Part shown: one piece after another, positions 1 to 64,000 of the stretch | How positions within the stretch are numbered: position 1 is the stretch's first letter | Layout of the letters: each line of letters starts with the position of its first letter | Source: Ferrimonas balearica DSM 9799 | GTDB lineage: Bacteria > Pseudomonadota > Gammaproteobacteria > Enterobacterales > Shewanellaceae | Direction of reading: 5' to 3' | NCBI RefSeq assembly: GCF_000148645.1 | Contig: NC_014541.1 | Span: 2,255,139 to 2,319,138 of the forward strand | Length of the DNA: 64,000 bases | Translations under genes and position numbers: made by a program | Notes under the pieces: model-generated | Told to the model about the DNA's origin: nothing | Databases searched by the model: none | What the model saw: the letters and a program-made list of their open reading frames with translations, nothing else

Positions 1-1
1 A

Positions 2-562
2 CTGGTGGTGGTGTTCCTGCGGGTGATTGTCGGCCTGAAAACCTCCGGCACCTTTATGCCGGTGTTGATCGCGCTGGCCTTTATCCAAACCAAACTGCTC
101 ACCGGCCTCGTCGGCTTCCTGCTTATCGTGGCGGCCGGCCTGGTGATCCGCTCCTACCTCTCCAATCTGAACCTGCTGTTGATTTCGAGGATCAGTGCGG
201 TGGTGATTGTGGTGCTCGGCATCATCGCTGGCTTTACCCTGCTGGCCTTTAACCTGGGCCTGACCGAGGGTCTCACCATCACCTTCTTCCCCATGATCAT
301 CCTGGCCTGGACCATCGAACGGATGTCCATTCTGTGGGAAGAGGAAGGGGCGAAAGAGGTGATGCTGCAGGGCGGCGGCAGTCTGTTGGTCGCCACCATC
401 ACCTATCTGGCCATGGACAACGATCTGGTGCGTCACTGGGCCTTTAACTTCCTCGGTGTTCACCTGATCATCCTGGCTCTGGTGCTGTTGCTCGGCCAAT
501 ACACCGGTTACCGCCTGCTTGAGCTGCGTCGCTTCCGTCCGCTGGCTGGGGAGAAATCATGA
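2..562 (+). CDS. Inactive transglutaminase/7TM family membrane protein, C-terminal part (5' end outside window)
   Basis: The frame is open from the first bases, so this is the C-terminal 186 residues of a larger protein. It has about five hydrophobic helices (for example the runs ending in LLIVAAGLVI, VVLGIIAGFTLLAF and LALVLLLGQY) joined by short loops, and ends in a basic cytoplasmic-looking tail. The sequence fits the seven-helix domain that is usually fused to an inactive transglutaminase domain (UUP1-like proteins). This is recognition from family memory. The stop overlaps the next start (ATGA at 559-562), so it is translationally coupled to the ATP-grasp ligase. The inferred role is as membrane partner of a peptide-ligase-like system; its substrate is unknown. 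Confidence 0.8.
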   Translation: MVVVFLRVIVGLKTSGTFMPVLIALAFIQTKLLTGLVGFLLIVAAGLVIRSYLSNLNLLLISRISAVVIVVLGIIAGFTLLAFNLGLTEGLTITFFPMIILAWTIERMSILWEEEGAKEVMLQGGGSLLVATITYLAMDNDLVRHWAFNFLGVHLIILALVLLLGQYTGYRLLELRRFRPLAGEKS

Positions 563-1515
563 TCTTCGTTGATCCCCGGCGCTTAAGTGCCCGTGGCATC
601 ATGGGCATGAACCGGCGCAACATCAGCTATATCGGGCGTTACAACCCGCGCAGCCTGTACAAACAGGTGGATGACAAGCTGATCACCAAGCAGCTGGCCC
701 TGAAGAACGAGATCGCCACCCCGGATCTGATCGCCGTGGTCCGTGAACAACACGAGATTGAGCAGATCAACCAGATGGTGGCCGGGCTGGATGGCTTCTG
801 CATCAAGCCCGCTCAGGGTTCAGGCGGCAAAGGCATTCTGGTGATCACCAAAGTTGAGGATGGCCGTTTCTTTAAGCCTTCCGGCGATGAAGTCACCCCC
901 GCCGAGATGACTCGTCACTGCTCCAATATCCTGGCTGGCCTGTTCAGCCTCGGGGGCAAAAACGACGTCGCGGTGGTGGAAGCGCTGATCCGTTTTGATC
1001 CGGTGTTCGATGGCATCTCCTACGAGGGGGTGCCGGACATCCGCCTGATCATCTTTAAGGGCTTCCCGGTGATGGGGATGCTGCGCTGCTCCACCCACGC
1101 CTCTGACGGCAAGGCCAACCTGCACCAGGGGGCCGTGGGCATCGGGGTGGACATCGCCACCGGCCGCGCCATCCGTGCGGTACAGTTTGATGAGCCAGTG
1201 ACCCATCATCCCGACACCGGCGAAGACCTGTTCAAAGTGGAAGTGCCCCATTGGGACCGGCTGCTGGAGTTAGCGTCCGGCTGTTACGAGATGTCTGGCC
1301 TGGGTTACCTGGGCACCGATATGGTGCTGGACCGCGAACGCGGCCCCCTGCTGCTGGAACTGAACGCCCGTCCCGGCCTGGCGATCCAGATCGCCAACGA
1401 CCGGGGCCTGCTGCCCCGACTCCGCAAAGTGGAGAGTCTGGGCGATGTCCGGCCGCCGGTCAGTGAGCGCATCGCCATGGCCAAGGAGTGGTTTGGTGAA
1501 GGTCGCGACGACTAA
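559..1515 (+). CDS. Alpha-L-glutamate ligase-like ATP-grasp protein (RimK-related)
   Basis: A 318-residue protein beginning MIFVDPRRLSARGIMGMNRRN. It has ATP-grasp features: the CIKPAQGSGGKGILVI nucleotide-binding loop near residues 85-100 and the metal-binding end DMVLDRERGPLLLELNARPG near residues 253-272. The family (alpha-L-glutamate ligase-related proteins) is predicted to join amino acids to an acceptor through an acyl-phosphate; the acceptor has not been established. The start has GGGGAG five bases upstream and overlaps the preceding stop by four bases. It is often found beside the 7TM/inactive-transglutaminase protein, as here. An aspartyl-protease-like partner, frequent in such clusters, would lie upstream of the window if present. 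Confidence 0.85.
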   Translation: MIFVDPRRLSARGIMGMNRRNISYIGRYNPRSLYKQVDDKLITKQLALKNEIATPDLIAVVREQHEIEQINQMVAGLDGFCIKPAQGSGGKGILVITKVEDGRFFKPSGDEVTPAEMTRHCSNILAGLFSLGGKNDVAVVEALIRFDPVFDGISYEGVPDIRLIIFKGFPVMGMLRCSTHASDGKANLHQGAVGIGVDIATGRAIRAVQFDEPVTHHPDTGEDLFKVEVPHWDRLLELASGCYEMSGLGYLGTDMVLDRERGPLLLELNARPGLAIQIANDRGLLPRLRKVESLGDVRPPVSERIAMAKEWFGEGRDD

Positions 1516-2980
1516 ACCCTGGCGACACTGTCTCAACGCCCTGGCCCTGGCCGGGGCGTTGTTGCCTCAGGCGGCCAGCAGTACGGAGCTGCTCAGCTAC
1601 TGCCTCAACCAGATTGAAGCCATCGGCGCCCCCGTAATGGAGCCCCTCAGCCGCCACCGTCAGTTTGGCCAACTGGTGTTGCTGCGTGACCAACTGAAAT
1701 ACCTGGCGGAGAGCGGCGACAGTGACGACCTGGGCCGCTGCACGCTGCTGCTCAATAAAGCGATGGGCCAATTCCGGCCGCAACCACAACCCGACCCGAC
1801 GTTGCTGGCCCTGCAGGCTCAGCTGCTCCACCTCGATAAGCAGGTGCTGAAAACCGTGGCCATCGGCACCCCACGCTGCATGGCAGGTTTGGCGCCGGAC
1901 CATCCCACCACGCTCGACCTCGAAGCCAGTGCGGTCTCCCGCTACCTGAACCAGGCCAGTGACAGTGGTTGCCGCCGTGCCGTGTGGCTGGCCTACCAAA
2001 ACCGGGGGGCCCCTGATGCCCGTGTGCCCCTGCGCCATTATCGCGAGCGTGCCAGTGAGCAGGCACGCGCCGCTCGATTCGACAGCGACGCAGACCAACA
2101 ACTTCAGCACACGCCGCTGTTGCAGGCAGACCGGGTGGCCGAGTTTCTCAACCAGTTGGAACCGGACGATCGCCAGCTTCCCTGGCAACCCCGTGCGCCT
2201 GAACCGCAACTGTCCACCCCACCGGAACAGATTGCCCGCCAGAGCCTGCAGCGCCTGGTCGCCATTCTGGGGTTGAGCCTCGAACAGATTGAACCGGGCC
2301 AGTGGCAACTGTGGGACGACGACCGCCTGTTGGGTTACCTCAGTCTGCAGGGCGGTGAAGCGTCAGCACAAACCCTGCTGCAAAACCACTGGATTGGGTT
2401 AAGCCCCGCGGTCGCACAACTGACCTACCGTACCCGCCCCTGGTATCCACGACATTGGCACCGCTGGATGGCGCAGAGCGCCGAGACCCTGGTGTCGATG
2501 GCGGGCCAGCCCCTGCCCTATGCCTCCAGCCCGAGCGGCGGTGCCGGGTACGGTTTTGGCCGCGCACTGGCCCGGCAACCGGACCTGCAGCAGGCGGTGC
2601 TGGGGGAGACGCTTCCACCGCGTCCCCTCTACTCCGCATGGGCGCTTTATCAGGCCCGAATGGGTCTTGCCGTTGCACAGCAGGCGCCCTGGTCACCCAC
2701 CGCGCTGAGCCGTTACAGCGAGCGCTGGTTCCAACACTACTTCCAACAGCCTGCGCCCTCCGGCCTCGCGCCCTGGAACAGCCACAGTGACTGGGCCATC
2801 GCTGGCGCCCGCGCCTATCTGCCAATCTGGTACGCCCACCGGGGTGAGAGGCTATTGGCGCAATGGCAAGCGGGGGAACTCAGCGCCGATCAGATCTGGC
2901 TGGCCCTCGCCTTTGCTGATGGCGAACCCTGGCCACAAAACCAAAAAAGCCCGGCAGAGTATGCCGGGCCCACATTCTGA
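1496..2980 (+). CDS. Exported protein of unknown function, third gene of the ATP-grasp operon
   Basis: I do not recognise a family. I choose the GTG at 1496 because AAGGAG (1483-1488) lies seven bases upstream and the resulting N-terminus, a basic stretch then ALALAGALLPQAASS, is a good Sec signal peptide cleaved near residue 29. The mature 465 residues are rich in Gln, Trp, Arg and Pro, with no obvious transmembrane segment, so it is probably periplasmic. It overlaps the ATP-grasp gene by 20 bases, so it is very likely co-translated with it. The last residues are encoded by the hairpin that terminates azoR on the opposite strand. The inferred job is as periplasmic component of the 7TM/ATP-grasp system; this rests on context only. 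Confidence 0.7.
   Translation: MKVATTKPWRHCLNALALAGALLPQAASSTELLSYCLNQIEAIGAPVMEPLSRHRQFGQLVLLRDQLKYLAESGDSDDLGRCTLLLNKAMGQFRPQPQPDPTLLALQAQLLHLDKQVLKTVAIGTPRCMAGLAPDHPTTLDLEASAVSRYLNQASDSGCRRAVWLAYQNRGAPDARVPLRHYRERASEQARAARFDSDADQQLQHTPLLQADRVAEFLNQLEPDDRQLPWQPRAPEPQLSTPPEQIARQSLQRLVAILGLSLEQIEPGQWQLWDDDRLLGYLSLQGGEASAQTLLQNHWIGLSPAVAQLTYRTRPWYPRHWHRWMAQSAETLVSMAGQPLPYASSPSGGAGYGFGRALARQPDLQQAVLGETLPPRPLYSAWALYQARMGLAVAQQAPWSPTALSRYSERWFQHYFQQPAPSGLAPWNSHSDWAIAGARAYLPIWYAHRGERLLAQWQAGELSADQIWLALAFADGEPWPQNQKSPAEYAGPTF
2943..2969 (-). terminator. Intrinsic terminator of azoR, embedded in the convergent gene's coding end
   Basis: GCCCGGCA (2949-2956) and TGCCGGGC (2962-2969) form a perfect 8-bp stem with a 5-base loop. 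On the minus strand the stem is followed by six T (A-run at 2943-2948). It sits downstream of azoR and inside the last codons of the plus-strand exported protein. Confidence 0.8.
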
Positions 2981-2989
2981 CCGCGCTCG

Positions 2990-3595
2990 TCAGGCCGCGT
3001 GTAAGCGATCAATCTGGGACTGCGCTTGGTCCAGTCCCGCCTCTCCGGAAGCCACCCCTTCCGCATTGATGGTGGCCACCTCAGTGATCCCGATAAAGCT
3101 CATCACAGTACGCAGGTAAGTATCCTGGTGATTCATGCCGGATGCCGGGCTGCCACTCCCGTAGTTGCCGCCACGAGCACTGATCAGCACCGCTCGTTTG
3201 TCGCCCAACAGACCCTGCGGACCCTGCTCGGTGTAACGGAAGGTCACGCCCACCCGGCAGATGTGGTCGATCCACGCCTTCAGGGCGGAGGGCACGGAGA
3301 AGTTGTGCATCGGGGCACCGATAACCACTTCGTCGGCGGCCAGCAGTTCCGCAATCAACGCATCGGAGAGGGCGAGCGCCGCTTTGGCATCTGCGCCTCG
3401 CTCCGCTTCCGGGGTGTAAAAGGCCCCGATGGTGGCCATGTCCAGATGCGGCGGTGGTGCCAGTGCGAGGTCGCGCTCAATCACCCGGCCCTCGGGGTGA
3501 CGCGCCTGCCACTGCGAAACATACCGGGCCGCGAGTGCGCGGGTATGAGATTGCTGAAGATTGGGGCTGGAATGGATAACGAGCAAAGTGGCCAT
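2990..3595 (-). CDS. azoR: FMN-dependent NADH-azoreductase
   Basis: A 201-residue flavodoxin-fold protein. The N-terminal LLVIHSSPNLQQSHTRAL is the FMN phosphate-binding loop, APMHNFSVPSALKAWIDHI near residues 94-112 is the AzoR signature, and SARGGNY near residues 138-144 is the second flavin-contacting loop. The family (AzoR, length near 200) reduces azo compounds and quinones by two-electron transfer from NADH in the cytoplasm. The start has AGGAG seven bases upstream. It is divergent from a LysR gene across a 100-base spacer, which suggests control by that regulator, perhaps in response to quinone or electrophile stress (inference). Confidence 0.93.
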   Translation of the reverse strand: MATLLVIHSSPNLQQSHTRALAARYVSQWQARHPEGRVIERDLALAPPPHLDMATIGAFYTPEAERGADAKAALALSDALIAELLAADEVVIGAPMHNFSVPSALKAWIDHICRVGVTFRYTEQGPQGLLGDKRAVLISARGGNYGSGSPASGMNHQDTYLRTVMSFIGITEVATINAEGVASGEAGLDQAQSQIDRLHAA

Positions 3596-3653
3596 GGTGG
3601 ATCTCCTAATCAGTCGGTTAAGGCCATTTTAGGTTCACCAATTCGTAAATAAA

Positions 3654-3667
3654 TCGCATAATTGCGA
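3654..3667. promoter_or_regulatory. Inverted repeat in the azoR/LysR divergent promoter
   Basis: TCGCA-TAAT-TGCGA is a perfect 5-bp dyad in the 100-base spacer between azoR and the LysR gene, where a LysR-type operator would be expected. No binding evidence; only symmetry and position support it. Confidence 0.4.
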
Positions 3668-3695
3668 CCAAAGCATTCGAGTTTTTAGGATGGTT

Positions 3696-4613
3696 ATGTA
3701 TCGACCCCACACCACACTGGAACAGTGGCGCATCCTTCAGGCCGTGGTTGACCATGGCGGCTACGCCAAAGCGGCCGCAGCACTCAATAAGAGTCAATCC
3801 TCGCTGAACCACGCCGTGGCCAAACTGCAGCAGCTGATTGGGGTTCCGCTGTTGGAGGTGAAAGGCCGAAAGGCGGAGTTAACGCCGCAGGGCAAGGTGC
3901 TTTTGCGTCGCTCCCGGGCACTGACTTCTGAGATTGAGCAGCTTGAGTTGCTCGCCACCAACCTTGAGCAGGGCTGGGAGCCGGAGATCACCCTGTCCCG
4001 GGAGATCCTTTATCCCACCGAAGCGCTGTACCAGGCGATGAGCCGTTTTTATCGCGAAAGCCGCGGTACCCGCCTGACCGTCATCGACAACGTGATGAGT
4101 GGCACCGACGATGCGGTGAGCCAGGGCGATTTCGATCTGGTGATCAGCGCCAGCAGCCACCCGGGCCACCGGGGTCAGCCTCTGGGAGTGATACGCATGC
4201 TTCTGGTGTGCCACCCGGCACACCCTCTGGCCAGCGAAGCGATGATCGACGACAGCCGCCTGTCACAGGAGCTGCAACTGGTGATCCGTGATACCGGCCA
4301 GCACGCTGATAAAGACCGCGGTTGGCTGCGTGCAGAGCAGCGCTGGACCTTCTCCAACTTCCATGAAGCGATTGCGGTGTTGCACCAGGGGGTCGGCTTT
4401 TGCTGGGTTCCGGAGCACTTGGCCCAACCCCACCTTGCCAATGGCAGCCTGACCCACCTGTCCCAGGCCACCGTCGACTATTCGGTGATTCCGCTGGCTT
4501 TGGTGGTGCCAAACCGCGATACCCTCGGCCCGGCGGCCACCCGCTTTGCCGAGCTGCTGGTGGAGTCCAGCCCGTTGGCTCAACAGGCCTCCACGGCGCC
4601 GGTTACGGAGTGA
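3696..4613 (+). CDS. LysR-family transcriptional regulator (divergent to azoR)
   Basis: A 305-residue LysR protein. An N-terminal winged helix-turn-helix (GGYAKAAAALNKSQSSLNHAVAKLQ) is followed by a linker helix and a periplasmic-binding-protein-like effector domain. I prefer ATG 3696 because TTAGGA ends five bases upstream; an ATG two codons earlier (3690) lacks a ribosome site. It is divergent to azoR and probably regulates it and itself. The 3' end overlaps the convergent LysR gene by 11 bases, leaving no room for a terminator. The effector is unknown. Confidence 0.88.
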   Translation: MYRPHTTLEQWRILQAVVDHGGYAKAAAALNKSQSSLNHAVAKLQQLIGVPLLEVKGRKAELTPQGKVLLRRSRALTSEIEQLELLATNLEQGWEPEITLSREILYPTEALYQAMSRFYRESRGTRLTVIDNVMSGTDDAVSQGDFDLVISASSHPGHRGQPLGVIRMLLVCHPAHPLASEAMIDDSRLSQELQLVIRDTGQHADKDRGWLRAEQRWTFSNFHEAIAVLHQGVGFCWVPEHLAQPHLANGSLTHLSQATVDYSVIPLALVVPNRDTLGPAATRFAELLVESSPLAQQASTAPVTE

Positions 4614-5523
4614 TCGACGGATTAACCAGATTGGCTGGCCGGTCCGCCATCAGGTGCTCAATCAGTGCCTGAACCGCCACGCTGTTGGTGCGATTGGCCG
4701 GGTAGACCAGTGACACCGGCTGAGGGGTCAACGCGTAGGCCTGCAGGATCGGCACCAACCGTCCCTCCGCCAAATACTGCTGCACCATAAACTGGGGCAA
4801 TTGCGCGATGCCGTGGCCATCGGCGGCAAACTGACCGGCCAGATCGCCCTCATTCACCTCCACTGTCGCGGGTACCCGGATCTGGTGCTCTCGGCCCCCC
4901 TCCTGATAGCGCCAGCGGGCCAGCTGGGGGTTGGAATTATCCACCAGGCAGCGGTGCTGGACCAACGCGCGGGGGTGGTCCGGCGTGCCGTGTCGGGCCA
5001 GATAGTCCGGGCTGGCCACAAACACCACCGCCACGGTGGTAAAGCGTCGCGCCACCAGTGACGAATCCGGCAGCTCTCCCACCCGAATCGCCAGGTCTAC
5101 CCCCTCCTCCAGCAGATTGACGCTGCGATTGGCCAACAGCCAACTCAGGCTCACCTCCGGATACTTCGCCATAAACCGGCTGAGCGAGGGCTGCAGGCTC
5201 AGCTGTGCACTGTGCAGCGGCGATGTGATGCGGATAAGGCCAGACACCTTATTACGCCGGTCCCCGGCTCCCAGCTCCAACTGGTCAAGCCGGGCCAGAA
5301 TCGCTTTGAACTCCGCCAGAAAGTACTCCCCTTCCGCCGTCAGACTCATGGTTCGGGTGCTGCGCGTCAGCAACTGACAGCCATAATGGCTCTCCAGTTC
5401 CGCCACCTGACGACTGACCGCCGAAGTCACTAACCCCTGCTCACGGGCCGCGGCGCTGAAGCTCTGATGGGCCACCACGTTGACGAAGGTGCGGATCGCC
5501 TTAACCAGATCCATTTTTCTCAT
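4603..5523 (-). CDS. LysR-family transcriptional regulator (divergent to SDR)
   Basis: A 306-residue LysR protein with an N-terminal helix-turn-helix (QSFSAAAREQGLVTSAVSRQVAELE) and a two-lobed sensor domain containing the DLAIRVGELPDSSLVARR stretch typical of the CrgA/AaeR-like subgroup. The Met at residue 4 (codon ending at 5514) is an equally possible start and fits the common M-D-L-x-K-A N-terminus. It is divergent to the short-chain dehydrogenase gene at 5619, its most likely target. The tail overlaps the convergent LysR gene. Confidence 0.88.
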   Translation of the reverse strand: MRKMDLVKAIRTFVNVVAHQSFSAAAREQGLVTSAVSRQVAELESHYGCQLLTRSTRTMSLTAEGEYFLAEFKAILARLDQLELGAGDRRNKVSGLIRITSPLHSAQLSLQPSLSRFMAKYPEVSLSWLLANRSVNLLEEGVDLAIRVGELPDSSLVARRFTTVAVVFVASPDYLARHGTPDHPRALVQHRCLVDNSNPQLARWRYQEGGREHQIRVPATVEVNEGDLAGQFAADGHGIAQLPQFMVQQYLAEGRLVPILQAYALTPQPVSLVYPANRTNSVAVQALIEHLMADRPANLVNPSITP

Positions 5524-5618
5524 TAATGCAAAGGTGATTTCATTTCTGGATTATTTTTCGATTATCGGCATGAGGCTATGCTCTGTCCACCCATCCGATT
5601 CACAGTGAGAGAGCCCCG

Positions 5619-6224
5619 ATGAAAGTGCTTTTGATTGGTGCCAGCGGCACCATTGGCCAGGCCGTTACCGACGCGTTGTCCAGCGACTGTGAGGTGATCC
5701 GGGTTGGTCACCGCAGCGGCGATCACCAGGTGGACCTAAGCCAGCCCGACCAACTGCGCGCGCTGTTTGCCGACGTCGGCCCCGTGGACGCCATTATCAG
5801 CACCGCCGGGCAGGCCAGTTTTGGACCACTGGCGCAGCTCAGCGACGATGCCTTTGAGCTCGGCCTGAACAATAAGCTGATGGGTCAGGTCAACTTGGTG
5901 CGACTGGGCCGGGCCTCGGTTCGCCCCGGCGGCGTCATCGTGCTGACCTCCGGCATCCTCTCCCGTCACCCCATGCCCGGCAGCAGCGCCATCGCGATGG
6001 TCAACGGCGCACTGGAGAGCTTCGTCAAAGCCGCCGCGCTGGAACTCGACGATGTCCGCCTTAACGTGGTGGCCCCCGCCTTCGTCAAAGAAACCATGGT
6101 GCAGATGGGCATGGACCCAACCCACGGCATCAGCGCCGCCGACACCGCAAAGGCCTACCTTCGCGCCCTTGAGCCCGACTTGCACGGCGCCATCATCGAT
6201 CTGCCGCTCGACGCGGCCCAGTAA
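5619..6224 (+). CDS. Short-chain dehydrogenase-like protein lacking the usual catalytic Tyr-Lys pair
   Basis: A 201-residue Rossmann protein with the SDR nucleotide loop GASGTIG at residues 7-13 and STAG near residue 66. In a classical SDR the catalytic Ser is followed by a Tyr-x-x-x-Lys; here the stretch after VLTSGIL reads SSAIAMVNGALESF, with neither residue. This matches the Lin1944-like SDR subgroup, which I recall as binding nucleotide but lacking the active-site tetrad. It is short for an SDR (usual length about 250). Two hairpins follow, so it is a single-gene unit divergent to a LysR gene. Function unknown: either an atypical reductase or a nucleotide-sensing protein. Confidence 0.85.
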   Translation: MKVLLIGASGTIGQAVTDALSSDCEVIRVGHRSGDHQVDLSQPDQLRALFADVGPVDAIISTAGQASFGPLAQLSDDAFELGLNNKLMGQVNLVRLGRASVRPGGVIVLTSGILSRHPMPGSSAIAMVNGALESFVKAAALELDDVRLNVVAPAFVKETMVQMGMDPTHGISAADTAKAYLRALEPDLHGAIIDLPLDAAQ

Positions 6225-6227
6225 CCC

Positions 6228-6265
6228 CTGCAGCGCCCGACACAGGGAGGTGTCGGGCGCTGCAG
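6228..6265 (+). terminator. Perfect 16-bp hairpin after the SDR gene
   Basis: A 16-base arm (6228-6243) pairs perfectly with 6250-6265 around the loop AGGGAG. No T-tract follows, so on its own it is an RNA-stabilising hairpin. It lies just before a classical terminator and may protect the SDR transcript 3' end. Confidence 0.55.
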
Positions 6266-6275
6266 TTCCAACCCC

Positions 6276-6303
6276 AAAGGGGGCCGTCATGGCCCCCTTT
6301 TTC
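6276..6303 (+). terminator. Intrinsic terminator after the SDR gene
   Basis: AAAGGGGGCC (6276-6285), loop GTCAT, GGCCCCCTTT (6291-6300), then more T. A strong Rho-independent terminator. The rest of the 360-base gap to the symporter gene (6304-6584) shows no gene; it should hold the symporter promoter, which I could not place. Confidence 0.9.
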
Positions 6304-6584
6304 TTTTCCCGGCGCGGTAGCGGCTTGCTGTTCACACCCTGCCACTTTGCTTACCACAGTGAATCACCCAGCCATCCCCAGCCCCCGGCGGTGATGGCGC
6401 AAGCTAATAACCCTCCCAGCCAGTCACACGCGCCAGCCCCCGCCAATCAAACCGCAGGAAATGCTTCCCTTTACCCGCACGCAACATCCTGTTATCCCTA
6501 CCGATCCCCGACCGTATGTGATACAGATCGTCCTTTGTCCGCTCGTCCCACAGGGAAATAACGAAAAATCACAAGGAGTTCTGG

Positions 6585-7949
6585 ATGGACACCCTTACCG
6601 AACTGGTTGGCACCATTAACGGCATCGTGTGGGGCATCCCCATGCTGGTGCTGATCCTCGGGGTTGGCCTGTACCTCACCACCGGGCTGCGCATGATGCC
6701 CGTACTGAAACTCGGTACCGGCTTCCGGCTGCTGTGGCAAGGGCGCAAAGACAGCGGCGAAAAAGGGGACATCAGCGCCTTTAACGCCCTGATGACCTCG
6801 CTCTCCGCCACCATCGGTACCGGTAATATTGCGGGGGTGGCGACCGCCATCGCCATGGGCGGGCCCGGCGCCCTGTTCTGGATGTGGTGTACCGCCCTGG
6901 TGGGTATGGCCACCAAATACGCCGAAGCGGTCTGCGCCGTGAAGTACCGTGAAACCGCCGACAATGGCGAATACGTTGGCGGCCCGATGTATTACATCAA
7001 GAACGGCCTCTCCTCCCGCTGGACCTGGCTGGCCACCGCCTTTGCCCTGTTCGGCTCCGTCGCCGGCTTCGGCATTGGAAACGGCGTGCAGTCCAACTCC
7101 GTGGCTTCGGCGCTGCAGGACAGTTTCGGCATCCCGGTGGAAGCCACCGGCGTGGTGCTGATGCTGTTGGTGGGTGCCGTACTGATGGGCGGCATCAAGC
7201 GCATCGCCACCGTTGCAGGCAAGCTGGTGCCGCTGATGGCGGCCTTCTACATCGGTGCCGGCTTGATCGTGCTGACCCTGAATGCCAGTGCCATCCCCGG
7301 TGCCATCGCCCTGGTGGTGGAGAGCGCATTCAACCCGGTCGCCGCCACCGGTGGCTTTGCCGGCGCTGCGGTCTGGGCGGCCGTTCGCTTTGGTGTGGCC
7401 CGAGGGGTGTTCTCCAACGAAGCAGGCCTTGGCTCCGCCCCGATTGCCCACGCTTCAGCCAAAACCAACGATCCGGTCCGACAGGGCCTGATCGCCATGC
7501 TGGGTACCTTTATCGACACCCTGATTGTCTGCTCCGTTACCGGCCTGGCCATCGTGGTCACCGGCGAATGGACCACCGGGGTGTCCGGCGCCCCGTTGAC
7601 CTCTGCCGCTTTCGGTTCCGTCGTGCCCCAGGGTGACATCATCGTTGCCATCGCACTGGCCGTGTTTGCCTTTACCACCATTCTGGGTTGGAGCGTGTAC
7701 TGCGAGCGTTGCGTTCAGTACCTGTTGGGTGAGAAAGCGGTCAAACCCTTCCGCCTGGTATTTACCCTGGCGGTACCGGTGGGCGCCATCGCGACTCTGG
7801 ACTTTGTCTGGCTGCTGGCAGATACCCTCAATGCCATGATGGCGATCCCCAACCTGATCGCTCTGGTGCTGCTGAGTCCGGTGGTGTTTAAGCTGACCCG
7901 TGAGTACTTTGCCCGCGGCGATAAGGCCCCGTCCGCCAGCAAGGCCTGA
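6585..7949 (+). CDS. Sodium:alanine symporter family (AGCS) transporter
   Basis: A 454-residue polytopic membrane protein with about 10-11 helices. Family hallmarks are GDISAFNALMTSLSATIGTG near residues 65-84, GGPGALFWMWCTALVGMATK soon after, and GVFSNEAGLGSAP near residue 280. AGCS carriers import alanine, glycine or related amino acids with sodium across the inner membrane. AAGGAG lies just upstream of the ATG. It has its own terminator and is flanked by gaps, so it is monocistronic. The substrate cannot be assigned beyond small neutral amino acids. Confidence 0.92.
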   Translation: MDTLTELVGTINGIVWGIPMLVLILGVGLYLTTGLRMMPVLKLGTGFRLLWQGRKDSGEKGDISAFNALMTSLSATIGTGNIAGVATAIAMGGPGALFWMWCTALVGMATKYAEAVCAVKYRETADNGEYVGGPMYYIKNGLSSRWTWLATAFALFGSVAGFGIGNGVQSNSVASALQDSFGIPVEATGVVLMLLVGAVLMGGIKRIATVAGKLVPLMAAFYIGAGLIVLTLNASAIPGAIALVVESAFNPVAATGGFAGAAVWAAVRFGVARGVFSNEAGLGSAPIAHASAKTNDPVRQGLIAMLGTFIDTLIVCSVTGLAIVVTGEWTTGVSGAPLTSAAFGSVVPQGDIIVAIALAVFAFTTILGWSVYCERCVQYLLGEKAVKPFRLVFTLAVPVGAIATLDFVWLLADTLNAMMAIPNLIALVLLSPVVFKLTREYFARGDKAPSASKA

Positions 7950-7963
7950 CCTCAGCCTTTCAC

Positions 7964-7997
7964 CAACGCCCCGGCCCTGCGCCGGGGCGTTGTTATT
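7964..7997 (+). terminator. Intrinsic terminator after the AGCS symporter
   Basis: CAACGCCCCGGC (7964-7975) pairs with GCCGGGGCGTTG (7981-7992) around a 5-base loop, followed by TTATT. Confidence 0.88.
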
Positions 7998-8076
7998 TAG
8001 CCTCCCCACTTTGCGCTGGCTCGCCTAGAGTTACTCAACGCCGAAGTATCCCCTTTGCCGTTGGGAGTGCGCCCTC

Positions 8077-11000
8077 ATGTCCCGAACCATCCTGTATCTG
8101 CTGCTTTTGCTGGTCAGCCCAACCCTGCTCGCCCACTCAGTACAATGGTCGGCCTCGCCGGATCGCAGCCAACCACAGTCATTGGAGAACGCCAGCCTCA
8201 ACGGCACGGTGTACGTCTTTATCGCGCCCAGCTCCGAGCTGAGCCAGGTGCAGTTTTATATTGATGGCAACAAGGCCAAAACCGAGAATGTGTCGCCCTG
8301 GGATCTGGGCGGTACCGCAGGCGACAACTCCGCCCTGCCCTATGACATGTCGGCATTGGGGGACGGCCTGCATCGGATGGACGTGGTACTGGTGAACAAA
8401 GACGGCAGTGTTGTGGAGCAAAGCCTGAATTTTCAGGTGGGTGACCCCACCCCGACACTGACCAGTTCCCCGCTATCACTGGCGCTGAGCAGCATTGAGG
8501 GCGAAACCGTCTCCGGCACATTGACCCTCAGTACCCTCGGCGGCGAGTCCACCTCCGTGGTTTTAGCTGAAAACCACGATTGGCTGTCGCTTTCAGTGGC
8601 CAGCGGCATCACCCCATTCAGTGTTGCAGTCAGTGCCGATCCCACCGGCCTGGCGGATGGCCAGTACCCGGCAAAGATCACCGCCAGTGCCGATGGTTAC
8701 GCCCCGATCACCCTCAATGTCAGCCTACAGGTGGGTGAACCGGCGGGGGAAGATGCCCCACAACTTCATCTCACCTGGAACCACGATCAGAGCGCGGTTA
8801 CCGCAGTGTGGTTTACCCCCGCAGATGGCACCCAATCGGAGCTGCAATACCGGCTTACCGGTGCCACTGAGTGGGCCTCCGTGGTCGGCTCGGTTCGCCA
8901 CAGCAACGAGGATGGCTGGTATCACCAGGCCACCATCGCCCCAGTGACCCGTGGCGGTCAGTACGACTACCGGGTGCGGCTGAGCAGCGACGCCTTCAGC
9001 CGGGTTTATCAAACCCGTGCCCAGCCAGCACCGGGGCAAAGCTGGGACCTGACCTTTGTCGCCGATACCGGCCTGTTGGGCCGTCTCGATGGCCTGACTA
9101 ACGGTACCCAGGCGGTGATCGACGCCATGGCCGCCATCGCACCGGACCTGATCCTGCTGGGCGGCGACTACGCCTACTACGACAAGGACAAGCGCTACGG
9201 CACACTGGAGCGAAGCATCGATGCCTGGTTTAACCAGATGGCCCCCCTGGCGCCCTTCGCGCCAATGATGCCGGTCTACGGTAACCACGAGATCCTCAAT
9301 AACGAGGGGTTCGAGTTCTGGCATGCGCGCTTCCCCACCCCAGCCCACTGGCGTTATGACGGCGGGCGCATGTACGCCTTTGACGTGGGCGATGTCCACT
9401 TTATCGCCGTCTATGCCCTGCGTGAGTCGAATGATGGGATCCCGCTCGACGCGGTCGCATGGCTGGAGAGCCACCTGGCCGAAGTGAAGAATGCCGGATA
9501 CCGTTGGATCATCCCCTATCTCCATGCCGCGCCCTTCTCCGATGGGGCCAACCACGTCTCGGCGGAAACCATTCGCGGCCATATCGCCCCGCTGTTTGAG
9601 GCGGCCGGTGTCAAACTGGCGCTGTCCGCCCATGACCAATCCTATGAGCGCACCTACCCTCTGGACGACGCCGCCGGTGCAATTATCGTGACCGATACCG
9701 ACACCGACTGCGTTGACCGGCAAGGCGGCATCACCTGGATGAAGATCAGTCCCGGCGGCAAGATGAGTGACAAGAACGACGGCTTCTCGCCCTGGATGAC
9801 AGAGCCGCCGCCCTACTGGACCGCCCGACGGGATAACACCGCCCACCATTTCGGCCACCTGAGCTTTGACCCGGGCGGCGATGTCACCATCTCGGTCTAT
9901 CAGGTCACCGATGGCCAACCGGTTCAACTGTTCGACCAGTTCCGGCTGACCGAGAGCTGCGACGGCCCCAGCCTTGTGGCACAGCCAACCACCCTCGACT
10001 TCCGGCTGGCCCAAGGCGAGACCGGCCAACAGTCGCTGCTGCTGACCCATCCACAGTCCGGGCAGGCCATCAGCGTCTCTGAGTCCGCAGACTGGTTAAG
10101 CCTGGCGCCCACCAGTGGCGTCAGCCCGCTAACCATCACGGTCACGGCGGACAGCCAGGGGCAGGTTTCCGGCTCCCGGGAAACCACCATTCAGGTGGAC
10201 GGTGGCGATGGCAGCCTGACCGTGCCGGTACGGCTGACGGTAGAGCAGGATGGCTACCAACTGGTGATGAATGAGGACAGTCTGCGCAGTAACCCCCGGG
10301 CACTGGACGGCGCCACGGTGGCATCACCGCTCTATGTCGAGTTGTTGCCCTGGGACAACGTGCGCCGTGTTCGATTCTTTATTGACGGCGAACGGGTCAA
10401 AACCGAGGGCGTCGCCCCCTATGACATGGCAGGCACCGGTGACAACGATACCGCACTGCCCTTCAGTCTGGAGGGCTATGCTCAGGGGCCGCTGGCGCTG
10501 CGGGCCGACATCGAGATGCTGGATGGCACGTTCCAGTCCACCTACGCCGATATCCAGTACGGCACTCCGGAGCCGACCCTGAGCGTTATGCCCACCTCAC
10601 TCAGCAGCACGCTGGTGTTGCCCCAGACTCAAGCGCAACTGAGTCTGTCATTCAGTGGCTCTGAACCGACTCAGGTGACGCTGACCAGCAGCGCCAACTG
10701 GCTTAGTGTCGGTGCCGGCCCATTCAGCACACCCGCCGTGGTGCCAGTGAACATTGACGCCAGCGGGTTACCCAGTGGTCAATTCCAGAGCCAGATCCTG
10801 GCCAGCAGCCCTCTGGGTGACACCACTGTCCCGGTGACGCTGGTGCTGCAACCTGAACCCGGCGACGACTCCCCCATTCAGTTGTCGTTGCAGCCAGACC
10901 GCAGTGGCGCCACGCCCCTGGCGGGACAAACCGTATCCGGCCAGATCTACGTGTTTGTGGCAGACGACAGCGCCGATAAGGTGCGCTTCTACCTTGATGG

Positions 11001-11181
11001 CAATGCGGTGCAAACCGAGTACAACGCGCCGTGGGATCTGGCGGGCACCAGCAGCGACAGCGGCCGCCCGGCCAACCCCTTCGATACCGCGACACTCAGT
11101 ACCGGCTCCCACCTTCTTGAGGTCGAAGTGGTGGGCAGCACCAGCCAGCGCTACAGCGCCAGCTTTACCGTTACGCGCTGA
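8077..11181 (+). CDS. Secreted modular metallophosphoesterase (purple acid phosphatase-like) with repeated Ig-like and BACON-like modules
   Basis: A 1034-residue exported protein. The signal peptide is residues 1-19 (hydrophobic core LYLLLLLVSPTLL, cleavage after AHS or LLA). Order: Ig-like unit (about 45-122), BACON-like beta module (125-222), fibronectin-like N-domain (226-320), calcineurin-like phosphoesterase (324-626), BACON-like (634-723), Ig-like (750-828), BACON-like (831-927), Ig-like (933-1034). Each Ig-like unit contains V-x-F-Y/F-x-D-G and P-W/Y-D-x-x-G-T. Metal ligands expected of the purple-phosphatase type are D330, D364, Y367, N403 and H483, but the final GHxH-type motif reads A-H519-D-Q521-S-Y-E-R, with Gln for the second His. 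Probably an extracellular phosphoester hydrolase; substrate unknown. Confidence 0.85.
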   Translation: MSRTILYLLLLLVSPTLLAHSVQWSASPDRSQPQSLENASLNGTVYVFIAPSSELSQVQFYIDGNKAKTENVSPWDLGGTAGDNSALPYDMSALGDGLHRMDVVLVNKDGSVVEQSLNFQVGDPTPTLTSSPLSLALSSIEGETVSGTLTLSTLGGESTSVVLAENHDWLSLSVASGITPFSVAVSADPTGLADGQYPAKITASADGYAPITLNVSLQVGEPAGEDAPQLHLTWNHDQSAVTAVWFTPADGTQSELQYRLTGATEWASVVGSVRHSNEDGWYHQATIAPVTRGGQYDYRVRLSSDAFSRVYQTRAQPAPGQSWDLTFVADTGLLGRLDGLTNGTQAVIDAMAAIAPDLILLGGDYAYYDKDKRYGTLERSIDAWFNQMAPLAPFAPMMPVYGNHEILNNEGFEFWHARFPTPAHWRYDGGRMYAFDVGDVHFIAVYALRESNDGIPLDAVAWLESHLAEVKNAGYRWIIPYLHAAPFSDGANHVSAETIRGHIAPLFEAAGVKLALSAHDQSYERTYPLDDAAGAIIVTDTDTDCVDRQGGITWMKISPGGKMSDKNDGFSPWMTEPPPYWTARRDNTAHHFGHLSFDPGGDVTISVYQVTDGQPVQLFDQFRLTESCDGPSLVAQPTTLDFRLAQGETGQQSLLLTHPQSGQAISVSESADWLSLAPTSGVSPLTITVTADSQGQVSGSRETTIQVDGGDGSLTVPVRLTVEQDGYQLVMNEDSLRSNPRALDGATVASPLYVELLPWDNVRRVRFFIDGERVKTEGVAPYDMAGTGDNDTALPFSLEGYAQGPLALRADIEMLDGTFQSTYADIQYGTPEPTLSVMPTSLSSTLVLPQTQAQLSLSFSGSEPTQVTLTSSANWLSVGAGPFSTPAVVPVNIDASGLPSGQFQSQILASSPLGDTTVPVTLVLQPEPGDDSPIQLSLQPDRSGATPLAGQTVSGQIYVFVADDSADKVRFYLDGNAVQTEYNAPWDLAGTSSDSGRPANPFDTATLSTGSHLLEVEVVGSTSQRYSASFTVTR

Positions 11182-11197
11182 CCATGATCGCTACCGA

Positions 11198-11230
11198 CAA
11201 ACGCCCGGCCCTCTGGTCGGGCGTTTTGTT
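11198..11230 (+). terminator. Intrinsic terminator after the phosphoesterase gene
   Basis: CAAACGCCCGGCC (11198-11210), loop CTCT, GGTCGGGCGTTTTG, then T-rich sequence. The stem has one G-T wobble. Confidence 0.85.
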
Positions 11231-11289
11231 GTGCACCAACCGGCCGATCCAGGCGTACAACCACCATCAATGGCCAAAAGGACAACACC

Positions 11290-12597
11290 GTGAAACGCGC
11301 CCTGCTTTGGTTCCGTCACGATCTCAGACTGGACGACAATCCTGCGCTGCTTCGCGCCGCCCAGGCGAAAGAAGCGCTCTTGTGCCTCTACTGCATTGAG
11401 CCCCGCTGGTTTGTTGCTGACAACTGGCAGAGCCGCCGCGTTGGCGACCACCCCTGGCGCTTTATCAGCGAGAGTCTGCTCGACCTGGCCAACCGCCTGG
11501 AGGCTCTGGGACAACAGCTGGTGATACGCATCGGTGACCCCAACACCCTCATACCCGGGCTGATGCGCAACCACTGGATTGATAAGCTGATCTGCACCGC
11601 CCCCTTTGGCGAGGAGGAGCGCCGGCAATATCTGGCCCTCAAGCAGGAGGTGGGTGAACACCGCTGTGAAGTGTGGCAATCCCATACATTGTTCACCCTT
11701 GAGCAACTGCCCTTTGCACTGGATGAACTCCCCCCCACCTTCAGCCAGTTCCGCCGCCGGGTGCAACGGCTCGAATGGCGCCCGCTGTATCCGCCCGTCA
11801 CTGAGCTCCCCAAACCTCTGGCGCTGACCAGTGAAACACCGCCTCCGGTCAGCACCCCACCCAATCCACAATACCAGGGTGGACAGACCGCGGCAGAGGC
11901 GCACCTGGCGCACTATCTGGCTGGCGCCGCGCCCAAACACTACAAGCAAACCCGAAACGCACTGGATGATTGGTCCAGCTCCACCAAGTTGTCGCCCTGG
12001 CTCGCGCAGGGCTGCCTCTCGGCCAGAACCGCAGTGGCACAGCTGGAGGCGTATGAAGCACAGCATGGCGCTAACGAGTCTACCGAATGGATCCAGGTCG
12101 AGCTGCTGTGGCGGGAGTATTTTCAGTGGCTGGCGCTTGCCCACGGCCACCGCCTGTTCGCCTTTACCGGCACCTCCGGCGTTCGCCGCCCCTGCTGCTT
12201 CTACCCGGAGCGTTTTGCCCGCTGGTGTCAGGGGCAAACGCCCTACCCCATCGTCAACGCCGCAATGAACCAACTCAATGCCACCGGCTTCCTGTCGAAT
12301 CGGGCCCGCCAGTTGGTGGCCAGTGCGCTGGTGCATGAACTGGGGCTGGATTGGCGCTACGGAGCCGCCTATTTCCAGCAACAGCTGATCGACCATGATG
12401 TCGCCTGCAACTATGGCAACTGGCAGTACCTGGCTGGGGTGGGCGCTGACCCAAGAGGCTGGCGCCACTTCGATCTGGACAAACAAACGGCACTGTATGA
12501 CCCGGATGGCGCGTTTGTTCGCCAGTGGCAGGGGTTGCCTGTGGCTCAGCTGGACAGTCTGGATGCCGCCGACTGGCCGGTACAGGAGGTGCCATGA
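11290..12597 (+). CDS. DASH-family cryptochrome
   Basis: A 435-residue photolyase/cryptochrome protein. The N-terminal WFRHDLRLDDNPALLRA opens the Rossmann domain that holds the antenna chromophore. The C-terminal FAD domain ends in NYGNWQYLAGVGADPRG, typical of CRY-DASH. The family repairs cyclobutane dimers, preferentially in single-stranded or looped DNA, and may signal blue light. It starts at GTG with AAGGA seven bases upstream. It is the first gene of a four-gene operon in which every junction overlaps by four bases. Confidence 0.9.
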   Translation: MKRALLWFRHDLRLDDNPALLRAAQAKEALLCLYCIEPRWFVADNWQSRRVGDHPWRFISESLLDLANRLEALGQQLVIRIGDPNTLIPGLMRNHWIDKLICTAPFGEEERRQYLALKQEVGEHRCEVWQSHTLFTLEQLPFALDELPPTFSQFRRRVQRLEWRPLYPPVTELPKPLALTSETPPPVSTPPNPQYQGGQTAAEAHLAHYLAGAAPKHYKQTRNALDDWSSSTKLSPWLAQGCLSARTAVAQLEAYEAQHGANESTEWIQVELLWREYFQWLALAHGHRLFAFTGTSGVRRPCCFYPERFARWCQGQTPYPIVNAAMNQLNATGFLSNRARQLVASALVHELGLDWRYGAAYFQQQLIDHDVACNYGNWQYLAGVGADPRGWRHFDLDKQTALYDPDGAFVRQWQGLPVAQLDSLDAADWPVQEVP

Positions 12598-14048
12598 AGC
12601 GACCACCGCTCCAGGTGGTGTGGCTGAAACGGGACCTTCGCTTGCAGGACCACGCCCCATTGGCGTTTGCCTGTCGCAGCGATGCCCCACTTCTGCTGTT
12701 GTATCTGTTTGAGCCCCAACTGGTGAATGATCCCCACTATGCTCCCCGTCACTGGCGTTTTGTCTGGCAGTCTCTGAAGGATCTCAACGCCGGTCTGGCC
12801 CCCCACGGGGGCCGGGTCACCTGCTGGTTTTGCGATCCCATCGATGCATTGAACCGACTGGCCAGCGACTTCACGCTGGTCCAGCTGTTGAGCCACGAAG
12901 AGACCGGACTTAGCGTCACCTTTGAGCGCGACCAGGCCGTCAGTCGGTGGTGTGATGACAACGGCGTTCCCTGGCATCAGTGGCCCAATGGCGCGGTCCA
13001 GCGGGGCTTAAACCACCGACGAGGCTGGGACGGCCATTGGCGTAAAACCATGGCGCAGCCCACGGCAGAGCCTGATTGGGCGCGGGTGCGCTGGTGCCAT
13101 CTGCCGGACCAAACCATCCCTGCGGATTGGCGCTCAGCGGCCGAGGGGTTTCAGCCCGGTGGCGAGTCCGCCGCCCGCGATTGCCTTGATGGCTTTCTGG
13201 CACAGCGTGGCCGGGACTACCACCGCCATATCAGCCAACCCGGCAACAGCCGCACCAGTTGTTCCCGGCTCTCACCCTACCTGGCCTGGGGCAACCTGAG
13301 TGTACGACAGGTGATACAGCGGCTTCGGCAGGACGCGGACACGCCAGATTGGCGTCCGGCACGGCGGGCCTTGACCAGCCGGTTAAAATGGCGGGATCAC
13401 TTTATTCAAAAATTTGAATCGGAATGCGCCATGGAGGGCAGGCCGATCAACCAGGCCTACCGTCACTTTCCTTACCATCAGGACGCCGACAGCGATGCCC
13501 GGCTACTGGCCTGGCAAAACGGGCAAACCGGCTACCCCCTTGTGGATGCCAGCATGCGCGCGCTGCACCAGACCGGCTACCTCAATTTCCGCATGCGGGC
13601 GATGCTGGTGAGCTTTCTCTGCCACCACCTGATGATCGACTGGCGCCGTGGCGTGCACCATCTCGCCCGGCTCTTTCTCGACTTCGAGCCGGGCATTCAC
13701 TACCCCCAGTTCCAGATGCAGGCCGCCGTTACCGGCATCCACACCATTCGTATCTATAACCCGGTGAAACAAAGCCTGGAGCAGGACAGCGACGGGCAGT
13801 TTATCCAGGCATTTTGTCCGGAACTGGCCCGGCTGCCGGTGCCGGTACGGCATACCCCCTGGCAACTGACCCCAATGGAACACCTGCTGTATGAGTTTGA
13901 GCCGGGCCGGGATTACCCCAGTCCTATCATTGACCTGTCGGAAACCGGACCAAGAGCTCGCCAGTTACTGTGGCAATGGCGCGCACGACCGGATGTACAA
14001 CAAGAGGGTCAACGTATCCTCGCCCGACATGTCCGGCCCAAAGCATGA
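12594..14048 (+). CDS. Cryptochrome/photolyase-family FAD-binding protein
   Basis: A 484-residue protein starting [20 protein letters not shown], with an N-terminal photolyase alpha/beta domain and a C-terminal helical FAD-binding domain (for example [48 protein letters not shown]). AGGAGG precedes the ATG, which overlaps the CRY-DASH stop (ATGA). The sequence is far from CRY-DASH and from the FeS-type enzyme downstream, so the operon holds three distinct classes. Whether it repairs DNA or only senses light cannot be decided from sequence. Confidence 0.87.
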
Positions 14049-14182
14049 AACCGGAAAAGATCTGTGCGGTATGCCATCGGCCATTCAGCTGGCGCAAAAA
14101 GTGGGCGCGATGCTGGGATGAAGTGCGCTACTGTTCAGAACGCTGCCGGCGACACCGAAACGCAAGGAAGAGTGCAACGTGA
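14045..14182 (+). CDS. DUF2256 small Cys-rich protein
   Basis: A 45-residue basic protein, [20 protein letters not shown] followed by C-W near residue 23 and Y-C-S-E-R-C near residues 29-34. The C-x-x-C and C-x3-C pairs suggest a treble-clef zinc knuckle. This is the DUF2256 family, which is commonly found next to photolyase/cryptochrome genes. The ATG overlaps the upstream stop and its own stop overlaps the next GTG start (GTGA), so it is translated as part of the photolyase operon. A likely role is a nucleic-acid- or photolyase-binding accessory (inference). Confidence 0.88.
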
Positions 14183-15717
14183 CCCATACCCTGCGCCTGA
14201 TTCTGGGCGACCAACTCAATGCCGACCACAGCTGGTTTCGACAACGGGACGACGGTGTGCTTTACCTCATCGCCGAACTGCACCAGGAAACCGGCTACGT
14301 ACGCCACCATATCCAGAAGGTGTGCGCCTTTTTTGCCGCCATGAAGGCGTTTTCCGAAACGCTGAGTCAGGACGGACACCGAGTTCGCTATCTGACCCTG
14401 GACGACACCGCCGGTGTTGATGACCTGCCTGCTCTGCTGCAACAACAGATAGACCAGACCGGCGCCCTGCAGCTGGAGTACCAGCGGCCCGACGAGTATC
14501 GGTTGCTGGCTCAGCTGGCGGATATGTCGCTCTCCGTCCCCAGCCAGCCCTGTGATACCGAGCATTTTCTCCTGCCATTTGATGAGATCGACCGCCATTT
14601 CCAGCGGGACAAAGCGCACCGGATGGAAACCTTCTATCGAAAGATGCGGCAGCGGTTTGACCTGTTGATGGAGGGCAACAAGCCTCTGGGGGGAAAGTGG
14701 AACTACGACCCCCTGAACCGCCATGCGCTGAAACCCGGGGACTGGGACTCGATTCCCCAACCACTGCTGTTTGCCAACCCGGTGGATGAGATCATTGATC
14801 GGCTTAGCCGCCACCGGGTAGACACCATCGGCACGTTGAGCGGGCCGCTACTGTGGCCAGTAAACCGGGAGCAGGCCCGACAGCTGCTGGCGCACTTTTG
14901 CCACCACTGCCTGCCCGGGTTTGGCCGATTTCAGGATGCCCTGACCGGACAAGCACCCCATCGCTGGAGCCTGTTTCACGCCCGTTTATCGTTTGCCCTT
15001 AACACCAAGCTGCTGCATCCCATGGAGGTGCTGGACGCCGCCATCCGCGCCTTTAAACAAAACGACGGGATCGACTTGGCCCAGATAGAGGGCTTTGTCA
15101 GGCAGATTCTCGGCTGGCGGGAGTACGTGCGCGGCATCTACTGGGCCAATATGCCCGGCTATGAGACGCGAAACCACTTTGCCGCCCACCGTGCGCTGCC
15201 CTCCTGGTTCTGGACCGGCGACACCAAGATGGCCTGCCTGCATCACGCCATCAGCCAATCACTGGAGTACGCCTACGCGCACCACATCCAACGGCTGATG
15301 GTAACCGGTACATTCGCCCTGCTGATTGGGGCCGACCCGGATGAGGTCGACGCCTGGTACCTGGGGATCTACATCGATGCGATTGAGTGGGTGGAGCTGC
15401 CCAATACCCGCGGCATGAGCCAGTACGCCGATGGCGGCCTGCTGGCCTCCAAGCCTTACGCCGCCAGTGGCAACTACATCAACAAGATGAGCGACTACTG
15501 CCAGCAGTGTCACTATGACGTGAAAGCCAAAACCACAGAGAACGCCTGCCCGCTCAACAGCCTGTATTGGCACTTTATGGACCGGCATGATCGGGAGCTG
15601 GCCCGAAATCCCCGCATCGGTATGGTGTATCGCAGTTGGGATAATCAGCCCCAGTCCCAACGCGATGCGGTGCTGGCCCGTGCCAACTGGTGCCTTGAGC
15701 ACATCGATTCGCTGTAG
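14179..15717 (+). CDS. FeS-type bacterial photolyase/cryptochrome ((6-4) photolyase-like, PhrB/CryB class)
   Basis: A 512-residue protein starting [14 protein letters not shown]. Four cysteines, C353, C441, C444 and C457, have spacings of 88, 3 and 13, the same spacing I recall for the [4Fe-4S] ligands of Agrobacterium Phr[12 protein letters not shown] and [17 protein letters not shown] are further class markers. The family binds FAD, an FeS cluster and a lumazine-type antenna and repairs (6-4) photoproducts; some members signal. The start is GTG with AAGGAAGAG upstream, overlapping the DUF2256 stop. It is the last gene of the operon. Confidence 0.9.
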
Positions 15718-15751
15718 TCAGGCCGGGTGATAACGGCGGCCCCGGGGCCGC

Positions 15752-16363
15752 TTACCGGGTCGGGTCAGCGCCACTGGCAGAAGGGGTAAACCAGCAAAAC
15801 AGGCCGTAACTGTGCTGGGTTTCAAACAGCACATCCACCTCATTATGGTGGAAGTTCAACGCCATCGCGGCCTCAACAGTGGGCGGTTTAAGGTAAGGTG
15901 CGGCTTCGCTAACATCCATTTTTCGCCCATTGATTTTGATGGAAAATTTCGGGCGGCAAACGACACAGGCCTGAGTCGAGAGCCCAGCAGAAGAGATAAT
16001 GAGCAGCAACTCGTCAAGACGCTTCGTCATCTCAGCTACCGTGGGATGGCCAAGCTTTCCCGCACTGAATCCGGTACACCAATAACCAATAATCCGGTCA
16101 CGGCGAGTTTCGCTCATCTGCCACTGTGCCGCCCCCTTCTCCATCAACTGCATCACGCGGTTCATCAGCAGGATTGACGCGTCCAACCCGTTGGTAGCAA
16201 CCGATTTGGGCAGCGACACCAGGCAAGCATGACAACGGTGATGATGACAACTGCGCAGCTCGACCACCGTAAAGTGGTCGGTGGCGACTGAGGTGATAAG
16301 GGGGTTGAGTTGCGATATCGGCGCGCGCAGGCGAAGCCCGATATCAACTGGGTCAATAGACAT
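15752..16363 (-). CDS. Hypothetical Cys/His-rich protein
   Basis: I do not recognise this 203-residue protein. Support for it being real: AAGGA nine bases before the ATG, no better frame on either strand, and a plausible soluble composition. Residues 39-47 read C-H-H-H-R-C-H-A-C and a C-V-V-C pair lies near residue 137, which suggests metal (Zn or Fe) binding. There is no signal peptide, so the C-x4-C-H string is unlikely to hold a c-type heme. It stands alone between the photolyase operon and a RelA/SpoT-like gene. It could be a lineage-specific orphan. Confidence 0.5.
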   Translation of the reverse strand: MSIDPVDIGLRLRAPISQLNPLITSVATDHFTVVELRSCHHHRCHACLVSLPKSVATNGLDASILLMNRVMQLMEKGAAQWQMSETRRDRIIGYWCTGFSAGKLGHPTVAEMTKRLDELLLIISSAGLSTQACVVCRPKFSIKINGRKMDVSEAAPYLKPPTVEAAMALNFHHNEVDVLFETQHSYGLFCWFTPSASGADPTR

Positions 16364-16649
16364 CCGGAGTGTTCCTTTACGGCGACGACGGGAATCGGCT
16401 TCACTGAGTCACAGTCTCCGCGGCGCGAGACGTCACCGCCCCGAGAATGCCGCCATGAGTGGAGACAGCCCAAACCGAGGATTGGCGAGCTCACTGTGCT
16501 GTTAACACCAATGAAAGTGGCAGCAATTGTCCGGAATGGCAGCCCCCCAGTTCAATAACCTGCAGAGACCGGGTTACAAGGGAGACAAAGGCATTTAGAG
16601 TAATGGCTCTTAATTTTGCGCCAGCTCAGGGCACCGGGGATAACACCTG
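16364..16649. other. Intergenic stretch with no gene seen
   Basis: The 286 bases between the orphan and the RelA/SpoT-like gene hold no supported frame, hairpin terminator or repeat. They should contain the promoter of the minus-strand orphan; I could not place it. Confidence 0.5.
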
Positions 16650-17357
16650 CTAATCGGAGTCTGAGTTGGCCGCCAGCTTCTGGTAGGCATTGCGGATCTG
16701 CATCAGCGCTTCATCCTCGGCCGCCAGACGTCGGGCAATGGCCGCCAGTGCCTGTTCATGCTGCCGCTGCTCGATGCCGCGCCCCTTGGCTTTGTAGTGA
16801 AACTCGTGGGTGATGTCGCCCCAGGCATCCTGCAATTTAGAGCGGATCTGGATTTCACACAGCTGTTCCGCCAGCTCAATGCGAGCGGCGGATTCGGTTC
16901 CCTGCACACTGTCGTAACTGACTCTGGCCAACAGGTGGATGGCGCGGTAACCGGTGGGCTTGGGTTGCGCGATGTAGTTTTCCACCTCGGCATCCAGTGA
17001 CAAATGCTTTGAGGAGGCCACCAGGGTCACCATGGCGTGGCAGTCATCAACGAACCAGCACACCACCCGGGCCCCGATCATATCGGTGATCACCTCGGTT
17101 GGGTCATTGAATGGCGGCCAGCCTCGCCGGGCCAGCTTGTTGAGTACACTGGCCAGGCTTTTCACCCGGGTGGTCACCAAAACCGCTTCCCTGGGCAGGT
17201 TGTGACGACGGCAATAGGCCAACGCCAGCTGTTCGAGGCGAAGCTGCAACAGCGCCCGAACCTGTTCCAGTTCATCGCCAACACGGCTGAAGTACGACAC
17301 CAACGCCGCCCTCGCCTGCTCCGCATCGCTGACCCGCTTGTGCTCAGACTGAGTCAT
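16650..17357 (-). CDS. Small RelA/SpoT-domain (p)ppGpp synthetase-like protein
   Basis: A 235-residue protein with the nucleotidyltransferase core of RelA/SpoT: RVKSLASVLNKL near residue 68, ITDMIGARVVCWFVDD near residue 90, GYRAIH near 134, and CEIQIRSKLQDAWGDITHEF near 167. It has no HD hydrolase, TGS or ACT domain, so it resembles small alarmone synthetases that transfer pyrophosphate from ATP to GTP or GDP. ATG 17357 has AAGGA eight bases upstream; a longer frame exists but lacks a ribosome site. It is monocistronic, downstream of the thiamine operon. An alternative product such as pGpp or (p)ppApp cannot be excluded. Confidence 0.82.
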   Translation of the reverse strand: MTQSEHKRVSDAEQARAALVSYFSRVGDELEQVRALLQLRLEQLALAYCRRHNLPREAVLVTTRVKSLASVLNKLARRGWPPFNDPTEVITDMIGARVVCWFVDDCHAMVTLVASSKHLSLDAEVENYIAQPKPTGYRAIHLLARVSYDSVQGTESAARIELAEQLCEIQIRSKLQDAWGDITHEFHYKAKGRGIEQRQHEQALAAIARRLAAEDEALMQIRNAYQKLAANSDSD

Positions 17358-17429
17358 GGCCAAATCCTTCCCGAAATCACTCACCTGAGTGTATGCCGGA
17401 ACCGCCACGAAACCCTGATTTACATCAAC

Positions 17430-17449
17430 GGCCAGGCCTCTGCCTGGCC
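17430..17449 (-). terminator. Hairpin downstream of thiH, possible operon end
   Basis: GGCCAGGC-CTCT-GCCTGGCC is a perfect 8-bp stem 12 bases beyond the thiH stop. No T-run follows on the minus strand, so it may be a processing or Rho-dependent end. Confidence 0.35.
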
Positions 17450-17461
17450 TTATGCCATCTC

Positions 17462-18574
17462 CTAGCCGGAATAGGCCCGCTCCCAATCCTTCCAGACCGG
17501 TTGCAGCCCGCGGTCTGACAGCGCCTTAGCCACCGCCTGCGCTGAGCGTCCATCGTCAATGCTGAACTGTTCGAGGTCATCACTGGGCTCGGCATAACCG
17601 CCGGGGCGGGTGCTGGACGCCGCGGATGCCGTGGTGATGCCAAGAGCAAAAGCGTGATCGCGGAAATGGGCAGACTCCCGGGTCGACAGCGACAGATCCA
17701 CCTCCGGGGCAAACAGGCGTAGGGCACAGATCAGCTGCAACAATTGCCGCTCCCCCACCGGGGAAACCGGTTCCAGCCCCCCGGTACAGGGCCGCAACCG
17801 GGGAAAGGAGACCGAATACCGGCTTCGCCAGTAGGTACGCTGAAGGTAATCCAGATGCAGCGCCACCATGGCGGCTTCCACCCGCCAGGCCGCCAGCCCC
17901 AGCAGCGCGCCAATGCCAATCTTGTCGATCCCGGCCTGGCCCAACCGATCAGCGGTTTCCAGCCGGAAACGAAAATCGGTCTTGTTGCCGCGCAGGTGGT
18001 GTTTGGCGTAGGTGCGGGCGTGATAGGTTTCCTGATACACCATCACCGCATCCAGTCCCAGCCGTTTCAGTTCCGCGTACTGGCCCTGCGCCAGCGGCTG
18101 AACCTCCATCTGCAGGTAGTGAAAGCGCGCTTTCACCAGCGGCACCATGCGGCGGAAATAATCCATCCCTACCTTGGTTTCGTGCTCTCCCGTCACCAGC
18201 AAAATGTTGTCAAAGCCCATCCGCTTAATGGCGGCCAGCTCCGCTTCCAGCTCCCGTTCGTCGAGGGTATGGCGCTTGATCCGGTTACTCATGCTGAAGC
18301 CACAGTAATCGCACTCGTTGGCACAAAGGTTGGACAGATACAGCGGCACATACAGGCCGATGGTGTTGCCAAAACGCTGGCGGGTCAGCCGCTGTGACTG
18401 CCGGGCCAGCGATTCAAGCAGCGGCTCACCGGCCGGCGAGATCAACGCCAGAAAGTCCTGCCAGTCCCGTCTCGGCTTGGCCAGCGCCCGCTGCACATCC
18501 GCCTCGGTTTTGCTGTTGATCTGCAGCGCCAGACTGTCCCAGTCCTGCTGCTGCCAGAGCGTGTAGAAGCTCAT
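17462..18574 (-). CDS. thiH: 2-iminoacetate synthase (tyrosine lyase) ThiH
   Basis: A 370-residue radical SAM enzyme. The cluster motif C-A-N-E-C-D-Y-C-G-F lies near residue 92 and is followed by the C-terminal biotin/thiamin synthesis-associated domain. It splits tyrosine into p-cresol and dehydroglycine for the thiazole ring of thiamine, with ThiG. It is the last gene of the thi operon and begins four bases after thiG. The radical chemistry is oxygen-sensitive and favours facultative or anaerobic growth. Confidence 0.95.
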   Translation of the reverse strand: MSFYTLWQQQDWDSLALQINSKTEADVQRALAKPRRDWQDFLALISPAGEPLLESLARQSQRLTRQRFGNTIGLYVPLYLSNLCANECDYCGFSMSNRIKRHTLDERELEAELAAIKRMGFDNILLVTGEHETKVGMDYFRRMVPLVKARFHYLQMEVQPLAQGQYAELKRLGLDAVMVYQETYHARTYAKHHLRGNKTDFRFRLETADRLGQAGIDKIGIGALLGLAAWRVEAAMVALHLDYLQRTYWRSRYSVSFPRLRPCTGGLEPVSPVGERQLLQLICALRLFAPEVDLSLSTRESAHFRDHAFALGITTASAASSTRPGGYAEPSDDLEQFSIDDGRSAQAVAKALSDRGLQPVWKDWERAYSG

Positions 18575-18578
18575 CGCA

Positions 18579-19340
18579 TCACCCCAGGAAGCCGGTCAAT
18601 GGACTGGTGGCGTCCGCCTGGGCCGATACCGCTCCCAGGCCCGACTCGTAGGCCATTCGCCCGGCCTCGACCGCCTGTTTAAAGGCACGCCCCATCGCCA
18701 CCGGGTTACCGGCCACCGCCATGGCGGTGTTGACCAGCACAGCGTCGGCGCCGAGCTCCATGGCCCAGGCGGCGTGGGAGGGGGCGCCAATACCCGCATC
18801 CACCACCACCGGCACACTGGCCTGTTCAATGATGATGCGCAGGAAAGCCTCGGTTTTCAGCCCCTGATTGGAGCCAATCGGCGCCCCCAGTGGCATCACG
18901 GCGGCGCACCCCGCCTCTTCGAGACGCTTGCACAACACCGGGTCGGCGTGGCAGTAGGGCAACACCACAAAACCCTCGGCGCAGAGCACTTCGGCGGCCT
19001 TCAGGGTTTCGATGGGATCCGGCAGCAGATAGCGGGGATCCGGATGGATCTCCAGCTTCAGCCAGCGGGTGCCCAGCGCTTCCCGAGCCAACTGCGCCGC
19101 GTAGATCGCCTCCTCAGCGGTGCGGGCACCAGAGGTGTTAGGCAGCAGGTTCACACCCAGTGCCTTAAGCGGGGAATAGATGTCGCCCTGGCCCCCGCCC
19201 AGGTCCACCCGCTTCAGCGCCAGGGTGACCAGTTGCGAGCCGGACGCGGCGATGGTTTCCTGCATCAGGGCATCGGAAGCAAACTTGCCGGTGCCGGTGA
19301 ACAGGCGGGATTCAAAGGTTTTATCAGCAATGGTCAGCAT
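18579..19340 (-). CDS. thiG: Thiazole synthase ThiG
   Basis: A 253-residue TIM-barrel protein beginning [20 protein letters not shown]. The lysine in [10 protein letters not shown] near residue 97 is the likely Schiff-base residue; [20 protein letters not shown] near residue 180 is the phosphate-binding end. It joins 1-deoxyxylulose phosphate, dehydroglycine and ThiS thiocarboxylate sulfur. GGAGG lies five bases before the ATG, one base after the thiS stop; a start five codons upstream is less likely. Confidence 0.95.
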
Positions 19341-19341
19341 C

Positions 19342-19542
19342 TCAGCCTCCGGCAATCACGGAAAACAGGTCAAGGCGGTCGCCTTCGTTTAACTCGGTTT
19401 CAGGCCAGTGCCGGCGCGGCACCACCTGCCCGTTGATCGCCAGCGCCACACCGGGCTTGTCCTGACCGAGGCTGGCCAGCAACGCCGCCAGCGTGGTCGC
19501 GTCGGTCTGGTGCGGTTGGTGGTTGAGGATAATGTTCTTCAT
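19342..19542 (-). CDS. thiS: Sulfur carrier protein ThiS
   Basis: A 66-residue ubiquitin-like protein ending in the required Gly-Gly (VIAGG). The C-terminal glycine is adenylated by ThiF and then carries sulfur as a thiocarboxylate for ThiG. It starts directly after the thiF stop, with no gap. Confidence 0.93.
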
Positions 19543-20301
19543 CTAGAGACTCCGCGAATCGCTACATACCGGGCATTCGGCAACGGGAGACAGCTCAAAG
19601 CGCTGCCACTGAAACTGCAAACCATCAAAACGATGCAGACCGGTCTGAACCGGCTGCCCCAACAACAAGCGCAGCGCCAGCAACGCCTGCAGGGTGCCCA
19701 CGGCGCCCACCACCGGCCCCGCCACTCCGGCCTGCTGGCAGGAGTCCGGAGTCGCTGTTTCATTGGGGTCTGAGAGGCAGGCGAAACAAGCGCTGGCAGG
19801 GGTGTTCACCGGGTCGATCACCATCAGTTGTCCCTGCCAGCCGATGGCGGCACCGCTCACCAACGGCACGCCCCACGCCACGCAGGCGGCGTTGATGGCA
19901 TGCCGGCTGGCCAGTTGGTCGGTGCAATCGAGCACCACATCGACCTGTTCCAGCAACGCCGGCAGGCGCTCTGCCGTCGCCATCCCGGCAATGGCCTCCA
20001 CGCTCAGACCGGGGTTGTGCGCCGCCACCCATTGCGCCGCCGCGGTCACCTTCAGTTCACCCACCTGATCCGGTCGGTAGAGGGTTTGTCGAGGCAGGTT
20101 GGACAGGGAGACGGTGTCAGCGTCCACCAGACGCAGCTGCCCCACCCCAGCGCCAGCAAGGTACTGCAGTGCCGGGCAGCCCAGGCCACCCAGGCCGATC
20201 AGCAACACCCGTTGTCGAGCCAGTTGCCCCTGCCCCGGCTCGCCCCACTGTGGCATCAGCAGTTGGCGGCCGAAGCGCAGATAGTCGTTATCGCTCAGCA
20301 T
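19543..20301 (-). CDS. thiF: Adenylyltransferase ThiF (ThiS-activating E1-like enzyme)
   Basis: A 252-residue HesA/MoeB/ThiF protein. The ATP site [19 protein letters not shown] lies near residues 36-54, [14 protein letters not shown] follows, and CPVC at the C-terminal end supplies zinc ligands. It adenylates the ThiS C-terminus. I use ATG 20301 ([13 protein letters not shown]), the standard N-terminus of the family; this start overlaps the end of thiDE by 14 bases. Confidence 0.94.
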
Positions 20302-21874
20302 CGACGGACTCCAGGGTGGGGGCCGATTCAAAGGCCTGTTGCAGTTGCGCCAGGGCCACGGCAACGTCATCGGCCTGGGTCACCGCGCGCACCACGGCGA
20401 TGCTGCCGACGCCGGATTGTGCCACCTGATAGGCGCGAGAGACGTCGATGCCGCCAATGGCCACTGCCGGACAATGGGGCTGCACCAACGCCACATAGCG
20501 ACCGAGGCGCGCCAACCCCTGCGGGGCCGAGGGCATCTCCTTAGTGGGCGTCGGAAAGATGTGGCCAAGGGCGATGTAGCTGGGCTTCAGGGCATGGGCC
20601 CGCAGGATCTCGTAATAGCCGTGGGTGGACAGCCCCAGGCGCAGTCCGGCGCGCTCAATCGCTGCCAGATCGGCGGTTTCCATATCCTCCTGACCCAGAT
20701 GCACGCCGTAGGCGCCGTGCTCGATGGCCAGTTGCCAGTAGTCATTGATAAAGAGGCGGGCCTGGTGCTGATGGCCCAAAACGATCGCCCGTTGAATGTC
20801 CGCTGACACCGCCTCAGGTGACTTGTCCTTGATGCGCAGCTGCAGGGTTTTCACCCCCAGTGCCAGCAGACGTTCCACCCACTCCACGCTGTCCACCACC
20901 GGGTAGATCCCCAGGGCCGAAACATCACAACGGGCGAAGGGCTGCTGCGGCAGTTGCACGCTGGCTTCCAGGCCGTAGGCCCGGGCCAGTTCACTGCCCG
21001 GCAGGGGCACAGTGGGGAAACTGTCGAGCCGTTGCGGCCAACCGGTTCGGGCCAGCGGGCCCGGCCCGGCGCCCAATGCCACGGCGCCCATCAGGCCGTT
21101 ATGCAGGTACGCCCGCACCACTGCCAGCGCGTCCTCCATCACGTAGCCCTGAGCCAGCACCGTCGCCAGGGCGGAAGCCAGGGTACAGCCGCTGCCGTGG
21201 GTGTGTTGGGTGGCGATGCGGGGGCCATCGAACAGCGTGGTCAACGCCGCGCTGCTGAAATAGTCCACGCAACGGCCCGGATGCAGATGGTCAAAGTGGC
21301 CGCCTTTGGCCAGCACCGCCCGGGCGCCCCGTTGATGCAACTGTTGGCAGGCCGCCACCACCGCAGCGGGGGAATCGATCACCATGCCGGTCAGGGCCGC
21401 CAGTTCATCGCCATTCGGGGTGATGACTTCGACATAGGGCAGCAGCGCATCGAACTGGTCACTGGCTTCACAGACGTTCAGCATGCCGCCGGAGCTGGCC
21501 ACCAGCACCGGGTCCAGAATCACCGGTGGTAACCCGGCCTGATGCGCCGCAAACCAGTCCGCCAGTGCCTCAATATGGGCCGGGCCCGGCAGCAGGCCAA
21601 TCTTAATGGCCTGGGGCGGCAAGTCGGCCCACAGGGTATCGAGCTGGGCCAGCATCCCCTTGACCGACACCGCTTCAACGTGGTCCACCGCCACGGAGCT
21701 TTGCGCCGTGATGCAGGTGATCACCGAACAGCCGTGGCCACCGAGGTCGCGCATGGTCAGCAGGTCCGCCTGGATCCCGGCACCGCCGCCGGAATCACTG
21801 CCGGCGATGGTCCAGACGATGGGCGGTTTGCCCAGGGTTTGGGGCGATACCGCTGCCCCGTCTGATTGCGTCAT
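20288..21874 (-). CDS. thiDE: Bifunctional HMP(-P) kinase / thiamine-phosphate synthase (ThiD-ThiE fusion)
   Basis: A 528-residue fusion. Residues 18 to about 280 form the ThiD ribokinase-like domain ([38 protein letters not shown]), which phosphorylates hydroxymethylpyrimidine twice. From about residue 315 a ThiE barrel follows ([40 protein letters not shown]), coupling the pyrimidine pyrophosphate to thiazole phosphate. ThiD-ThiE fusions are known in several gammaproteobacteria. It starts three bases after thiC, so the operon is very compact. Confidence 0.94.
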
Positions 21875-21877
21875 TGC

Positions 21878-24036
<2,159 letters not shown>

Positions 24037-24039
24037 GGC

Positions 24040-24068
24040 AGTATGGCAACATCATCCGGCCAATACAA
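24040..24068 (-). promoter_or_regulatory. Candidate promoter of the thiC operon
   Basis: On the minus strand TTGTAT (24063-24068) and CATACT (24040-24045) are separated by exactly 17 bases. This would start transcription just ahead of the TPP aptamer. The hexamers are only partial matches (3/6 and 4/6). Confidence 0.4.
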
Positions 24069-24289
24069 CTCGGAACAGTGGCGAAGCCTCACCCATAACT
24101 CCGCCTAAAAACCAAAGAGAAGCCAGCCACTGATTGGTGCCAGGCGCTCAGCCCAAGCCTTTGAAAAAGTGCGGCATGGCTCCCAGAACCGGCGCGTTGG
24201 AGAAGAGAATATTCGAACCGGTTGCTACACTGCAAACGCCCGATGGGACGCCCTCTGCGCCCAGCAACGGAACCGAAAAGAGAAGTCCG

Positions 24290-25834
24290 ATGTCCGCCTA
24301 CCAAACCCTACTGGACGACGCCGCCCGACTGGTGCGTCAAACCAACCTGACTCCGGCCCAGAAGCAGCTGGCCCTGTACCAGCGACTGGAAGCCGCCCTG
24401 CCCGGTTGCGCCTACGACGACGAGGTGGCCGAGGCGGTCAGCAGTGGCCTGCTGCACGAGATGTTTGAACCGGCGGCGCCCTTTAAACCGCGCTACACCC
24501 TGCCGGACTACGCCGTCACCCTGAACCAGGGCAGCGCCTTTTTGGAACTTGAGCCGGCAGAGGATTTCGATGACGCCCTGCACCTGCTCACTATCCTCTA
24601 TCAGCACGTGCCGTCGGTGACCACCTACCCGGTGTTCCTGGGCCATCTGGACACCCTGCTGGAACCCTATGCCGCGGAACTGAGCGACGAGCAGCTCTAC
24701 CGCAAGTTGCGCCGCTTCTGGCAGATGATCGACCGCATCGTGCCGGACTCCTTTGCCCACGTGAACCTGGGTCCGCAGGACAGCCGTGTTGGCCGCTCTC
24801 TGCTGCGCATCGACGCCGAACTGGCGCAGGCGGTGCCCAACCTGACCTTCCGTTATCAGCAGGGGATCACGCCGGATGATCTGCTTGAGCAACTGACCGA
24901 CAACATCATCCGTTGCAACAAGCCCCACATCGCCAACCATGAGCGCATCGCCCGTGACTTCGAGGGCGACTACGCCAACGTCAGCTGCTTTAACTCGCTG
25001 CCGTTGGGCGGCGGTGCCCACACCCTGCTGCGCCTGAATCTGCGGGTCTCCTTTGGCCTGTGCGATGGCACGGTGGAGGACTACCTGGCCAACGCCCTGC
25101 CCCGCTGCGTTGACCTGATGACCCGTGGCCTGGCACACCGCATCAATGCGCTGGTGGAAGACACCCAGTTCTACCGCCACCACTTCCTCTGTCAGGAGGG
25201 TCTGCTGGACCCGGCGAAGTTCACCGCCATGTTTGGGATCTACGGCACCGCCGAACTGGTCAACCAACTGATGGCGGCTCAGGGCAAAACCGGTCGTTAC
25301 GGCCTGGATGAGGAAGCCAATGTGCTGGCCGAGCGCATCATCGCTGCCTACGCCGAAGCGGTTGAGGCGATCCGCCTCCCGCACTGCCTGGACAACAAGG
25401 TGATGCTGCACGCCCAGTCCGGCATCTCTTGCGACACCGAAGAGACCGCCGGCACCCGCATTCCGATCGGTGAAGAGCCGGACCCGGCCAGCTACATCCG
25501 CGCCACCGCCCGGATGCACACCTACTTCCAGGCCGGGGTCAGTGACATCCTTGGATTTGACCCGACCATCCGCCGCAATCCCGACGCACTGACCCGCCTG
25601 ATCAAGGGTGGCTTCCGCCTCGGCATGCGGGTATTCACCGCCAACCTGTCCGACAGCGATCTGGTTCGGGTCACCGGTTTTCTGGTGAAAAAGTCCGACA
25701 TTGAGAAGTACCGTCAGCAGGCGGAGCGTCACACCTCGACGGCGCTGGGACTGGAGGCGGTGGACGTGGGTCAGATCCTGTCTCGCCAGGCCCGCACCCT
25801 GAACCACGAACAGAACCCCACCAACCTGTGGTAA
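24290..25834 (+). CDS. yjjI: YjjI-family glycyl radical enzyme
   Basis: A 514-residue glycyl radical enzyme of the YjjI (DUF3029) family, near the usual length. The thiyl cysteine is probably C233 in NVSCFNSLPLGGG. The glycyl site is G463 in DLVRVTGFLVKKSD, a variant of the family RVxGF/Y loop. The reaction is not known. The enzyme would be inactivated by oxygen and needs the activase encoded next. ATG 24290 gives the family-like N-terminus MSAYQTLLDDA; a longer frame lacks a ribosome site. The gap to the thiC riboswitch (24069-24289) should hold its promoter; I saw no clear FNR box. Confidence 0.9.
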   Translation: MSAYQTLLDDAARLVRQTNLTPAQKQLALYQRLEAALPGCAYDDEVAEAVSSGLLHEMFEPAAPFKPRYTLPDYAVTLNQGSAFLELEPAEDFDDALHLLTILYQHVPSVTTYPVFLGHLDTLLEPYAAELSDEQLYRKLRRFWQMIDRIVPDSFAHVNLGPQDSRVGRSLLRIDAELAQAVPNLTFRYQQGITPDDLLEQLTDNIIRCNKPHIANHERIARDFEGDYANVSCFNSLPLGGGAHTLLRLNLRVSFGLCDGTVEDYLANALPRCVDLMTRGLAHRINALVEDTQFYRHHFLCQEGLLDPAKFTAMFGIYGTAELVNQLMAAQGKTGRYGLDEEANVLAERIIAAYAEAVEAIRLPHCLDNKVMLHAQSGISCDTEETAGTRIPIGEEPDPASYIRATARMHTYFQAGVSDILGFDPTIRRNPDALTRLIKGGFRLGMRVFTANLSDSDLVRVTGFLVKKSDIEKYRQQAERHTSTALGLEAVDVGQILSRQARTLNHEQNPTNLW

Positions 25835-25845
25835 GCCTGAAACCG

Positions 25846-26760
25846 ATGGGGCCGGCTCAGACCGGCCTTCGCTTTGGCAAACTGACGGCGCCCGCCCTGC
25901 AGGCGCCGGTTAACCGCATCCTGCCGTTCTCCTGTGTTGACGGGCCGGGCAGCCGGATGGTGGTGTTCTTCCAGGGCTGCAACATGAACTGCCCCAGTTG
26001 CCACAACCCGCACACCATCGGCCACTGCAACCACTGCCTCGACTGTGTGCCCCACTGCCCGAACGGCGCCCTGGTGGACGCCAGCGTCAACGGCAAGCGC
26101 AAGCTGGCGCACAGCGCGCCGCAGTGCCAGAACTGCGAAAGCTGTTTGCCGCACTGTGGCCGCAATGGCAGCCCATATGCCCGTCGCCATGACGTCGCCA
26201 GTCTGGTGAAACAGATCGCCGACCACGCCCCCTTGCTGGATGGGGTGACCTTCTCCGGCGGTGAAGCCACCCTCCAGCACCGCTTTCTTGGCGCGCTGAT
26301 GGCACAGCTGAAACAGCACCCGGAGTGCGCACACCTTAACCTGTTGATCGACTCCAACGGCTTAACCGATGGGGCGCATTGGGACGGTTTGCTGCCCCAT
26401 GCCGATGGCGTGATGCTGGACATTAAGGCGATGGATCCGGCACTGCACAAAACCCTCACCGGTCGCGACAATGCCAAGGTGCTGGCCAGTGCCCGATTGC
26501 TGGCAGAGCAGGACAAGCTGGCGGAGCTGCGGTTTTTGCTGATCGAGCACCACAACGACAGCGATGCCGAGCTGGATGCCCTGGCCGCGTTTATCCGAGC
26601 CTTGCCGGGGCAGCGACCGCTGAAACTTAACGGCTTCCGCCATCACGGCGTTCGGGAGCAAGCCCGCCAGTGGGCTGAAACCACCGAACTCCGCTTGCAA
26701 CAAGTGGCCAGCCGGTTGCAGCAACAGGGCATCGACGCCCGCATCAACGCCGCGCCCTGA
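25846..26760 (+). CDS. yjjW: YjjW-family glycyl radical enzyme activase
   Basis: A 304-residue radical SAM protein. F-F-Q-G-C-N-M-N-C-P-S-C near residue 45 is the SAM cluster motif. It is followed by a ferredoxin-like insert with two cysteine sets (HCNHCLDCVPHCPNG and QCQNCESCLPHC), then FSGGEAT. It should make the glycyl radical on YjjI. I choose ATG 25846; a GTG at 25828 overlaps the yjjI stop and adds six residues. Either way the two genes are coupled. Confidence 0.9.
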   Translation: MGPAQTGLRFGKLTAPALQAPVNRILPFSCVDGPGSRMVVFFQGCNMNCPSCHNPHTIGHCNHCLDCVPHCPNGALVDASVNGKRKLAHSAPQCQNCESCLPHCGRNGSPYARRHDVASLVKQIADHAPLLDGVTFSGGEATLQHRFLGALMAQLKQHPECAHLNLLIDSNGLTDGAHWDGLLPHADGVMLDIKAMDPALHKTLTGRDNAKVLASARLLAEQDKLAELRFLLIEHHNDSDAELDALAAFIRALPGQRPLKLNGFRHHGVREQARQWAETTELRLQQVASRLQQQGIDARINAAP

Positions 26761-26825
26761 CCCTTGCGAGCTGACGGGGGCACTGTTAACCTTGCTCGCC
26801 CCCGCAGTACAGGAGTTCCCCCATC

Positions 26826-27473
26826 GTGTCACCATTGCTGCAACGTGACGTCTATCTGTTTGACCTCGACAACACCCTCTACGCACCGGAATCCGGCATC
26901 CTTGACCAGGTTGGCCAGCGCATGCGCGACTTTGTCGCCCGCCAGTTTGACCTGACCCCCACCGACGCCCACGAATTCTGCCAACGCTACTACAAACAGT
27001 ACGGAGGCACCCTGCGCGGCCTGCAACTGCATCACCCGGAAGTGGACCTGGAAGCGTTCTCCCATTACGCCCACGATGTCGCCCTGGATGCGCTGCCGCG
27101 GGTACCAGAGCTGGCCGATGAACTGCTGGCTACCGAGAAACGCCGAATCCTCTTTACCAACTCCCCCCGCGCCTACGCCGAACGACTGCTCGACCATCTG
27201 GGCCTGAGCCACTGCTTCGAAGGGCTGTTCAGCGTTGAGCAGGTGGATTTTCAGATGAAGCCCCACCCCCACGCCTTCAAAACCATCTGCGATCACTTTG
27301 GTTTTCACGCCGACAGCGCGGTGATGTTTGATGACCAGCCGGACAACCTGAGTACCGCCCGCACCATGGGGATGCGCACGGTTCTGGTCAACCGTCATGA
27401 CCTGGCCAATCCGGACGCCTGCTACCGCACCGAAGACCTGACCGACTTCCTCAGCCGCCTCAACCGCGCCTGA
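26826..27473 (+). CDS. HAD-family pyrimidine 5'-nucleotidase-like phosphatase
   Basis: A 215-residue HAD hydrolase. Motif I is DVYLFDLDNTLYAP (nucleophile Asp near residue 13), motif II is FTNSP, a Lys lies in QMKPHP, and motif IV is MFDDQPDNL. The layout matches the pyrimidine 5'-nucleotidase (SDT1-like) subgroup, which dephosphorylates UMP, CMP or similar. It starts at GTG with AGGAG about nine bases upstream. There is a 65-base gap after yjjW. Substrate assignment is tentative. Confidence 0.83.
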   Translation: MSPLLQRDVYLFDLDNTLYAPESGILDQVGQRMRDFVARQFDLTPTDAHEFCQRYYKQYGGTLRGLQLHHPEVDLEAFSHYAHDVALDALPRVPELADELLATEKRRILFTNSPRAYAERLLDHLGLSHCFEGLFSVEQVDFQMKPHPHAFKTICDHFGFHADSAVMFDDQPDNLSTARTMGMRTVLVNRHDLANPDACYRTEDLTDFLSRLNRA

Positions 27474-27535
27474 GCCCCCCCTCCCGTCCGGATCGACTAC
27501 CCTTGCAGTTACCACTGCCTGGGCGGGAGGGCCCC

Positions 27536-28090
27536 ATGATCCGCCACTACTACCTCAGCACCAGCCTTTGGGAGCTGCAACTGGTGGAGCGGCAGCTGGA
27601 AAAACAGGGATTGAGTCCAGCCCAGATCCACGTGCACAGCCGCCACCCAACCCTGTTACGGCGCTTCCACCTGCTGCCGGTGTCCTCCCTGATGCTCTAT
27701 GACCTGCTCTATTACGCCTGGCGGGGCCTCCAGCTTGGCGCCGGGCTGGCGATGGCATTGCTGGCTCTGGCGTTTTGGTGGGGTGTCGGAGAACTGGGTT
27801 GGGTGCCGATCTGGATGTTTGCCGCGCTGGTGCTTGGCTTTTGTACCTGGGAAGGTGGCCTGATTGGCCTGCAGCACCCGCACCATCGCATCGACAGCTT
27901 TGACAAAGCGATCGCTCAGGGGATGCACCTGATGATGGTCGATGTGGCGCCAGGACAACGTCACTCTCTGGATGCCGTGGTGGCCCGCCATCCCGGCCTG
28001 ATGGCCCAGGGCACCGCCGAGGGGGTGCCTCAGCCCATGCTCACCTTTCAGGAGCGGGTGATGCAGTGGCGCAGCCGCAAGCCGCGTTGA
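27536..28090 (+). CDS. Small membrane protein of unknown function
   Basis: A 184-residue protein starting MIRHYYLSTSLWELQLVERQ with GGGAGG five bases upstream. A cytoplasmic N-terminal ACT-like-looking region of about 60 residues is followed by two helices (LQLGAGLAMALLALAFWWGV and WVPIWMFAALVLGF, about residues 65-108), then a soluble tail with HPHHRIDSFDKA. I do not recognise the family. It could share the HAD gene's transcript. A bidirectional terminator follows. Confidence 0.72.
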   Translation: MIRHYYLSTSLWELQLVERQLEKQGLSPAQIHVHSRHPTLLRRFHLLPVSSLMLYDLLYYAWRGLQLGAGLAMALLALAFWWGVGELGWVPIWMFAALVLGFCTWEGGLIGLQHPHHRIDSFDKAIAQGMHLMMVDVAPGQRHSLDAVVARHPGLMAQGTAEGVPQPMLTFQERVMQWRSRKPR

Positions 28091-28117
28091 TCGCCCCGAC
28101 TCTGCGCACAGTGCACC

Positions 28118-28145
28118 AAAACGCCCCCACTTATGGGGGCGTTTT
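28118..28145. terminator. Bidirectional intrinsic terminator
   Basis: AAAACGCCCCCA (28118-28129), loop CTTA, TGGGGGCGTTTT (28134-28145). A perfect 12-bp stem with A- and T-runs, serving both the plus-strand membrane protein and the minus-strand TDT transporter. Confidence 0.92.
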
Positions 28146-28173
28146 CTATTCAGGCCGGTGATGGGCCTGGCCA

Positions 28174-29298
28174 TCAGGAATCGTCCAGATTTTTCCTCGA
28201 CGCCACCTCCGGCGCCCTTGCCGGGGCATGCAGAACCTGGTGCCCCCGAAACCCTCTCAAGGTGCCGATAGCCGCAGTCAGCCAGGCACACAGCAGCCCG
28301 ACAAACAGCAGGACCGCAGCCCACTCGAACAACGGCAGTCCCGTATGCAGCGCGATTTGCGTGGTGCCGGTTACGCACGTGCCCACCGGAAAGGTAAACG
28401 CCCACCAGGTCAGCGCAAACGGCATCTTCTTACGGAACGCGCGTAACGTCAGCAGGGCCGCCATAAAGGACCAATAGAAAGCAAAACCCCAAACCGGAAT
28501 GCCATACAGCGTTGCCATCGCATTCAGGCTGCCGGCCAGGGGCTGGTCAACAATGTTCAGCGCGACCAGCCCCAGCGCGCCAGCCGCTGTCACCGACTGG
28601 CCCAACGGCCCCAATACAATCCAGAGCGTCGGCACCCTTGCCCCGCCGGAGGTGCCGTAGTGCGCTAACCGGCTCCAGATCAGGGTGATGATGATCAGCG
28701 CCCCAACCAGACTGACACCAAACAGGGCGTAACAGAGGTAGAGCATGGTCTGTTGCAGGACCAACCCGGACGCATGGGGGATCAGCATGGCCCCAATGGC
28801 AGCCGACACCATTGGCGAGACCACCGGCATCAGCCATCCCCCGAACGCCGCATCCGGACGCACCCTGTGGTGGGTGAACAGCCGAAACGGCACTACGATG
28901 GCAACGACAAAGCCACTGACGGTGCCGACAAGCCACAGGGTCCAGGCGATGGCCAGTACCACCGGTTCAGAGAAAACATGATGGCCAAACAGCAAGGTGC
29001 CGCCGGCGATGGTCATCAGTGCCATCGGCGGTGCGCCCCAGAACTGGGACATGACGGGGTCATCGAAGTGATGTCTGTAGACATGGGGCTTCAGCAGCGC
29101 CTGCAGCAGCAACACCACCAACAGGGTGATCAGCATCAGGCTGGCGAGGGACCACACCACAAAGCCAAAGCCCGCCAGCCTGGGGCCCACCACCGGCAGG
29201 CCAATCGCGGCATTGGCAATGATTCCGGTGCCCATTACCGAGGCAAACCAGTTGGGGCCAAAATGGCGACCAATGGCTTGCGGATCGTTCGCTGACAT
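28174..29298 (-). CDS. TDT/SLAC1-family transporter
   Basis: A 374-residue membrane protein with about ten helices. FGPNWFASVMGTGIIANA near residue 13 is the family N-terminus, and WWAFTFPVGTCVTGT near residue 310 is a conserved late helix. The family (TehA, Mae1, SLAC1) includes anion channels, dicarboxylate carriers and sulfite exporters. The context (next to a terminal oxidase operon) does not decide the substrate. It is separated from coxIV by 166 bases with no clear terminator. Confidence 0.88.
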   Translation of the reverse strand: MSANDPQAIGRHFGPNWFASVMGTGIIANAAIGLPVVGPRLAGFGFVVWSLASLMLITLLVVLLLQALLKPHVYRHHFDDPVMSQFWGAPPMALMTIAGGTLLFGHHVFSEPVVLAIAWTLWLVGTVSGFVVAIVVPFRLFTHHRVRPDAAFGGWLMPVVSPMVSAAIGAMLIPHASGLVLQQTMLYLCYALFGVSLVGALIIITLIWSRLAHYGTSGGARVPTLWIVLGPLGQSVTAAGALGLVALNIVDQPLAGSLNAMATLYGIPVWGFAFYWSFMAALLTLRAFRKKMPFALTWWAFTFPVGTCVTGTTQIALHTGLPLFEWAAVLLFVGLLCAWLTAAIGTLRGFRGHQVLHAPARAPEVASRKNLDDS

Positions 29299-29464
29299 TG
29301 CGCTTTCCTTAACGGCCCACTGGCGCCGTCCGGCCTGTGGGCTTACCGCCTACTGTGGTGTCCATGAATCCATATGGAGTTTCCAGTCCTCGCGGCGCAC
29401 CAACCTGAGAACAGGCGCCGGTGAAGGGCTTTGTGGGGCAGCGCTGTGCCTATCCCACCCTCAA

Positions 29465-29782
29465 TCAGGCGCTGGTGAAAAAGTGCGCCAGCCGGTTAAA
29501 GAAGGTGTACTCACTCTCCAGCGCCATGATGGCCACCAGCACCAGAATCGCCAGTGGCGGCAGCAGGATCGCGTAGATCAACGCCAGACGCTCCCACATC
29601 ATGTGCATAAACACACTGATGATCAGGCCCGCTTTGAGCACCATAAAGATGAGGATAAGGCTCCAGCGCAGCATCCCTTCCAGGTGCATGTAATCCACCA
29701 TGTAGGAGAGTGCTGACAGCACAAACAGCAGGAACCAGATCTTAAAGTAGAGGCCGAGGGGATGTTGCTGTGCCTGTTCCAT
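29465..29782 (-). CDS. Cytochrome c oxidase subunit IV family protein
   Basis: A 105-residue protein with three hydrophobic helices (FKIWFLLFVLSALSYMVDYM, MLRWSLILIFMVLKAGLIIS, LALIYAILLPPLAILVLVAI). Size and layout match the prokaryotic subunit IV of heme-copper oxidases, which stabilises CuB binding in subunit I. It is the last gene of the oxidase operon, nine bases after a subunit III gene. Confidence 0.87.
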   Translation of the reverse strand: MEQAQQHPLGLYFKIWFLLFVLSALSYMVDYMHLEGMLRWSLILIFMVLKAGLIISVFMHMMWERLALIYAILLPPLAILVLVAIMALESEYTFFNRLAHFFTSA

Positions 29783-29791
29783 ACCCGCTCC

Positions 29792-30451
29792 TTACCACAG
29801 ATAGAAGAAGGCGAAGATAAAGACCCAAACCAGGTCCACGAAGTGCCAGTAAAGGCCAACGGTTTCGACAATGCCGTAATCGCCACTGGCCTCGTAATCG
29901 CCCCGCCCCACTTTGTGGGCGTAGATCACCAGCAGCAGGACACCGATGGAGACATGCAGGCCGTGAAAGCCGGTGATCATGTAGAAGGCGGCGCCAAACT
30001 GGGCGGCACCCAGCGGGTTACCCCAGGGGCGCACCCCCTCCTCGATCAACTTGCTCCACTCGAACGCCTGCATCCCGACAAAACTGGCACCCAGTATGGC
30101 CGTCACCCACATCAACGTGGCGGCCACCTTGCGGTTGCGGCGATAGCCATAGTTCACCGCCAGTGCCATGGTGCCGCTGGAGGTGATGAGGATAAAGGTC
30201 ATGATGGCGATCAACACCAGTGGGATGGTGTGTCCGGCGATGGTCAGGGCGAACACCTCGTCGGCCACCGGCCAGGGCTCCACCGCCGACATCCTCACCG
30301 TCATGTAGCCCACCAGGAAGGTGCCGAAGATAAAGGTGTCGCTGAGCAGGAAGATCCACATCATCGCCTTGCCCCAGGACACCTTGAAGGTCTCCTGGTC
30401 GTGGCTCCAGTCGGACACCACCGTGGCCCAGCCGCGCTCTTGGCTCTGCAT
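29792..30451 (-). CDS. Cytochrome c oxidase subunit III (first of two paralogues)
   Basis: A 219-residue protein with five to six helices. KAMMWIFLLSDTFIFGTFLVGY near residue 28 is the subunit III signature, and TGFHGLHVSIGVLLLV and GLYWHFVDLVWVFIF are further core helices. Two ATG codons are adjacent; the second (30451) is six bases from AAGGAG and is preferred. The protein keeps the conserved His and Glu positions of subunit III, unlike its more divergent neighbour. Confidence 0.9.
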   Translation of the reverse strand: MQSQERGWATVVSDWSHDQETFKVSWGKAMMWIFLLSDTFIFGTFLVGYMTVRMSAVEPWPVADEVFALTIAGHTIPLVLIAIMTFILITSSGTMALAVNYGYRRNRKVAATLMWVTAILGASFVGMQAFEWSKLIEEGVRPWGNPLGAAQFGAAFYMITGFHGLHVSIGVLLLVIYAHKVGRGDYEASGDYGIVETVGLYWHFVDLVWVFIFAFFYLW

Positions 30452-30461
30452 CATCCTCTCC

Positions 30462-31133
30462 TTAAGGCCCCTCAATCGGCTGCACACCACAAAGGGCAGC
30501 CAGGGCCTGGTACGTCGCGGGACTGCTGGTCAGCAGCGCAAACAACACCAGCCACAGTGCCAACAGAAAATGCCAGTACTGGGCCAGCAGGGTTAACCGG
30601 TTCAGGGTGGTGGCCGAGGCATGGCGCCACAGCCGCGGCAACGCGCCGCCCCAGATCGCCAGCCCGACCAACAGATGGGCGGCATGCAGGCCGGTTAACA
30701 GGAAAAAGAAGCTGGCAGCCGGGGTGCTGTTCACGCCATAACCACGGCTGGCAAAGCTTTGCCACACCTGCCACTGGCCAAACAGGAACGCCAGTGCCGC
30801 CAGTCCGGCCAGCACCAGGCAGCCTTTAAGCAACACCTCGGCATGATGACGGCCACTGAGCAGCGCGCCGTGCAGCAACAGCGAACTCATCAACAGGTAC
30901 GCGGTGTTGCGCCACAACGGCATCGGGTCAAACAGCGGCTGCCAGGGGGCTTCGGTGAGTGGCTGCCAGTCGCCCAGCTGGGAGCGGATGATCATCGCCA
31001 AAAAGAACAGCATGAACATCGAGGTGATCACCCCGAACAGGAAGTAGACGCCGGTGCGCAATGCCCGGGCCGGGGAGCGTGAGGACGACGGCACCCCCGG
31101 GCTTAGCCAGGGCTTCTCAGTCAACGTGGCCAT
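30462..31133 (-). CDS. Cytochrome c oxidase subunit III-like protein (second, divergent)
   Basis: A 223-residue membrane protein: a basic N-terminus, then helices at RTGVYFLFGVITSMFMLFFL, NTAYLLMSSLLLHGAL, LLTGLHAAHLLVGLAIWG and YWHFLLALWLVLFALL. It resembles the CoxO/CoxP-type extra subunit III of coxMNOP-like oxidases. The start overlaps the subunit I stop by one base (TGATG). Confidence 0.83.
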   Translation of the reverse strand: MATLTEKPWLSPGVPSSSRSPARALRTGVYFLFGVITSMFMLFFLAMIIRSQLGDWQPLTEAPWQPLFDPMPLWRNTAYLLMSSLLLHGALLSGRHHAEVLLKGCLVLAGLAALAFLFGQWQVWQSFASRGYGVNSTPAASFFFLLTGLHAAHLLVGLAIWGGALPRLWRHASATTLNRLTLLAQYWHFLLALWLVLFALLTSSPATYQALAALCGVQPIEGP

Positions 31134-32914
31134 CAGCGCACCTCCTGTGGGTCAGCATCGCCGGGGGGCATGGGGGCCTGCCCGTGTTGGCCGGATTCCG
31201 TCAGCCCCCAGTCGCTGGTTTGTGGCAGGAAGTCTTCCGGCGCCCCGGGCACGCTGTAGTCGTAAGCCCAACGGTACACCACCGGCAGTTCCGGTCCCCA
31301 GTTACCGTGGCCCGGCGGCGTATGCGGGGTTTGCCACTCAAGACTGGCCGCGCCCCAGGGGTTGGGGCCGGACTCCCGCCCCCGGAAGTAGCTCCAGGCC
31401 AGATTGAAAAGGAACAGCAATTGGGCGAAACCCACGATCAGTGCCGCCACAGTGATAAAGGCATTGAGGCCCGCGGCCTCCGGGGGAATGAAGTCGTAGT
31501 TGTCGAAGTTGTAGTAGCGGCGCGGCATCCCCAACACCCCGGCGTAGTGCATCGGGAAGAAGATGGCCCAGGTGCCGAGGAAGGTGATCCAGAAGTGCAG
31601 CTTGCCAATGGTGTCATTGAGCATTTTGCCGGTGATTTTTGGATACCAGTGATAGATGCCCGCAAAGATCACCATGATCGGCGCCACACCCATCACCATA
31701 TGGAAATGGGCCACCACAAAGTAGGTGTCAGACAGTGGCAGATCCACCACCACGTTGCCGAGGAACAGGCCGGTCATGCCGCCAAACACAAAGGTGAGGA
31801 TAAAGGAGATGGCAAACAGCATCGGTACGTTCAGGCGGATGTTGCCCCGCCACAGCGTCAGTACCCAGTTGTAGACCTTAATGGCCGTTGGTACCGCGAT
31901 GATCAGGGTGGAGATGGCAAAGAAGAAACCGAAATAGGGGTTCATCCCCGAGACGTACATATGGTGTGCCCACACCACAAAGCTCAGGCCACCGATGCCG
32001 ACAATGGCCCACACCATCTGCCGGTAGCCGAAGATGTTCTTGCGGGCATGGGTGCTGATCAGGTCTGAGACGATGCCAAAAGCCGGCAGCGCCACGATGT
32101 ACACCTCCGGATGCCCGAAGAACCAGAACAGGTGCTGGAACAGAATGGGGCTGCCGCCGCCATAATCCATCTGCTGCCCCATCGACACCAATGCCGGCAT
32201 AAAGAAACTGGTGCCCAGCAGCTTATCGAACAGCATCATCACGGCGCTGACAAACAGTGCCGGGAAGGCGAACAGCGCCAGCACGGTAGCGGTGAAGATC
32301 CCCCAGATGGTCAGCGGCATCCGCATCAGCGACATGCCCCGGGTGCGCGCCTGGAGCACCGTGGTGACGTAGTTCAGCCCGCCCATGGTGGCCGCTACGA
32401 TAAAGATCGCCAGCGACACCAGCATCAGCACAATGCCGCCATCCACCCCCGGTGTCCCAGGCAGGATCGCCTGGGGCGGATAGAGGGTCCAGCCCGCCCC
32501 GGAGGGCCCGCCGGTAACAAAGAAACTGGCCAGCAGCACCACCACCGCGAGGAAGTAGAACCAGAAGCTGAGCATATTGAGGAACGGGAACACCATGTCC
32601 CGCGCTCCCACCATCAGCGGGATCAGGTAGTTGCCAAAGCCGCCCAAAAACAGGGCGGTTAACAGGTACACCACCATGATCATCCCGTGCATGGTGACCA
32701 TCTGGTAGTACTCAGAGGGGTTAATAAAGTCGAATTGCCCCGGAAAGCCCAGTTGCAGGCGCATCAAACCGGACAGAAACAGGGCCACCATACCGATGGC
32801 GATGGCCGTCAGGGTGTACTGGATGGCGATGGTTTTGTGGTCCTGGCTGAACACGTAGGTCTGCCAGAACCCCAATTCATGGTGCGCGTCGTGTGAGTCC
32901 TGTTGTGTGGTCAT
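31133..32914 (-). CDS. ctaD: Cytochrome c oxidase subunit I
   Basis: A 593-residue protein with twelve or more helices. MHGMIMVVYLLTALF carries the low-spin heme His region. FWFFGHPEVYIVALP holds the CuB His and the cross-linked Tyr (residue E in HPEVY is the K-channel region), WAHHMYVSG the CuB His pair, and VAHFHMVMG the heme His pair. It is the catalytic subunit that reduces oxygen and pumps protons. C-terminal of about residue 520 a Pro/Gly-rich tail (TPPGHGNWGPELPVV) matches type A oxidases. Confidence 0.95.
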   Translation of the reverse strand: MTTQQDSHDAHHELGFWQTYVFSQDHKTIAIQYTLTAIAIGMVALFLSGLMRLQLGFPGQFDFINPSEYYQMVTMHGMIMVVYLLTALFLGGFGNYLIPLMVGARDMVFPFLNMLSFWFYFLAVVVLLASFFVTGGPSGAGWTLYPPQAILPGTPGVDGGIVLMLVSLAIFIVAATMGGLNYVTTVLQARTRGMSLMRMPLTIWGIFTATVLALFAFPALFVSAVMMLFDKLLGTSFFMPALVSMGQQMDYGGGSPILFQHLFWFFGHPEVYIVALPAFGIVSDLISTHARKNIFGYRQMVWAIVGIGGLSFVVWAHHMYVSGMNPYFGFFFAISTLIIAVPTAIKVYNWVLTLWRGNIRLNVPMLFAISFILTFVFGGMTGLFLGNVVVDLPLSDTYFVVAHFHMVMGVAPIMVIFAGIYHWYPKITGKMLNDTIGKLHFWITFLGTWAIFFPMHYAGVLGMPRRYYNFDNYDFIPPEAAGLNAFITVAALIVGFAQLLFLFNLAWSYFRGRESGPNPWGAASLEWQTPHTPPGHGNWGPELPVVYRWAYDYSVPGAPEDFLPQTSDWGLTESGQHGQAPMPPGDADPQEVR

Positions 32915-32934
32915 GCGACCCCCTCCCGGCCTCG

Positions 32935-34386
32935 TTATTCCTTCAGTGCTTGTATGGTCTGGATCAGGTCCTCGACCTCAGCGTCGCTCAGCTGCACAAC
33001 CGGCATTACCGGCGGATAGCCCTCAACCAACTCAGCCGATGGGTCGATGATGGCCCGCCGCAGGTAGTCGGTATCCGCCAACACCGTGGTGCCGTCGACC
33101 AGGGTTCTCTCGCTGTCAGCCAGTCCAGCCCAGCTTGGCCCCAACAGTGTCGAACCATCGACGCTGTGGCAGGCAAGGCAGCCCTTGGCCTGCGCCAGTT
33201 CCATGCCGGTCAGCGCTGGCGCAGCAGGCTCACTGCTGGCAGCGCCAGAGACGGGTACCGGTGTCGCGGGTTCGGGGTCCATCAGCGCCGCCCCGCCCTT
33301 CTCTTTCATATAGGCGATCAACGCGGCGATCTGTTGATCGGACAGATCGTAGGGGGGCATCACATTGGCGTAGCCCTCCACGATTCGGGCCGCGGGCTGG
33401 CGGATGGACTCGGTCAGGTAGGCCTCATCGGCGCTGAGTTCGGTGCCATCGGTAAACCGGGTCTGGCGGCCGTAGATCCCGGCCCAGCTCGGCCCCAGTG
33501 GACTGGCCGCAAAACCGTGGCAACCCATGCAGCCCTGCTCCGTAGCGAGCTTCTCCCCCTCCCGGGCCAGCGGACTCAGGCTGGTTTTCGCCAACGCTTG
33601 CTGCGCCTCGGCAAAGGTGGGTTGCTGTGCCAGCCAGAGGTCATACTCGGCCTCAGGCTGCACCACCACTTTGCCGCGCATGTTGAAATGCCCCACCCCG
33701 CAATATTCAGCGCAGAGGATCTCAAACTCCCCGGCCACCGTGGGGGTAAACCAGAACGAGGAAACGATGCCCGGCACCGCGTCCATCTTGGTGCGGAACT
33801 GGGGCACGTAGAAGTTGTGCAGAACATCCAGGGAACGGAGCTGAGCGTGAACCGGTTGGTTCAGCTCCAGATGCAGAATGGGGGTTTGAATCAGCCGGTC
33901 GTCCTGGCTGGCTGGATCAACGGGGTCGAGGCCGAAAGGATTGTCGGCGCTGACCAGGCGGACGTTGGTCTTGCCCAACACGCCATCATCGCCGGGCAGA
34001 CGAAAGGCCCAGCCCCACTGTTTGGCCATCGCCTCCACCGGCACCGCCTCATCGGGCACCGACACCACGTCGGAATACACATACAAGCCCGGTGCCAGCA
34101 TCGCCACGATGCCCACGGCAGACAGCCCGGTCAGCCAGGCCTCCAGCTTTTTGTTTTCCGGCTCGTAATCGGCTTGCCGACCCGGGCGGTAGCGAAACTT
34201 GATGATCGCCAGCACGGTGAACAACATCACCGCCAGAAACACCACGCCGGTAACCAACAGGGTGATGCCAATGGTGAGGTCGATGTCGCCCCAGTTGCTG
34301 GCCAGCGGTGGCAGGTCCCAGGGGCCGACAAAGTGAAAAATCACCGACGCCACCAACACCAGGAACAGAACAATGGCAATGGCCAT
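32935..34386 (-). CDS. ctaC: Cytochrome c oxidase subunit II with two C-terminal cytochrome c domains
   Basis: A 483-residue protein. Three hydrophobic helices fill the first 105 residues. The CuA cupredoxin domain carries C225-AEY-C229-GVG-H233-FN-M236. Two class I cytochrome c domains follow: C286-M-G-C-H and C403-L-A-C-H, with likely Met ligands in VMPPYDLSD and VMPVVQLSD. They are joined by a Pro/Ala linker. Most caa3 subunits II carry one heme domain; two is unusual. ATG 34386 has GGGAGAG upstream; an ATG 20 codons earlier (34446) has none at useful spacing. Confidence 0.92.
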   Translation of the reverse strand: MAIAIVLFLVLVASVIFHFVGPWDLPPLASNWGDIDLTIGITLLVTGVVFLAVMLFTVLAIIKFRYRPGRQADYEPENKKLEAWLTGLSAVGIVAMLAPGLYVYSDVVSVPDEAVPVEAMAKQWGWAFRLPGDDGVLGKTNVRLVSADNPFGLDPVDPASQDDRLIQTPILHLELNQPVHAQLRSLDVLHNFYVPQFRTKMDAVPGIVSSFWFTPTVAGEFEILCAEYCGVGHFNMRGKVVVQPEAEYDLWLAQQPTFAEAQQALAKTSLSPLAREGEKLATEQGCMGCHGFAASPLGPSWAGIYGRQTRFTDGTELSADEAYLTESIRQPAARIVEGYANVMPPYDLSDQQIAALIAYMKEKGGAALMDPEPATPVPVSGAASSEPAAPALTGMELAQAKGCLACHSVDGSTLLGPSWAGLADSERTLVDGTTVLADTDYLRRAIIDPSAELVEGYPPVMPVVQLSDAEVEDLIQTIQALKE

Positions 34387-34636
34387 AGGCGTGCACTCTC
34401 CCGCAACATCGCGCCAGTGAGGCGCGGGCTCGGCAGCACCTGACATCCCTACGGTTCTTGGCTCTCCCAGCGGGTGCGCGCCGAAACATACTGAAGGCTA
34501 GGCACAATTTGGCGCTTTCGCTAGTGTGCAACTGCGCCGCAACCGCCGGGTTTCGAGCCGCCCTGGCCCATGGCACCACACCGGACGGCATTGGCTGCGA
34601 CCGTTGCCAGACCACACAGCCCGGATTCAGGGCAAC

Positions 34637-34663
34637 AAAAAAGGCGGCCCAATGGCCGCCTTT
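34637..34663 (-). terminator. Intrinsic terminator of the 34.7-35.8 kb membrane protein gene
   Basis: AAAGGCGGCC (34640-34649), loop CAAT, GGCCGCCTTT (34654-34663). On the minus strand it ends in six T. It separates this gene from the oxidase operon promoter. Confidence 0.88.
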
Positions 34664-34679
34664 CTCTCAACAATCCGGG

Positions 34680-35810
34680 TTAACGTCGGGTGTAGAGCGC
34701 AAACGCCGGGTGGGCACGCAAGGTGTCCATGGAACCGCGCAGGCTGAAGTCGTAGCCACACAGTGAGAAGCTGCCCCGCATCGCCACATCAAACACGATC
34801 TCCGGGGTGTCCAGCGGCGAGAAGTAGGCGTAGTACATGTCATCGCCCCATACGTCCACTTTGACTGCGCGATAGCGATTGTCGTTATTAAACCGCATCT
34901 CGGCGCAGCTGCGGTCACCCTCGGCGGTCAGCAGCGACCACAACTCGCCGCGCGGCGCCTGGTCACCGGGCCACTTGACGATAAGGCCATCGTGATTCAT
35001 CAGCAGTTCGTAGGTGTCCGGCATGGTCACGCTGTGCTGGAACTCCGGCGCATCGGCATTGACCACCGGTTGCTCCACCGGAGGCTTAGCCACTTCCGCC
35101 ACGGGTTCGGATTTGGGCCAGAGCGCCAGCGCCGCCATGGACAGCACCAGGATACCGGACAAACTCGCCACCACCTTGCCATGCTCCCGCAGCAGGGGCA
35201 TCAGGTTACCGGCCAGCGAACCCAAGCGTTGGCCCAGGCTTGGGCCACTGGGCGCATCGTCCCAGTAACTGGCGGCGGCTTCCGGTTCACGCTCCGCCAT
35301 CTGCGGCACCACCGGCGCGGAGCCGTCCATGGACGGTTCTACCCGCTGGCGGGCGCCACCGGATGTTTCCGCCAGTGGCGACAGGTCTACAGGGCCACTG
35401 TAGCCCATGGCACCCTCCGAACCGGGCGCATAGCGGGCACGTTGGCGGCTCTCCGGCAACGCAGCCAGAGCGCCCATGCTGATCAGAAACAGGGCTGTGG
35501 CGGCCATGGCGCCGATGCCATAAGGCTGGGCAGCCTGTGCCGCAGCCTGTACCAGCCAGAGCGCCAGCGGCGCGAACACCAAAGGACCGGAACGGCCAGC
35601 GTCATTGAGACGACGGCGGGCACTGGCCAGGGAAACGGCCGCCATCGGCAGCGCCATCACGGCGGCCACCACGGCACGAACGGTGGAAGATGCGTGGACA
35701 AACAATGCCAGAACAATCAGGAACAGCCCAACCAGGGACAGACCCACCAGAGCAGTACGGACTCTGCTGTCCCGGCCCTGGTTACAAAAAAGCGACTTCA
35801 GCAATGGCAC
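34680..35810 (-). CDS. Membrane protein of unknown function with DUF805-like N-terminus
   Basis: A 376-residue protein. I prefer GTG 35810 because GAGGA lies six bases upstream; another GTG at 35828 has no ribosome site. The N-terminal part has four hydrophobic helices and the string ASARRRLNDAGRSG, which resembles the RRLHDxG motif of DUF805 proteins. A low-complexity cytoplasmic linker (residues 130-205) leads to a fifth helix (VVASLSGILVLSMAALALW) and a C-terminal domain of about 130 residues, probably periplasmic, containing two Cys that could pair. No function is assigned. Confidence 0.72.
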   Translation of the reverse strand: MPLLKSLFCNQGRDSRVRTALVGLSLVGLFLIVLALFVHASSTVRAVVAAVMALPMAAVSLASARRRLNDAGRSGPLVFAPLALWLVQAAAQAAQPYGIGAMAATALFLISMGALAALPESRQRARYAPGSEGAMGYSGPVDLSPLAETSGGARQRVEPSMDGSAPVVPQMAEREPEAAASYWDDAPSGPSLGQRLGSLAGNLMPLLREHGKVVASLSGILVLSMAALALWPKSEPVAEVAKPPVEQPVVNADAPEFQHSVTMPDTYELLMNHDGLIVKWPGDQAPRGELWSLLTAEGDRSCAEMRFNNDNRYRAVKVDVWGDDMYYAYFSPLDTPEIVFDVAMRGSFSLCGYDFSLRGSMDTLRAHPAFALYTRR

Positions 35811-35911
35811 AGAAAATCCTCGAATCACAGAGACTAACGGGGGATAGGCTGAGCCTACCGGATCCGGCCCGGTAAGTCAGCGGGCCGCGCGGAGCGACCA
35901 GGGGCGCGGCT

Positions 35912-36217
35912 TCAGTCCTCGCGGATCTGAACGGTAAACACCGGCACCGGCACCACCACGCTCTGCACCGCCTTGTGCAGCCAGGCCAGCTCATTGCGGT
36001 AGCGCCCGGTGGTGGAGAAATAACAGAGTTGCAGCTGGAACAGGCCGTCGTCGTACCCGCAGGTGACGATCTCGGTCTGAACGTCGGGATGATCAACATA
36101 AGCCCCCAGCGCGCGTTCCACGCCGGCCACGTGTTCCGGAGCCAGCTCAAAGGAAACGTCGATGCGCATCAGGGAGAATGGCGCCTGGGGTTTGGCGTCA
36201 AACGGATCAGGGGTCAT
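35912..36217 (-). CDS. Hypothetical small soluble protein
   Basis: A 101-residue acidic protein, MTPDPFDAKPQAPFSLMRID onwards, ending FTVQIRED. GGAA lies seven bases before ATG 36217; two further ATG codons (36223, 36235) are possible. The pattern (beta-alpha-beta-like, no helices for a membrane) does not match a family I know. It sits alone between a membrane protein and the deoxynucleoside kinase. Confidence 0.6.
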   Translation of the reverse strand: MTPDPFDAKPQAPFSLMRIDVSFELAPEHVAGVERALGAYVDHPDVQTEIVTCGYDDGLFQLQLCYFSTTGRYRNELAWLHKAVQSVVVPVPVFTVQIRED

Positions 36218-36468
36218 GGGCATTTCCGGCTGCAATCAACTGGGACTAGTGTACCCCAACAAACGGGGGAAGAAAGGGCCGCGGGGCGCGGTTGTTTATC
36301 CCGCGTTCAACCGGGCAAATTCGATGCATTTTTCACCACCAATGAACGGAGTTTGCTCAGCTTTTGAGCGGTCGATGAAACAGCGCAATTTCGGGGCGAT
36401 TTTGACTGGCACCGACCTCCCCTTGGGAGTAGACTTGCGCGCCCTTTTGGCAGACAACGTAGGATCAG

Positions 36469-37098
36469 ATGGCACAGCAATTCGAACTGGTGGCGATCGA
36501 GGGCAATATCGGTGTGGGCAAGTCCACCCTGGTGCCCAAATTGGTAGAGCGGTTGAACGAAATGGACAGCCGCCCGTGGAAGATGATTCTGGAAGACGTG
36601 GACAGCAACCCGGAGTTCCAGCGTCTGCTCGCGGCCTTTACCCAGGACCCGAGCCAGCGCATCGCTTTCCAGCGTTTTATTACCAATCATCGTGCCGAGC
36701 TGTGCAAGGATCTGGACCCGGCTTACAACTACGTGCTGGAGCGCTCTCTGTACTCTGACCTGGTGTTCTGCCAGGCCAACCTGCAGGAAGCCTGCCGCCC
36801 GGACGGCGCCGATCTGACCTACTACTACGACATCTGGGACAAGCTGGATGCGTACCCGCAGGTGACCTCCGTGGTGTACCTGCGCTCCGAGCCCCTGCTG
36901 TCCTATCAGCGTATGCTGCAGCGTGCCCGCAGTGCAGAAGACGGCACCAGCTACCACTACATCAAGCTGCTGTCAGACTGCCATGACACCTTCCTGCCCC
37001 ACATCTGCCGGCAGAAGGACACCATGTTGCTGACCGAAGACTGGAGCCACTTCGGCTGCCACGACCGGGTTGCCCGCCGCATCCTGCACAAGCTGTAA
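36469..37098 (+). CDS. Deoxynucleoside kinase
   Basis: A 209-residue dNK-family kinase. The P-loop is IEGNIGVGKSTL near residues 10-21. LERSLYSDLVF near residue 91 holds the E-R-S motif that contacts the nucleoside. The LID region with conserved Arg is QRMLQRARSAEDG. The family phosphorylates deoxyadenosine, deoxyguanosine or other deoxynucleosides for salvage. Specificity cannot be told from sequence alone. It is monocistronic with a terminator. Confidence 0.9.
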   Translation: MAQQFELVAIEGNIGVGKSTLVPKLVERLNEMDSRPWKMILEDVDSNPEFQRLLAAFTQDPSQRIAFQRFITNHRAELCKDLDPAYNYVLERSLYSDLVFCQANLQEACRPDGADLTYYYDIWDKLDAYPQVTSVVYLRSEPLLSYQRMLQRARSAEDGTSYHYIKLLSDCHDTFLPHICRQKDTMLLTEDWSHFGCHDRVARRILHKL

Positions 37099-37104
37099 TG
37101 CCCC

Positions 37105-37132
37105 AAAACGCCGTCGATAAGACGGCGTTTTT
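37105..37132 (+). terminator. Intrinsic terminator of the deoxynucleoside kinase gene
   Basis: AAAACGCCGTC, loop GATAA, GACGGCGTTTT, then T. An 11-bp perfect stem. Confidence 0.92.
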
Positions 37133-37315
37133 GATTCCGGGTTCCGGGCGACAGCGCGCCAGTAAAAACCGGACGCATGCTGCTACGACGCTGATGGGCT
37201 CCACAACGCCGTCGACCCGCATTACCATGATGCTTGACGCCAATGGGCCGCCACCTATGCTTCGGCCCAATAGCCCCTTTTTTTACCGTGCAGCATCGCT
37301 GCCTCAGGACACCCG

Positions 37316-38773
37316 ATGACTTTGTCGCCCCCTGCCCTGCCCACCGCCGCCATTGAGGACGCCTGCGAATGGGCCATTGGCCACGGTATGGCGCTTAAGA
37401 CCGCGCCCGGCATGGCGCGCCACTGTGCCTTCAGTCTGGCACCGGTGGCGATCAGTGCAGAGCGCTACCACACCCTGATGACCGTGACGCCATTGATCGC
37501 CCGGTTGGTCAATGGCATTGCCGAAGACCCGTTGTTTCTGCAACAGGCCCTGACCCCCATGGCCAAGGCAGACCCGTTCTTTGGCCACCTTCTGCGTCTG
37601 CACCGCCGCTTGCACGGCGGACTGGCCCAGCCGAAAACCCCGGCACGCCTGCCACTGCTTATCCTGCGCACCGACTATATGGATGACCAGGTACTCGGCC
37701 CACAGGTGATCGAGTTCAACGGCATCGCGGCGGGCATGGGCCCCTTCGGACAACGGGTCAGCGAACTGCATCACCACCTGCGGCAACACACCCCGGAGGT
37801 TTACCGGCAATGGGCCGAACACCCCGATGCGGAAGCGGTGGAAAATGCCGCCCTGACCCAGCTGGCCCAGGCCATCGCCGCCGTGGCGCGCCGGATGCGA
37901 ATCGAGTCCGGCGAGGCGGGTGCGCCCACCTTTGTGATGGTGGTGCAGGAGCATGAGGACAACGTCTACGACCAACGGTTGCTGAGTGAGGCACTGCAGG
38001 AGATGGGGATCCGCACCCTGCGCCGGACCTTCCGCCAGTTGCACGGCACCCTCAGCACCGGACCGGACCAGCGGTTGCTGCTGGACGACGTGGGGGGCAT
38101 CGACGTGGTCTATCTGCGGGCGGGCTACCAGTACGGCGATTACTTCGCCACTGACCTGGAAGAACAAGCCTGCTGCGAGGCCCTGACCCAGACCCGCGAA
38201 TTGATCGAACAGCATCGGGTGGCCGTGAATGCCACGGTCAGTCAGCAACTGGCCACCAGCAAAACCGTGCAGATGCTGCTGAGTCAGATGAGCCCGGAAC
38301 AGATGGGACGGTGGGGGCTGACGCCGACGCAAGCGCGCCAGGTCAAATCACTGCTGGCGCCGATGAAACCGGTCAACGCCGACATCATCACCCACTTTGC
38401 CCAGGGGTATGATCCAACCCAGTGGGTGTTAAAGAATCAGGGTGAAGGGGGTGGCCACTGTCTGTTTGGTGATGCCATCCAGCCACGACTTAACGCCATG
38501 GATCCGGCGGAGTACGACGCCTGGGCCCTGATGTGGCGGCTGCATCCGGCTCTGCGTAACCGGCCCACCATCGCGGTGCGCGATGGCGTTGCCCGTCAGG
38601 TCGACAACCTGGTCAGCGAGCTGGGTCTGTTCACCGTCCATTTCAACGGTCAGCCGATGAGCCCGTACAACGGTTACTGCGGCTACCTTATCCGCAGCAA
38701 GCCCGCGGATGAAAACGAAGGCGGTGTCCACAGCGGGCAAGGGATGCTGGATTCCCTGACCCTGCTGCCCTGA
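37316..38773 (+). CDS. Eukaryotic-type glutathione synthetase
   Basis: A 485-residue protein, close to the length of human GSS (474) and unlike bacterial GshB (about 315). Eukaryotic-type landmarks are QVIEFNGIAAGMGPFG near residue 130 (cf. V-E-x-N-T-I-S-A-S-F-G), WVLKNQGEGGGHCLFG at residue 370 (the glycine-rich ATP loop) and GYLIRSK at residue 456 followed by the E-x-G-G-V-x-x-G lid. It ligates gamma-glutamylcysteine and glycine with ATP. AGGA lies seven bases before the ATG. The gene stands alone. The glutathione-dependent formaldehyde genes nearby would use its product. Confidence 0.87.
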   Translation: MTLSPPALPTAAIEDACEWAIGHGMALKTAPGMARHCAFSLAPVAISAERYHTLMTVTPLIARLVNGIAEDPLFLQQALTPMAKADPFFGHLLRLHRRLHGGLAQPKTPARLPLLILRTDYMDDQVLGPQVIEFNGIAAGMGPFGQRVSELHHHLRQHTPEVYRQWAEHPDAEAVENAALTQLAQAIAAVARRMRIESGEAGAPTFVMVVQEHEDNVYDQRLLSEALQEMGIRTLRRTFRQLHGTLSTGPDQRLLLDDVGGIDVVYLRAGYQYGDYFATDLEEQACCEALTQTRELIEQHRVAVNATVSQQLATSKTVQMLLSQMSPEQMGRWGLTPTQARQVKSLLAPMKPVNADIITHFAQGYDPTQWVLKNQGEGGGHCLFGDAIQPRLNAMDPAEYDAWALMWRLHPALRNRPTIAVRDGVARQVDNLVSELGLFTVHFNGQPMSPYNGYCGYLIRSKPADENEGGVHSGQGMLDSLTLLP

Positions 38774-38790
38774 GCCCAACGCCGAAATAG

Positions 38791-38818
38791 AAACGGCCCC
38801 CAAAGCGGGGGCCGTTTT
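38791..38818. terminator. Terminator between glutathione synthetase and hydF (convergent)
   Basis: AAACGGCCCCC (38791-38801), loop AAAGC, GGGGGCCGTTT (38807-38817), then T. Strongest for the plus strand; it can also end the hyd operon four bases from the hydF stop. Confidence 0.88.
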
Positions 38819-38821
38819 GCG

Positions 38822-40045
38822 TTAGCTCGCGTGGGCCAGCAATGGCGCCACCACCCGGGGCATCACCCCCTGCACTCTGGCGATCGCCACACCGTAGTTG
38901 GTGATGGGCACCCCGCGGCGCTGGCACTCCCGCAGACGGCGGACCATCTCTGCGCGGTTAAACATGCAGGCACCGCAGTGCAGCACCAGAGCATAGGACT
39001 CGAGGTCATCGGGAAAGTCGTGACCGGCCACCACATCAAACTCCAACGCCTTACCGCTGTACTGGCGCACCAACGCGGGCAGCTTGACCCGGCCAATGTC
39101 CTCATCCTGCACATGATGGCTGCACGCCTCGGCAATCAGGATTCGGTCGCCATCTTTCAGCTTGTCCAGCGCGTAGGCGCCCTCCACCATCGGCCGCAGC
39201 TCGCCTTTAAAGCGGGCAAACAGACTGGAGAAGGTGGTCAGCGGCACACTGTCCGGCACCAGTGGCGCAACGGTTTTGATCGCCTGCGCATCGGTCACCA
39301 CCAGTGCCGGCGGTCGACGCAGCATCGCCAGGGTTTGCGCCAGTTCCGTCTCTTTGCAGATCAGGGCGGTGGCGTTGTTATCCAGCGCTTCACGCAGGAT
39401 CTGAACCTGGGGCAGGATCAGCCGCCCTTTGGGCGCGGCCATATCGATGGGCACGACGCACACGATGGTGTCGCCAGGCCCGTAGCAGTCTGCCGCCAGA
39501 TTGGGCTTGGCTTTCAGCTCCTCCGGCGCCAGTTGGTAGAGGGTCTGGCAGATCATCGTACGGCCCTGCCCCGCCACCGAGCTGGCCAGCTCAACCGGCA
39601 ACTGGTGGCTCTGGCACCAGGCCAGGTCCGCCTCAGAGGGGGATTGCAGGTCGGTTTTATTGAACACCAGCAGCATCGGCAGGCCGAGGGCCAGCTGCTG
39701 TTCGATAAAGGCCCGGTCTGGGGCGGTGATGCCCTGCTCATCCACCACATAGAGCGCCATGTCGGCACGATTCAGCGCCTTGTGGGTCGCGGCCACCCGC
39801 AGTTCACCCAGTTCACCCTCATCGTCGATACCGGCAGTATCGATAAAGGTGACCGGTCCCAGCGGCAGCAACTCAAAGGGTTTGTTTACCGCATCGGTGG
39901 TGGTGCCCGCAGTATCGGAGACGATCGACACCGCCTGGCCGGTCAACAGGTTCAGCAGCGAGGATTTACCGGCGTTACGGCGGCCCACCAGGGCGATGTG
40001 GTAACGCATGCCCCGGGGGGCCTGATCGGTCACGGCATTACACAT
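38822..40045 (-). CDS. hydF: [FeFe]-hydrogenase H-cluster maturation GTPase HydF
   Basis: A 407-residue protein. The N-terminal GTPase domain has GRRNAGKSSLLN, the switch region with DTAGTTTD, DTAG and NKTD. The C-terminal cluster domain carries C-S-H-H near residue 306 and H-C-G-A-C near residue 354, the CxHx(n)CxxC ligands. It is the scaffold that hands the diiron precursor to HydA. It is the last gene of the operon; its start overlaps the hydE end by eight bases. Confidence 0.95.
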   Translation of the reverse strand: MCNAVTDQAPRGMRYHIALVGRRNAGKSSLLNLLTGQAVSIVSDTAGTTTDAVNKPFELLPLGPVTFIDTAGIDDEGELGELRVAATHKALNRADMALYVVDEQGITAPDRAFIEQQLALGLPMLLVFNKTDLQSPSEADLAWCQSHQLPVELASSVAGQGRTMICQTLYQLAPEELKAKPNLAADCYGPGDTIVCVVPIDMAAPKGRLILPQVQILREALDNNATALICKETELAQTLAMLRRPPALVVTDAQAIKTVAPLVPDSVPLTTFSSLFARFKGELRPMVEGAYALDKLKDGDRILIAEACSHHVQDEDIGRVKLPALVRQYSGKALEFDVVAGHDFPDDLESYALVLHCGACMFNRAEMVRRLRECQRRGVPITNYGVAIARVQGVMPRVVAPLLAHAS

Positions 40046-41066
40046 ATTGGGTCCTCAGACTGTCACCACGGCCGTTACTGGGATGACGGCCGGTGGCGGC
40101 AATGGCGTTGCGCAGCGCCTTGACCCGGGACTCCAGGGTCAGGGTACTGCTGTTTTTGCCCGGATAGATGCCGTAGCAGTCGTACACGTTCTCCGGGGTA
40201 AATGACGGCATCACGACGTTGCAGCCCCGGGTCAACGCCTGCTCGCGGGAGCCGGGTTCCAGCGCTTCCAGCGAACTGGTGGCGGGAATGTTGGCGCCGG
40301 GGTTCATCAGCCGCAGTAACGCGCTGACCCGGTGACTCTGCAACACACTGCCGTTGCGGGCCTGTCCCAGTGGGGTTTGCGGATGCGCCACGAAGGGGCC
40401 GCAGGCCAACATGTCCAGCTCCAGCTCGGTCAGGGTCAACAGGTCATCTGCCAGCATGCTGTCGGTCATTCCGGGCAGGCCGGTGATGATGCCGCTGCCG
40501 GTCTGGTAACCGAGCCGCTTCAGCGTCAGCAGGCGGTTAATGCGGGCATCGAAGTCCGCCCCCGGGCGCAGTTGGCTGAACAGCATCCGGTTGAAGGTTT
40601 CCATCTTCAGCAGGTAGCGGTCAGCACCGGCATCGCGCCAGGCTTGCAGCTCCTCGGTATGACGGTCGCCCAGCGACAACGTGATGGCCACGTTGGCCCG
40701 CGCCTTGATTTCGGCAATCACCCGACGGATATCATCCAGGCGATAGCGATAATCGTCACCGGATTGCAGCACGATCGAGCCCATTCCCAGCCGGATCGCG
40801 GTTTCTGCCGCCTCAATAATGCAGGCTTCGCTTAACCGGTAACGACGCGCCGCCCGGTTACTGCGGCGTAAGCCGCAGTAGTGGCAGTCATGGCGACACA
40901 GGTTTGAGAACTCAACGATGCCGCGCAGGTAGACCTGATCGGAAAACACCGCGCGGGTGAGGATGTCCGCCTGGCTGAACAGCCATTGATCATCCTCTCC
41001 GCCCAACAGGCTCATCAGCTGTTTTTTGCTCAGCTTCAGAGGCTGAATTCGACTGTCCGGACTCAT
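40038..41066 (-). CDS. hydE: [FeFe]-hydrogenase maturation radical SAM enzyme HydE
   Basis: A 342-residue radical SAM protein with C-R-H-D-C-H-Y-C near residue 55 and the biotin-synthase-like barrel. HydE acts on the dithiolate-bridge/diiron precursor assembly with HydG and HydF. GGAGG lies seven bases before ATG 41066, which overlaps the hydX stop by four bases (ATGA); a longer frame is less likely. Confidence 0.95.
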   Translation of the reverse strand: MSPDSRIQPLKLSKKQLMSLLGGEDDQWLFSQADILTRAVFSDQVYLRGIVEFSNLCRHDCHYCGLRRSNRAARRYRLSEACIIEAAETAIRLGMGSIVLQSGDDYRYRLDDIRRVIAEIKARANVAITLSLGDRHTEELQAWRDAGADRYLLKMETFNRMLFSQLRPGADFDARINRLLTLKRLGYQTGSGIITGLPGMTDSMLADDLLTLTELELDMLACGPFVAHPQTPLGQARNGSVLQSHRVSALLRLMNPGANIPATSSLEALEPGSREQALTRGCNVVMPSFTPENVYDCYGIYPGKNSSTLTLESRVKALRNAIAATGRHPSNGRGDSLRTQYV

Positions 41067-41671
41067 TCCCGTACCTCCCCGTTGCGGGCGCAGTTGAGGG
41101 CGGAGCGGCACTCGGCCACATGGCGATAACAGGCCCGCTCCCAGACGGAGGTCTGTTCATCCGGTTCGGCACCGGACAACCACTCCTCCACCTGCCCTTC
41201 CGCCAATCCGCCCAGTACCAGCCAAATCCCTTCGGCGGCGGGCACCAGGCAGTGGGCGTAGTGGCCGACGATCAGCTGGTCATCGCAGATCAGCACCGGT
41301 TGCGTCGGCAACTGGTCGCTCTGCACCCACATCACCTTCTCCAGGTAACGGGATTGCAGGTCGGCGCACCAGTTGTCGGATTGACGCACCAGTTCGGCCC
41401 GCTCCTCATCACTGAGCTGAGGCCGCAGCATCTGTTCGAATGCGGCCAGCCACGGGCCGACGCCACTGGAGATCACGATCAGTCGGGCCAGATCGCCGCT
41501 GGCCAGTTGCCGCTCCAGTGCCTCGCCAATGGCGTTGGTGGCAAAGTTGCTGTAGAGCGCGGCATGCAGGAGCACGGTGCAGCTGGACTCGATCGCCTCA
41601 ATCAGGGCTTCCGGGTCCAACCCCACCCAACCCGCCAGTGCGCCTTCCGGTGGCGTGGCGGGGCCGTTCAT
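41063..41671 (-). CDS. hydX: Hydrogenase operon protein of unknown function (HydX-like)
   Basis: A 202-residue soluble protein between hydG and hydE, with four-base overlaps on both sides (ATGA at 41668-41671 and 41063-41066). I recall an unknown gene called hydX at the same place in the Shewanella oneidensis hydrogenase operon; the symbol rests on that synteny. It has TAT-lacking, membrane-free sequence with a TADE-type TelA-like look absent; two features visible are SNFATNAIGEALERQ and a Trp-rich end VEEWLSGAEPDEQTSVWERA. The position suggests an accessory to maturation or assembly (inference). Confidence 0.75.
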   Translation of the reverse strand: MNGPATPPEGALAGWVGLDPEALIEAIESSCTVLLHAALYSNFATNAIGEALERQLASGDLARLIVISSGVGPWLAAFEQMLRPQLSDEERAELVRQSDNWCADLQSRYLEKVMWVQSDQLPTQPVLICDDQLIVGHYAHCLVPAAEGIWLVLGGLAEGQVEEWLSGAEPDEQTSVWERACYRHVAECRSALNCARNGEVRE

Positions 41672-43101
41672 AGATAGATGTCCCGCACGCCTTCGTCGGT
41701 CTGACTCAGGCACTGGCTGACATTGCGGCGACGGGCCGGGCTCATCTTGCCCAGTTCCGAGTCGATCAGCGCGTTGCCGGCATCCCGGGTCGCGTCGCTG
41801 GCGTGGTCATTCAGATATTCCCGGAAGGTGATCAGCGCATTGGGCTGACAGAACTTGCTGATGAACTGCTGTTTGGCCAGGCCCATAAAGTGGTCACCGG
41901 TGCGGCCCTTGCGGTAACAGCCGGTACAGAAGGATGGGATGGCGCCGGATTCGGTCACCAGTTCATAGATGATGTCGTCCATCGGACGGTGGTCGCCCAG
42001 GGTGAACTGTGCGGCATCGTCGTGCTTCTGTTCAGCGGCCTGATAGCCGCCCGGATCGGTGCGGGAGCCGGCGCTGATCTGAGATACGCCCAACTCCAGC
42101 AACTCCTTACGCAGCGCGGCGCTCTCCCGGGTGCTCATGATCAGGCCGGTGTATGGCACCGCCAGACGGGTGATGGCAACGATGCGCTTAAAGGTCTGAT
42201 CATCCACCTCATACGGCGGACGCTCGGACAGTTCTGAACCATGAGCGGGCTCGATACGCGGGAAGGAGATGGTGTGCGGGCCAACGCCACAGTCACGCTC
42301 AAGCACTTCAACGTGGCGCAGCATCGCCAGCAGCTCAAAGCGGTGGTCGTACAGGCCAAACAGCGCGCCGATGCCAACGTCATCGATGCCCGCTTCCATG
42401 GCGCGGTGCATGGCATACAGGCGGTACAGATAGTCGGTCTTTTTGCCTTTCTTGTGCACCGTGCTGTAGGTGTCCGGATGGTAGGTTTCCTGGAAACACT
42501 GGTAGGTGCCGATGGCGGCGGTTTTCAGCACCTTAAAATCTTCGATGCTCATCGGCGCGCAGTTCACGTTGATGCGGCGGATGTTGCTGCCCGGGGCCAG
42601 CTTGACGTCGTACATGGTCTTGATGCTGTCGACGATGGCCTGGGCGTTGTTGCGGGGGTGCTCACCGTACACGGCAAGCAGGCGCTTATGGCCCATACCC
42701 AGCAGTACCTCAACCTCTTTGCGGATCTCGTCCTGGTCGAGGGTTTTGCGCTTTAGTCCGTGATTATCGGCGTTAAAGCCACAGTAGCTGCAGCTGTTGG
42801 CGCAATGGTTGGAAACGTAAAGCGGGGCAAACAGCACAATGCGGTTGCCGTAGATGGTGTCCTTAACCTGGCGCGCCAAATCAAACATCTGGGCGTCGAG
42901 GTCGGCATGGGGGTTTTGCAGCAGGATGGCCGCGTCGGTCAGGCTGAGGCCCTGGCATTTGGACGCCTTGACCAGCACCTCAAGCACCTGGTCGCGACTC
43001 GGTGCGGCGTGGTCGTTCAAGGTGGCCCAGATGGCGTCGGCGTTGATAAAGCTGGTGGTGGGGTCGTAATCGCGGATGTGCAGTTCGTGATGCGCGGACA
43101 T
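41668..43101 (-). CDS. hydG: [FeFe]-hydrogenase maturation tyrosine lyase HydG
   Basis: A 477-residue radical SAM enzyme. C-A-N-S-C-S-Y-C-G-F near residue 95 binds the SAM cluster. The C-terminal F-C-T-G-C-Y-R-K-G-R-T-G-D-H-F-M near residue 390 includes the auxiliary-cluster CxxC found in HydG but not in ThiH. It cleaves tyrosine to supply CO and cyanide ligands for the H-cluster. AGAAGG lies just before the ATG. A strong hairpin terminator lies between it and the upstream cytochrome b gene. Confidence 0.95.
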   Translation of the reverse strand: MSAHHELHIRDYDPTTSFINADAIWATLNDHAAPSRDQVLEVLVKASKCQGLSLTDAAILLQNPHADLDAQMFDLARQVKDTIYGNRIVLFAPLYVSNHCANSCSYCGFNADNHGLKRKTLDQDEIRKEVEVLLGMGHKRLLAVYGEHPRNNAQAIVDSIKTMYDVKLAPGSNIRRINVNCAPMSIEDFKVLKTAAIGTYQCFQETYHPDTYSTVHKKGKKTDYLYRLYAMHRAMEAGIDDVGIGALFGLYDHRFELLAMLRHVEVLERDCGVGPHTISFPRIEPAHGSELSERPPYEVDDQTFKRIVAITRLAVPYTGLIMSTRESAALRKELLELGVSQISAGSRTDPGGYQAAEQKHDDAAQFTLGDHRPMDDIIYELVTESGAIPSFCTGCYRKGRTGDHFMGLAKQQFISKFCQPNALITFREYLNDHASDATRDAGNALIDSELGKMSPARRRNVSQCLSQTDEGVRDIYL

Positions 43102-43128
43102 GAAACCTTCTCAGTTCGACAGACGGTC

Positions 43129-43158
43129 AAAAAACAGCAGCCAGGGCGCTGGCTGCTG
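43129..43158 (-). terminator. Internal terminator between hydrogenase structural and maturation genes
   Basis: CAGCAGCCAG (43135-43144), loop GGCG, CTGGCTGCTG (43149-43158): a perfect 10-bp stem. On the minus strand it is followed by six T. It lies inside the hyd operon, 28 bases before the hydG start, so partial readthrough would set a lower level of maturases than of HydA/HydB. Confidence 0.85.
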
Positions 43159-43185
43159 TCAGATGGGTGACTCAATAGCGGAGGA

Positions 43186-43857
43186 TCACTTGGCCGGTTC
43201 GCCGTTGGCGTGAATCGGCACGATCTCCTCTTCCACCCACAGCGGGGTGTATTCCGCGGCATCGTGGTAAGGCACTTTGCCGTGAATCATCATCGCTTTG
43301 AAATCGTCGAAGCGGTAAACCGCCAGGAACAGGTGAACCGGCAGGAACGCGGTCAGCACCAGGCCGGAAACCAGGTGGCCCATGCCCAGCACGTAGGTCA
43401 CATCACGGGGCATGGCGTGCGGAACCAGCCACAGCAGCAGTCCGGAGAAGATCAGGATGGTGCCACCGATCAGAACACAAGCACCGAACAGCTTCTGGCC
43501 GGAGTTGTACTTGTTCATCGGCGGAACCGGCACCTTCTTACCCAGCAGGAACTTCTGCGGGTAGCCGCCCAGCACCATAAACCACTTCACGTCGCGGTCG
43601 GAGAACGAGAACACGCGGGCAATAAACAGCACCACGCGGTCAAACGCGATCAGGGTGAAGGCGATGGCATCCAGCGCCATTACCACACCGGCGACGATAT
43701 GAATGTCGTAGGTCAGGGCCATGCCAGCTTCGGACAGCGGCTTAAAGAACAGCAGCAGGCCAGTGGCTGCCAGCGGCAGGAAGCTCAGCAGCAGGACGTA
43801 GTGGAAAATACGCACACTCAGGGGGTGCTTGAGAATGGGACGGGTGTCGTGACTCAT
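43186..43857 (-). CDS. Cytochrome b subunit of the hydrogenase (formate dehydrogenase gamma-like, FdhC type)
   Basis: A 223-residue membrane protein with four helices (FHYVLLLSFLPLAATGLLLFF, IVAGVVMALDAIAFTLIAF, LFGACVLIGGTILIFSGLLLW, VLGMGHLVSGLVLTAFLPVHLFLAVYRF). Histidines on helices 1, 2 and 4 (H18, H53 region and the GHL/VHL pair) could bind two b hemes. It follows hydB by ten bases, so it is the likely quinone-linked electron partner of periplasmic HydAB. In Shewanella the equivalent gene is annotated as formate dehydrogenase cytochrome b. Confidence 0.87.
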   Translation of the reverse strand: MSHDTRPILKHPLSVRIFHYVLLLSFLPLAATGLLLFFKPLSEAGMALTYDIHIVAGVVMALDAIAFTLIAFDRVVLFIARVFSFSDRDVKWFMVLGGYPQKFLLGKKVPVPPMNKYNSGQKLFGACVLIGGTILIFSGLLLWLVPHAMPRDVTYVLGMGHLVSGLVLTAFLPVHLFLAVYRFDDFKAMMIHGKVPYHDAAEYTPLWVEEEIVPIHANGEPAK

Positions 43858-43867
43858 GGTTACTCCC

Positions 43868-44188
43868 TCAACCTTTCAGTTTGGTGCGATCGATAAAGTG
43901 GGTGTGAAGCAGTTCGTGGGAGGTGTGGCCCAGGGGCTTACCACCGAACTCTTCGTAGTACTTGGCCACGGCCGGGTTGGCATGGCTCACCCGCAATGCG
44001 GCAATGGCGTCGTCCTTGTACAGGCCAGCAGTACGCGCATTGATGTAGTCGTTACGGCTCTGGATGCGGCTGGCGATCCAACCGATCGGCAGGGCCAGGG
44101 CCGCCATAAAGGCCGCGCCCACAGCCATAAATTTGCGACGGGACAGGAAGAAACTGTCTTCGACGAATTCGTAGGTTTTCTTACTCAT
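43868..44188 (-). CDS. hydB: Periplasmic [FeFe]-hydrogenase small subunit
   Basis: A 106-residue protein with the twin-arginine motif S-R-R-K-F-M at residues 16-21 and a hydrophobic segment (VGAAFMAALALPIGWIA). The mature part wraps the large subunit in this hydrogenase class. Since HydA has no signal of its own, the pair is exported together through Tat by this subunit (known for the family). It starts 12 bases after hydA. Confidence 0.93.
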   Translation of the reverse strand: MSKKTYEFVEDSFFLSRRKFMAVGAAFMAALALPIGWIASRIQSRNDYINARTAGLYKDDAIAALRVSHANPAVAKYYEEFGGKPLGHTSHELLHTHFIDRTKLKG

Positions 44189-44200
44189 AATGCTGTCCTA

Positions 44201-45433
44201 TCAGATGTTGCCAACCCAGGAGGAACCACTGCGATCAATGGGCTGACCGCCACCGTTTACGCAACCACCAGCGCAGTTCATCACTTCGATGAAGTGGTAG
44301 TCGGAGGTGCCCGCCATGATGTCGTTGAGCAGCGGCTCAACGTTGTTGCCCATGTCGTGTACCACCGCCACTTTAACGGTGACGTTCTGGCCCAGATGTT
44401 TGTCGAACAGCGTGATTTCAGCGTCTTTTACGCCCTGCAGACCACGAACCGGCTCCAGTTCAAGGCGAGCCATCTCTTCGCCGGTCAGCACTTTGTGAGC
44501 GGTACGTACGGCCGCTTCCATCACACCGCCGGTCGCACCAAAGATGGTGCCTGCACCGGTGTACTCAGCAAACAGACTGTCACCATCGAACTCATCAGCG
44601 GTGGCCAGATCGATGTTGAGCAGCTTCAGCAACTGGGACATCTCACGGGTGGTCAGTACCGCATCCACATCCTGGTAGGAATCGGCGTGGCGGCCATGCT
44701 CTTTGTGGTAGCTCCAGGCGTCGTTGAATTCCGGACGGGACGCTTCCACTTTCTTGGCGGTACAGGGCATCACGGAGACGGTGAAGATCTGTTCCGGGGC
44801 CATGTTGTACACCTTGGCGCCGTAGGTCTTGGCCACGGTGCCAGCCATCTGTTGCGGCGACTTGGCGGTAGACAGGTTCGGCAGCAGTGAGGGGTACTTG
44901 GTTTCCAGGTAACGTACCCAGGCCGGGCAGCAGGAGGTGAACTGGGGCAGCGCGCCCGCATCTTTATCGCCCTGCACATTGGCGTGCAGACGGTGAATGA
45001 ACTCAGAGCCCTCTTCCATGATGGTGAGGTCAGCAGCGAAGTTACAGTCGAAGATCTTAAAGCCAGCCTGGTTCATGGCGCCGTACAGCTTCTTGGTCAC
45101 CAGTTCGCCACGAGGCAGGCCAAACTCTTCACCAACCGCCACGCGCACGGCCGGGGCGATGATGCCCACGACGGTAGTGTTCTTGTCAGCCAGTTTCTTA
45201 ATCACGGTTTCCAGTGCACTGTGGGTCTCTTCGATGGCATCGAAAGGACAGTTGATCATGCACTGACCACAACCAACGCATTTATCGTGGTCTACTCGGT
45301 GGGCTGCACCGGAAGCGCCTTCGATGGCGCCAGTGGGGCAGAATTTTTTGCAGGCGTCACAGCCTTTGCACTTGGCGGCCTGGATCTCGATGAGACCGGA
45401 GATCTCGCCAGGCTGATAGGTGGTGGCAGTCAT
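44201..45433 (-). CDS. hydA: [FeFe]-hydrogenase large (catalytic) subunit
   Basis: A 410-residue protein. Two ferredoxin clusters sit at C-K-G-C-D-A-C-K-K-F-C (residue 22) and C-V-G-C-G-Q-C-M-I-N-C (residue 52). The H-cluster motifs are TSCCPAW, MPCTAKKVE and EVMNCAGGCVNGGGQP, all intact. It is a short two-cluster periplasmic type. It catalyses reversible hydrogen oxidation/evolution. AAGGA lies 13 bases before ATG 45433, a long spacing. First gene of the hyd operon. Confidence 0.96.
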   Translation of the reverse strand: MTATTYQPGEISGLIEIQAAKCKGCDACKKFCPTGAIEGASGAAHRVDHDKCVGCGQCMINCPFDAIEETHSALETVIKKLADKNTTVVGIIAPAVRVAVGEEFGLPRGELVTKKLYGAMNQAGFKIFDCNFAADLTIMEEGSEFIHRLHANVQGDKDAGALPQFTSCCPAWVRYLETKYPSLLPNLSTAKSPQQMAGTVAKTYGAKVYNMAPEQIFTVSVMPCTAKKVEASRPEFNDAWSYHKEHGRHADSYQDVDAVLTTREMSQLLKLLNIDLATADEFDGDSLFAEYTGAGTIFGATGGVMEAAVRTAHKVLTGEEMARLELEPVRGLQGVKDAEITLFDKHLGQNVTVKVAVVHDMGNNVEPLLNDIMAGTSDYHFIEVMNCAGGCVNGGGQPIDRSGSSWVGNI

Positions 45434-45846
45434 TAGCGTAATGCGTTCCTTGTTGTGATTGTTTTTACCCAGCCCGGCGCATCGTTCATCACTCACACTG
45501 AACCCACCGAGTCGAGTGCGGCACACTTTAGGCGATTAACTGCTGTTCGAATTTTGCGTTAGGTCAAAACTCAGATCTGACCTGTTTAGATTTGACGATA
45601 TTTGAGGAATTTTTAGCGTTAACGGCCACTTTTGAGGAAAAAATTTTCCCCTAATTCGCTGTTTTAAAAAGCACAATTAGAAAATGTGGACAAAAAGGCG
45701 GCAAACGCGCCCAAACTGGCGCAAGGTCTGGATAAGTCGAAGTTGTTGCGATCCGGCTGATGGTAATCTGACCAGATTGCGCAGATTTTGATATTTCGTA
45801 TCACGCCAACGAGATTTCGTTTTATTGAATCCCAATCGTCGCCGAT
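45434..45846 (-). promoter_or_regulatory. hydA upstream region with an inverted repeat
   Basis: These 413 bases are clearly more AT-rich than the neighbouring genes and hold no supported frame. They contain AGGTCA-N11-TGACCT (45561-45583), centred on a TCAGATCTGA palindrome (45571-45580), about 130-150 bases before the hydA start. A TCAAAT-ATCG-TCAAAT direct repeat lies nearby on the minus strand (about 45590-45606). No FNR consensus (TTGAT-N4-ATCAA) or clear promoter was found. I infer an operator for the hyd operon. Confidence 0.45.
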
Positions 45847-46740
45847 TCAAGGTTTTGACGTCATATCGGCCGGGTCAAAAGCCGCCCGCAGTACCTCAAT
45901 AAAGGCCCGAACCGTGGCCGTTACATGGCGGTTCGGCGGATAGCAGGCCCAGATATCCTCCGGTTCGGGCGTAAACGCCGACAATACGGTGACCAGTCGC
46001 CCGCTACTGAGCGCCTCCTCCAGATAGTGAGCGGGCAGTTGCGCCAAACCGAGCCCCTGTTGGGCCGCCTCCAGGACCGCGACCCCGCTGTTGCAGCGAA
46101 ATGCCCCGTTGACCTTGACCGTACGCGGCTGTCCCCCCACCCGGAATCGCCAGATGTCGGTGGTGCCCAACAGGCAACGGTGGCGGGCGATGTCACCAAT
46201 GTCCTGAGGCGTCCCCGCCCGCTGCAGATAGGCGGGCGACGCGCACACCACCAGCTCCCGGCTGCCCAACCGCCGCGCCTTGAGGCTGGAATCGGGCAGC
46301 TCACCAATGCGGATCGCCAGATCCAGCCCCTCCTGAATCAGGTCCAGGCGCTGATTGCTGAGCACCATCTCGGCCTGCACTTCCGGGTAGTCGGCACAGA
46401 ACTCAGCCAGCAACGGCGCCAGGCGCTGCTCACCGAAATTGACCGGCGCGGTCAGACGGAAGCGACCCCGTAACACGTCCTGCTGGTCACTCACCAAACG
46501 CTGAGCCTCCTCCAGCCCGTCCAGCAGCGGCCGGCAATGCTGATAGAGTTGCCGCCCCTGCTCCGTCAGGCTGACACGGCGGGTGGTGCGGTACAGCAAC
46601 TGGCACCCCAGTCGAACCTCCAGAGCGGAGATCTGGCGGCTGACCTGGGCGGTAGAGATGCCAAGGCGCTGACCGGCCGCGGTGAAAGACTCCGTTTCAG
46701 CCACCGCAACAAACTCGTTGATGCCTTCCCATTTCGCCAT
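45847..46740 (-). CDS. LysR-family regulator (divergent to class III alcohol dehydrogenase)
   Basis: A 297-residue LysR protein, MAKWEGINEFVAVAETESFT onwards, with helix-turn-helix GQRLGISTAQVSRQISALE and sensor stretch DLAIRIGELPDSSLKARRLG. ATG 46740 has GGAGG five bases upstream; a GTG two codons earlier is less likely. It faces the frmA-type gene across a 225-base spacer rich in repeats, so it is the likely regulator of formaldehyde detoxification here, in place of the FrmR repressor of enteric bacteria (inference). Confidence 0.9.
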   Translation of the reverse strand: MAKWEGINEFVAVAETESFTAAGQRLGISTAQVSRQISALEVRLGCQLLYRTTRRVSLTEQGRQLYQHCRPLLDGLEEAQRLVSDQQDVLRGRFRLTAPVNFGEQRLAPLLAEFCADYPEVQAEMVLSNQRLDLIQEGLDLAIRIGELPDSSLKARRLGSRELVVCASPAYLQRAGTPQDIGDIARHRCLLGTTDIWRFRVGGQPRTVKVNGAFRCNSGVAVLEAAQQGLGLAQLPAHYLEEALSSGRLVTVLSAFTPEPEDIWACYPPNRHVTATVRAFIEVLRAAFDPADMTSKP

Positions 46741-46754
46741 GCTCACCTCCGGCT

Positions 46755-46886
46755 TTATTACGTGTTGGGTAACACTCTTGCGTTGAACTGCGGATTATTA
46801 CCCGTTATCGCCCCAAAAGTTGGGGCAATGAGGCCCACATTATTACGTATTTGCAAAAGTCATTTTCATAATAGCCGGATTATCAC
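46755..46886. promoter_or_regulatory. Repeated TTATTAC boxes in the LysR/frmA spacer
   Basis: TTATTAC occurs at 46755, 46795 and 46840, and the variant TTATCAC at 46880. Start-to-start distances are 40, 45 and 40 bases, roughly four helical turns each. GCCCCAA-AAG-TTGGGGC (46810-46826) is a perfect 7-bp dyad between the second and third boxes. This suggests an array of regulator sites covering both divergent promoters. Confidence 0.5.
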
Positions 46887-46935
46887 ATTCGGTGAGATCA
46901 ATAGAATGGCGTCTATGCTTTTGGGGCGGCACTGA

Positions 46936-48099
<1,164 letters not shown>

Positions 48100-48111
48100 C
48101 CACAGCATCTG

Positions 48112-48138
48112 ACCGGCCCCGGCAAGGGGCCGGTTTTT
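48112..48138 (+). terminator. Hairpin terminator between frmA and the S-formylglutathione hydrolase gene
   Basis: ACCGGCCCC, loop GGCAA, GGGGCCGGT, then TTTT. It lies only ten bases before the next start, so it may attenuate the second gene within the operon. Confidence 0.8.
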
Positions 48139-48147
48139 GGGATCCCA

Positions 48148-48996
48148 ATGAGCACATTGACTGAAATCAGCCGTCAGCGCAGTTTTGGTGGCTGGCACGC
48201 CCAGTACGCCTACGACTCCGAGGCCCTGAACAGCCGCACCCGGTTCGCCATCTTTCTGCCGCCCGGCGCCAGCCAGGCCAACCCGGTGCCGGTGTTGTAC
48301 TGGTTGTCGGGACTCACCTGTACCGACGAGAACTTTATGCAGAAGGCCGCCGCCCAGCGGGTGGCCGCCGAACTGGGCCTCGCCATCGTCGCACCGGACA
48401 CCAGCCCACGGGGCGAGGACGTCGCGGATAACCACGACTACGACCTGGGCCAGGGCGCCGGATTTTATCTGAACGCCACTGAGCCACCGTGGCAGGCGCA
48501 CTACCAGATGGAGCGCTTTGTTACCGAGGAGCTGCCCGCCCGGATTGAGGCCCACTTCCCGGTCACCGACCGACGGGCCATCGCCGGGCACTCCATGGGC
48601 GGGCACGGCGCGCTGGTGCTGTCGCTGCGTCATCCGGGGCGGTACCGCTCAGTGTCCGCGTTCAGCCCCATCACCCACCCGGTGGCGGTGCCCTGGGGGC
48701 AAAAGGCGTTCAGCGCGTATCTCGGTGCCGACCGCGACCGTTGGCAGCAGTACGATGCGGCCTGCCTGATGCGCAAGGCCACACCGGATCAACACTGTCC
48801 GACGCTGGTCAGCCAGGGGCTGGCCGATGAGTTCCTCAACAGTCAGTTACAGCCCTGGCACCTGACCGAAGCCGCCGGGCACAGTGGCTACCCGCTGACG
48901 CTGGAGCAACACCCGGACTACGATCACAGCTACTACTTTATTGCCAGCTTTATTGAACAGCACCTTCGCTTTCATCAGGAGGTGCTGAGCGCCTGA
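48148..48996 (+). CDS. fghA: S-formylglutathione hydrolase
   Basis: A 282-residue esterase D-type alpha/beta hydrolase. YWLSGLTCTDENFMQKA near residue 51 is the oxyanion region and GHSMGGHGAL near residue 148 holds the nucleophile Ser. Asp in the LADEF region and His in HPDYDHSYYF complete the triad. It hydrolyses S-formylglutathione to formate and glutathione. Ribosome site is weak (GGGAT), as the frmA terminator sits directly upstream. Formate could feed the hydrogenase/formate-linked metabolism. Confidence 0.94.
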   Translation: MSTLTEISRQRSFGGWHAQYAYDSEALNSRTRFAIFLPPGASQANPVPVLYWLSGLTCTDENFMQKAAAQRVAAELGLAIVAPDTSPRGEDVADNHDYDLGQGAGFYLNATEPPWQAHYQMERFVTEELPARIEAHFPVTDRRAIAGHSMGGHGALVLSLRHPGRYRSVSAFSPITHPVAVPWGQKAFSAYLGADRDRWQQYDAACLMRKATPDQHCPTLVSQGLADEFLNSQLQPWHLTEAAGHSGYPLTLEQHPDYDHSYYFIASFIEQHLRFHQEVLSA

Positions 48997-49027
48997 ACCG
49001 AGGCGCCATTAACCCGGAGGAGTCACC

Positions 49028-49294
49028 ATGGCCGTTGGATTCAGCCGTGATGGCGCGGTCAATGATCAGATCGACGCCACCATCGAGGACGCCATTGCCC
49101 AGGCCCGTGCCCAACAGGCACACGGCACCAGTGCGCCGTTCTGTATCGAGTGTGATGAGCCCATCCCAGCGGCCCGTCGGCGGGCGCTGCCGGGCGTACA
49201 GCGCTGCGTCGCCTGCCAGTCGCAGGCCGATAGCCAGCAGCGCCGACACAGCCTGTTTAACCGCCGTGGCAGCAAAGACAGTCAGCTGCGATAG
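49028..49294 (+). CDS. DksA/TraR-type C4 zinc-finger protein (YbiI-like)
   Basis: An 88-residue protein. The zinc finger is C-I-E-C-D-E-P-I-P-A-A-R-R-R-A-L-P-G near residue 39, followed by C-V-A-C. An N-terminal acidic coiled-coil-like region is short compared with DksA (151 residues), so it matches the small YbiI/TraR group. Such proteins bind in the RNA polymerase secondary channel or stay uncharacterised. GGAGGAG precedes the ATG. Confidence 0.87.
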   Translation: MAVGFSRDGAVNDQIDATIEDAIAQARAQQAHGTSAPFCIECDEPIPAARRRALPGVQRCVACQSQADSQQRRHSLFNRRGSKDSQLR

Positions 49295-49302
49295 GAGTCA
49301 CT

Positions 49303-49788
49303 ATGGCCAAGATTTCGCTGGTGCCGGTCAGCGCTGAGCTGGAACCGGTTTACCACCAACTGGCGCAAGCCTATGAAGGGGAGTTTTCCCGGCTGACCCG
49401 GCGCAAACCGCAGCCGGATGGCCGCTTCCTGCACGATACTCAGCTGGGCGGTTCGGTACAGGGCTACCTGCTGTACCAGGGCAATAATCCGGTGGGGCTG
49501 AGTGCGGTGGAACACCGCCAGGGGGAACATCGCCAGACGGAACACGAGATCCGGGAGTTCTATGTGGTGCCATCCTGCCGGGGGGCTCAGCTGGGCAAGC
49601 GGTTTGCCCATGCCCTGTTCGATCTGGCTGCGGGGGTCTGGATCAGTAAGCAGATCAGCGGCGCCGATGCTGCTGTGCAGTTCTGGCGCCATACCATTGA
49701 TGATTACAGCCACGGCGCCTTCGAAGAGGCGATGGTCACCGACCCCTATTGGGGGCCGGTAAACCAGTTTCGCTTCCGACGCCCTTAA
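49303..49788 (+). CDS. GNAT-family N-acetyltransferase
   Basis: A 161-residue acetyltransferase with [20 protein letters not shown] near residue 84 (the beta4 strand and acetyl-CoA loop) and a C-terminal aromatic stretch. The substrate is unknown. AGGAG precedes the ATG; it follows the zinc-finger gene by eight bases. Its stop TAA and the folD stop share TTAA on opposite strands. Confidence 0.83.
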
Positions 49789-50675
49789 CGCTGCTGGCGC
49801 TGGTAAGCCTGCAGGGTGTTGCGCAGCAGGCAGGCGATGGTCATCGGGCCAACCCCACCGGGCACCGGCGTAATGGCCGAGGCGATCGGCGCCACTTCAT
49901 CGAATGCCACATCGCCCACCAGCTTGGCTTTGCCGTCGCGCTCCACCCGGTTGATGCCCACATCCAGCACCACCGCACCGGGCTTCACCCAATCCGCGCG
50001 CACCAGCTCCGGGCGACCCACGGCGACAATCAGTACATCCGCCTGGCGGCACAGCGCTTCGATGTTCTCACTGCGCGAGTGCACCATGGTGACGGTGCAG
50101 TGCTGCTGAAGTGCCAACAGGGCCGCAGGTTTGCCAACGATGTTGGAGCGCCCCACCACCACCACGTGTTTGCCCGCCAGGGCATCACCCAGGGTGCGAC
50201 GCAGCATGATCAGGCAGCCCAGCGGCGTGCAGGGCACCAACGCATCCGGCGCGCCCACCAGCAGGCGGCCGAGGTTTTCCGGATGAAATCCGTCCACATC
50301 CTTTTCCGGCGCAATAGCCTGCAACACTTTCTGTTCATCGATGTGCTTAGGCAGCGGCAGCTGCACCAGAATGCCATGCACATCGGGGTCATCGTTCAGG
50401 TCAACCAGCAAACCAAGCAGATCGGACTCCATGGTCTCTACCGGCAGGCGGTACTCGCGGCTGACGATGCCAGCCTGCTGGCACTTCAGCAGTTTGTTGC
50501 GCACGTACACCTGGCTGGCCGGGTCTTCGCCCACCAGCACCACCGCCAACCCCGGGATGGGTTGTCCGGCGGCCACCAGTTCACGAACCTGCTGGCCAAT
50601 CTCTTCAACCACCTCATTGGCGATCGCCTTGCCATCGATCAACGTGGCGTCAGTCACACTCGGATTTGCTGTCAT
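49785..50675 (-). CDS. folD: Bifunctional methylenetetrahydrofolate dehydrogenase/cyclohydrolase FolD
   Basis: A 296-residue protein. [14 protein letters not shown] near residue 52 holds the Tyr-x3-Lys catalytic residues; [10 protein letters not shown] and [14 protein letters not shown] follow; [19 protein letters not shown] is the NADP loop; and [18 protein letters not shown] ends the protein. It interconverts methylene- and formyl-tetrahydrofolate. The convergent end overlaps the GNAT gene. Confidence 0.95.
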
Positions 50676-50815
50676 TGTTGTTCTCGTAGGGCAAACAAGC
50701 GGGCCAGCTTACTGGAGTTGCAGCGTCGCTGCATCGACGCCTGTCACACCCTGATAAAAGCTGGGATCCCCATCGCCCGGGCAGTGCCCGGCAACGCCAC
50801 AAAATCTGGCTGAAA

Positions 50816-50836
50816 TATGACGTCGCTAACGTCATA
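50816..50836. promoter_or_regulatory. Inverted repeat between folD and the ABC exporter genes
   Basis: TATGACGT-CGCTA-ACGTCATA is a perfect 8-bp dyad with a 5-base spacer. It lies about 140 bases before folD and 105 bases before mdlA, so it could serve either divergent promoter. The TGACGT half-site does not match PurR, MetJ or another regulator box I know. Confidence 0.5.
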
Positions 50837-50940
50837 ATGAAAGGCTGCCCTTCGGGGCGGTTCATCTTGTTGTCAAAGGGGTTTGCTGTCCCGGTCCCTT
50901 CCTTGCGGACGCAGCCCCTGCCACCCCACCAGGAAGCGTG

Positions 50941-52683
50941 ATGTCCCTGTTTGTGCACCTGGGCTGGTTTTTTCGCGAACACGCCCGAACCTACGCATTG
51001 GCCGTATTGATGCTGCTCGTTGTGGCACTGCTCAATATGTCGGTGCCCTACTTGATTGGACAGACCGTCGACGGCCTGTTAGCCGTGCCCAAAGGCGGCG
51101 ACTGGGATGGTGGCTACCTGCCCCATCTGTGCGCCATCGCCGTGGCCCTCTACCTGCTCCGCTTTGGCTGGCGGGTGGTGTTGTTTGGTACCTCTTACCA
51201 ACTGGGTACGGTGCTGCGTCACCGCTTTTACCAGCGCCTGACACGACAGGGCCAGGCCTTCTACAGCAGCCACAACACCGGCGACCTGATGGCCCGCGCC
51301 ACCAACGACATCGATGCGGTGGAGATGGCGGCAGGGGAAGGGATCCTGTCCGGCTTTGACGGCATCCTCACCTTCCTACTGGTGCTGGCGATGATGTTCG
51401 TAGTGATCGACTGGCGTCTGGCGCTGGTGGCTCTGGTGCCCTTCCCCTTTATGGGCCTGGCGTTCTACCACATTTCAAAGCGTCTGCACCTGCACTTCCG
51501 TGACTCACTGGAGAAGTTCTCAACCCTGAACGACGCCACTCAGCAGGCCATTGTCGGGGTGCGGCTGGTCAAAGCGATGGGGCGGGAAACTGTGGAGAGC
51601 GACCGCTTTGGCGCCATTGCCGATGACGCCGCCCGCAGCAACTACGAGGTGGCCCGCACCGAAGCGCTGTATGACCCGGTGATCTTTGTCTGCCTGACCC
51701 TCGCCACTGGCCTGACCCTGGGCTTTGGCGCCTGGCTGATCCACCACAACGAGTTGACGGTGGGCCAACTGACCAGCTTTTCACTCTATCTGGGCCAGCT
51801 GATCTGGCCGATGTTCGCCTTTGGCTGGCTGCTCAATATTGTCGAACGGGGCAGCGCCGCGCATGGTCGCATCAACTCGATGCTGAAGGTCGCCGACAGC
51901 GTGGAAGATCGCGGTAAAGCGGACGTCGACGACACCACTCTGGTGGTCAATCAGCTCAGCTTCGCCTATCAGTCCGGTGAGCCGGAAGCGCTGAATTCCC
52001 TGAGCCTGACCCTGAAACCGGGCCAAACCCTGGGCATCGCCGGCCCCACCGGTTCCGGCAAAACCACCCTGGTGCAACTGCTGATGCGCTACTGGGAGAC
52101 CGAACCGGGCCAAATCACCCTCGGCGGCCACGCACTGGACCACTACCGCCTGAACGCCTTGCGCAGCAGCTACGCCTACGTGCCCCAGGACAGCTTCCTG
52201 TTCAGCGCATCAATCCGCGACAACATCGCGCTGGCGTGGCCGGACGCGCCGGATGAAGCGATTGCGGAAGCGGCCCGACTGGCGGCCATCCACGAAGACA
52301 TCCTGCGCTTCCCCGAGGGCTATCAAACGCTGGTAGGCGAACGGGGCGTGACCCTGTCCGGGGGCCAGCGCCAACGCATCGCCATCGCCCGCGCCCTGCT
52401 CTCCAGAGCACCGATTCTGGTGTTGGACGACGCGCTGTCAGCGGTGGATGTCGGTACTGAGCAAACCATCCTGAATCACCTGAAAACCCACCGGCCCGAG
52501 CAAAGCCGTATCATCATCAGCCACCGTCTCGCCTCACTGGCGGACGCCGATGAGATCCTGGTGCTGAGTCACGGCGAATGTGCCGAACGGGGTCGTCACG
52601 CCACCCTGAGCCGCCAGGACGGCTGGTATGGCCGGATGTGGACCTATCAACAAATGGAGGCGCAGATCCATGAGCAGCAGTAA
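50941..52683 (+). CDS. mdlA: ABC transporter, fused permease/ATP-binding protein (MdlA-like)
   Basis: A 580-residue type I ABC half-transporter. Six helices fill residues 1-310; the ATPase domain carries Walker A GPTGSGKTTLV near residue 367, signature LSGGQRQRIA near 471 and Walker B ILVLDDALSAVD near 492. ATG 50941 is six bases after AGGA; a GTG just upstream is possible. It likely works as a heterodimer with the next gene. The substrate is not known (multidrug-like). Confidence 0.9.
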   Translation: MSLFVHLGWFFREHARTYALAVLMLLVVALLNMSVPYLIGQTVDGLLAVPKGGDWDGGYLPHLCAIAVALYLLRFGWRVVLFGTSYQLGTVLRHRFYQRLTRQGQAFYSSHNTGDLMARATNDIDAVEMAAGEGILSGFDGILTFLLVLAMMFVVIDWRLALVALVPFPFMGLAFYHISKRLHLHFRDSLEKFSTLNDATQQAIVGVRLVKAMGRETVESDRFGAIADDAARSNYEVARTEALYDPVIFVCLTLATGLTLGFGAWLIHHNELTVGQLTSFSLYLGQLIWPMFAFGWLLNIVERGSAAHGRINSMLKVADSVEDRGKADVDDTTLVVNQLSFAYQSGEPEALNSLSLTLKPGQTLGIAGPTGSGKTTLVQLLMRYWETEPGQITLGGHALDHYRLNALRSSYAYVPQDSFLFSASIRDNIALAWPDAPDEAIAEAARLAAIHEDILRFPEGYQTLVGERGVTLSGGQRQRIAIARALLSRAPILVLDDALSAVDVGTEQTILNHLKTHRPEQSRIIISHRLASLADADEILVLSHGECAERGRHATLSRQDGWYGRMWTYQQMEAQIHEQQ

Positions 52684-54457
52684 GGCCCGTGGCGGCACCT
52701 TCGCCCTGTTGACCCGCTACATCTACCAGGACAAACCGCTGCTGGCGAAAGCACTGACCCTGCTGGTGCTGGCCACCGCATTCGATGTTGCCGGCCCCAT
52801 CCTGGCCAAGATCTTTATCGATGACCACCTGCTCAAAGGGGACTTCGCCCCGGCGGCCCTGGGTGGGCTGCTGGCGTTATACGCCATCACCCAGTTGGGC
52901 AGCGCCTGGCTGCGTTACCAGCAAACCCTGCGCTTCTCCGAGATGGCCCTGAGTGCGGTACTGGATATCCGGCGCCGGGTGTTCAGCCACGTGGTGCGCC
53001 TGCCGATGAGCTACTTCGACCACGCCCGCACCGGCCAGCTGGTCAGCCGCATCACCAATGACACCGAGTCGATCAAAGACCTGTACGTTCAGTTCCTCTC
53101 CAATGTGCTGGGCAACGCCATCCTGCTGATCGGCATGCTGATCGCCATGGCGATGCTCAATATCCAGCTGATGATCATCGCCCTGGGGTTGGTACCCACG
53201 GTGCTGTTGATCATCTACCTGTACCAGCGTTTCTCCGGCCCGGCCGTGGCCCACTCACGGGCGCTGCGCTCCGACATCAACGCCAACATCAGCGAGTCGA
53301 TCGCCGGTATGGCGGTGATCCAGGCCACCGCGGGTCAGGAGCGTTACCTCGGCCACTTTGACCGGGTAAATCAGGACTACTACGGCGCCCGCATGAAAAC
53401 CGTGCGCATCGGTGCCGCGCTGCTGCGCCCTGCCATCGATATGCTGGCGGTGTTGGTTCTGGTGGGGATCATCGCCCTGTTCGGCCTGCAGGTGGTGGAA
53501 GGTGTGGCGGAAGTGGGGGTGCTGTACGCCTTCCTCAGCTACATGGGGCGCTTTACCGAACCGCTGGCGGAGATCACCCAACGCTTTAACCTGTATCAAC
53601 AGGCGATGGTGGCCGGTGACCGGGTCTCCACCCTGCTGGAGCAGGACGCGCAGCACTACCAGGCAGAGCAGGCTCAGGTGGCCCACGGCGCCATCGCCCT
53701 GAACAACCTGCGCTTTGGTTACAGCGCCGACAAGCCGGTTCTGAAGGGATTGGATCTGGCCATTCCGGCCGGAGGCTTCTATGCCGTGGTGGGCCACACC
53801 GGCAGTGGCAAGAGTACCCTGCTGTCGTTGCTGCTGAACTTCTATCCCAGCGGTGCGGGTCAGATCCAGTTGGATGGCCGCGACCTGGCGGACTACGGCC
53901 ACGACGGCCTGCGTTCCGGCGTCGGATTGATTCCGCAGGAGCCCTTCGTGCTGGCCGCCAGTCTGTACGACAACATCGATATGGGCCGCAATCTCGGCCA
54001 GCAGGCGGTGGAACAGGCCGCCAGGCGGGCCCACCTGCACCACGTCATCATGGCCATGCCCGAAGGCTACCAAACCCAGTTGGGCGAAGGGGGGCTGCGA
54101 CTGTCCACCGGCCAGCGCCAGCAGTTGATCATCGCCCGGGCCCTCGCCGCATCACCAAAGATCCTGCTGCTGGATGAAGCCACCGCCAACGTGGACAGCG
54201 AAACGGAACAGGTGGTGCAAGCCGCCCTGAATGACCTGCGTGGTGAAGTGACGCTGATCGTGGTGGCCCACCGCCTCTCCACCATCCGCCACGCCGATCA
54301 GATCGTGGTGTTGTCTCACGGTGAGATCATCGAACAGGGTGACCATGCTGCGCTGATGGCCGACGCCAACGGCCACTACCGCGCCATGTATCAGTTGCAG
54401 TTGCAGGCGTTGAAAGTGGCACAGGCTGAGCAGGAAGAGTTGGCCAGCGGCGCCTAA
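52670..54457 (+). CDS. mdlB: ABC transporter, fused permease/ATP-binding protein (MdlB-like)
   Basis: A 595-residue half-transporter. Walker A is GHTGSGKSTLL near residue 381 and Walker B ILLLDEATANVD near 500. The signature region reads LSTGQRQQLIIARAL instead of LSGGQ, and MdlA has Asp-Asp instead of the usual Asp-Glu after Walker B (LVLDDALS). This pairing of one degenerate and one consensus ATP site is typical of heterodimeric exporters. The ATG lies inside the mdlA end (14-base overlap), with GGAGG nine bases upstream. Confidence 0.9.
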   Translation: MSSSKARGGTFALLTRYIYQDKPLLAKALTLLVLATAFDVAGPILAKIFIDDHLLKGDFAPAALGGLLALYAITQLGSAWLRYQQTLRFSEMALSAVLDIRRRVFSHVVRLPMSYFDHARTGQLVSRITNDTESIKDLYVQFLSNVLGNAILLIGMLIAMAMLNIQLMIIALGLVPTVLLIIYLYQRFSGPAVAHSRALRSDINANISESIAGMAVIQATAGQERYLGHFDRVNQDYYGARMKTVRIGAALLRPAIDMLAVLVLVGIIALFGLQVVEGVAEVGVLYAFLSYMGRFTEPLAEITQRFNLYQQAMVAGDRVSTLLEQDAQHYQAEQAQVAHGAIALNNLRFGYSADKPVLKGLDLAIPAGGFYAVVGHTGSGKSTLLSLLLNFYPSGAGQIQLDGRDLADYGHDGLRSGVGLIPQEPFVLAASLYDNIDMGRNLGQQAVEQAARRAHLHHVIMAMPEGYQTQLGEGGLRLSTGQRQQLIIARALAASPKILLLDEATANVDSETEQVVQAALNDLRGEVTLIVVAHRLSTIRHADQIVVLSHGEIIEQGDHAALMADANGHYRAMYQLQLQALKVAQAEQEELASGA

Positions 54458-55257
54458 TCCGGCAACGCCAGATAGGCCGCTTTTACTGCCTCCGCCCCAT
54501 ACTCACGCTCCAGTGCCCGGATGGCGAAGTGCCCCTTCGCCATCCGCTGGTAGTGGTCGATAAACAGGGTATTGATGGTGGCACCGCCCACCGCCCCGAT
54601 GGCCGGAATGGCCTGGGCCGCCACCTTCTGCGACACCTGAACCGAAAAGCGCTGGGCCACGCTGGTGATCAGTTTCACCAGCACCGGCGCCCCCTCCTGA
54701 GTCAGGCCCCGGCTGGCCAGGTGCTCTGCGGCCTGACTGACCGACTGAGCCAATGCCGCGCGCACCGCAAAATAGCCCGAGTCCGCCCCATCGTCGGAGG
54801 CACCGGAACCGCCCAGCGCAAACACCGTCAGGCAGGCCAACTGGCTGTCCGGATGGTGCAGATCCTCCCCTTCACTGCGGGCGATGTCGGCGATGGCCCT
54901 GAGAATCAACGTGGTGGAGACCGGCAACTCTAAAGCCAGTGCACTTAAACCAAACACCCCGCCCACGCCGCCACTGGTCGCGACAGCCAGCTTATGTAAC
55001 CGGGGCGACGGCGGCTTACCCGTCCCCTCCCCCATGCTGGAGATCGCCGCCTTAAGCGCCTTTTTCAGCGCATATTGCGTCAGGTTATTCACCTTTTCCC
55101 GCCAGCCCGTTGGCAGACGCCGCAACCCCGCTTCGATGGGGCTGCCCAGCTTGTCACTGAAACGCGCCGCCAATCCGGGCGATTCCAGCAATTGATGCGC
55201 TTGCGCCAGTCGTTGCTGGTCGGCAGGACTTAGCCGGGTAAGGGTGTTGTCACTCAT
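54454..55257 (-). CDS. EcsC-family protein
   Basis: A 267-residue protein with a hydrophobic, Gly/Ala-rich central region (VATSGGVGGVFGLSALALELPVSTTLILRAIADIARSE) and IGAVGGATINTLFIDHYQ near the end, both typical of EcsC-family proteins. Their role is unclear; Bacillus EcsC is encoded with an ABC transporter. Here the gene lies tail-to-tail with mdlB, sharing CTAA at the stops. ATG 55257 has GGGG upstream. It overlaps the LysR stop by eight bases. Confidence 0.83.
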   Translation of the reverse strand: MSDNTLTRLSPADQQRLAQAHQLLESPGLAARFSDKLGSPIEAGLRRLPTGWREKVNNLTQYALKKALKAAISSMGEGTGKPPSPRLHKLAVATSGGVGGVFGLSALALELPVSTTLILRAIADIARSEGEDLHHPDSQLACLTVFALGGSGASDDGADSGYFAVRAALAQSVSQAAEHLASRGLTQEGAPVLVKLITSVAQRFSVQVSQKVAAQAIPAIGAVGGATINTLFIDHYQRMAKGHFAIRALEREYGAEAVKAAYLALPD

Positions 55258-56167
55258 CGCCATCCCCCTGGGCCAATCGGGCCTGGCAGCGCTCGGCCAA
55301 AAACTGCCGCAGGCTTTGGATCCGAGGACTCAGTTGACGGCGGTCGGCACAGATCAGATTGAGCGGCGCCAGCTCCCCTTGCCAGTCGGAGCACAGGCGC
55401 ACCAAGCGTCCTGCGGCGACATCCTCCGCCACATCGAGGTGGGATTTGTAGGCGATGCCGCGTCCGGCCAACGCCCAGCGATGCACCACCTCGCCATCGT
55501 CTGCGCTGCGGTTGCCCCTGACCTTGATGGTCAGCGCCTCGCCGTCGCGATGGAAGGTCCAGCGGTCATGACGATAATCGTCGAGGTGAAAGCTCAGGCA
55601 GTTGTGGTCGGCCAGTTCTGACGGATGACCGGGCTGGCCACAGCGTGCAATGTAGGAGGGGGCGGCCACCAGCAGGCGGCGGTTGCGGGGTGCCAGAGGC
55701 AGCGCCACCAGGTTGGAATCCTCGGGTTCGCCATAGCGCAGCGACAGATCGGAACCGGCCTGGTACAGGTCAAACAATCGGTCTGAGAACTGCAGTTGCA
55801 GGGTCAGTTGCGGGTGCGCATCCTGAAACTCGTCCAGCCACGGCAGCAGCGTGCGCCGCCCCAGATCCGAAGGCAGGGAGAGCCGCAACGGCCCGGCAAA
55901 CTGGCTCTGGTTTGAGCGTGCGGCTTCCGCCCCGCTTTTCAACAGCGCCAGGGCTTCGGCGCAGTGGCTGAGAAATCGCTCCCCCTCATCGGTCAGCTTT
56001 AACGAGCGGGTGGAGCGGACGAACAGGGCCACCCCCAGCTCATTCTCAATCCGCTTCAGTGCGGCGCTGGTGGCCGCGGGTGTCAGATCGAGCTGTCTGG
56101 CCGCGGCGGACAGGCTGCCAAGGCGGGCGGTCAGTACCAGGATGTCGAGATCTTGCAGTGCCTTCAT
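55250..56167 (-). CDS. LysR-family regulator (divergent to zinc-type ADH)
   Basis: A 305-residue LysR protein. Helix-turn-helix GSLSAAARQLDLTPAATSAALKRIE is at residues 18-42 and a sensor domain follows. ATG 56167 (MKALQDLDIL) is used; a TTG two codons upstream is unlikely. It is divergent to the oxidoreductase gene at 56266 and upstream of the EcsC gene, with which it may share a transcript. Confidence 0.88.
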   Translation of the reverse strand: MKALQDLDILVLTARLGSLSAAARQLDLTPAATSAALKRIENELGVALFVRSTRSLKLTDEGERFLSHCAEALALLKSGAEAARSNQSQFAGPLRLSLPSDLGRRTLLPWLDEFQDAHPQLTLQLQFSDRLFDLYQAGSDLSLRYGEPEDSNLVALPLAPRNRRLLVAAPSYIARCGQPGHPSELADHNCLSFHLDDYRHDRWTFHRDGEALTIKVRGNRSADDGEVVHRWALAGRGIAYKSHLDVAEDVAAGRLVRLCSDWQGELAPLNLICADRRQLSPRIQSLRQFLAERCQARLAQGDGDE

Positions 56168-56186
56168 TTTCAAATTCTGTTTGAAA
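56168..56186. promoter_or_regulatory. Inverted repeat immediately before the LysR start
   Basis: TTTCAAA-TTCTG-TTTGAAA is a perfect 7-bp dyad directly abutting the LysR start codon. Further TTTCAAAT and GTCAAATAA stretches lie at about 56203-56230. It fits an autoregulatory LysR site covering both divergent promoters. Confidence 0.5.
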
Positions 56187-56265
56187 CAGCTTGTGCCCGA
56201 CTGTAGTTTTTCAAATCCTCAGCGTCAAATAAGCTGTGTGCCATCATCGACAACGGAGATCGACC

Positions 56266-57291
56266 ATGAGCCAGACCATGAAAGCCGTGGGCTACCACCA
56301 CAGCCGCCCTATCGACCAGACTGACGCCCTGCTGGACCTGACCCTACCCCGCCCGACGCCCGGCGAACAGGACCTGCTGGTGCGGGTCGAGGCGGTCTCC
56401 GTGAATCCCGTCGACACCAAGATCCGCACCCGCGTTCAGCCTGCCGAGGGCCAGGCCCAGGTGCTGGGCTGGGACGCTGCGGGCGTGGTGGAAGCGGTGG
56501 GCAGTTCGGTCACCGGCTTCGCGGTGGGGGATCCGGTCTGGTACGCCGGTGACGTCTCCCGCCCCGGCAGCAACAGTGAGTTTCAGTGTGTTGATGCCCG
56601 CATCGCGTCCAAGCGCCCGACCAATATTGATGTGGCTGAAGCCGCTGCGCTGCCGCTGACCGGCCTGACCGCCTACGAGCTGCTGTTTGACCGCCTGGGC
56701 CTGAGCCCCGACGCTGACCACAGCAACGACAGCCTGCTGGTGATCGGTGCTGCCGGCGGAGTGGGCTCGATTCTGATCCAACTGGCTCGCCAGCTCACCA
56801 ATATCCGCATCATCGCCACCGCGTCCCGTCCGGACAGTCAGGCTTGGGTCGAACAGCAAGGCGCCCACCATGTGGTGAACCACCACCACGATATGGTGGC
56901 CCAGGTTGCCGGGCTGAAGTGCCCGCCGGTGCGCTACGTCGCCAGCCTGAACCAGACCGACAGCCACCTGACCGCCATTGCGGAACTGATGGCGCCCCAG
57001 GGCAAGCTGGCCCTGATCGATGACCCGGCCAGCTTTGACATCATGCCATTCAAGCGCAAAAGCATCTCAATCCACTGGGAGTTCATGTTCACCCGGGCAC
57101 TGTTCAAGACCGATGACATCGCCCGGCAACAGGCCATTCTCAGCCACATCGCTGAGATGGTGCAGGAAGGCCGCATCAAGACCACCGTGGCGGAACACTT
57201 TGGCACCATCAGCGCCGACAACCTGAAACGGGCTCATGCGCTGCTGGAATCCCAGCAATCCCGGGGCAAAATCGTATTGGCCGGGTTCTGA
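56266..57291 (+). CDS. Zinc-type alcohol dehydrogenase-like / quinone oxidoreductase family protein
   Basis: A 341-residue MDR-superfamily protein. VSVNPVDTKIRTRV and LGWDAAGVVEAVGSSVTGF form the catalytic-domain start, and VIGAAGGVGSILIQLARQL near residue 160 the NADPH loop. The zinc-binding Cys and structural zinc Cys cluster are missing, so it resembles the ZADH/YhdH-like reductases without metal rather than true ADHs. GGAGAT lies eight bases before ATG 56266. It is probably controlled by the divergent LysR protein. Confidence 0.88.
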   Translation: MSQTMKAVGYHHSRPIDQTDALLDLTLPRPTPGEQDLLVRVEAVSVNPVDTKIRTRVQPAEGQAQVLGWDAAGVVEAVGSSVTGFAVGDPVWYAGDVSRPGSNSEFQCVDARIASKRPTNIDVAEAAALPLTGLTAYELLFDRLGLSPDADHSNDSLLVIGAAGGVGSILIQLARQLTNIRIIATASRPDSQAWVEQQGAHHVVNHHHDMVAQVAGLKCPPVRYVASLNQTDSHLTAIAELMAPQGKLALIDDPASFDIMPFKRKSISIHWEFMFTRALFKTDDIARQQAILSHIAEMVQEGRIKTTVAEHFGTISADNLKRAHALLESQQSRGKIVLAGF

Positions 57292-57304
57292 GCCCAGCTC
57301 AATC

Positions 57305-57331
57305 AAAAGGCGCCAGAACGGCGCCTTTTTT
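57305..57331 (+). terminator. Intrinsic terminator of the zinc-type ADH gene
   Basis: AAAAGGCGCC, loop AGAAC, GGCGCCTTTT, then TT. Confidence 0.92.
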
Positions 57332-57353
57332 GTGTGTTTTTCCCACCCACAAA

Positions 57354-57430
57354 TGTGCAGCACTTCCTGCACACCGCCCCATTGTGCAGCAATTTGTGCA
57401 CATTGGCCCGATGTGCTATAAATTCTGCAC
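57354..57430 (+). promoter_or_regulatory. Cluster of TGTGCA boxes at the satD promoter
   Basis: TGTGCA or its complement occurs at 57354, 57368, 57383 and, as the palindrome TGTGCACA, at 57395-57402. Partial copies lie at 57412 (TGTGC) and 57425 (CTGCAC). The -10-like TATAAA (57417-57422) is 17 bases after TTGTGC (57394-57399), so the boxes overlap the promoter and start point. I infer binding of a dedicated regulator, most simply the downstream SatD protein itself, which has a helix-turn-helix-like end. Confidence 0.6.
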
Positions 57431-57454
57431 TATCTCAACCGTTTCAGGCTGACC

Positions 57455-58126
57455 ATGACCCTTTCCGGCGTAATCACCGGCGACATCATCCGTTCTCAAA
57501 CTCTGGATAAGGAAAGCCAAGCCGCCGCTCTGGCGGCCCTGGAACACACCCTCAACTGGTGCCAAAAGCACTACGGTGTCCGGGGCGAGCTGTACCGTGG
57601 TGATGCCTTTCAGGTGTTGGTGGATCAACCCCAATACAGCCTGCTGGTCGCGCTGTTATTGCGGCTGGCACTGCGCACCCTTCGCTCCGGCAGCGACCCC
57701 ATCGACGCCCGTATCGCCATCGCCATCGCCCCGGCAGAGCAAGAACCAGAGCGGGTGGCGACCGGACGGGGTGAGGCCTTTGTGCTGTCCGGCCGACAAC
57801 TGGAGTCGATGAGCGAGCAACGACTGGCGTTCTCCAGCCCTTCCCCTGCCCTGCAGCTTTTTCTGCCGGTGCTGTTCCGGTATCTGGACACCCATATCAG
57901 TGGCCTTAACCACAATGCCGCCACCGCGCTGCAGCTGAAGCTGCTGAACCCGGAGCTGACCCACGACGCCCTGGCTGAGAGGATGGGGGTGGGTCGCACC
58001 TCCTACACCCGCTTTATCAATCGCGCTGGCATCGACACGCTGCTGGACACGCTCGCCATGTTCGAAAAGGCAGCAGCCTGTGATAGCTTCTGGGATGGAA
58101 GGGAGATGAATTTCAAAAGGGATTAA
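57455..58126 (+). CDS. SatD-family protein
   Basis: A 223-residue protein starting MTLSGVITGDIIRSQTLDKE, which I recognise as the SatD family. The N-terminal part, with GDIIRS and LYRGDAFQVLV, resembles a cyclase/diguanylate-like fold in outline. The C-terminal LTHDALAERMGVGRTSYTRFIN is a helix-turn-helix-like segment. A DUF3307 gene follows nine bases later, a pairing commonly seen for the family. SatD was named in Streptococcus acid-tolerance work; its biochemical role is unclear. The promoter is packed with TGTGCA boxes. Confidence 0.83.
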   Translation: MTLSGVITGDIIRSQTLDKESQAAALAALEHTLNWCQKHYGVRGELYRGDAFQVLVDQPQYSLLVALLLRLALRTLRSGSDPIDARIAIAIAPAEQEPERVATGRGEAFVLSGRQLESMSEQRLAFSSPSPALQLFLPVLFRYLDTHISGLNHNAATALQLKLLNPELTHDALAERMGVGRTSYTRFINRAGIDTLLDTLAMFEKAAACDSFWDGREMNFKRD

Positions 58127-58135
58127 GGGGTTACG

Positions 58136-58906
58136 GTGACGGATCTGACGCTGCTGCTTTGGCTGGTTCTGGCCCACGTGCTGGGGGATTTTTACCTCCA
58201 GCCACAGCGTTGGGTCGATGAACGTAACCGGCGTCACAGCCAGTCGGTGTGGTTACCTGTCCATGCCCTGCTCCACGCCCTTCTGGCCTGTGCCGTGGTG
58301 TGGCTTTATGGCATGGCCAGCCACGCCATCGCCGCCACCTTCCTGATGATGTTCCTCTCCCACTACCTGACCGATCTGGCCAAATCCTATCGCCCGCCCC
58401 ATCTGAAGTGGCTGGTGCTGGACCAATTGTTTCACCTGTTTTGGCTGGTGGTAATCTGGTTGGTGATCACCCAAAACCACACCCTCGCCCTGGTTGCGCA
58501 GCTCGGACTCTGGCTCAATCCCCGGATACTGGTGGTTGCCCTGGCCTACCTGCTGGTGTTCAAACCCGCTTCCGTGATGGTCGCCACCCTATTGGGCAAG
58601 TGGCACCTGGATTTTGAAGCGGTGACTGACCTCAACGTCAGCGAAGAGAGCAAGGACAGCCATACCCTGGCCAGTGCTGGCGAGTACATCGGCTACATTG
58701 AACGGGGCCTGATCGTCACCTTTCTGCTCTCCAACCAACTCGCTGCGGTGGGCTTTGTGCTCGCTGCCAAATCGGTATTCCGCTTTGGCGACCTCAAAGA
58801 TCGCCACGACCGAAAGTTCACCGAGTACGTCATGATCGGCACCTTTGCCTCCATGGCCATAGCCTTTGTGATCGGCTTACTGGCGAGACTGGCCATTCAG
58901 CATTGA
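58136..58906 (+). CDS. DUF3307 membrane protein
   Basis: A 256-residue membrane protein with six to seven helices. LVLAHVLGDFYLQPQRWVDERN near residue 10 is the DUF3307 signature, HALLHALLACAVVW carries further His, and SHYLTDLAKSY a conserved Asp. The His/Asp pattern hints at a membrane hydrolase or metal site. The start is GTG with AAGGGG five bases upstream. It is co-transcribed with satD and followed by a terminator. Confidence 0.85.
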   Translation: MTDLTLLLWLVLAHVLGDFYLQPQRWVDERNRRHSQSVWLPVHALLHALLACAVVWLYGMASHAIAATFLMMFLSHYLTDLAKSYRPPHLKWLVLDQLFHLFWLVVIWLVITQNHTLALVAQLGLWLNPRILVVALAYLLVFKPASVMVATLLGKWHLDFEAVTDLNVSEESKDSHTLASAGEYIGYIERGLIVTFLLSNQLAAVGFVLAAKSVFRFGDLKDRHDRKFTEYVMIGTFASMAIAFVIGLLARLAIQH

Positions 58907-58919
58907 ATCGGCCATAAGA

Positions 58920-58951
58920 AAAGCGGAATGGTTCCCCATTCCGCTTTTTTT
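58920..58951 (+). terminator. Intrinsic terminator of the satD operon
   Basis: AAAGCGGAATG (58920-58930), loop GTTCCC, CATTCCGCTTT (58937-58947), then T to 58951. It also faces the arrB end and could terminate on the minus strand. Confidence 0.92.
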
Positions 58952-58968
58952 GGCATTCACCCTGCAGC

Positions 58969-59670
58969 TCAGCTCTGGCTGACCGAAAACGTCCGGATGT
59001 AGTAGACGTTCGGACCGGTGCCGGCTTCCGGCTTAAGCTGACGCGGTGCGTGCAGCTTAATCAGGCGGGACACCTCGGAGTTGGGATCCGAAAGATCCCC
59101 CACCACCCGGGCGCCAGAGGGGCACGCCGTCACACAAGCCGGCTTGAGACCGACATTGATGCGGTGGTCGCACAGGGTGCACTTCTCTACCGTCCGACGG
59201 GGGCGAGTTACCGGATAGGTATCACCGCGTTCCGGATTCTCATACGGCAGATGTTTGGCGCCGGTGCGATCCAGCACCATCTTCGGCGACGCCGTCCCAC
59301 CCGGGATCAACGCTTCATCATCCTGCCAGTGACGGTGGGGCGCACTGCGGTTCATGCCAATCACCTGATAGGGGCAGGCGCGAACACAGCGCTGACATCC
59401 GATGCAATCTTCATTGCGGTGAAGTGTCAGGCCGTTGTCTGCCTTGTACATGGCCCCCGTTGGACACACCTCAACGCAGGCTGCATTGTCGCAGTGGTTG
59501 CACAATGTCGGGATGTAGTTGAACCCTACCTTGGGGAAGGTCCCCACGGTTTCGGTGATGTGGTGGGACCAATGAATGTCGTCCGGAGTGTTGTTCTCCG
59601 TTTTACAGGCGATATCGCAGCCACCGCAACCTACGCACTTCTGCAAGTCAATTACCATGCCCAGTTTCAT
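58969..59670 (-). CDS. arrB: Respiratory arsenate reductase FeS subunit ArrB
   Basis: A 233-residue protein with four [4Fe-4S] ferredoxin motifs, beginning MKLGMVIDLQKCVGCGGCDI, then C-N-H-C-D-N-A-A-C, C-I-G-C-Q-R-C-V-R-A-C and C-T-L-C-D-H. The strings HWSHHITETVGTFP, ENPERGDTYPVTRPRR and LKPEAGTGPNVYYIR match my memory of Shewanella ArrB (about 234 residues). It carries electrons to ArrA. The start is 11 bases after arrA. No signal peptide: exported with ArrA through Tat. Confidence 0.87.
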   Translation of the reverse strand: MKLGMVIDLQKCVGCGGCDIACKTENNTPDDIHWSHHITETVGTFPKVGFNYIPTLCNHCDNAACVEVCPTGAMYKADNGLTLHRNEDCIGCQRCVRACPYQVIGMNRSAPHRHWQDDEALIPGGTASPKMVLDRTGAKHLPYENPERGDTYPVTRPRRTVEKCTLCDHRINVGLKPACVTACPSGARVVGDLSDPNSEVSRLIKLHAPRQLKPEAGTGPNVYYIRTFSVSQS

Positions 59671-59681
59671 GTTACGGCTCC

Positions 59682-62246
59682 TCAGGCTTTCTCAATACGG
59701 ATACGGATATGGCCGTAGTAAGCGGACGCGCCGCTCAAACGATCAAACCGGCTTGGGATGATGTCGTTGTTGTTGCCACCACGCGGTTTCTTACCGAACA
59801 CCTCTGCGGCAACCCGTCCATAGGCATAGTGGCCGTGGCCGAAACACTTGGCGACGGAGCCCGGACGCACCCCCTCCCACAGCCGTGCCACGCATTCAAT
59901 CGAACCAACGTCACTGACCAAGCGGATGCGATCGCCATCCTTCAGGCCCAGTTTGCGGGCATCAACGGGGTTGATCTTGGCTGAGTCCTGGCCAGCAACA
60001 TCGCCGGGGTTCACATCGTTAAAGGCATGAGCCCAGGTGGTGTTAGCCGATCGCCCTTCATGGTTAAGGCGGGACTTTTGATCCACCAGTAACAGCGGGA
60101 ACTGTTCAGCGTCACCGACCCGAACCGGCGCTTCATAATGCGGCACAAAGGCTTTCTCACCACTGACCGCATACTCGCTGGCCGCCATCACTTCATCGAC
60201 GCTGACACCATGCTTTTCCGCATGTCCGGCCAACGCTTTCTTCAGGGTTTCGCTGTAGAACTCAAATTGACCGGTGGCGGTTTTGAATTTGCCCCAGCGC
60301 GCCTGGTACGGGTACGGCTTGGAGTTCCAGACCCCCTTCTCAACAAACTCCTGCCAGCCGCTGAGCTTGTCACCGTACTTACTGGCATCTTGTTGCCAGA
60401 GCGGTGCTGTCACGTACTTCACTGCGATTTCGGCAAACTGGGCTTCATCGGCAGCGGGCTTGCCGGTTTCCGGATCCAGGATCTGCTCATTGATGTAACG
60501 CCAGGGGGCATCGAAGCCCTTCTCCGCCAGCTTCTTCGCCAACAGGTATGGCACTTCGGTTTCATCCTGACGGGTATCGTACAGACGCTGAATGGAGGGA
60601 CGCTGAATCGACACATGGCTGTGGCCATTACCAGCCGCAGACAGCACACCCCACTTCTCAAACATGTGGTGGTTAGCCGGCAACAGCAGGTCCGAGAACC
60701 AGCTGAACTCCGAAACGTTGGTGGTAACGTGAGCAATAAACTTCACCTTCGACAACGCTTGCTCCCAACGCTGGGTTTCCGGCGCGGAGTACACGAAGTT
60801 GTTGAAGTACGCCAGCATCACTTCGATGTCATAGGGGTCACCAGCGTTGATGGCGTTGGCCACGTTATCGGTCACCACACCACCGCCGGATTTTCCTTTC
60901 TTCAGGGCCGGGAAGCCCAGGCGGCCACGCTGGTCGATCTTCTCCTGCTTTACCCCAGCCTTGGCAACGTCGTCCAGATAGGGTTTGGCACTGGGGAAGC
61001 TCTTATTGAGCGGCGCTTTGTTGTAGGGGAACAAGCCGCCCTGGCTGTCGATGGCGCCAAACAGGCCGTTCAATGCATGGCAGGCCAACGAGGTGTAACT
61101 GCCCCGCACCTGCATGGTCGGGCCACGGGAGGTCCACACCTGAATCGCCGGGGCCGCAGCCCCCATATCCCGGGCGATGGTCCGGATGGTATCGGCATCG
61201 ATGCTGGTGATCTCAGCCGCCCAGTCGGCGCTGCAGCGGTTCAACTCCAGGTTCCACCACTCCACCAGACCGTGGGTATGGCGCGCTTCAAACTGGCTGG
61301 CATCAACCTGCTGGCCGGCCTTAAAACGGTTTTTGCCGTCCTTAAAATCACCGACAAAAGGCTTGTGCCACAGACCGGCCACCATCGCCTCGTGGGCAAT
61401 GGCCAGCGCCAGCGCCGCATCCTGACCGGTTTCCACCGGCACCCACAGATGGGCTTTGGCCGCAGACGCGGAAAGGCGCGGATCGACCACCACCACCTTA
61501 GCGCGATCCAGGGTGTTGCCCCACTCACTGGAGTAGTGGCTGACCTGGCGATTACTGGCGATGGGATCCGCACCAAAGGAGAGAATGTATTTGGTGTGCT
61601 TGACGTCGTACTGGTTGTAGCCCCAGTTACCATCCTGGAAATAGGGCCCCATCTTGTGGGACTCAGCGCAGATGGCGCTGTGGGAGATATTGTTGGGCGA
61701 GCCAATCAGGTTGGTCATCTGCTTGTAGAGCAGATCATTGACCAAGGAGTAACGCCCCCGGAGCAGCGCGTATTTGTGACTTTCGTTCTTACTGCGCAAA
61801 GCCAGGATCTGGTCCGCCAGCATCTCCATCGCCTTATCCCAGCTGATGGGGACAAACTTGGGGTCTTCACCCCGCCCCTTCTTGGGGTTGGTGCGCATCA
61901 TGGGCACGCGCAGACGGTCCGGATCATAGACCATCTGCAGACCCAGATGCTGACGGGGACAACTGGAGGTGTCGTGGATCTTAGAGTGGGGATTGCCCCG
62001 CACCTTAGTGGCACGGCCATCCATGATATAAACCTGTTTGGCACACCAGGAGGTGCAACCCTGGCAGGTTGTCGGCACCCAGGTACCGGTACCGGTTCTC
62101 AGGTCCACCTTCGGCAGAGCCTGCTCCATCGCCTCGGCGACAGGTTGAAACAGGAAGCCACCACCCAGTCCCAGCAAAACGGAGCTCGCGGCCGTCCCTT
62201 TGAGGAGATGTCGACGTGTACGGTCGATCGATTTATCGTTTTTCAT
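59682..62246 (-). CDS. arrA: Respiratory arsenate reductase molybdopterin subunit ArrA
   Basis: An 854-residue DMSO-reductase-family protein. The Tat signal is T-R-R-H-L-L-K-G (residues 10-17). The [4Fe-4S] ligands are C61, C64, C68 and C96, and the Mo ligand is probably C193 in SHSAICAESHK. R165, Y166, H189, S190, K198 and Y210 fall where I recall the active-site residues of Shewanella ANA-3 ArrA, and the length matches. It reduces arsenate to arsenite in the periplasm with quinol-derived electrons. ATG 62246 has GGGAA six bases upstream; a longer start lies inside promoter-like repeats. The main alternative is an ArxA-type arsenite oxidase. Confidence 0.87.
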   Translation of the reverse strand: MKNDKSIDRTRRHLLKGTAASSVLLGLGGGFLFQPVAEAMEQALPKVDLRTGTGTWVPTTCQGCTSWCAKQVYIMDGRATKVRGNPHSKIHDTSSCPRQHLGLQMVYDPDRLRVPMMRTNPKKGRGEDPKFVPISWDKAMEMLADQILALRSKNESHKYALLRGRYSLVNDLLYKQMTNLIGSPNNISHSAICAESHKMGPYFQDGNWGYNQYDVKHTKYILSFGADPIASNRQVSHYSSEWGNTLDRAKVVVVDPRLSASAAKAHLWVPVETGQDAALALAIAHEAMVAGLWHKPFVGDFKDGKNRFKAGQQVDASQFEARHTHGLVEWWNLELNRCSADWAAEITSIDADTIRTIARDMGAAAPAIQVWTSRGPTMQVRGSYTSLACHALNGLFGAIDSQGGLFPYNKAPLNKSFPSAKPYLDDVAKAGVKQEKIDQRGRLGFPALKKGKSGGGVVTDNVANAINAGDPYDIEVMLAYFNNFVYSAPETQRWEQALSKVKFIAHVTTNVSEFSWFSDLLLPANHHMFEKWGVLSAAGNGHSHVSIQRPSIQRLYDTRQDETEVPYLLAKKLAEKGFDAPWRYINEQILDPETGKPAADEAQFAEIAVKYVTAPLWQQDASKYGDKLSGWQEFVEKGVWNSKPYPYQARWGKFKTATGQFEFYSETLKKALAGHAEKHGVSVDEVMAASEYAVSGEKAFVPHYEAPVRVGDAEQFPLLLVDQKSRLNHEGRSANTTWAHAFNDVNPGDVAGQDSAKINPVDARKLGLKDGDRIRLVSDVGSIECVARLWEGVRPGSVAKCFGHGHYAYGRVAAEVFGKKPRGGNNNDIIPSRFDRLSGASAYYGHIRIRIEKA

Positions 62247-62263
62247 TTCCCATTCCCATATCT

Positions 62264-62290
62264 GCATATGCGGTTAGGCATATATTATGC
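62264..62290 (-). promoter_or_regulatory. arrA core promoter region with GCATA palindromes
   Basis: GCATATGC (62264-62271) and GCATA-TAT-TATGC (62278-62290) are nested palindromes just before arrA. On the minus strand the second contains CATAAT (62284-62289), a 5/6 match to a -10 box, giving a start near 62277. The dyads are candidate operators for the divergent ArsR. Confidence 0.45.
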
Positions 62291-62307
62291 GGACGGGAAA
62301 ATTATGG

Positions 62308-62323
62308 GGTGACCCTAGTCACA
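62308..62323 (-). promoter_or_regulatory. CRP-like site upstream of arrA
   Basis: On the minus strand TGTGA-CTAGGG-TCACC matches the CRP core TGTGA-N6-TCACA at 9 of 10 positions. Its centre is about 39 bases from the inferred arrA start point, close to a class II activator position. Confidence 0.6.
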
Positions 62324-62387
62324 GGGACAGTTTCCTTACTCGCAGAAGGGTCAGAACCCCGATCTTTGGCACGCTTTAGAAATCCAG

Positions 62388-62403
62388 TGTGAGTTACGCC
62401 ACA
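62388..62403 (+). promoter_or_regulatory. Second CRP-like site in the arrA/arsR spacer
   Basis: TGTGA-GTTACG-CCACA also matches the CRP core at 9 of 10 positions. It is 80 bases from the first site and 234 bases before the arsR start. The remainder of the spacer (62404-62636) has no supported gene; it should contain the arsR promoter. Confidence 0.45.
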
Positions 62404-62636
62404 AACGAGTGTGCCGCCCTCTCCTGCCCCTTAACCATGGGACTTACCGGCAGTTTTAGCTCAGCGTGGTCATTAAATGCTCAGGGGTTGGGTGGCTGGG
62501 AGTGGGATCCGGTTCACATCATCGCAACGAGCCGCGCCGTAATAAACGAGAATCGCTCGCAACGCTCTCTTTGCCGTCATCCTTATGTCACAATATTGCG
62601 TTGCAGTCGCCCGGTTACCCACGCCAAAGGAGTTTT

Positions 62637-62984
62637 ATGATCCACCCCGTTGCCGCCTTTAAAAGCCTGGCTGATGAAACCCGGCTCAGCATCATGCTGC
62701 TGATCCAGCAGCAGGGTGAACTTTGTGTGTGCGAACTGTCGACTGCACTGGACCAGAGCCAGCCGAAAATCTCGCGTCACCTGGCCCGATTGCGCAGCGA
62801 CGGGCTGCTGACCGATAACCGGCAGGGCCAATGGGTGTTCTATGCGCTGGCAGAACTGCCACAATGGATGACCGACACCCTAACCGGCATCGCCGAAACC
62901 AGTCCTCAATTGCTGAGTCCCCTCTGCGCCCGACTGGCTGAAATGGGTGACCGGCCCCAGCGGCGCGAGTCGCTGTGCAGCTGA
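62637..62984 (+). CDS. arsR: ArsR-family metalloregulator (arsenic-type)
   Basis: A 115-residue winged-helix repressor. E-L-C-V-C-E-L near residues 24-30 is the As(III)-binding Cys pair of classic ArsR. LDQSQPKISRHLARLRSDGL is the recognition helix and DNRQGQWVFYAL the wing. AAAGGAG lies four bases before the ATG. It is divergent to arrAB, which supports an arsenic role for that operon. Further Cys at the C-terminus could add ligands. Confidence 0.93.
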   Translation: MIHPVAAFKSLADETRLSIMLLIQQQGELCVCELSTALDQSQPKISRHLARLRSDGLLTDNRQGQWVFYALAELPQWMTDTLTGIAETSPQLLSPLCARLAEMGDRPQRRESLCS

Positions 62985-63207
62985 CACCGATCCAATAATC
63001 ACACCTCCCGGATACCGGCCAGGCCGTACCGGGGGATTGGCCCAAGAACCACCCGCAATAAGAGAGGGAAAAGATGATTGCAGTAAAGCGTAACCGGGCT
63101 GCGGAGCGCGCTACCCGCTGATCCGCGCAGGCCCGGACCCGTTACGGCCAATGCGCCGAACCCAATAACGACACTGCAACACCAGACGGTGTTGCCCGGG
63201 AAACGCC

Positions 63208-64000
63208 ATGACACACCCAAACTCACTATCCACCCCAATCTCGCTTCAACAACTGGGATGGAAACCCGTTTTTCAACAACAGGTCGAACTGGACCAGTGG
63301 CAAGACACCCCCGCCCGGGTGTTTGCCGTTCACCGTAACCGGTTGGACATCGTTACCGAACAGGGCGAACTGAGCCTGCCCCTCACCCCAGGGATGCCAC
63401 GCATCACCGTCGGTGACTGGCTGCTTCTGGGCGAGCAGGCTCAGGATGTCACCCTGCTGGAGCGACGCAGCCTGTTTCAGCGGAAGGCCGCCGGTACGGC
63501 ATTGGAGGCACAACTGATCGCCGCCAATGTCGATACCCTGTTTATCGTCAGTTCGCTGAATGATGACTTTAACCTCAACCGGCTGGAACGCTATCTGGCG
63601 CTAGCCCACGAGGCGGAAGTGGAACCGGTGATCGTACTGACCAAGGCCGATCTCTGTGACGAGCCTGACACCTATGTTGGTCAGGTACAACGGCTTGATC
63701 CGCTGCTGATGGTGATCGCCGTCAATGGCCTCGACAGCAGCACTGCCGAGCAACTGGCGCCCTGGTGCCGCAGTGGCAACACCGTGGCATTGATGGGCTC
63801 CTCCGGGGTGGGCAAATCCACCCTGGTGAACACCCTGCTTGGGGGCGAGGTGCAGAGCACCGGCACCATTCGTGAGGACGACAGCAAGGGGCGGCACACC
63901 ACAACCGGCCGGTCGCTTCACCTGATGCAACACGGTGGCCTGCTGCTGGACACACCCGGTATGCGGGAGCTGCAGCTGACCGATTGCGAACAGGGCGTCA
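63208..64000 (+). CDS. rsgA: Ribosome small subunit-dependent GTPase A, N-terminal part (3' end outside window)
   Basis: 264 residues are visible before the window ends. An OB-fold (RNRLDIVTEQGELSLPLTPG, VGDWLLLG) precedes a circularly permuted GTPase in the order G4 (LTKADL near residue 145), G1 (GSSGVGKSTLVN near 200) and G3 (DTPGMREL near 250). This order is diagnostic of RsgA, which aids 30S maturation. GGGAA lies before ATG 63208. The 223-base gap after arsR has no supported gene. Confidence 0.9.
   Translation, partial: MTHPNSLSTPISLQQLGWKPVFQQQVELDQWQDTPARVFAVHRNRLDIVTEQGELSLPLTPGMPRITVGDWLLLGEQAQDVTLLERRSLFQRKAAGTALEAQLIAANVDTLFIVSSLNDDFNLNRLERYLALAHEAEVEPVIVLTKADLCDEPDTYVGQVQRLDPLLMVIAVNGLDSSTAEQLAPWCRSGNTVALMGSSGVGKSTLVNTLLGGEVQSTGTIREDDSKGRHTTTGRSLHLMQHGGLLLDTPGMRELQLTDCEQGV

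Follow-up and report, generated by a model that had tools for sequence, protein, structure and literature searches.

A predicted respiratory arsenate reductase (ArrAB) locus with a divergent arsR gene in Ferrimonas balearica DSM 9799

Genes and features of the locus

We analysed a stretch of 64,000 nucleotides (hereafter the window) from the genome of the marine iron reducer Ferrimonas balearica DSM 9799, which consists of a single contig of 4,279,159 bases. The following features were recognized at the locus.

59682-62246, minus strand: arrA, predicted Tat-exported molybdopterin catalytic subunit (854 aa) of a respiratory arsenate reductase (NF041714, 6cz7_A, tree, active-site letters)
58969-59670, minus strand: arrB, four-cluster FeS subunit, 233 aa (NF041715, 6cz7_B, cysteine groups)
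62637-62984, plus strand: arsR, ArsR/SmtB repressor of 115 aa with an ELCVCEL site, divergent from arrA (NF007528, sequence)
58919-58948, strand unassigned: stem-loop of 13 pairs between arrB and a convergent DUF3307 gene (fold energy)

The arrA gene comes first and is separated from arrB by 11 bp, and 390 bp lie between the starts of arsR and arrA. We take the ATG at 62637 as the start of arsR; in the profile and tree runs the protein was read from 62643, two codons further on, and in that form it scored 108.1 bits with NF007528 (cut-off 97). A preliminary description of this DNA had proposed an 854-residue Tat-exported molybdoenzyme with C193, R165, Y166, H189, S190, K198 and Y210, a four-cluster FeS partner, and an ArsR with a C-V-C site transcribed the other way. 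The residues of the molybdoenzyme were all found at the claimed positions, and the ArsR protein was borne out by its ELCVCEL sequence and the orientation of its gene. The FeS partner also exists, with 16 cysteines in four groups, but arrB lies just outside the interval 59682-62984 given for the locus.

The convergent DUF3307 gene adjoins arrB, and an RsgA-like GTPase gene is located beyond arsR (Pfam). No membrane-anchor family was detected in a Pfam scan of the eight locus proteins. The sequence 58908-58955, containing the stem-loop, folds with -25.6 kcal/mol, a value equalled by none of 200 shuffled sequences, and the stem-loop is absent from the output of a consensus terminator scan; it is a likely terminator shared by arrB and the DUF3307 gene. 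In the flanks, the RsgA-like GTPase (63208-63999) is seemingly a second copy, since another RsgA-like match, more distant at 35% identity, is present at 555 kb, and a 223-aa frame beside the DUF3307 gene (57455-58126) has no Pfam or NCBIfam match at E 0.001.

Family identity of the enzyme

The twin-arginine stretch of ArrA (RTRRHLLKG) precedes a hydrophobic stretch, and the N-terminal FeS motif of the protein is C61-x2-C-x3-C-x27-C96. Both subunits exceeded the cut-offs of NCBIfam equivalog models: ArrA reached 1678.5 bits with NF041714 (cut-off 1600) and ArrB 477.7 bits with NF041715 (cut-off 450). Their best solved relatives were 6cz7_A (E=0) and 6cz7_B (E=2e-116), chains of a structure which we take to be ArrAB of Shewanella sp. 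ANA-3. Residues R165, Y166, H189, S190, C193, K198 and Y210, reportedly active-site residues of the ANA-3 ArrA structure with C193 as the Mo ligand, were kept in 25/25 ArrA rows, that of the window included. The letters RGRY together with K198 were present in all 25 Arr rows, whereas the four Arx-like rows without exception had GRGW, which is a mark of Arx, and no K at position 198.

The tree was composed of 37 rows (25 Arr, 4 Arx-like, 5 PsrA/PhsA-like and 3 DMSO-reductase-like, with no known TtrA row), in which the Arx, Psr and Dms labels are our own, derived in part from gene context and scores. It included 23 of the 25 starting arr loci, L032 (partial) and L033 (20.7% identical) having been left out, and a protein scoring 1109 bits, below the ArrA cut-off (L097, genome G258), was counted as Arr by its tree place. 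The Arr rows, with the window ArrA inside, formed one clade (support 100/100), and the Arx-like rows (n=4) a separate one (100/100); the program cautioned that long branches come together at the outgroup. One row labelled psr (L136) had a very long branch and stood apart from the other four PsrA/PhsA-like rows. The earlier claim of ArrA identity was not refuted by the tree, in which the window row lies outside both the Arx-like and the PsrA/PhsA-like rows, and the NCBIfam cut-offs, the 6cz7 chains and the active-site letters all agree with it.

Two other identities of the enzyme were considered. It might be an ArxA-type arsenite oxidase working in the reverse direction, as ArrA and ArxA are adjacent clades within one lineage (stated in PMC7331816 and visible in our own tree). 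However, the window protein belongs to the ArrA clade, the Arx-like rows having a clade of their own; it lacks GRGW and carries ArrA-type letters at positions 163-166 and 198. Two of the four Arx-like rows were opened, the plasmid loci L102 (Cereibacter azotoformans) and L103 (Sulfuricella denitrificans), whose records speak of a molybdopterin-dependent oxidoreductase, Arx being our label. These operons share the larger ArxA/ArrA lineage with the window, but they differ in their clade, in GRGW and in possessing a second FeS gene, an NrfD anchor, a TorD-family chaperone and a two-component system, none of which was found among the scanned locus proteins of the window; the TorD-family matches of its genome are all located outside the window. 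A reversed ArxA is therefore very improbable. A thiosulfate, polysulfide or selenium-oxyanion reductase of the PsrA/PhsA type would be consistent with the use of selenate, selenite and thiosulfate by the strain (PMC3035368), but ArrA reached only 233 of the 694 bits required by the PhsA model, and it is a separate paralogue at 4.099 Mb of the same genome that joins the PhsA-like rows, the distant PhsA-like-labelled row L136 excepted. We regard this identity, too, as having hardly any chance of being correct. The assignment of the window locus to ArrAB by family is supported by the equivalog cut-offs, the structure relatives, the tree place and the active-site letters, and every family test run agreed with it.

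The window ArrA and its counterpart in Shewanella sp. ANA-3 (L029) share 70.2% identity; ANA-3 likewise has an ArrA-ArrB pair and all seven active-site letters. ArrA proteins above the cut-off were found in 27/146 genomes of the family and 12/14 of the genus (own genome included), so the trait is likely to be widespread in this genus; in a draw of 398 genomes from the phylum there were two, namely the own genome and one other of the genus. Among 403 plasmid records, the best two matches were 33% identical and Arx-like where opened, and two records outside the 15 rows listed had a place at 60-80% identity.

The arsR-arrAB module and the unlinked resistance genes

The ArrAB locus is ordinary and well supported, and the arrangement of its module is a small extra. 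We searched for neighbouring ArsR genes by tblastn with the window ArsR (E 1e-5, at least 35% covered) in the window and 22 named loci (L009-L030). In three of them, the window and the sister loci L009 and L010, the two genes are directly divergent, with ArsR next to arrA; the upstream DNA of L012 is too short for a judgement. In 12 other loci, ArsR was present elsewhere in the fetched flank, e.g. just past arrB or at the end of an acr3 operon. ArsR is thus common near arrAB, and only its divergent position is special. In ANA-3, in contrast to the window, the nearest detected ArsR is on the same strand as arrB, at a distance of 3.8 kb downstream.

Comparison of the window with L009 and L010 (blastn, E 1e-5) revealed two blocks of similarity. 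The first begins at the arrB stop codon (58969) and ends at 62287 or 62289, and the second extends from 62546 or 62536 to 62962 or 62977, i.e. 7-22 bp before the end of arsR. No similarity was found outside the arsR-arrAB module, and the DNA common to L009 and L010 was also this module alone. Among the tblastx matches listed, the extra pieces were scattered, short and weak, and the neighbouring genes of the window, used as queries, were not found beside arrAB in either locus, apart from a 28% LysR piece in L010. (The title of the L010 record, NZ_JAHVJZ010000004.1, is Marinobacter nauticus DP3N21-5, which looks wrong; the genome seems to belong to the genus of the window.) Since the module is kept and its neighbours differ in all three loci, it has remained intact in changing surroundings. 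The module may have relocated as a unit, or the DNA around it may have been rearranged.

A search for the two flanking genes in 14 genomes of the genus (own included) yielded no clean empty site for the module. DUF3307 was matched in 7/14 genomes and the RsgA-like GTPase in 14/14, in five of them only distantly (at most 38% identity). In sister genome G021 the two genes are about 600 kb apart, on a different contig from arrA, and sister genome G029 has no DUF3307 match. In a tree of ArsR proteins (22 short rows), the window ArsR and those of both sister loci formed a group (90/98, not starred), an origin from the acr3-linked ArsR being neither favoured nor disfavoured by this tree.

The preliminary description had also remarked on the absence of other ars genes in view. 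This holds for the families covered by the search, namely Acr3, ArsB and ArsC, none of which has a match in the window, and HTH_5 (ArsR), whose sole match there is the divergent arsR. The absent genes sit elsewhere in the genome, and resistance is therefore unlinked rather than missing. The resistance operon is the following.

7715-11397 of locus L093 (acr3 at 434 kb of the genome): arsR2-acr3-GAPDH-arsJ, above the NCBIfam cut-offs for acr3, ArsJ-associated GAPDH and ArsJ

This operon is located about 1.9 Mb from arrA. Two ArsC-family matches were also detected, of which that at 1.41 Mb passes the cut-off for glutaredoxin ArsC and that at 2.72 Mb is half a bit above the threshold of an "ArsC family reductase" model. 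In the genus as a whole, Acr3 over the cut-off and ArsC matches were each found in 14/14 genomes and ArsB in 0/14; among the 12 genomes that carry arrA, four (G007, G012, G023 and G027) have Acr3 at a distance of no more than 6 kb from it. F. sediminicola (L014) and F. futtsuensis (L015) have ArrA proteins 74-75% identical to that of the window, but their arrAB genes directly face arsJ-GAPDH-acr3-arsR, the genes that are distant in F. balearica.

The gene arrangement is compact, apparently moved and slightly unusual, and the enzyme is of a well-known kind. It is possible, although we would not expect it, that in the F. balearica group arsR-arrAB constitutes a self-contained 4-kb cassette, split from the resistance operon and relocating as a unit, with one ArsR for respiration and one for resistance, both reading one kind of operator.

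The promoter region and the proposed mechanism

Alignment of the three divergent regions revealed three kept elements: a CATAT-type box near arrA, a GGTGA-N6-TCACA box located upstream of the first, and a stretch that precedes arsR. Two candidate sites were defined.

62265-62285, plus strand: candidate ArsR operator before arrA, CATATGCGGTTAGGCATATAT (sister conservation and likeness to the arsR2-acr3 promoter)
62308-62323, strand unassigned: candidate CRP site, GGTGACCCTAGTCACA, with 9/10 letters of the CRP consensus (kept in three sister promoters; judged from sequence)

The operator box is largely kept in both sister loci, and the CRP-like box occurs at the same place in all three. A consensus sigma-70 promoter scan found no promoter at arrA. 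A probe of 21 bases from the arsR2-acr3 promoter, chosen after the likeness had been seen, matched the arrA-side box at 17/21 positions in the window (0/200 shuffles as good), 15/21 in L009 (1/200) and 16/21 in L010 (0/200). Over 23 arrA upstream regions (L012 left out), the same probe, whose ATAT ends match AT-rich promoters easily, gave P <=0.05 in 14 and >0.05 in 9. We also scanned the genome with a pattern composed with both boxes in view. With at most one mismatch it had two matches in the whole genome, the arrA and arsR2-acr3 promoters, the arrA box being the second best; with at most two mismatches there were three matches vs two for a reversed control. In the window, up to three mismatches gave one match, which is at chance level (shuffle mean 0.59; present in 48/100 shuffles). 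The probe and pattern tests are not independent, because both were composed after the promoters had been seen.

The arr genes of ANA-3 are reportedly under ArsR and CRP control. We consider the window to hold a canonical ArrAB respiratory arsenate reductase operon, probably controlled by its own divergent ArsR, and give this reading a probability of about 0.92. Alternatively, the enzyme is ArrAB but the adjacent ArsR is not its controller, arrAB being governed either by the unlinked ArsR2 or solely by CRP. In favour of this, ArsR2 could bind the CATAT box, which is located towards arrA and is similar to the ArsR2 promoter, and the best probe match on the arsR side is only 12/21. Against this stands the retention of the divergent pair in three genomes with different surroundings, which suggests that arsR and arrA are used together. 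Control without the adjacent ArsR is, in our opinion, unlikely.

In the preferred reading, that of ArrAB under its own ArsR, ArsR bound to the CATAT box about 20-40 bp upstream would repress arrA until released by arsenite, and CRP on the box about 60-80 bp upstream would activate it anaerobically. ArrA, loaded with Mo-bisPGD, would carry ArrB along through the Tat pathway, as its signal suggests. By analogy with the ANA-3 system, menaquinol would supply the electrons, and a CymA-like tetraheme cytochrome would relay them to the four FeS clusters of ArrB and on to Mo, held by C193, where arsenate would be reduced to arsenite in the periplasm. Cytoplasmic arsenite would leave the cell through the unlinked Acr3, and arsenate by way of the unlinked GAPDH-ArsJ pair.

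Arsenate respiration by F. balearica is thus predicted from its genes. The accessible part of PMC3035368 reports menaquinone in this species and includes selenate, selenite and thiosulfate among the acceptors of type strain PAT-T, arsenate not being listed there; the literature searched, partly accessible and with most subscription journals outside its coverage, yielded no report of arsenate respiration in Ferrimonas. The locus thus leads to a clear, testable prediction: the type strain, which is known to respire iron and selenium, should breathe arsenate as well. Such respiration converts mineral-bound arsenic to mobile arsenite in marine sediment, and the unlinked layout with its own regulator offers a simple system for asking how arsenic respiration and resistance stay in step.

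Five proteins of the NapC/NirT family are encoded in the genome. Three of them were scanned with NCBIfam and one proved to be TorC. The protein at 771 kb looks the most CymA-like by eye and is over no NCBIfam cut-off. According to PMC6295460, CymA is involved in arsenate reduction in strains ANA-3 and CN-32, and F. balearica has a CymA homologue, described in an mtr-like cluster. This published homologue may be one of the proteins at 1.54 Mb instead of that at 771 kb. Three NapC/NirT-family matches lie close together at 1538300-1542680 of the contig (G000:C1), possibly as part of a metal-reduction cluster.
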